IMG/VR virus record: IMGVR_UViG_3300034375_010199
Span: 1 to 20,691 of that record
Strand: one strand, 5' to 3'
DNA length: 20,691 nucleotides
Source: a virus
Numbering within the stretch: position 1 is the first letter of the stretch; every line of letters starts with the position of its first letter. A program made the translations under genes and the position numbers. The notes beneath the pieces were generated by a model. It was not told where the DNA came from, made no database searches, and worked only from the letters and a program-made list of their open reading frames with translations. Positions 1 through 20,691 of the stretch are shown here, piece by piece.

Positions 1-150
1 GGGGTCCGGGTGGCGAAAACGTAAGAAATACTCGTCGAATTGATTGTTTTTTGATCATTTGGCGAGTTTAAAAGTTGCGCTAGGTGGTATGCCGGGGAAA
101 TACATGGCTACTTCAGACCATCCTTAGAGGAACGAACTACCAAAGACTAT

Positions 151-333
151 TTGGTTATCGACTGCCAATACTGTGGCACTTATAAAATCTCCAAAATATT
201 GATCGATTTGATGCAGGGTCGCAAATTTCCTATGCATGAAATGCGGAAATTATTGGATGAGCGTAAAAAGAAACTTGCATCAACTGTGCCCGAGCCAATT
301 ATTGAAACTTGGGACGAAGATTTACTGGAGTAA
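151..333 (+). CDS. Small protein with zinc-ribbon-like CxxC motif, probably a truncated remnant
   Basis: I do not recognise a family with certainty. The readable protein is 60 aa from a TTG at 151 with no clear ribosome binding site. The frame stays open upstream to a TGA at 52-54 but holds no ATG or GTG, so the true N-terminus is probably lost or frameshifted; the neighbouring frame around 88-126 also gives a short Met-starting peptide. The visible motif is CQYCGTYKIS, preceded in the open frame by another cysteine about 32 residues earlier, which resembles the N-terminal zinc-binding motif (C..C, then CPxCGxYxI) of many uncharacterised bacterial proteins. The rest is charged and lysine-rich and ends DEDLLE. 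Base composition is clearly more AT-rich than the adjoining prophage genes, suggesting foreign DNA. Its 3' end overlaps the convergent methyltransferase by 12 bases. Confidence 0.4.
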   Translation: MVIDCQYCGTYKISKILIDLMQGRKFPMHEMRKLLDERKKKLASTVPEPIIETWDEDLLE

Positions 334-1719
334 TTGACGAATAATTCTAGCGCCGATCCAACGAACCACGGTGACAGCTTTGCTGTTGCCGATCGCCTTG
401 TAGCGTGGACCGTCTGGGCATTCTCTGGCAGGTTTACCGCGCCAGGGGATCAGGGTGTAGTTGTCGGCCACGCCCTGAAGGCGTTCGCACTCGACAGGAG
501 TGAGGCGCCGCACCTGTGCCGGCGTCAGCAGCGCTGGTGGCGGGCTGCAAGCATCCAGAGATGCGGTGTATTCCTCGTACCACTTCCCAGCACCGAGAGC
601 AGCAGTATGGTGGAGCTTGGTGCTATACGCTGCGATCGTGACAACGTTAGGCCCCAGGGCAGAGTTGGTATTGTCGAGCTGCTTGCCGTAGTTGCTGGTC
701 ACCGTTTGCGCGATCTCGCGGCAGTACAGAACGTTCTCCTGGTCACTGTTGCGTCCCAATGTGTGCGCCTGTTCAATGCTGACGCATGGGTCTTGCGTGG
801 CGCGTACAACGAAGAATGTTTCGCTTTCAACATCAAGCCGGCTGTCCTTGGCGGTGAGCGTCGCTGATCGCTCGATCGATCCTCCCAGGCTGTGGCCGCC
901 GAATGCCGGGATACCGCCGAACATATCGACCGCCGGCCCCTCATCGCCCTCGCAGTTCGGGCAGCCGTACTGGCCTAAGGATTCAGCAAAGACGCATCCG
1001 CATCCGCACTGGAGCGCAGGGCCGAAAGGAGCTGTTCCGGTAACGTCCTGCCCCTGGCCTCGGCGCGGCGCAGTATCCCGGCGCACGCCTTCTCGCTCAA
1101 AAAGTATCTCGGTGGGATCGAACCCGTCTCGAGCACTTGCGACAACGAACACACGACGGCGTCGTTGGGCCAAGCCGAAATATTGGGCGTCCAGGACCCG
1201 CCACGCGATTGTTCTTTTGGGTCCATACACACAACCAGCGTCTTGCCATTTCTTCCCTGGAGGCTGCAGCTCGCAGTCTTCCCCAGCAAGCGCGCCAAGA
1301 AAGCATCCGAAGGCGTTCCCTTTGTCGCTGAGGACGCCGGGGACGTTCTCCCAGACGATAACGCTGGCCGGCTTTCGCTGGCCGGCGCGAACATAGTCAA
1401 CTGCATCTGCAAGCTCCACATATTTGATGGTAAGGGCGCCGCGCGGGTCAGTGAGGCCTTCGCGCATACCGGCAACCGAGAAGGCCTGGCATGGGGTGCC
1501 GCCGATCAGCACGTCCGGCGCCGGGATCTTGCCGGCCAGCACCAGGGCGGCCAGCTTGGTCATGTCGCCGTGGTTCGGCACGTTGGGGTAGTGGTGGGCC
1601 AGGACCGCCGAGGGGAACGGCTCAATCTCGGCGAACCAGGCGGCGCGCATGCCTAGCGGGTGCCACGCTTGTGTTGCAGCCTCTATGCCCGAGCAAACAG
1701 AGCCGTAGGTGATGGTCAT
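322..1719 (-). CDS. C5 cytosine-specific DNA methyltransferase
   Basis: This enzyme transfers a methyl group from S-adenosylmethionine to carbon 5 of cytosine in DNA. Motif I is GSVCSGIEAA (residues 6-15). The catalytic motif IV is GGTPCQAFSVAG with Cys77, motif VI is ENV (124-126), motif VIII is QRRRRV (185-190), and the late motif is RYKAIGNSKAV near 439-449. At 465 aa it is longer than minimal members because about 240 residues lie between motifs VIII and X. That stretch should hold the target-recognition region, and it includes a cysteine cluster (C238, C240, C242, C253, C256) that could bind zinc. The ATG at 1719 lies 21 bases after the previous gene, with only a weak GAG upstream. No restriction partner is visible, so it is probably an orphan phage enzyme that protects or modifies phage DNA. 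It is the last gene of the leftward operon. Confidence 0.93.
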   Translation of the reverse strand: MTITYGSVCSGIEAATQAWHPLGMRAAWFAEIEPFPSAVLAHHYPNVPNHGDMTKLAALVLAGKIPAPDVLIGGTPCQAFSVAGMREGLTDPRGALTIKYVELADAVDYVRAGQRKPASVIVWENVPGVLSDKGNAFGCFLGALAGEDCELQPPGKKWQDAGCVYGPKRTIAWRVLDAQYFGLAQRRRRVFVVASARDGFDPTEILFEREGVRRDTAPRRGQGQDVTGTAPFGPALQCGCGCVFAESLGQYGCPNCEGDEGPAVDMFGGIPAFGGHSLGGSIERSATLTAKDSRLDVESETFFVVRATQDPCVSIEQAHTLGRNSDQENVLYCREIAQTVTSNYGKQLDNTNSALGPNVVTIAAYSTKLHHTAALGAGKWYEEYTASLDACSPPPALLTPAQVRRLTPVECERLQGVADNYTLIPWRGKPARECPDGPRYKAIGNSKAVTVVRWIGARIIRQLLQ

Positions 1720-1740
1720 GGCGGTTCTCGATTCTGTTTA

Positions 1741-2130
1741 TCAGGCGACCTGTACGGTCATTTCTGGCGAGTAGTCCACCCAGCCAACCTTTGGTGCCTT
1801 GGTCTTCTTGTTGATGACCGGGTTGCCCTCGGCGTCGACGATTGGGCATTTCGCCCTGATACGCAGCGACCGGCATTTGCAGTGCTTCTTGGTCAGCGCG
1901 ACGAACTGCTCGGCGTATTGCGGCGCATCGAAGGGCTGACTGAGCTGGCGAACCTTCTCGCCGCGCATGATCTTTGCTGCCTGATCTGCGACCGCCAGGT
2001 TCCATTCACCGATGCTCATGTCTAGGGGGGGGCGTCCGGGTGTTGGGTTCGGTTTCGTTGTAGGGGTTGTCTTGCGCGCCTCGGCCAGCGCGACGTCGGC
2101 AGTCATTCCAAACACTGCAAAAGTGCTCAT
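1741..2130 (-). CDS. Conserved hypothetical phage protein
   Basis: This is a 129-aa protein that I do not assign to a family. The N-terminal third is proline- and threonine-rich (TTPTTKPNPTPGRPP) and probably disordered. The rest is compact and basic, with a CKCRSLRIRAKCP cysteine cluster near residues 84-96, and ends YSPEMTVQVA. The ATG at 2130 is preceded by GGAG at good spacing. A 15-base element (2146-2160) shared with the upstream region of the neighbouring NdpA-like gene lies just 5' of the start. It sits between the NdpA-like gene and the methyltransferase, all leftward, so it is presumably co-transcribed in the early recombination and modification operon. No catalytic residues can be argued. 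Confidence 0.75.
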   Translation of the reverse strand: MSTFAVFGMTADVALAEARKTTPTTKPNPTPGRPPLDMSIGEWNLAVADQAAKIMRGEKVRQLSQPFDAPQYAEQFVALTKKHCKCRSLRIRAKCPIVDAEGNPVINKKTKAPKVGWVDYSPEMTVQVA

Positions 2131-2145
2131 GGGTTATCTCCAGTC

Positions 2146-2160
2146 AGGCGCCGCCCTCCG
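2146..2160 (-). repeat. 15-bp 5'-leader repeat, copy 1 (copy 2 at 3211-3225)
   Basis: The plus-strand sequence AGGCGCCGCCCTCCG occurs identically here and at 3211-3225. Read on the coding (minus) strand it is CGGAGGGCGGCGCCT. In both places it ends about 15 to 16 bases before a start codon (genes starting at 2130 and 3194), and the bases that follow are partly alike (a GGAG- or GAGG-type ribosome binding site and then AACC or AACG). It contains the palindrome GGCGCC. It could be a translation or mRNA-stability element, or a short conserved sequence at a module joint where genes were shuffled. Confidence 0.6.
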
Positions 2161-2186
2161 GCGAGAGCGCGGCGTGGCGGGCGGTG

Positions 2187-3194
2187 TCAGGCGGCTGCGC
2201 GCTTGAGCTGATCGGTGAGTTGGGTAGGAAGGCCGCGCAGCGTCAGCGTGCCGCCGACTTCATCAAACTTGATTTTGTCGCCAAGCAGATGCGCCTCGAA
2301 GCTGATCGACATGCCCTCGGCCCGGCCGGTGAAGCGTCGGAATTTGTTGAGGGTCTTCTTGTCCGGCGGCAGGGTTTCGGAAAGCCCGTAGTCCTTCGCC
2401 TTGATGAAGTCGTAGAAGTTCTTCGGCTGATCTTCGTCAATCAACTCCGACAGCTCGCCAAGGGTGATCGGCTCGCCCAGCTTGGCCTGGGCCATGGAGT
2501 AGCTGACCAGCGCCTGGGTCTTCTCACGTGCCGACTCTTCTGGCAGATCCTCGCTTTCAACAAAGTCGCTGAACGCCTTCAGTAGTGTGCGGGTTTCGCC
2601 CGGGCCGTCGATTCCTTCCTGGCAGCCGATGAAGTCGCGGAAGTACTCGTTGATCCTGCGGCCCTGCTTGCCCTTTAGATACGAGATGTACTGCTTCGAC
2701 TGCGGGTTGCTCTGCCACTCGCTGATGTTGATTCGCGCGGCCAGGCGGATGTGGTCCAGGTCCAGTCGCTTCACCGTCAACAGGGCCAGTTCTTCGGTCA
2801 TGGTCACCGCTTCGGTTTCCTGTACCAGGGCGATGACCATGTATTCGGTCAGGCCTTGCTGGTAGTGGCAGAAGAGGGCGTGTCCACCGGTGGTGAGGTT
2901 CGATTCTTCCATCAGCTTGGTCAGGTGTTCGACGGCGGTGGTGCTGAACGACAGGAAGTCGGTGACGCCGGCCAGGTACTTGCCGAGCCAGCCGCTGAAG
3001 GGGTAAGCGCCTGATTCTTGGTGGAAGAACCCCCAGCCCTTGCCGGCGGTGGCGTTGTAGCTTTCGTTGAGCTGGCTCATCAGGTCGTCGCGCGCCTGGC
3101 TCTCGACCTGCTCGGATGCGCCAAGGAATAGGACAGCGGGGCTGCCGTCGGGCTTCTTGTCGATCTTGTGGATTGCGCTGTGAAGTACGGGCAT
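2187..3194 (-). CDS. Nucleoid-associated protein, NdpA/YejK family
   Basis: A 335-aa protein, the usual length of the 37-kDa nucleoid-associated family (YejK in E. coli, NdpA in Pseudomonas), which associates with DNA in the cytoplasm. Recognisable features are the N-terminal ADP-free start [13 protein letters not shown], a central [17 protein letters not shown] stretch near residues 143-159, the [23 protein letters not shown] segment typical of the family (about 169-191), and a C-terminal [14 protein letters not shown] strand. Prophages in Pseudomonas often carry a copy beside recombination genes. Its role there is not settled, but modulation of nucleoid structure or of recombination substrates is plausible. 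The ATG at 3194 has a GAGG-type ribosome binding site. It is likely a distal gene of the leftward operon. Confidence 0.88.
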
Positions 3195-3210
3195 TGCGTT
3201 TACCTCAGGT

Positions 3211-3225
3211 AGGCGCCGCCCTCCG
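3211..3225 (-). repeat. 15-bp 5'-leader repeat, copy 2
   Basis: Exact second copy of the 15-mer at 2146-2160, again placed just upstream of a leftward start codon (3194). See copy 1 for the interpretation. Confidence 0.6.
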
Positions 3226-3302
3226 TATCCGGTGGTGGCAATTTGGTTTGGGTTGGGGTATTAACGAGCTCCGGCATGGGGCCGGATCAAGGAGAGACAA
3301 AC

Positions 3303-3497
3303 ATGCCTGCAATCTTCAAGACATATGATGATGAGTGGTTCGAGTATCAGGGAGCGAAAGAAGTGAAGGAAAAAGGAAGCCAGTACGTGGTGTATGACGC
3401 CTATGGCAGCACACTGGGCGCTCATCAGATCGACGACATTCAACAATTCACGACCGATCCGCTGGTCGGCGAAAAAATCAAAACATCAAAATCGTAA
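3303..3497 (+). CDS. Small acidic hypothetical protein on the opposite strand of the left operon
   Basis: This is a 64-aa protein of unknown function. The ATG at 3303 is chosen over an upstream GTG because AAGGAG at 3289-3294 lies 8 bases before it. The sequence is rich in Tyr, Asp, Glu and Lys, has no cysteine, no signal peptide and no membrane segment, and looks like a small soluble alpha/beta domain (segments QYVVYDAYGSTLG and DDIQQF). It is transcribed against its neighbours, between the NdpA-like gene and the gene starting at 3944, so it must have its own promoter; I could not identify a convincing one. A lone counter-oriented gene with a strong ribosome binding site suggests a moron-type cargo gene or a small regulator of the operon. 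Confidence 0.7.
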   Translation: MPAIFKTYDDEWFEYQGAKEVKEKGSQYVVYDAYGSTLGAHQIDDIQQFTTDPLVGEKIKTSKS

Positions 3498-3614
3498 CAA
3501 CCAGTAATTGTTCAGGGCCGGCGGCAGGCGGAGAGTTGCTTAACAGGCACATCTTCACCTAATCGCCGAGCCACGTTGCCGCCATCCGTTACCGGATGCA
3601 GCGAGTAGGGTGGG

Positions 3615-3944
3615 TTATGCGGGTTCGATGATCTCGTCGCCCGGGTCTTTCTGGATGGCGAGCAGGCTTTTATTGCGGAATTCCCGCGCCACGTTTTGCG
3701 ATATCTCGATTTCGTGGCGCGGCGGATTCAGTAGCGGCTGGCACTTCGCGGCGCCCAGCGCATGCAGGTGATGAATCATCAGCGTCATCGCCTCGCCCTG
3801 CTCAGTAATGCCTGACCACTCCATCAGATCGGCCAGCGCTTGGCGGGTGCCGGGGCGAACCCTGAGCCTCAACTCTTCCTCGGCAAGTGCCACGCGCTTC
3901 CTGGCGGTTTTGGCCGAGCGCTCTTCCTGCGGTACTGCTGCCAT
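3615..3944 (-). CDS. Hypothetical protein, possible ribbon-helix-helix type
   Basis: A 109-aa protein with a basic N-terminus (SAKTARKRVALAEEE) followed by ELRLRVRPGTRQALADLMEW (about residues 24-43). That segment looks like the strand and first helix of a ribbon-helix-helix DNA-binding fold, and EQGEAMTLMIHHLHALG (about 48-64) could be the second helix. This assignment rests on pattern only. The C-terminal part (HEIEISQNVAREFRNKSLL) is extra to a minimal RHH protein. The ATG at 3944 follows AGAGG at 7 bases. It is leftward and probably co-transcribed with the gene starting at 4484, 70 bases upstream. If it is RHH, it could autoregulate part of the operon. Confidence 0.75.
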   Translation of the reverse strand: MAAVPQEERSAKTARKRVALAEEELRLRVRPGTRQALADLMEWSGITEQGEAMTLMIHHLHALGAAKCQPLLNPPRHEIEISQNVAREFRNKSLLAIQKDPGDEIIEPA

Positions 3945-4013
3945 GGCCTACCTCTTCTATTCCGCTGGCCGGCAGTGCGAGCCAGGTTTGACGTTTGCGT
4001 TGCTGGATGCGGG

Positions 4014-4484
4014 CTATGCGGCGCATGAATCGACCTTCACTTGGTGCCAGGCGCCTACCGCTTCGAAGATCCGCGCGGCGTGCACCTCGTCCAGCGATAT
4101 CGCTTCGGGAATGGCGATCCAACCTGAGGCCACCATCTGGCTCTGGTTTGCCTCGTCGCGCAGCTTCTTGTAGCAATGCTCGATCACGTCTTCCAGGTGG
4201 TCGGAGAGATAGACGCCATCGGGCGCCACCTCCACCGACTTGCTGTAGCGGTCGCCGCGAGCGTCTATGCAAAGCGCGCTGAGGTAGATCGTCCAGCGGT
4301 GGGGGATACCGCAGACGGCCTGGCCAATCTTCCCGGGCGCGATGTTCTTGAGCGACTTGTAATTGATCATGCCCTGGCGACCGCTGGGGTCAATGTTGAC
4401 CACAGCGACGTGATTGGCTGCCAGCAGCGAGCGGCATGACCGGGCGATGCGCGTCTGCAGGTTATGCGCCTTGCGCTTGCTCAT
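4014..4484 (-). CDS. Conserved hypothetical prophage protein
   Basis: A 156-aa protein that I do not link to a characterised family, although it has the look of a conserved Pseudomonas prophage protein. It starts with a basic segment (MSKRKAHNLQTRIARSC), followed by a probable beta-rich region (VAVVNIDPSGRQGMINY) and a C-terminal helical part ending EAVGAWHQVKVDSCAA. There is no signal peptide or membrane helix. The start at 4484 overlaps the stop of the upstream 80-aa gene by 4 bases (ATGA), which indicates translational coupling. It lies immediately downstream of the RecT-exonuclease pair, so a role linked to recombination is possible but not shown. Confidence 0.78.
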   Translation of the reverse strand: MSKRKAHNLQTRIARSCRSLLAANHVAVVNIDPSGRQGMINYKSLKNIAPGKIGQAVCGIPHRWTIYLSALCIDARGDRYSKSVEVAPDGVYLSDHLEDVIEHCYKKLRDEANQSQMVASGWIAIPEAISLDEVHAARIFEAVGAWHQVKVDSCAA

Positions 4485-4723
4485 AATGCCTCCGCGAGTT
4501 TGCGCAGCGCCTTACGTTCTGCCGCTGTGATAGGCGGCTTGCGGCGCTTGAGGATGGTTTCGGGATCGATCTTCGCGGAGCGTTTCGGCGGGACTGGGTT
4601 GCTGGGTGGGCTTGGCAACTGCGCCACGGTCCCACCAGCAGCCAGGAACTGCGCCGTGCGCTCCGATATTGAGTAGGCGTCCTGGCGGTGCTGCTCGACC
4701 AGGCTTAGGTGGTTGCTGATCAT
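4481..4723 (-). CDS. Small basic hypothetical protein
   Basis: An 80-aa protein of unknown function. The N-terminal half is helical (SLVEQHRQDAYSISERTAQFL). A proline-rich linker (LPSPPSNPVPPKRS) leads to a lysine- and arginine-rich C-terminus (ETILKRRKPPITAAERKALRKLAEAL) suited to nucleic-acid contact. The ATG at 4723 lies 2 bases after the exonuclease stop, with GGGAG just upstream inside the exonuclease gene. The start codon sits in the 12-bp palindrome TGATCATGATCA (4718-4729). Tight spacing on both sides places it in one translational unit with the exonuclease and the following gene. Confidence 0.75.
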   Translation of the reverse strand: MISNHLSLVEQHRQDAYSISERTAQFLAAGGTVAQLPSPPSNPVPPKRSAKIDPETILKRRKPPITAAERKALRKLAEAL

Positions 4724-4725
4724 GA

Positions 4726-5388
4726 TCAGGCTCCCAGGCGATGGGCTTGCGCCCGAGCTTTGTCCGCTACCTCATCAACCATGCGATTCAGTTCCAAGTT
4801 GAACTGGACCAGCTCTTTGTGCAGGTTGGCGATGTAGTCCTCATCGCGGTAAATCGTCTCGATATAGAGCTGGCACTCTTCATCTTGGCGAGAATCAAAG
4901 GACAGGAAGTCCCACCATTTGCGGCCCGTAACGAACATGCAGCCTTGGACCTGCGGCATGTGTTCCTCGGGCATGCCTTCGAGCCAAGTTCTGACGTGTA
5001 TCGCTTCGTTGAAGGGGCACTTCGATTCGGTACCGCCGTCGTCGTTGATAAGTCCGTCTGGCGAACATCCAAGCCAGTCGTACTTCGGGTGGACGATGAA
5101 CTCTGACGGTATGACGATGTTGCCCGTCAGCATCTCGTAGGCGTCTTGAGCCTTTTGTTCTTCGGTGTGACCCCACTTTAAAGAGGCGCTGCTGACGTTG
5201 TGCTTGGACTTCTTTGCCAGCCGCTCGAAGCACAGCTCACGCATGTACGAGGTGCGTGCGCCCATAGGCTCGCGCTTACCATTTTTGTCAGGCTTCCCCC
5301 AGGCCATCACGTCTTTAAAGCGGCTGGCTGTCACGCGCCCAGATCGGTCCGCATGCCACTTTTCTGTGCCCTGAAGCTCCGCTCTCAC
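4726..5388 (-). CDS. YqaJ / lambda Exo-type 5'-3' exonuclease
   Basis: This is a double-strand DNA exonuclease of the PD-(D/E)XK superfamily. It would resect ends to make single-stranded tails for the RecT-like annealase encoded just upstream. Visible motifs are GRVTASRF (17-24), WGHTEEQKAQDAYE (72-85), the catalytic SPDG with Asp111, ESK with Glu121 and Lys123, and the MPQVQGCMFVTGRKWWDF segment (144-161) that is typical of YqaJ proteins. At 220 aa it matches the family length. The start is a GTG at 5388 with GGAGG 7 to 8 bases upstream; it shares one base with the stop of the RecT gene (TAGTG), so the two are translationally coupled. The pairing resembles lambda exo-bet and SPP1/Rac-type systems. 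Confidence 0.93.
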   Translation of the reverse strand: MRAELQGTEKWHADRSGRVTASRFKDVMAWGKPDKNGKREPMGARTSYMRELCFERLAKKSKHNVSSASLKWGHTEEQKAQDAYEMLTGNIVIPSEFIVHPKYDWLGCSPDGLINDDGGTESKCPFNEAIHVRTWLEGMPEEHMPQVQGCMFVTGRKWWDFLSFDSRQDEECQLYIETIYRDEDYIANLHKELVQFNLELNRMVDEVADKARAQAHRLGA

Positions 5389-6377
5389 TACGCAGCCTCC
5401 TCTGAATGGGACTGGTCACCGCCGGGGCCCGTTATGTCGGTAAAGTCGGCATCGACGGTAGCCGCCAAGCTTTTTAGGGCTTTGTGGCATTCCAGGCCGA
5501 TCGCTGCGCGCTGCTTCGGCTTGAGACCTGCCCAGGCGGCCGCGTAGGCGTCGATGTCCTGTTGCCTTGCAACGACCAGGAGGTCTGCGAATACACCGTC
5601 TATTTCCGGTGATGGGGATTTTGGACCAAACGAAACGCCAGCGGCGGCAGCGCTGTTTGCGGCTTGTTTTGTTGGAGTGATATCAATCTCGCCGCCGTAT
5701 GAGTCCTCGAATTCATCGGGCGTATAAACGCCAAGGATCACGTCAGGACAGAAGAGGCGTGCCCATTTCTTGGTCACCAAGTAGGCGATCTGTTGTTTTG
5801 GGTCTTCCGCCCAAAGCGTAGAGTTGCGCGTGCGGACCTGGGTCAGCAGAAGCTCCAGAGTGCGCGGCTCGTCTTCGCCCCGAAAGGTCGCCCAAACCTT
5901 GATGCCGAGCCCTTTTTCATCGTCAAAGCTCCAGGCGGGAACGCGATATTTTTTAAACTCGCCAGTGTCCTCATCCTTCTTGGTCTTACTGGTAACTTCG
6001 CGCATCTTCCCGATGACGTTTTCCCAAGCGCCGAACCATTCAAAGTTCAATCGACCTTTGACTGGCGCCTTGGCGGTGATCACTGCGTTAACAAGCTGCG
6101 CCTCGTAGCTCAATGCGCCGCCGTTGACGATGAACGTTTTCTGCGCCACAGCGAAGGGGTTCATTTGCCACTGCATTGCTTGAAGCACCACCGCCATGCA
6201 GTCGGCTTGGTTCCCTTTAAGGTGTTTCGGGACGGTTGTCACTCCCTTCGACATCATCATCGCGAGGTCGCTCATCGACCGCATGGTGCCAGGGTCGAGG
6301 ATGAGCGCGGCCGCGTTGTGCGATGGATCGTGATAAGTGGCGAGGCCGGTTTGTGCTTGGGTGTCTGTATCGGTCAT
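5388..6377 (-). CDS. recT: RecT-family single-strand annealing recombinase
   Basis: This protein binds and anneals single-stranded DNA produced by the partner exonuclease. The RecT core is visible from about residue 50: CMAVVLQAMQWQMNPFAVAQ, then YEAQLVNAVI, and later the TQVRTRNSTLWAEDPKQQIAY and KKWARLFCPDVILGVYTPDE stretches that are typical of the family. I chose the ATG at 6377 (329 aa), preceded by GGAGAG, over an in-frame start 78 bases upstream that adds a low-complexity Ser/Thr tail. The C-terminus is acidic and polar (DFTDI, then GGDQSHSEEAA), perhaps for protein contacts. It lies 53 bases after a DUF1351-like coiled-coil gene, the same pairing seen in other phages. Confidence 0.92.
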   Translation of the reverse strand: MTDTDTQAQTGLATYHDPSHNAAALILDPGTMRSMSDLAMMMSKGVTTVPKHLKGNQADCMAVVLQAMQWQMNPFAVAQKTFIVNGGALSYEAQLVNAVITAKAPVKGRLNFEWFGAWENVIGKMREVTSKTKKDEDTGEFKKYRVPAWSFDDEKGLGIKVWATFRGEDEPRTLELLLTQVRTRNSTLWAEDPKQQIAYLVTKKWARLFCPDVILGVYTPDEFEDSYGGEIDITPTKQAANSAAAAGVSFGPKSPSPEIDGVFADLLVVARQQDIDAYAAAWAGLKPKQRAAIGLECHKALKSLAATVDADFTDITGPGGDQSHSEEAA

Positions 6378-6430
6378 TGCGCTCTCCGTGGCCGACGTGG
6401 AGTGGGTCGGCCGGCAGATGGAAAGGATGG

Positions 6431-7579
6431 TTAGAAGCGGGTGGCCCGCAGCCAATCGCGAGCAGTGTCGATAGTCACGTCGAAGCCGAGCGCTACAAGC
6501 TCGACAATGTCGTCAGCCGGGGGAGTGGTCGGGTCCACGTCGATGGATTCAACGGAGACGGCGACTACGGCAACAGGGGCGGTTTCAGCCGGGGTGGCAG
6601 TGACAGCGGCCACTGGCGCAGGCGCGGTAGCCTGGGCGCGCAGGCGGGCAAGTTCTTCCTGGTCTCGCTGATACTGGGCTTCGCGCTCGCGCTGCTGGCG
6701 TTGTTGCTCTTCCTGCTGTTCACGCTGCTGGCGTTGCTGTGCCTCCATATCGCGGCGCTGCTGGTCCAGTTCGTCCTGCTGCTGCTTCAACCGCTTGCGG
6801 TCTTCCTCAGCTCGCTGCTTACGTAGCTCCTCGGCTTCGGCGTCGGCGATGCGTTGTTTCTCGCGCAATTCATCTAGTTCTTTCTGCTGGGCCAGCAACT
6901 TAGCAGCAGCTTCTTCTCGCTCAGCGGCAGACTTGAACAGCGCTTCCAGTTGCTCAATGGCGTTGTCGCGAGCGATGGTGCCTTCGGCTTCAAATTCGCC
7001 ATATTCTTCGGGCAGGATCACCGACTCTTTGACACCCTGCAAAATGCTGGAGACGTCTGCGGCGCTGCGGCTTGCATAGGCGGCGGCGACAGAACTGAAA
7101 CGAGTAATTTTTGCCCGGATGGCTTCGACACGCTCAGCCTCGACACGCTCGCGCTCTGCCTTGGCATCAGCTATACGCTTTTCTTCGGCCTTGATCGCTT
7201 CATCGACAGGCTCTTCAATTGTCAGCACACGAGTCCTGAGTGTTTCACCGAATTCCTTGACTTGATTGACGCGAGCCTGAGCTTCTTTGACCTTCTGCTG
7301 ATATGGCACCAATGCGGTTTTGGTGGTCTTATCCAGGGCGTAGCGCACATCGCGGATATCGGCGCGAACTTCCTTCGCATTCGCCAAGCCCTCACTCGTC
7401 GAGCAGTCAACGACCAGCTTCGCGTAGGTGTTCTCCAGGCGAACGATCTGTTCTTCGTGCGGCCGATACTCGGCGATGTCGGTGACCGCTACCGTAGGGG
7501 ATAGGTTTTTTTGCGCGCCTTCAGCTTCGTTCATTTCGAGCGGTTCTTGTGCGTGTGCTTGTTTGGTATTTTTGGACAT
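6431..7579 (-). CDS. Coiled-coil phage protein, DUF1351-like
   Basis: A 382-aa protein encoded upstream of RecT. Residues about 50-135 (from LENTYAKLVVD through EEPVDEAIKAEEKR) follow the DUF1351 pattern, a domain found beside phage RecT genes. Residues about 215-315 form a long, highly charged Gln/Arg/Glu-rich coiled coil, with runs such as QQRQQREQQEEQQRQQRE. An Ala/Pro/Val-rich linker (318-345) then leads to a short C-terminal helical domain (VELVALGFDVTIDTARDWL). The ATG at 7579 (MSKNTKQ), with GAGGG 8 bases upstream, is preferred to an in-frame start 210 bases earlier whose translation overlaps the next gene. Its function is unknown; a structural or accessory role in recombination is inferred from context only. 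Confidence 0.85.
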   Translation of the reverse strand: MSKNTKQAHAQEPLEMNEAEGAQKNLSPTVAVTDIAEYRPHEEQIVRLENTYAKLVVDCSTSEGLANAKEVRADIRDVRYALDKTTKTALVPYQQKVKEAQARVNQVKEFGETLRTRVLTIEEPVDEAIKAEEKRIADAKAERERVEAERVEAIRAKITRFSSVAAAYASRSAADVSSILQGVKESVILPEEYGEFEAEGTIARDNAIEQLEALFKSAAEREEAAAKLLAQQKELDELREKQRIADAEAEELRKQRAEEDRKRLKQQQDELDQQRRDMEAQQRQQREQQEEQQRQQREREAQYQRDQEELARLRAQATAPAPVAAVTATPAETAPVAVVAVSVESIDVDPTTPPADDIVELVALGFDVTIDTARDWLRATRF

Positions 7580-7637
7580 GACTATCCCTCGCCGCGCCTG
7601 GCGCAGCATTGAAAGTAGTGGGGTTGGGGTTGTGCCG

Positions 7638-7865
7638 TCAGGCGGCAGAAACGAGCGATGCGTTGTAGTCGGCGTAAATCTTGTCGATGAGTGCCCGGAA
7701 GTGCCGGTGTTCGTTTTCGTCGATAACCCGCAGCATGAAAGCGAGGGTGACGCATGATGTGGCCGCCGCACTGGCGTTTGGCTTGCCAAGTTCGAGAATC
7801 ATGTTTTCGATCTCTCCCTCGATCCAGTTCACGGCGTTTAGGTGGTCCCGCTGAGTAGCGTTCAT
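7638..7865 (-). CDS. Small hypothetical phage protein
   Basis: A 75-aa, mainly helical protein of unknown function. Visible segments are RDHLNAVNWIEGEIENMILELG and a C-terminal HFRALIDKIYADYNASLV. The ATG at 7865 has AGGAGG upstream and overlaps the stop of the previous gene by 4 bases (ATGA), so translation is coupled. It belongs to the run of small genes at the promoter-proximal end of the leftward operon, the position occupied by small host-takeover genes in lambda-like phages. Confidence 0.78.
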   Translation of the reverse strand: MNATQRDHLNAVNWIEGEIENMILELGKPNASAAATSCVTLAFMLRVIDENEHRHFRALIDKIYADYNASLVSAA

Positions 7866-8092
7866 TGATCGCCTCCTGGCGGCGGACAGATCGCCTCCAT
7901 CTGCGCCATCGCCAGCCCAATGCGCAGCTTGAGGCTAGCGCGCTCTTTGAGTCGGTGCTCCTCGCGTCCTGCCAAGTCCTCTGCTGTGTACTCATGGAAC
8001 AGGTCAGCGTGCTGCAGCTTCCCAAAGTTCGGCAAGTCCCAGCGCCTGTCGGATTCCCGGGCCTGGGCGCTATCCGCGTAACTGGTCGGCAT
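7862..8092 (-). CDS. Small hypothetical phage protein
   Basis: A 76-aa protein starting at the ATG at 8092 (MPTSYADSAQ), which has GGAG about 8 bases upstream. An in-frame start 90 bases earlier would lie deep inside the neighbouring gene and is rejected. The sequence is charged and probably helical (EDLAGREEHRLKERASLKLRIGLAMAQME), with a short Pro/Gly-rich tail. It has no cysteine other than one near the C-terminus. It overlaps the upstream gene by 23 bases and the downstream gene by 4. I do not recognise a family. Confidence 0.7.
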   Translation of the reverse strand: MPTSYADSAQARESDRRWDLPNFGKLQHADLFHEYTAEDLAGREEHRLKERASLKLRIGLAMAQMEAICPPPGGDQ

Positions 8093-8336
8093 GTAGGCAC
8101 TCCAGGCGCCGAGCGAGGGCGCAGGCTTCGTTGTGATCGCGGCGGAACCCAATGACCTTGCCGGTCCGGCTGTCCACCACATGGAAGAAGTCGCGGCCTG
8201 CAGGCTTCACCATCATCCGGAAGGTGACCGCCGGCTCAGGTCGCCCAATCAGCCGGTAGAACTCGGCAGTGGCGATACGGGAGCGCTGATGCAGGCCGTC
8301 GACGATGTCGCGGCGCGATTGGATGCTGTGGTGCAT
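8070..8336 (-). CDS. Small basic hypothetical phage protein
   Basis: An 88-aa protein with an Arg- and His-rich composition. The middle part (FRMMVKPAGRDFFHVVDSRTGKVIGFRRDHNEAC) looks like a small beta-sheet domain with a strand-turn-strand DSRTGKVIGF, followed by a helix (EACALARRLECLHADQL). Its function is unknown. The ATG at 8336 is well supported by GGAGG 6 bases upstream. It is part of the leftward early operon and its 3' end overlaps the next gene by 23 bases. Confidence 0.78.
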   Translation of the reverse strand: MHHSIQSRRDIVDGLHQRSRIATAEFYRLIGRPEPAVTFRMMVKPAGRDFFHVVDSRTGKVIGFRRDHNEACALARRLECLHADQLRG

Positions 8337-8355
8337 GGTCGCCTCCAGGATGGCG

Positions 8356-8541
8356 TTATTCAGTGGGAAGAGGTGGGAGCGGCATCCAGTGACTTGGATC
8401 GCCGTACCAGAAGCACCATCCGAGAGTTTTGTCGTACAGCCACTCAGTGACCTGCATCTGCCCGTACTCGAACAGGCACAGGTAATCGCGCTTCTCGCTT
8501 TCTGGCGGTAGCCGGTCGCTGCACTTGATCCAATTGCTCAT
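8356..8541 (-). CDS. DUF551-domain protein
   Basis: A 61-aa protein with the DUF551 pattern found in many phage early regions: WIKCSDRLPPESEK at the start, a central LCLFEYGQMQVTEWLYDK, and the closing PSHWMPLPPLP. The length fits a single domain. The family has no established biochemical role. The ATG at 8541 is preceded by GGAGG. It is encoded between two other small proteins in the leftward operon and is probably co-expressed with the recombination genes. Confidence 0.88.
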   Translation of the reverse strand: MSNWIKCSDRLPPESEKRDYLCLFEYGQMQVTEWLYDKTLGWCFWYGDPSHWMPLPPLPTE

Positions 8542-8562
8542 GGAGACCTCCAGTATTTGGGG

Positions 8563-8754
8563 TTAGGCGGTGGCTGGTAGGGCTTCACGAAAGCGCGACG
8601 GGCTCCAGTCGCAAGCCTCATCAGCAGGGATGTGGCCGAACATCAGCGTGCAGCGGCGGCAATGCACGCAGTCGCCGCAGGTCTTGCCCTCGGGCAGATT
8701 CATTTGGTCAGCGTTGTCTGCCGACCGTGGATATGGCTTTCTTTGCTCGCTCAT
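8563..8754 (-). CDS. Small cysteine-rich phage protein, putative zinc-binding
   Basis: A 63-aa protein with the cluster CGDCVHCRRC (residues 26-35) and a further cysteine at the CDW motif near 48. The spacing fits a small zinc-binding knuckle. The C-terminal part (ACDWSPSRFREALPA) is typical of small phage proteins with this motif. The ATG at 8754 has a GGAG-type ribosome binding site (GGAGAC). It is the promoter-proximal gene of the contiguous leftward run, with about 200 bases of non-coding sequence before the divergent gene at 8961. Its function is unknown. Confidence 0.78.
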   Translation of the reverse strand: MSEQRKPYPRSADNADQMNLPEGKTCGDCVHCRRCTLMFGHIPADEACDWSPSRFREALPATA

Positions 8755-8960
8755 GAATGTCTCCGTTGATTCGTTGGTTCACCTGTATTCGTCAACACTC
8801 ATGCCTCCCGCTGGTTGCCGATGGGCGCGGGGGAGGAGTGCTGACGTAATAGAGGTGGGGAAGGGTGCCGGTCTTTCCCGGCTACGGCGGCGCTGGCCGT
8901 TTAGCGAGTCGCACTGAAGGCTGGTAGCATCGACACTCCTTCTCGGAGCAAGGAATTGCT

Positions 8961-9374
8961 ATGCGTCAGGTTGTTGAAAGGGCGTTAAGCGTGATCGCGG
9001 CAGAGAGCAGCGAGCCTGAATACACTGAAGCGTTCAGCGCTGTTCGTGCAGTAGTGGTTGAGTTTGGGGAGGAAAATCTGGCTGACCGGCTTTTTGCCGA
9101 TATTCCCGATTCGATCGCTTTCATGCAGGTGGCCCGGCTCTTCGACTTTCTTGCCTGGCAGACGGATGACAACGGCTCTGCGATGACTCGAACCGTCGAG
9201 CGCTGGCTTATCGAAGGCACAAATCTGCGCAAGATTCAGATCGCCCTTAACCTAGATGTGTACCCGTTTCCGGACGAGCATGAGATGTACCGCGTACTGT
9301 CTGATGTGGCTGTATCCTTCCCGCAGATGGCTGATAGATGCCAGCAGCTAATCAGCTCTCGGAAAAGTCGGTAG
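8961..9374 (+). CDS. Hypothetical protein, isolated rightward gene
   Basis: A 137-aa protein, predicted mostly helical and acidic, with no cysteine-rich motif, signal peptide or membrane helix. The end is basic (SSRKSR). I do not recognise a family. The ATG at 8961 follows AAGGA at 8950-8954. The gene faces away from the leftward operon and ends 18 bases before a hairpin terminator, so it looks like an independent transcription unit inserted between the leftward promoter region and the rest of the operon. A weak promoter candidate lies about 30 bases upstream (TAGCAT as -10) but I cannot support it firmly. That arrangement suits a moron gene expressed in the lysogen. Confidence 0.75.
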   Translation: MRQVVERALSVIAAESSEPEYTEAFSAVRAVVVEFGEENLADRLFADIPDSIAFMQVARLFDFLAWQTDDNGSAMTRTVERWLIEGTNLRKIQIALNLDVYPFPDEHEMYRVLSDVAVSFPQMADRCQQLISSRKSR

Positions 9375-9392
9375 CACCTGGTCTACATCCCA

Positions 9393-9415
9393 AAGCCCGC
9401 TCAGTGAACGGGCTT
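9393..9415. terminator. Hairpin terminator between converging genes
   Basis: The inverted repeat AAGCCCG (9393-9399) and CGGGCTT (9409-9415) encloses a 9-base loop. It lies just after the rightward gene ending at 9374 and 25 bases after the leftward gene ending at 9441, so it could act in both directions. Neither side has a long T run. On the leftward strand it falls between the first gene of the leftward transcript and the rest of the operon, the position of lambda tL1. Confidence 0.6.
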
Positions 9416-9440
9416 CAGTGATGCTTTCCGCCGTGACCCG

Positions 9441-9587
9441 CTACTGGCGTCGGCCACCGGCTTGAATCAAATGTTCTTCCAGCCGCGGGCCTTTCGGCTT
9501 GTTCTCCCGCTGGATAACTGTTCTTGGCGCTTTACGCTGCACGCCCGGGTCAGTTGCCAACCCTCTGAACCGTTTAGGCCGGTTCAT
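9441..9587 (-). CDS. Small basic protein, first gene behind the leftward promoter
   Basis: From the ATG at 9587 the product is 48 aa and strongly basic (RPKRFRG, QRKAPRTVIQRENKPKGPR, and AGGRRQ at the end). The frame is open back to an ATG at 9725 (94 aa). That start has no ribosome binding site and lies upstream of the -35 box at 9716-9721, so the promoter found here could not express it; the shorter form is preferred, although its own ribosome binding site is weak. By position (first gene after a CI-controlled leftward promoter, followed by a hairpin terminator) it matches the lambda antiterminator N, and the arginine-rich composition would suit RNA binding. That is inference only; I see no recognisable N, nut or boxB sequence. 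Confidence 0.5.
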   Translation of the reverse strand: MNRPKRFRGLATDPGVQRKAPRTVIQRENKPKGPRLEEHLIQAGGRRQ

Positions 9588-9692
9588 CGCTGCCTTTGAA
9601 TCTGGGCCGGTGGTGATCCGGCAAGGGGTGTCGCTAAAGAGCGGTGCAGGTTTAACTGCTGGCCGGCGTTCTTCGTTGCTGGCTTGAGTTGA

Positions 9693-9721
9693 ATTTAAGC
9701 AAGCTGAAATTAAGGTGTCAA
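9693..9721 (-). promoter_or_regulatory. Leftward early promoter (PL-like)
   Basis: On the minus strand, TTGACA (9716-9721) is followed by exactly 17 bases and then TTAAAT (9693-9698). This is a near-consensus sigma-70 promoter, with transcription expected to start near 9686 and run leftward. Two of the three copies of the CI-type operator overlap its -35 and -10 boxes. A terminator at 9767-9790 shields it from upstream transcription. Confidence 0.75.
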
Positions 9722-9753
9722 GCATACTGAATTAAATAATTCAGATTGCTGAA
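9695..9753. promoter_or_regulatory. OL-like operator cluster, three sites
   Basis: Three 14-bp sites with the pattern of the immunity-region operators lie at 9695-9708 (TTAAGCAAGCTGAA), 9718-9731 (TCAAGCATACTGAA) and 9740-9753 (TTCAGATTGCTGAA), spaced 22 to 23 bp apart, or about two helical turns. The first differs from the operator at 15713-15726 at a single central base. They overlap the leftward promoter, so the CI repressor and Cro are the expected ligands. Confidence 0.72.
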
Positions 9754-9766
9754 ATTTGTAGGCGAT

Positions 9767-9790
9767 AAAAAGCCCGCTCATTGGCGGGCT
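9767..9790 (-). terminator. Rho-independent terminator after the DUF1654 gene
   Basis: The stem AGCCCGC (9771-9777) with GCGGGCT (9784-9790) and a 6-base loop is followed on the minus strand by a run of five T (A run at 9767-9771). It begins 7 bases beyond the stop of the leftward DUF1654 gene. Confidence 0.85.
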
Positions 9791-9796
9791 CATTTA

Positions 9797-10045
9797 TTAA
9801 TCGCAGTACTCGCGCCAGCCGATCCTTACGGCGCCATCATCCAAATGCTCGATCCTTATGCCGGCGGTGTCGCCGATGTCTTGGATGACCTGACGCCAAG
9901 CTTCAGGACTTTCATCGTCGCGTCTGGCTACCTCGATCAACTGGATCCTCTGCACTCGAGGAGAGGCGATCAAGCCTTGCAGGCGGCGGCCAACAAGCTC
10001 ATACGAATTGCGCGGTTTCGATGTGGGGTAGGGTACCTGGTTCAT
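9797..10045 (-). CDS. DUF1654 family protein, SOS-controlled
   Basis: An 82-aa protein from the ATG at 10045, chosen because AAGGAG lies upstream; an earlier in-frame start would lie beyond the LexA box. The sequence follows DUF1654, a family known mainly from Pseudomonas and its prophages: SYELVGRRLQGLIASPRVQ near the start, IEVARRDDESPEAWRQVIQDIG in the middle, and a closing HLDDGAVRIGW strand. The function of the family is not established. A perfect LexA-type box lies 19 bases before the start, so expression should rise on DNA damage, at the same time as prophage induction. The gene is monocistronic, with a terminator immediately downstream. Confidence 0.87.
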   Translation of the reverse strand: MNQVPYPTSKPRNSYELVGRRLQGLIASPRVQRIQLIEVARRDDESPEAWRQVIQDIGDTAGIRIEHLDDGAVRIGWREYCD

Positions 10046-10064
10046 GCTTCGCTCCTTGCTAAAA

Positions 10065-10080
10065 CTGTATATATGTACAG
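10065..10080 (-). promoter_or_regulatory. LexA (SOS) box
   Basis: The sequence CTGTATATATGTACAG has the form CTGT-N8-ACAG with an AT-rich core, matching the LexA consensus of gamma-proteobacteria. It lies 19 bases upstream of the DUF1654 start. A plausible minus-strand promoter overlaps it (TTGCCA, 17 bases, TACTGT), so bound LexA would block transcription. Confidence 0.88.
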
Positions 10081-10166
10081 TATTGTTGCTTGGATATATT
10101 GGCAAGAGGGCTGCAAGAGGTTTCATGCATAAATGCATATTTTTTGGGTGAGCCTTCAGGCATGCA

Positions 10167-10192
10167 ACAAAAAGCCCGCGCTTGGCGGGCTT
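10167..10192 (-). terminator. Rho-independent terminator after the zinc-ribbon membrane protein gene
   Basis: The stem AAGCCCGC (10172-10179) with GCGGGCTT (10185-10192) encloses a 5-base loop. On the minus strand it is followed by a T-rich run (TTTTTGTTG). It lies about 18 bases past the stop of the leftward gene ending at 10211 and upstream of the LexA-controlled promoter. Confidence 0.85.
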
Positions 10193-10210
10193 GGTTGGTT
10201 CTGTTTGTGG

Positions 10211-11020
10211 TCAGGTTCGTAGGGGAACCCAATACATCCGGCACTGAATTTCATGATTGTCGCCGAGTTCCACCGAAACGGTTTTAGCGGACCGCTCATT
10301 CTCAAAAGGGCCGGTGATGATAGTGTTCCCATCTACTGCGAGCACGGGAATTGCTAGATCTTCAAGCACGGATTCAATTCGGCTCGAATCCACAGGCTGG
10401 GCTGTTATTCTAACCGTCCAGCCATGAAAGTCAGGTCCAACAACCTGGTCAGTGATGGGGGGGTATTTTCCGCTCACCGAGTCCCTGTAGACGATCTCGC
10501 TAAATAGGCGCGGGCCGTCCCGCATAGCGATCAGGGCTTGCTTGGCCTCTTCCTTGGTTTCAAATGGACCTGCGCCTACTGCCAGGCCGATCATCGAAAC
10601 AACTGGGAGGCCGGTGCCGGCAATAGCCTTTATAGTGCGTTGCTGTTCTTGCTCGTCTCTGCATGCTGTCGAAGCCACCCAGCCCTTTTTCAGCCTTGGG
10701 GCCGAGACGGGCTCCACGTCGGCACCGCAGTGCTTGCACTTGATCGCGGCATTCTTGATGGTTTCGGCACACAGCGGGCAGGGCCGGGAGTCAGCTTGCG
10801 CCTGCTCGTGTGGCGGCGATGATCTTCCGCCCAGGAGAACCATAAGCAACCCAGCGAGTGCGATCATGCCGCCGACAATAGTGTGCATCTGGCGGTCCGC
10901 AATGAGCCCCAAGTTGTTCACCCGGCCGCCGGCTCCAGTCGACACGGACACATCCATGCTCAGCGCGAAGATCAGCCAGCAGACGCCGACGATCAGCGCA
11001 AACGTCCCAAATCCCTTCAT
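10211..11020 (-). CDS. Membrane protein with zinc ribbon and SPOR-like repeats
   Basis: A 269-aa protein from the ATG at 11020, which has GGGAGGG upstream; an earlier start adds 12 residues without support. Two hydrophobic segments (about 6-22 and 47-64) suggest a membrane hairpin with both termini cytoplasmic. A zinc ribbon follows: CPLC (81-84) and CKHC (95-98). The C-terminal 150 residues contain two similar units, each ending in a GPFE(T/N) turn followed by a helix (GPFETKEEAKQALIAM near 151-166 and GPFENERSAKTVSVEL near 237-252). They resemble the repeat of SPOR domains, but topology predicts they are cytoplasmic, unlike classic SPOR domains. The function is unknown. As an apparently single-gene unit with its own terminator it could be lysogen-expressed cargo. 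Confidence 0.8.
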   Translation of the reverse strand: MKGFGTFALIVGVCWLIFALSMDVSVSTGAGGRVNNLGLIADRQMHTIVGGMIALAGLLMVLLGGRSSPPHEQAQADSRPCPLCAETIKNAAIKCKHCGADVEPVSAPRLKKGWVASTACRDEQEQQRTIKAIAGTGLPVVSMIGLAVGAGPFETKEEAKQALIAMRDGPRLFSEIVYRDSVSGKYPPITDQVVGPDFHGWTVRITAQPVDSSRIESVLEDLAIPVLAVDGNTIITGPFENERSAKTVSVELGDNHEIQCRMYWVPLRT

Positions 11021-11091
11021 TGGATCCCTCCCGTAATTGAGCCCGCACTTTACCATTCATGGCGTACAGCCACCATTGGAAGGGAGGGCGG

Positions 11092-11290
11092 TCAATCCGG
11101 TTCCTGCGCCTTCAGCCTGGCCAGGCCCTGCTTGATATGCCCTGCGTTTTCCCCGATCGCCTCAAGGGCGCCTCGGACGTTCTGACCTGCATCCGTATGG
11201 CCTTGGCTTTCGACGAGCAGCGTCAACTCCATCAGCGCAGCTTCCAAGGCGAGCTGGTTCTCGTATATGGGTTCCAAAGTATCGGTGAGG
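11092..11290. repeat. About 200-bp direct repeat, copy 1 (copy 2 at 12064-12262)
   Basis: By eye this segment matches 12064-12262 at roughly 80 percent of bases in the same orientation, with long identical stretches such as CGACGAGCAGCGTCAACTCC. The two copies flank an AT-rich insert of about 770 bases holding one cysteine-rich gene. The differences are spread along the length, so it is an old duplication or the result of recombination between related elements. Confidence 0.8.
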
Positions 11291-11325
11291 GGGGGTATTC
11301 TGGTGGTGCTATGTATAAAACTCAA
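11092..11325 (-). CDS. Diverged copy of a small helical protein gene, 5' end rearranged
   Basis: From the TTG at 11325 this encodes 77 aa. From LTDTLEPIYENQLALEAAL onward it is closely similar to the intact 72-aa protein at 12064-12282, including ENAGHIKQGLARL near the end. Comparison shows damage at the front. The position of the paralogue's ATG reads ATA, the paralogue's GGAG-type ribosome binding site is gone, and a G7 tract (11289-11295 on the plus strand) adds two bases relative to the other copy, so the original frame is shifted. Translation would depend on the TTG, which has only a distant AGG upstream. It may be a decaying gene. The protein is helical and acidic and its function is unknown. 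Confidence 0.5.
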   Translation of the reverse strand: MSFIHSTTRIPPLTDTLEPIYENQLALEAALMELTLLVESQGHTDAGQNVRGALEAIGENAGHIKQGLARLKAQEPD

Positions 11326-11373
11326 TAACTAAGATTACCTTTAATAACTTTTGCTGAGCAGCTATAGATACAC

Positions 11374-11412
11374 AAAAAGACCGAAGAGTTACCAATAGCA
11401 GTATCCCTTCGG
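11374..11412. terminator. Strong bidirectional hairpin terminator
   Basis: The arms 11381-11392 (CCGAAGAGTTAC) and 11401-11412 (GTATCCCTTCGG) form a 12-bp stem with one mismatch and one G-T pair around an 8-base loop. The minus strand continues into TCTTTTTG and the plus strand reaches TTTTTT near 11420, so it can stop transcription both ways. It ends 24 bases beyond the stop of the leftward gene ending at 11437. Confidence 0.85.
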
Positions 11413-11436
11413 ACTCTATTTTTTAAAACTTATTTC

Positions 11437-11793
11437 TTAACAGGCGCCAAATAGTGTCGCCGTGAACAGAACAGCTCCGTTCAGATAGACGGTCGCTTTC
11501 AGACCTGTAGGTATGAAAGAACCGCATGTTTCAGCGCAGACTTTGAGCTGGCCGCTTACTGGAATTGAAACCGGTGAAGTCAGACAGTAATCGCCATATA
11601 CAGGGATGGTAAAACAGATTTGATTGGTGGCTTGATTATAACTGGCCCCAACGCACACAGACAATCTCAGAGCTAGAACGCCATCCAGTTGGGGAGGTGA
11701 GCCAGCCTTTGCTCCGAACCCGACTACAGAATAATCAGTCACATGTTCGCTGGATGACGACTTGTTATGCTCTTTGCAGGTACAATCGCTCAT
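11437..11793 (-). CDS. Cysteine-rich protein of unknown function in an AT-rich insert
   Basis: A 118-aa protein from the ATG at 11793 (MSDCTCKEHNKSSSS), with GAGGA upstream; an earlier in-frame ATG lies before the 5' hairpin and is not favoured. It has a polar, serine-rich, cysteine-containing head and then a body rich in Val, Thr, Ser and Gly that looks like a beta-sandwich (LDGVLALRLSVCVGASYN, QICFTIPVYGDYCLTSPVS, LKATVYLNGAVLFTATLFGAC). There are eight cysteines, the last at the very C-terminus. I see no signal peptide. I do not recognise a family. Codon use and flanking sequence are far more AT-rich than in the neighbours, and it has its own terminator, so it is most likely a horizontally acquired moron. 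Confidence 0.72.
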   Translation of the reverse strand: MSDCTCKEHNKSSSSEHVTDYSVVGFGAKAGSPPQLDGVLALRLSVCVGASYNQATNQICFTIPVYGDYCLTSPVSIPVSGQLKVCAETCGSFIPTGLKATVYLNGAVLFTATLFGAC

Positions 11794-11816
11794 TGCAATT
11801 TCCTCTTCCTGAGTAG

Positions 11817-11836
11817 TTGTTGGTGAGTACCAACAA
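11817..11836 (-). promoter_or_regulatory. Perfect 8-bp inverted repeat in the 5' leader
   Basis: TTGTTGGT and ACCAACAA are separated by 4 bases, 23 bases upstream of the start of the cysteine-rich gene. It could be an mRNA leader hairpin or a small operator. Upstream, 11842-12063 is AT-rich non-coding DNA in which I see possible but weak promoter elements (TAGATT as -10) and no open gene. Confidence 0.5.
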
Positions 11837-12063
11837 AACATAATCTAGCCGAGAATAATTATTTAATAAAGGTTGAATGGTAGCCCTTTGATATTAAATC
11901 GAAATCTTAAGTTTTTAGTATCATCGATTTGGCTATAAGGAATATTTACAACAAATGAATTTTATTTCTGTCCAGCTCGGATATAGATAAAAAGCTTCAT
12001 TGCCATTAAGTTTTTATGATTATTTGTCGTATCGTCCGTCGTAGCTTGCTGCTCCCGAGTCAA

Positions 12064-12262
12064 TCAAATCGGCCCTAGAGCCCTCAATCTGGCCAAGCCT
12101 TGTTTAATATGCCCGGCATTCTCCCCGATCACCTCAAGGGCGCCGCGCACGTTATCGCCGACCTCGGCATGGCCTTGCTTTTCGACGAGCAGCGTCAACT
12201 CCATCAGCGCAGCCTCAAGGGCGAGCTGGTTTTCGTAGATTCGTTCCAAGGTATCGGTGAGG
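12064..12262. repeat. About 200-bp direct repeat, copy 2
   Basis: Partner of 11092-11290; see that entry. This copy keeps an intact start codon and ribosome binding site. Confidence 0.8.
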
Positions 12263-12282
12263 GAGTATTCGGGGGAGGGCAT
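12064..12282 (-). CDS. Small helical acidic protein (intact paralogue)
   Basis: A 72-aa protein with an ATG at 12282 and GGAG 9 bases upstream. It is predicted almost entirely helical: a long first helix (LERIYENQLALEAALMELTLLVEKQ), then DNVRGALEVIGENAGHIKQGLARL. It is similar along its length to the damaged copy at 11092-11325. I do not recognise a family; the pattern suggests a helical hairpin or a small oligomeric protein, perhaps a DNA- or protein-binding accessory. The strong conservation of protein sequence between the copies despite many third-position differences indicates that both were under selection for some time. Confidence 0.75.
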   Translation of the reverse strand: MPSPEYSLTDTLERIYENQLALEAALMELTLLVEKQGHAEVGDNVRGALEVIGENAGHIKQGLARLRALGPI

Positions 12283-12324
12283 TGCTCTGTCTCCATAGAG
12301 GGCATGGAAAGCGTAGCAGCAGGC

Positions 12325-12347
12325 AAAAAAACGGCCCGCTTGTGGGC
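12325..12347 (-). terminator. Probable terminator after the DUF2388 gene
   Basis: A short stem, GCCCG (12334-12338) with TGGGC (12343-12347), is followed on the minus strand by a run of seven T. It lies about 120 bases past the leftward gene ending at 12469. The stem is only 5 bp, so strength is uncertain. Confidence 0.55.
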
Positions 12348-12468
12348 GGACCTAAAGGGAATTCTTCAAAGGAGTAGGGCGACTTTGCACTCTGCCCTGT
12401 AAATGCCAGGTGAAAAGGATGTCGCAGAAACGAAAGGTTTGGTGTGGCGTCTTGCTTGAAGGTCGCTT

Positions 12469-12795
12469 TCAGAATGATGTAGCTATCGACTGGGCCAGTT
12501 GCATGTCTGACATGAGCGGAGAAGGATAGGTCGACTGGTAGTATCTGGACGCCTGCTCAAACTCCGCGCCGCGAATCTCCCCGTCCGAACCGATGAAGGC
12601 CAGAGCGTCAGTCTTGGCTGACTTGAAAATCTCAGGCGGTTCGGTCGTGAGGGATGTGGTCGCCCCAATTAAAATGGTTGGCGCCGAAATTGTGAGAAAT
12701 ATCGCTGCGGCGATAGGGTTGGCGCCATCACCTGATACGGCCTGCGTGCTGACCGATGCCAGTAGGGCGATCGCCAGGGTCTTCCATGAGTCCAT
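12469..12795 (-). CDS. Exported DUF2388 family protein
   Basis: A 108-aa protein from the ATG at 12795; a longer frame exists but lacks support. The first 22 or so residues (MDSWKTLAIALLASVSTQAVSG) look like a Sec signal peptide, so the mature protein should be periplasmic. The C-terminal half matches DUF2388, a Pseudomonas family of small exported proteins, at ALAFIGSDGEIRGAEFEQASR and at MQLAQSIA near the end. The family has no proven function. Chromosomal Pseudomonas genomes carry several such genes, so this may be captured host DNA. The ribosome binding site is weak (GGAA about 10 bases upstream). It is a leftward single gene between two terminators. Confidence 0.82.
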   Translation of the reverse strand: MDSWKTLAIALLASVSTQAVSGDGANPIAAAIFLTISAPTILIGATTSLTTEPPEIFKSAKTDALAFIGSDGEIRGAEFEQASRYYQSTYPSPLMSDMQLAQSIATSF

Positions 12796-12856
12796 TCTTC
12801 GTTGCTTCCATTGCGTCCAGAGAGCGCCACAATAGCAGAGCACTTGCCAGAAACAA

Positions 12857-12878
12857 GAAGCCCGGCGCTGGGCCGGGC
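12857..12878 (-). terminator. Terminator after the XRE-ImmA gene
   Basis: The stem GCCCGGC (12860-12866) with GCCGGGC (12872-12878) is followed on the minus strand by TTCTTGTTTC. It starts 7 bases after the stop of the leftward metallopeptidase gene. Confidence 0.75.
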
Positions 12879-12884
12879 AACTCT

Positions 12885-13958
12885 TCAAACTAGGCGCAAG
12901 GGAGCTCTAGCAGACGTCTGATTTGAATTGTCAGGCCCGCCCAGCACCCCTTGTAGCAGCGAGTCGACCTCATCAAGCGGCAGGTTGAGCTGTGCTGCGA
13001 TGGAATCCTTGGTATATCGGTCCTTCCAAAGTTCTTCAAGCACCATTTTCCAGAGCACAGATCTTTCGCGAGGAATTGGGTCTGGCTCTACAGATCTATA
13101 ACCAGCAGACGCCATCTGCTTACACAGCTCTCGGTAATGCCAGTCCGTTAGTAGTCCAACGTCTTTAGCGGTTCGCGCCAAAGCAACGACTGAAACTCCC
13201 CATCTTTTTTTTCCGGATATCAGGGTCCTGATGGATGGTGACGCAGTGAGTTGGGATAAAACATCTTCTCTTGGCATTAAAAGATGAGATGCGAAGGTAT
13301 CTGCCTCTTTCTCGACTTCTCGACCTTCAGGATATCCATGAGAGTGCATTAATAAATGCCCTAATTCATGAGCCGCATCAAACCTGCTGCGTTCTGCGGA
13401 CTTCACCGTATTCAAGAATATGAACGGAGTTCCATCTCTCCAAAAGGAAAAAGCATCAACGTTTTTACCTTCTGACAGGGTAAAGACTCTAACGCCTTTA
13501 GACTCCATTAACTTTATAAGATTGGGGATTGGCCTGAATCCGATCCCCCAATGTCTGCGAATGGACGCGGCAGCGGATCCTGGGTCTTCCGACCTAAGCT
13601 CTGGCAAGTCCGGCGAAGGGAGGTTGAACTTTCCAGAAACCCACTCATTGAAAATATAACCCAACGAGCCACTGGCTATAGCAGCGTCGGCCTGCCTTGC
13701 CGTCATAGCCTTGAGGCTTCTGAAGCTGACCTCTTTTTCGTTCAGCTCATCGATATCGTCCATGTAAAAGAAGCTTACTGGGTAGCCTAAAGCTCGCGCT
13801 AGCGCTTCAATAGTGTCGTCACCCGGGCATGTAATCACTCCCGTATCAATACGGGTCAACGTAATGCTGGAAATTCCCGCCATTTCGGCAAGTTGTTTTT
13901 TAGTAAGCTGCCTGCGCTTTCTAGCCAAAGTCAGCCTTGACAGGTTAAGAGTTGCCAT
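12885..13958 (-). CDS. XRE-family HTH regulator fused to ImmA/IrrE metallopeptidase
   Basis: A 357-aa protein from the ATG at 13958. Residues about 7-62 form an XRE helix-turn-helix (ARKRRQLTKKQLAEMAGIS, then TLTRIDTG). The ImmA/IrrE-type zinc peptidase domain follows, with HELGH at 197-201 and a downstream glutamate-rich helix EKEADTFASHLLMP (about 216-229) supplying the third ligand. The C-terminal part (about 290-340) has another helix-turn-helix-like helical segment (TKDSIAAQLNLPLDEVDSLLQ). Proteins of this class bind DNA and can cleave a regulator or partner in response to a signal; no substrate is known here. The start overlaps the upstream gene by 14 bases, so the two form one operon with its own promoter and operator. 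Confidence 0.92.
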   Translation of the reverse strand: MATLNLSRLTLARKRRQLTKKQLAEMAGISSITLTRIDTGVITCPGDDTIEALARALGYPVSFFYMDDIDELNEKEVSFRSLKAMTARQADAAIASGSLGYIFNEWVSGKFNLPSPDLPELRSEDPGSAAASIRRHWGIGFRPIPNLIKLMESKGVRVFTLSEGKNVDAFSFWRDGTPFIFLNTVKSAERSRFDAAHELGHLLMHSHGYPEGREVEKEADTFASHLLMPREDVLSQLTASPSIRTLISGKKRWGVSVVALARTAKDVGLLTDWHYRELCKQMASAGYRSVEPDPIPRERSVLWKMVLEELWKDRYTKDSIAAQLNLPLDEVDSLLQGVLGGPDNSNQTSARAPLRLV

Positions 13959-14610
13959 TTTGCTTCTTGCTGATGAAGATTTCAGCCTCGTCTCCACGGT
14001 CATCGGTAAATGCTTCGCCCAGAGGCTTATCGTCGACAGGTTCATCTGTTACGAAGATCCGTTCAAAAAAACCTTCGAACTGATCTGACGTAAACGGTTT
14101 TGGCCTGGAAACCTCAACTTGAATACGGTCCAGGTGGGCGGCAACGCAAACAAACCAGATCACCGGGAATGCGCCAGCAGCTTGAGGAGAAGACCCTACT
14201 TTATCGTTACTGAACAAGCCTCGCTGATAAGGTAGGGAGACTAGCCGCCTCGTACCTTCGCCACGCTCAGAAATAGCGTTGGGGGCAACATCCCCGCAAG
14301 CGTGGTCTACGTTTTGAAAGCCAACCATAAGCCCAAGGTCGGCACTGTATACGAGCTCAATGTTGTTGAACTTCCTAGTCACCCATCCTTGCGGCAACGC
14401 TTTAAGCCCAAGACGCATTTGACGGATACCTTCTTGGTAAGCGCGCGTTCCAGGGAAGTTGATTGCATCAATCCCCTCTAGGTACTCAGAACGTGCGGCC
14501 ACTGCGGATTTTGCGATGTGTACGACGGCTTCTCGCGTCATCCCAAGGGACTGGAGTGCTTCCAGTACAGAGGCTGGGTGATCAATCACCAGCGCATTTT
14601 GGTCGGGCAT
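13945..14610 (-). CDS. Unknown partner protein of the XRE-ImmA regulator
   Basis: A 221-aa protein from the ATG at 14610 (MPDQNALVIDHP), chosen because the promoter start point falls near 14636; an upstream in-frame start lies on the -35 box. There is no clear Shine-Dalgarno sequence. The N-terminal 40 residues are helical (ASVLEALQSLGMTREAVVHIA). The middle looks like an alpha/beta fold (NIELVYSADLGLMVGFQNVD, AAGAFPVIWFVCVAAHLDRIQVEVSRP). The C-terminus is very acidic and polar (DEPVDDKP, TDDRGDEAEIF). I recognise no family. Overlap with the ImmA gene suggests a dedicated pair: a peptidase substrate, a toxin or effector, or a sensor. Confidence 0.8.
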   Translation of the reverse strand: MPDQNALVIDHPASVLEALQSLGMTREAVVHIAKSAVAARSEYLEGIDAINFPGTRAYQEGIRQMRLGLKALPQGWVTRKFNNIELVYSADLGLMVGFQNVDHACGDVAPNAISERGEGTRRLVSLPYQRGLFSNDKVGSSPQAAGAFPVIWFVCVAAHLDRIQVEVSRPKPFTSDQFEGFFERIFVTDEPVDDKPLGEAFTDDRGDEAEIFISKKQNGNS

Positions 14611-14619
14611 ATTTGGCTC

Positions 14620-14668
14620 GCATGCTAATTTTCTGTACCTACATTGTAGGCTTAAAAAATTAGCATGC
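14620..14668. promoter_or_regulatory. Operator of the XRE-ImmA module: long inverted repeat around an inner palindrome
   Basis: Two perfect 13-bp arms, GCATGCTAATTTT (14620-14632) and AAAATTAGCATGC (14656-14668), flank a second palindrome, CCTACATTGTAGG (14638-14650), that covers the -10 box. A further copy of the outer half-site, within the 12-mer GCTCGCATGCTA, is at 14700-14711 and repeats 14616-14627. The XRE protein encoded downstream is the obvious ligand. The GCATGC core is also shared with the CI operators. Confidence 0.8.
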
Positions 14669-14670
14669 AA
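14643..14670 (-). promoter_or_regulatory. Promoter of the XRE-ImmA module
   Basis: On the minus strand, TTGCAT (14665-14670) is followed by 16 bases and then TACAAT (14643-14648). Transcription would start near 14636, about 26 bases before the ATG at 14610. The outer inverted-repeat arms overlap the -35 box and the early transcribed region, so binding should repress. Confidence 0.72.
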
Positions 14671-14803
14671 TAGTGGGCGAAGACATTTAGTGAGGTTGTG
14701 CTCGCATGCTACGGCTACGGGGCGCTTTATCGAGTTCGACTTGCGCTAACCCCAAACCGCCACCATCACCTGCTCGGGGCATTTCTCTCCCGCACAATAC
14801 GTC

Positions 14804-15046
14804 TCATCCACGCGCACCATAGAAGTGGTTCAGCGCTATCAGCTCAAACACAGCCACGAAGGCGCAGAGAACAATAAAGCCAGGGCTGAAGACCCTCTTG
14901 CGGCCTGATGAGCCCCAGCTAAGACCAGCCGCGTCGGAGTAGCCGGGAATCATCATAAGGAAAGCCAGGCAAGCAATGACCCCAACCTTGCTCCAGAAGC
15001 TCTGCTCTCGCCATGAGGTCGACGGCTTTCCAAGGGCGGAGGGCAT
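14804..15046 (-). CDS. Small two-helix membrane protein coupled to the CI repressor
   Basis: An 80-aa protein with two likely transmembrane segments (about 19-38, VGVIACLAFLMMIPGYS, and about 55-73, GFIVLCAFVAVFELIAL) joined by a basic loop (GSSGRKRVF). Its ATG at 15046 shares a base with the repressor's TGA (TGATG), so it is translated from the cI mRNA and should be made in the lysogen. No family is recognised. The position corresponds to that of rexA/rexB downstream of cI in lambda, and small membrane proteins there often exclude other phages; that role is inferred from context alone. Confidence 0.75.
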   Translation of the reverse strand: MPSALGKPSTSWREQSFWSKVGVIACLAFLMMIPGYSDAAGLSWGSSGRKRVFSPGFIVLCAFVAVFELIALNHFYGARG

Positions 15047-15702
15047 CAGTAAAACTTCTGCAGTGCCTGCACGACGACCCCAACGATCCGACAGTTCTCG
15101 TCGACCGCTTCGATTGGGTAGCTTGGGTTCAGCGGCTTCAGAAACAGCCGACCGCCATCGCTCACCAGCTTCTTGAATGTCGCTTCATTGCTGTCCCGCA
15201 GCTTGGCTACGACCAGCTTACCTGGCGCGACCTCAGCCTCGGTGTCCACCAGGATCAGCGTGCCCTCGGTGACGCTCTGGCCGGCGGGTGCCGTCATCGA
15301 GTCGCCTTTCACCTTCAGCCAGAACGCTGTGCCCTTGGAGTCGTACTCCGAGAACTCATAGCTGTCCGAGAATCCGGCTGGGTAGGGCTCAACGGCTTCT
15401 GCCCAGGCGCCGGCGGCAACCCAGCTGATTACTGGGTAGCGGAATGATTTGGTGGGTTGCGCGGCGGGGGAGACGTTCGATTCGGAAGTGTCCCGCTCAT
15501 CACCCTCGCCTATAGCCAGCCACTCAGCTCGGAATCCAGTCGCTTTTGCCAGTGCGTAAAGGTTCTCCGGCCTGAGGCTTTTGCTCTCGCCGGTGATCCA
15601 CTGCGTGACGGCAGAATTTGCAACGCCGCAAAGCGATGCAATTTCTCCTTTCTTTTTACCGCTGACCTGTATGGCGCGGGCGATGCGTTCGTGTCTTTCC
15701 AT
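15046..15702 (-). CDS. cI: CI-type phage repressor, HTH plus S24 autoprotease
   Basis: A 218-aa repressor that maintains lysogeny. The N-terminal helix-turn-helix spans about residues 5-60 (KKKGEIASLCGVANSAVTQWI), and the C-terminal S24/LexA-type peptidase spans about 88-215. The self-cleavage site is Ala97-Gly98 in SWVAAGAW. The catalytic serine is Ser135 in KGDSM and the lysine is most likely Lys177 in ATFKKL. RecA-stimulated cleavage on DNA damage is therefore expected. The start is the ATG at 15702. A TAATAT -10 box at 15710-15715 would put the transcript start at or next to the ATG, so the maintenance message may be leaderless, as for lambda cI. It is divergent from cro across three operators and coupled to the membrane protein gene downstream. 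Confidence 0.94.
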   Translation of the reverse strand: MERHERIARAIQVSGKKKGEIASLCGVANSAVTQWITGESKSLRPENLYALAKATGFRAEWLAIGEGDERDTSESNVSPAAQPTKSFRYPVISWVAAGAWAEAVEPYPAGFSDSYEFSEYDSKGTAFWLKVKGDSMTAPAGQSVTEGTLILVDTEAEVAPGKLVVAKLRDSNEATFKKLVSDGGRLFLKPLNPSYPIEAVDENCRIVGVVVQALQKFY

Positions 15703-15709
15703 GGACTCA

Positions 15710-15739
15710 ATATTAAGCTAGCTGAATTTAAGCATGCAG
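15710..15739 (-). promoter_or_regulatory. Candidate PRM promoter for cI
   Basis: The minus-strand TAATAT (15710-15715) is a good -10 box. At 18 bases upstream lies CTGCAT (15734-15739), a weak -35 that would suit activation by repressor bound at the adjacent operator. Confidence 0.5.
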
Positions 15740-15782
15740 TAGGAAGAAAACATCGTTGATGCTATAACTTAAGCATGCTTAA
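15713..15782. promoter_or_regulatory. OR-like operator cluster, three sites
   Basis: There are three 14-bp sites between cI and cro: 15713-15726 (TTAAGCTAGCTGAA), 15728-15741 (TTAAGCATGCAGTA) and 15769-15782 (TTAAGCATGCTTAA, a perfect palindrome). The first two are adjacent (15 bp apart) beside cI and the third covers the -10 of the rightward promoter. CI and Cro are the expected ligands. The matching cluster is at 9695-9753. Confidence 0.8.
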
Positions 15783-15784
15783 AT
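15756..15784 (+). promoter_or_regulatory. Rightward early promoter (PR-like)
   Basis: TTGATG (15756-15761) is followed by 17 bases and then TTAAAT (15779-15784), the same -10 and spacing as the leftward early promoter. The palindromic operator overlaps the -10 box. Transcription would start near 15791, about 21 bases before the cro ATG. Confidence 0.68.
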
Positions 15785-15811
15785 TGCGGCAGGCTCGAAC
15801 GAGGATTCGCA

Positions 15812-15991
15812 ATGAATACGCATGAAGTCGCCGAATTCTTCGGCAGCAAGACAAAGCTGGCGCTGGCCCTGGGTATCCGCCCAAGCGCAGTGACCATGTG
15901 GGGAGAAACGATTCCCGAATCCAGGCAGTACCAGATTCAGGTTCTCTCCAAGGGCAGATTCAAGGCAGCAAAGAAGGTTCAGGCCGCCTGA
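15812..15991 (+). CDS. cro: Cro-like repressor
   Basis: A 59-aa protein, the size of lambda-type Cro proteins. It carries a helix-turn-helix: EVAEFFGSKTKLALALGI, then RPSAVTMWGETIPESRQYQI. The pattern of a short TKLALALGI first helix, SAVTMW recognition helix and IPESR is typical of the Cro family. The C-terminus is basic (GRFKAAKKVQAA). The ATG at 15812 follows GAGG. It is divergent from cI and is the first gene of the rightward transcript. It should bind the same operators and favour lytic growth by shutting down cI. Confidence 0.88.
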   Translation: MNTHEVAEFFGSKTKLALALGIRPSAVTMWGETIPESRQYQIQVLSKGRFKAAKKVQAA

Positions 15992-16073
15992 CATCCATGT
16001 CCGCCGATCCATTGAGCAAATGATCGCTTCTACATCGGCAGGGCGCCACGGAAACAAATTTGAGGTTTTACGA

Positions 16074-16496
16074 ATGGAAGACTTTTTGGATGCATGCCAG
16101 GCAGCAGTGAAGGGCAACGAGCCCAAATCCCTGGCTGCAAAGATGGGTGTTCCACACGTTGGCCTGCTTCAGCGCGCAAACCCGGACAACGAAGCTCACC
16201 ACCTGACCGTGGAGCATCTGTTCGGGATCTTGCTGCACACCGGAGACATGCGCCCGCTGATCACGCTTGCCGGGGAGTTCGGTTTTGAGTTGGTCGCAAA
16301 GACCGAGCCAAAGCCTCAGGCGCTCACCAAGTCGCTGATCAACGTCGCGAAGGAAGTAGCAGACCTGACCATCGCCGTGCATGAGGCGCTGGACGACAAC
16401 CACGTCAGCACCTTCGAAAAGAACCTGATCCGCCAAGAAATCAACCATGTTCGCCAGAGCCTGGACGTGATGGATGCATCGGTAAAGGCGGCCTGA
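16074..16496 (+). CDS. Phage regulatory protein, CII family
   Basis: A 140-aa protein from the ATG at 16074, chosen because GAGG lies 8 to 9 bases upstream; an in-frame ATG at 16020 lacks one. It matches the phage CII/CP76-type regulatory family: MEDFLDACQAAVKG at the start, KSLAAKMGVPHVGLLQRANPDNEAHHLTVEHLFGIL as the DNA-binding part (about 17-55), and GEFGFELV, then a C-terminal helical region (FEKNLIRQEINHVRQSLDVM). Such proteins affect the lysis-lysogeny decision. It sits directly after cro, as cII does in lambda, and is followed by a strong terminator. Confidence 0.85.
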   Translation: MEDFLDACQAAVKGNEPKSLAAKMGVPHVGLLQRANPDNEAHHLTVEHLFGILLHTGDMRPLITLAGEFGFELVAKTEPKPQALTKSLINVAKEVADLTIAVHEALDDNHVSTFEKNLIRQEINHVRQSLDVMDASVKAA

Positions 16497-16507
16497 ATTT
16501 CAGACAC

Positions 16508-16537
16508 AAAAAAGCCACCGGACGAGGGTGGCTTTTT
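16508..16537 (+). terminator. Strong Rho-independent terminator after the CII-like gene
   Basis: GCCACC (16514-16519) pairs with GGTGGC (16527-16532), extended by AAAA and TTTT, with a 7-base loop and a TTTTT tail. It lies between the CII-like gene and the antirepressor, so the rightward replication operon needs read-through, antitermination or an internal promoter. Confidence 0.9.
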
Positions 16538-16565
16538 CTACAGCGGTAAACAACTGGAGCGAATC

Positions 16566-17417
16566 ATGCACCAAGCCAACCCAACGATCAATAGTCCCAA
16601 CATTCCCGCGCCACGGTTTTCGCAATCTGAAAACGTGGCGCGCAATACCTCAGTGATTCCGTTCGACTTCGACGGCGCCGCAATCCGGGTCATCACCGAC
16701 AAACTCGGCGATCCGTGGTTTATCGCGCGCGACGTCGCCGATGCCCTGGGTTACTCCAAGCCGGAGAACGCCGTGGCCCGCCACTGCAAGGCTGCGACCA
16801 CTACCCCGAAACAGGGTGGTGGTTTCATGACCATTATCCCGGAGCGCGACCTGTACCGACTGGTGATGAAGTCCAAACTGCCGGCCGCCGAGAAGTTTGA
16901 AGAGTGGGTTGTGGGCCAGGTGCTGCCGAGCATCCGCAAGACCGGCACCTTTTCTGCCCAAGGCCCGAACAACTCCAAGATCGTCGGCGAGCTGGCAATC
17001 CTTGAGTGCTTCGACCGCCTGCTGAAGCCCGCGCCCTCCAGCAAAATGCTGATGCTGGCCAAGATCGCCGCCAACAACGGCCTGGATGCCAAGTTCCTCC
17101 CAGGGTACGCCGTGGACGCCGCCCCTGATGCCGCTGGCGGCTCTTCGATGCCCACCAAAGCAATCACCACCCTTATCAAAGATCACGGCATTGCCAGCAC
17201 AGCGCGCGGCTTCAACCTTGCGCTCAAGGCTCACGGTTTCCTGGCTCTGCTCCAGCGCAAAAATTCCAAACAGGAAACTGTCGACTTCTGGTCCGTTACC
17301 GAGAAGGGCATGGCCTACGGCAAGAACCTCACCAGCCCTCAATGCCCCCGCGAGACGCAGCCTCACTGGTACGTGGATCGTTTCCTTGAATTGGCCGCAA
17401 AGGTCGGGAAGGCCTGA
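16566..17417 (+). CDS. Phage antirepressor, Bro-N domain with C-terminal phage domain
   Basis: A 283-aa protein whose Bro-N domain runs from about residue 30 to 125: VIPFDFDGAAIRVITDKLGDPWFIARDVADALGYSKPENAV, then IIPERDLYRLVMKSKLPAAEKFEEWV and the closing VLPSIRKTGTF. The C-terminal region (about 145-280) resembles a KilAC-like or phage-specific domain (FDRLLKPAPSSKMLMLAKIA, and FWSVTEKGMAYGKN). Antirepressors of this type antagonise phage repressors or regulate lytic genes. The ATG at 16566 follows GGAG. The Bro-N fold is clear; the C-terminal assignment is less so. It leads the rightward operon after the terminator. Confidence 0.88.
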   Translation: MHQANPTINSPNIPAPRFSQSENVARNTSVIPFDFDGAAIRVITDKLGDPWFIARDVADALGYSKPENAVARHCKAATTTPKQGGGFMTIIPERDLYRLVMKSKLPAAEKFEEWVVGQVLPSIRKTGTFSAQGPNNSKIVGELAILECFDRLLKPAPSSKMLMLAKIAANNGLDAKFLPGYAVDAAPDAAGGSSMPTKAITTLIKDHGIASTARGFNLALKAHGFLALLQRKNSKQETVDFWSVTEKGMAYGKNLTSPQCPRETQPHWYVDRFLELAAKVGKA

Positions 17418-17418
17418 C

Positions 17419-18006
17419 ATGCAATACACCGTCACGATTAACCAGGTGAAGGCGTTGGAGTGGGGGCTGAATTCTCAGCAGGCCCTGCTGTTCGCCTTCG
17501 TCTACGGCTGCCCGAGCTGGACCAAGCCAATCAAGACTGATGACGGGATCTTCTTCGCGCTGAGCAAGGCCAAGATCACTGAGGAGCTGCCGCTGCTCAC
17601 AGACAAGCCAGACACCGCTTACCGCATGCTGAAGGCCCTTGAAGAGGCCGGTTTGATTGAGCTACGTCCTGAGGCACTCCGACTCACCGAAAAAGGCTGT
17701 GAGTGGAACCCGAACCGCATGGGCCACGTCACTGCTTACCAACCTCCAGTCCTTCCAGCTCGGCGCAGGACGAAAAAGAAACCAATACCTTCCGGTTTGC
17801 GCGCTCAAGTGTTCGCCCGCGACGGTCACGCTTGCCTGCGCTGTGGCTGCTCGGTGTTGATGCGTTTGAGGGCTGATCACGTCATTCCTGAAAGCCAGGG
17901 CGGAGAAGCCTCTTTGGGCAACCTTCAAACCCTCTGCATGTCCTGCAATAGCTGGAAAGGCGTACAGACGATTGATTTTCGCGCATTCGCCGGAGGTGCG
18001 GCATGA
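17419..18006 (+). CDS. Winged-helix-like protein with C-terminal HNH endonuclease domain
   Basis: A 195-aa protein from the ATG at 17419, one base after the previous stop; a longer frame begins inside the antirepressor gene and is rejected. The N-terminal 95 residues look like a winged helix of the phage replication type (NSQQALLFAFVYGCPSW, KITEELPLLTDKPDTAYRMLKALEEAGLIEL). The C-terminal HNH domain has CLRC (139-142), DHVIPESQGG with Asp153 and His154, Asn168, and CMSCN (173-177). Nuclease activity on DNA is expected. Fusion of the two domains suggests targeting of the HNH nuclease, perhaps nicking in replication or recombination. It overlaps the next gene by 4 bases. Confidence 0.85.
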   Translation: MQYTVTINQVKALEWGLNSQQALLFAFVYGCPSWTKPIKTDDGIFFALSKAKITEELPLLTDKPDTAYRMLKALEEAGLIELRPEALRLTEKGCEWNPNRMGHVTAYQPPVLPARRRTKKKPIPSGLRAQVFARDGHACLRCGCSVLMRLRADHVIPESQGGEASLGNLQTLCMSCNSWKGVQTIDFRAFAGGAA

Positions 18007-18929
18007 GCATGACCCTCATGGTCGCCGCGATGAAACTTCGCGTCGGCAACCCACTGCGCAAGCTGGTGCTGATCAAGCTTGCCGACAACGCGAGCGACGT
18101 AGGCGAGTGCTGGCCGTCTTATCAGCATATCGCCGATCAGTGCGAGATCAGCAAGCGCTCCGTCATGAACCACATCACAGCCTTGTGTGAAGCAGGGCTG
18201 TTGCGTAAGGAAATTCGGAAGGGCGGCCCGAAGGGGAACTCATCGAACGTCTACTTCCTGACCCTCGATGGTGGTGTACCTCCTGCACCAGGGGTAGTGC
18301 AGCAGATTCACCAGGGTAGTGCAGCAGGTTCGCCCCCTAGTGAATCTCCTGCACCAGGGGGTAGTGCAGCAGTTGCACCCAGAATCAGTAACTCTCTTGA
18401 ACCAGTCATGGAACCGGTCATTGAACCAATTGCACCCCCGGCTCCCGCCGAGGTCGTGCCGGCTCAGTCCCGCGGCTTGGTGCTGGTGGTTGATCGTGCC
18501 GACGCTCCACGGGTTGAAATCCCCGCCGACATGCCTGGCCCCAAAGACCAGACCTGCAAAACCTTCAAGGTCTGGGCGAATTACGCTATGGCCTACCGCA
18601 AGCGCTACAGCGCCTGGCCGGTCTGGAACGCCAAGGTCGGCGGCCAGCTCGGGCAGTTGGTCGACCGCCTCGGTGCCGATGTCGCCCACCACGTCGCGGC
18701 CCACTTCCTGAAAACCAGCGATGCCGCCGTCTTGCGCAAGTGCCACAGCCTCAACGAGTTGCTGGCCAACGCCGAGAGCTATCACACCCAATGGGTGACC
18801 GGGCAGCGCATCAACGGCACAACCGCCCGCCAGATGGAACGGACGGAGGCGAACCTCTCCGCAGCCGAACAGGCCGCCCAGATGGTTCTGGCTAAACGCC
18901 AAGCAGGTGACCGCAATGAATACCTCTGA
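18003..18929 (+). CDS. O-like phage replication initiator, winged helix
   Basis: A 308-aa protein. The N-terminal winged helix (about 1-90) has PSYQHIADQCEISKRSVMNHITALCEAGLLRKE followed by a wing (GGPKGNSSNVYFLTL), as in phage replication proteins of the O/helix-turn-helix class. A Pro/Ala/Ser-rich linker (about 92-160) is encoded by DNA containing iteron-like repeats. A C-terminal helical domain (about 180-300) would contact the helicase or its loader. This design, with the origin inside the initiator gene's linker, is that of lambda O. The ATG at 18003 has GGAGG upstream and overlaps the HNH gene stop. Binding of its own gene's repeats is inferred. Confidence 0.82.
   Translation: MSMTLMVAAMKLRVGNPLRKLVLIKLADNASDVGECWPSYQHIADQCEISKRSVMNHITALCEAGLLRKEIRKGGPKGNSSNVYFLTLDGGVPPAPGVVQQIHQGSAAGSPPSESPAPGGSAAVAPRISNSLEPVMEPVIEPIAPPAPAEVVPAQSRGLVLVVDRADAPRVEIPADMPGPKDQTCKTFKVWANYAMAYRKRYSAWPVWNAKVGGQLGQLVDRLGADVAHHVAAHFLKTSDAAVLRKCHSLNELLANAESYHTQWVTGQRINGTTARQMERTEANLSAAEQAAQMVLAKRQAGDRNEYL
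18292..18372. repeat. Iteron-like repeats, candidate replication origin
   Basis: GGGTAGTGCAGCAG occurs exactly at 18292-18305, 18314-18327 and 18359-18372. A degenerate element sharing TAGTG is at 18338-18342. The TAGTG cores are 22, 21 and 24 bases apart, about two helical turns each. The first copy is read in a different codon phase from the other two (GVVQQ against GSAA), which argues for selection on the DNA rather than the protein. The position inside the linker of the O-like gene matches the lambda origin. Confidence 0.7.
18399..18434. repeat. Short tandem 12-bp repeats next to the iterons
   Basis: GAACCAGTCATG, GAACCGGTCATT and GAACCAATTGCA follow one another, encoding EPVM, EPVI and EPIA. 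These are in frame, so they may reflect a peptide repeat as much as a DNA site. Confidence 0.55.
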
Positions 18930-19704
18930 AATGAACGACCAGCAGGTCGCTGGGCTGGCCGCTGCCATCTGCGCAACGGCCGAGGCCATGGGCCAGGAAA
19001 TGAACCCCGGTACGGCGGCGATGATGGCCGAAGACCTCTGTGCCTACCCGGTGCCTGTCGTCAAAGCCGCTTTGAAGGCGTGCCGCTTCGAAGTGAAGGG
19101 CAAGCTGGCGATGGCCGACATTCTGCAGCGCGTCCAGTCCTCCGATGGGCGCCCGGGCAAGGATGAGGCCTGGGCTATCGCCATGACCACCAACGACGAA
19201 TTCGAAACGGTGGTGTTGACCGACGAGATCCAGCTGGCCCTGGCCGCGGCGAAACCCATATTGGACGGCGGCGACAAAATCGGCGCGCGCATGGCGTTCA
19301 TCGACGCCTACCAGCGGTTCGTGGGCCAGGCCCGCGATGATGCGAAACCAGTCAACTGGCACGTGTCCGTGGGTTTCGACGCCAACCGCCGCATCCAGGC
19401 TGTGACCAAGGCAATGGATCTGAAGCGCATCCCGCGCGAACACGCCCAGAAGTACCTGGCAGACCTGAGCGTTGAGCCGATCACCGAGGATGGCCGGGCC
19501 ATTGCCGGATTGCTTACTGGCAACGTAACCCGGCCGGAAGCCGCCCTTCGCGCAAAGATCGAGATCGTTAAAAGCTCGATGCTGGAAATGCGCAAAGCCA
19601 GCGCAGAGCAGAAGGACGAGATACGGATTGCAGCGGCCAATGAGTTGGCGAACCGACGGGCGCTGCTGATCAAGCAGGCCCAGGAATTGGAGGCACGAGC
19701 ATGA
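18916..19704 (+). CDS. Replication-region hypothetical protein, possible helicase-loader analogue
   Basis: A 262-aa protein from the ATG at 18916, which lies inside the end of the O-like gene (14-base overlap), with AGG 8 bases upstream. The N-terminal part (AAAICATAEAMG through VVKAALKACRFEVKGKLAMADILQRV, about 10-70) resembles the helical start of phage helicase-loader or replisome proteins. The stretch GRPGKDEAWAIAMTTNDEFETVVLTDEIQLAL (about 77-108) and the GARMAFIDAYQRFV segment are typical of conserved phage proteins next to replication initiators. It has no Walker motifs, so it is not a DnaC-like ATPase. The position of lambda P supports a replication role, by inference. The C-terminus is helical and charged. 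Confidence 0.78.
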   Translation: MNTSEMNDQQVAGLAAAICATAEAMGQEMNPGTAAMMAEDLCAYPVPVVKAALKACRFEVKGKLAMADILQRVQSSDGRPGKDEAWAIAMTTNDEFETVVLTDEIQLALAAAKPILDGGDKIGARMAFIDAYQRFVGQARDDAKPVNWHVSVGFDANRRIQAVTKAMDLKRIPREHAQKYLADLSVEPITEDGRAIAGLLTGNVTRPEAALRAKIEIVKSSMLEMRKASAEQKDEIRIAAANELANRRALLIKQAQELEARA

Positions 19705-20147
19705 CCATCGACAAGCAGAAACTCCAGAAACTGCTGTGGAGCGAAGTCGCCTCTTGGAAGGCTGACTGCAGTGAGTGGAAGCAGAGCTCTGAAGCGCTTG
19801 GTGAATTCCTCGGCGAGAAGACCGTAGAGGAGGTTGCGCTGGAGCTGCTGACCGAGAACGAGCGGCTGGCGGCTGCGTGCGAAAGGGCGGAGCAGGTTAT
19901 CAACGCCGAGAGCAAATCCGCAGCAATTGCAACTGGACGGGCAAACCTACTGCAAGCCGAGCGCGACCAGCTCAAGGCTGAGAACGTGGCGCTGCTGAGC
20001 ACACTGAAGGGTATGACCTCAATGTACGGCCACTGCTGGGACTTGGTGGATGGCGGCTTGCTATGCATGCAGGACAACGTTCAGCGCTTCGAAGACGCCC
20101 ACGAGGCAGCACAGAAGGTGATCGCCGCCATGGGCAAGGGGGAGTAG
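19701..20147 (+). CDS. Coiled-coil hypothetical phage protein
   Basis: A 148-aa protein that starts at 19701 with GGAGG 7 bases upstream and overlaps the previous stop by 4 bases. The sequence is largely helical, with a heptad-like, Glu/Ala/Leu-rich stretch (about 42-100: VEEVALELLTENERLAAACERAEQ, ANLLQAERDQLKAENVALL) that predicts a coiled coil. There are three tryptophans near the N-terminus and three cysteines. I do not recognise a family; Ead/Ea22-type early phage proteins share this look but the match is too weak to claim. Confidence 0.75.
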   Translation: MTIDKQKLQKLLWSEVASWKADCSEWKQSSEALGEFLGEKTVEEVALELLTENERLAAACERAEQVINAESKSAAIATGRANLLQAERDQLKAENVALLSTLKGMTSMYGHCWDLVDGGLLCMQDNVQRFEDAHEAAQKVIAAMGKGE

Positions 20148-20149
20148 TC

Positions 20150-20365
20150 ATGACCCAGCCAATCGAAACGACAAAGGTCGGGATGATCGTTCGGAAAATC
20201 AGAAGCGGAACGATGTACCAAATCGACATCGTGGAAGCGGATAGCGTGTATCTGCGCCCTTATTGGCCTGGGCACGGCTCCAGGTCGACATGGAAGACGC
20301 GCACCCACCTTTGGCGAGACTACAGCCGCGTGGATGACACAGCGGTAACGGAGGGTCAGCCATGA
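20150..20365 (+). CDS. Small hypothetical phage protein
   Basis: A 71-aa protein from the ATG at 20150, with GGGGAG just upstream and 2 bases after the previous stop; a longer frame beginning inside that gene is rejected. The sequence looks like a small beta-barrel (KVGMIVRKIRSGTMYQIDIVEADSVYLRPY, then STWKTRTHLWRDYSRV), a type common among short phage proteins placed before NinB-like genes. Its function is unknown. It overlaps the next gene by 4 bases (ATGA). Confidence 0.75.
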   Translation: MTQPIETTKVGMIVRKIRSGTMYQIDIVEADSVYLRPYWPGHGSRSTWKTRTHLWRDYSRVDDTAVTEGQP

Positions 20366-20691
20366 CCGACAAAATCTCCGTCAACTGCCAGGCCAAGCTC
20401 ACCGAGGCGATCACATGCTTGACCACCATGTACCGGGACAAGAAGTTTGTTGTGGTCTCCCTGCGCCCGGGCAAGGACCGCACCCTCGACCAGAACCGGC
20501 TGTGGTTCGGGATGTACAAGCGAATCGCCGAAATGACCCAGATCGGCGATGCGGCGGACGCTCGACGCTACTGCAAGCTGCACTTTGGCGTGCAGATCTT
20601 GTTGAACGAGGACGCAGGGTTCCAGGCCGAGTGGTACCGGGTCATGCGCCATCTTCCCTACGAAACGAAGCTGACCATGATGGGGGAATGC
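20362..20691 (+). CDS. NinB-like recombination protein, 3' end cut by the window
   Basis: The first 110 residues are visible. The motif RTLDQNRLWFGMYKRIAEM (about 43-61) corresponds to the SLDQNRKLW region of lambda NinB (Orf), which helps RecA-type recombination by acting with single-strand binding protein on ssDNA. The preceding FVVVSLRPGK strand and the later DARRYCKLHFGVQIL helix also fit. Homology is suggestive rather than certain. The ATG at 20362 has GGAGGG upstream and overlaps the previous stop, so it continues the rightward operon. Confidence 0.7.
   Translation, partial: MTDKISVNCQAKLTEAITCLTTMYRDKKFVVVSLRPGKDRTLDQNRLWFGMYKRIAEMTQIGDAADARRYCKLHFGVQILLNEDAGFQAEWYRVMRHLPYETKLTMMGEC

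Follow-up and report, generated by a model that had tools for sequence, protein, structure and literature searches.

Gene order and contents of the locus

The stretch of DNA analysed here (the window) is an IMG/VR virus record of 20,691 bases, corresponding to a lambdoid-type Pseudomonas prophage. Its leftward operon on the minus strand is arranged in the order CI, RmrT–RmrA pair, DUF2388, leader, small gene, cargo gene, second small gene, ZnR (a zinc-ribbon-like protein) and DUF1654, and reaches the genes for RecT, YqaJ and a cytosine methylase. The two copies of the small gene are referred to as smallB and smallA, and the following features are relevant:

4726–5388, minus strand: YqaJ-type exonuclease (PF09588, E 5.5e-25)
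5388–6455, minus strand: RecT-family annealing protein (PF03837, E 1.8e-37)
10211–11056, minus strand: ZnR gene, one flank of the slot (phrog_8032)
11092–11303, minus strand: smallA, downstream copy, start lost; homology to relatives ends at 11303
11338–12037, minus strand: cargo cassette common to the window and contig L035 (AT-rich upstream part, gene, terminator), 78% identical
11370–11425, minus strand: cargo terminator hairpin followed by a T-rich tail (-18.6 kcal/mol, z -4.6)
11437–11793, minus strand: cargo gene, 118 aa, eight cysteines
12064–12282, minus strand: smallB, intact copy, upstream in transcription, 72 aa (phrog_12397, E 1.7e-32)
12318–12440, minus strand: conserved leader of about 110 nt with terminator, which precedes the small gene, adjoins it in many loci and anchors the slot on the left
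12469–12795, minus strand: DUF2388 gene, other flank of the slot (PF09498, E 1.8e-15)
12885–13955, minus strand: RmrA-like antitoxin (HTH and M78/ImmA protease) of a RosmerTA pair (PADLOC RmrA, E 3.6e-134)
13945–14670, minus strand: RmrT-like toxin of the RosmerTA pair (PADLOC RmrT, E 2.4e-25)
15046–15702: CI-like repressor gene

The DUF2388 ORF opens at 12888, and its conserved start at about 12795 was placed from the ORFs of relatives; likewise, the RmrA-like start was set from the HMM start at residue 31–33. ZnR additionally matches PF10571/PF13248 below the cut-off. Between CI and DUF2388, next to the slot, the predicted RmrT toxin adjoins the predicted RmrA HTH-ImmA antitoxin; the closest relative of the window, L015, has a DUF3037 gene in that interval. 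RosmerTA (PMC10440598) is reported to be most strongly represented among P. syringae prophages of the lambdoid clade (PMC13182921). The pair in the window corresponds to it in matching both RmrA and RmrT, and differs in being a neighbour of the slot, not its flanked cargo.

The small-gene copies form a direct repeat of 200 nt (11092–11291 and 12064–12263; spacing 972) with 81% identity, which confirms the initial annotation of two segments about 80% alike as direct copies of a small gene. No other repeat family of the window comes near this length, the next one measuring 40 nt at 70%. Both copies lie on the minus strand and match phrog_12397 (E 2e-29 and 2e-32), and Pfam and NCBIfam searches returned no match for either. 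The smallB ORF has an ATG start and a purine-rich ribosome site; for its product, a two-helix hairpin is predicted (AlphaFold2, mean pLDDT 89.7), with no significant relative in the PDB. The median dN/dS of 0.13 between random allele pairs (331 usable of 600 drawn) indicates that the small gene is under purifying selection. A literature search, confined to PMC and run without PHROG 12397 as a query, recognised no paper on the slot or the small gene, which is weak evidence of absence.

The reported loss of a start in one copy holds for smallA, whose ORF opens only from a TTG at 11325, where no ribosome site is visible. There is a 2-nt length change near the old start, and 35 bases, between the end of homology at 11303 and the end of the cargo cassette at 11338, take the place of the start and ribosome site. 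Since the frame is still open, the start loss would be either recent or without cost; judged by its sequence, smallA is probably a silent remnant. In contig L035, the small gene adjoining the cargo (5769–5986, plus strand) has an in-frame TAG and a 1-nt gap, reflecting either a pseudogene or sequencing errors.

The insert (11304–12063) has a GC content of 40.5% versus 57.0% for the contig, and the contig's 760-bp GC minimum (40.3%) falls on it, the lowest value elsewhere being 47.5%. This bears out the annotated AT-rich insert, which holds one cysteine-rich gene with its own terminator. For the cargo gene, position 11841, where the longest ORF starts, was rejected in favour of the ATG at 11793, supported by the homologue alignment; the same methionine is present in L035 and L084–L089. 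The alignment of eight sequences contains 44 invariant columns, all eight cysteines among them. The cargo protein matches nothing in Pfam, NCBIfam, PHROG or PADLOC and has no significant sequence relative in the PDB. It is modelled as a six-stranded beta domain of low confidence (pLDDT 65.7), and, with the best Foldseek match in solved structures no better than E 0.43, a functional assignment by fold was set aside. None of 200 shuffled sequences folds as well as the cargo terminator, and comparable hairpins follow the gene in L035, L084 and L085. A promoter scan returned a single promoter-like site, located inside the cargo gene, which is no more than in shuffled sequences.

In the leader, a conserved 5' block and a terminator are separated by about 16 variable nt. 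Its reading as a structured RNA was rejected: in an alignment of 27 copies, the terminator helix is the one structure with support, and no base pair has changes in both of its positions. The single-sequence fold has a z of -1.7, and an Rfam search gave no match in the window. Leader-model matches occur in 70 of 149 sampled Pseudomonas genomes, the weaker of which may be due to chance; some lie beside unrelated chromosomal genes, including a presumably PbpG-like one in L140.

The slot in related phages and genomes

For comparison, the best 80 of 237 viral relatives with small-gene loci were fetched. Clustering covered flanks of at least 400 bases from these 80 loci and from both copies in the window, with near-identical contigs kept; L001 and L002, which are loci of the window itself, and the duplicate contig L083 were left out. 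The 76 upstream flanks of the small gene fell into 21 clusters, one of which holds 50, and the 82 downstream flanks into 27 clusters, the largest with 13 members; thus, the loci have the upstream flank of the small gene in common and differ in the downstream one.

The census of slot contents comprised 86 loci, i.e., the 80 viral ones and six from genomes picked for matching; 43 are informative in having at least one of DUF2388, leader and ZnR. Six of these 43 (L003, L004, L007, L009, L024 and L130) have the empty contiguous site DUF2388–leader–small gene–ZnR, with several allele types of the small gene represented. In eight loci, leader and small gene are separated by an insert (L015, L017, L033, L041, L042, L054, L129 and L134), and in eight, additional sequence lies between the small gene and ZnR (L035, L052, L056, L058, L066, L129, L131 and L132). 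Among the loci classified in this way, several are near-duplicates of one another. The initial annotation had anticipated relatives with a single copy and no insert, or with different inserts at the same place; both exist, the former in the six empty sites and the latter in L015, L129, L041, L054, L033 and L017/L134. The opposite outcome it had named, in which both copies would be stable and nothing would vary between them, was not encountered at this locus. Two small-gene copies within 6 kb are present in 11 of 135 unique viral loci.

The site, hence, has conserved flanks with contents that differ among relatives, and defence genes are among those contents, RosmerTA being the case in the window. 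Elsewhere, PADLOC matches were obtained for five of ten hand-picked large ORFs near small genes and for none of the other five. Products encoded near small genes in other loci include a SMEK/REase-like TPR protein (L055), PDC-M63B (L014), an AAA_15 protein (L011), a distantly RmrA-like protein (L004) and, with a small gene on either side, an HNH protein (L071).

The cargo itself is present in one other virus contig, L035 (93%), in another arrangement, between one small gene and ZnR, without a second copy. It also occurs at six loci of the genome collection, in P. libanensis, P. fragi, P. viridiflava, two Paracidovorax and Burkholderia latens. In P. libanensis (L084), it lies between homologues of the window genes at 4014–4484 and 3615–3944, which are neighbours in the window; accordingly, the cargo also sits at another place in this kind of phage. 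At the P. fragi locus, the cargo was the only window gene matched within the fetched 20 kb. Among 398 sampled Pseudomonas genomes, the cargo is found in two, both included in the six loci, and DNA matches to slot segments in 180, so that a rare cargo meets a common anchor.

Two further contents were recorded. In L129, a 96-aa insert ORF between leader and small gene (4416–4706, plus strand) contains QVVAGTNY, which presumably resembles a stretch in cystatins; a cystatin-like reading based on this motif was set aside, as Pfam gave nothing. In L062, paired ORFs of 181 and 260 aa (1224–2562 and 4467–5805, plus strand) are repeated on both sides of the small gene.

The mosaic of the two small-gene copies

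The closest relative, L015, is 98.6% identical to the window on the ZnR side, over 6.2 kb that begin within the small gene and end at position 5094, versus 93.5% on the other side (DUF2388 and leader); identity to L015 thus steps at the small gene. L015 carries another insert in its slot; towards ZnR, this insert is bordered by an intact small gene, and towards DUF2388 by a remnant of 27 nt from the start of a small gene, i.e., of an upstream copy. Compared with the intact L015 gene, smallA has three differing sites in codons 25–72 and eight in codons 8–24, and smallB 33 and two, respectively. In other words, smallB resembles the 5' part and smallA the 3' part of the L015 gene, and the two copies are reciprocal mosaics. 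Sites informative between the copies form two blocks in L015 and L011, and the switch falls in the following tract, in which the crossover would lie:

12180–12213, minus strand: 34-nt tract identical in both copies (partner 11208–11241), positions 70–103 of the intact gene

In block permutations, p was about 2e-5 for L015 and L011 (the floor of 50,000 shuffles), 8e-5 for L129, 0.006 for L041 and 0.009 for L035, the block pattern being inflated by private mutations in the partly degenerate 5' end of smallA; it was not significant for L003 (p 0.12), L009 (0.069) and L010 (0.30). The statistic detects blocks in either order, so block order was read from the site strings instead; swapped parents also gave small p values and, the statistic being order-blind, are no independent control.

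An in-silico loop-out, joining the smallB 5' part to the smallA 3' part, yields a gene 97.7% identical to that of L015 (five differences in 219) and 95.0% to that of L011 (11 differences), while single window copies reach 86.2% and 90.7%, respectively. Control chimeras were made from 69 non-redundant alleles; of 2022 such chimeras, none reached 95% to a third allele with both parents below 92%. For the reciprocal join (smallA 5' plus smallB 3'), the putative donor allele, the best match is 81.4%; lacking a close match, the donor is unsampled. The same test on eight tandem pairs in seven other loci (L233, L055 and L249 had been dropped in de-duplication) found no comparable chimerism, the largest gain being 1.9 percentage points (L074), compared with 7.0 for the window. 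The footprint is therefore particular to the window among the pairs sampled. With all eight tested pairs lacking comparable chimerism, the rule that tandem small genes mark recent cargo swaps was rejected, and a flanking duplication is no general mark of slot cargo.

Origin of the arrangement and its relation to known systems

Directly seen are the two copies, sites in relatives that are empty or filled with something else, and the reciprocal mosaic. They are best explained as follows, with a probability of roughly 0.65 for the explanation as a whole. The leftward early operon of this lambdoid-type Pseudomonas prophage would contain a slot for accessory genes, and the cassette would lie between two copies because a homologous crossover inside the small gene joined two different phage sequences. 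Given the reciprocal mosaic, the simplest reading is one crossover inside the small gene, with the cargo molecule between the products. An intact gene of the L015/L011 type would have been split, its 5' part going to the upstream copy and its 3' part to the downstream copy; the foreign DNA would consist of the 3' part of the upstream copy, the cassette and the 5' part of the downstream copy. The event would be a gain, the incoming DNA a circle or a co-infecting phage already carrying a small–cargo–small arrangement, and the recombination may have been carried out by the phage's own RecT/YqaJ pair, in which the RecT-family protein is the candidate agent and the YqaJ-type exonuclease its presumed partner.

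Several observations fit this explanation less well. L015 is itself a mosaic, with another insert and the 27-nt remnant, and is no clean empty parent; the donor allele is without a close match; and in L035 the cassette has no second copy beside it. A plain single crossover would moreover leave a complete start on smallA, so that something else must have changed as well, either through truncation of the donor copy or through a deletion afterwards.

An opposite direction of events, in which small–cargo–small is ancestral and the single genes of L015 and L011 arose by deletion (loop-out) between copies, is unlikely, yet it is the most serious competitor. It would directly account for the closeness of the loop-out product to both genes, and the remnant in L015 suggests that two copies may once have existed there. 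Against this direction stand the empty single-copy arrangement in six of 43 informative loci with several allele types, the rarity of the cargo (two of 398 Pseudomonas genomes) and the different L015 insert, for which a deletion must also account. Of the initial claim of gain by homologous recombination at the small gene, the recombination thus stands on the footprint in the copies, which either gain or loss of the cargo could have left. Similarly, the proposed cargo exchange site is upheld by empty and differently filled slots in relatives, but the duplication is not the rule for slot cargo.

That the copies are old tandem paralogues between which the cargo was inserted later by illegitimate recombination, the likeness to L015 resulting from selection and chance, is improbable. 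Tandem small genes are indeed not rare (11 of 135 unique viral loci), and the pairs tested elsewhere look like old paralogues; however, the two-block pattern and the 97.7% loop-out are unmatched in the eight other pairs or the 2022 control chimeras. Still less probable is an assembly artefact, in which the contig was joined through the 34-nt tract of two phages in one sample. The tract has the length of common assembly k-mers, and the virus record may be a fragment; yet a molecule with the cargo between two such tracts would still be needed, and the separate contig L035 independently has the small–cargo–ZnR order. Transposition or a site-specific cassette system is the least probable: the AT-rich, discrete 700-bp unit common to L035 and the placement between two other phage genes in P. 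libanensis would suit it, but the insert has one conserved ORF without a transposase match, the flanking copies (200 nt, 81% alike) are unlike short identical target duplications, and the shared cassette ends differ between relatives.

Under the crossover explanation, the cargo can be placed among known accessory elements. Morons of lambdoid phages are extra genes which are absent from relatives, have an odd base composition and carry their own promoter and terminator. The cargo resembles them in its absence from the same place in close relatives, a base composition unlike that of the phage, its own terminator and its position between operon genes; it differs in being flanked by two copies of a neighbouring gene, and a promoter of its own is putative.

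For the antiviral hotspots of P2/P4 prophages, Rousset et al. (2022, PMC9122126) suggest homologous recombination as part of the exchange. These hotspots share conserved flanks, exchangeable content and defence systems with the present locus. They belong to another phage type, however, and here the crossover footprint is readable in duplicated anchor genes and the flanked cargo is without known function. Rad52-like recombinases, RecT of phi80 included, tolerate short, diverged homology according to De Paepe et al. (2014, PMC3945230), and the presence of a RecT-type recombinase and exchange at short diverged homology fit that mosaicism. In the same paper, direct repeats are described as usually lacking in phage genomes, whereas the window keeps one.

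The locus is a case of ordinary mosaicism among phages, whose footprint is unusually easy to read. The gain of a single accessory gene by temperate phages is usually inferred from mosaic alignments in which the joints are already blurred; here, the joint can be read from one gene in two complementary halves around a cargo and a near-perfect single-copy counterpart in a sister phage. The unnamed small-gene family is, furthermore, a landmark by which cargo for defence and conversion can be located in Pseudomonas prophages. Rather doubtful is the broader idea that leader and small gene (phrog_12397) form a standing anchor of Pseudomonas prophages, whose end copies would allow RecT to bring in cassettes for defence or conversion and take them out again; if true, this would amount to an integron-like exchange without an integrase.

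Two observations beyond the slot were made. A second, diverged small-gene copy lies at the very edge of the prophage records G001, G011, G014, G023, G032, G037, G038 and G040, so that members of the family may stand at either end of such prophages. Of 87 fetched loci, 36 contain a near-invariant terminator motif (12848–12878 in the window, minus strand), with 41 copies altogether; each copy lies on the operon strand between unrelated genes, and the motif is a possible shared joint for cassette shuffling.
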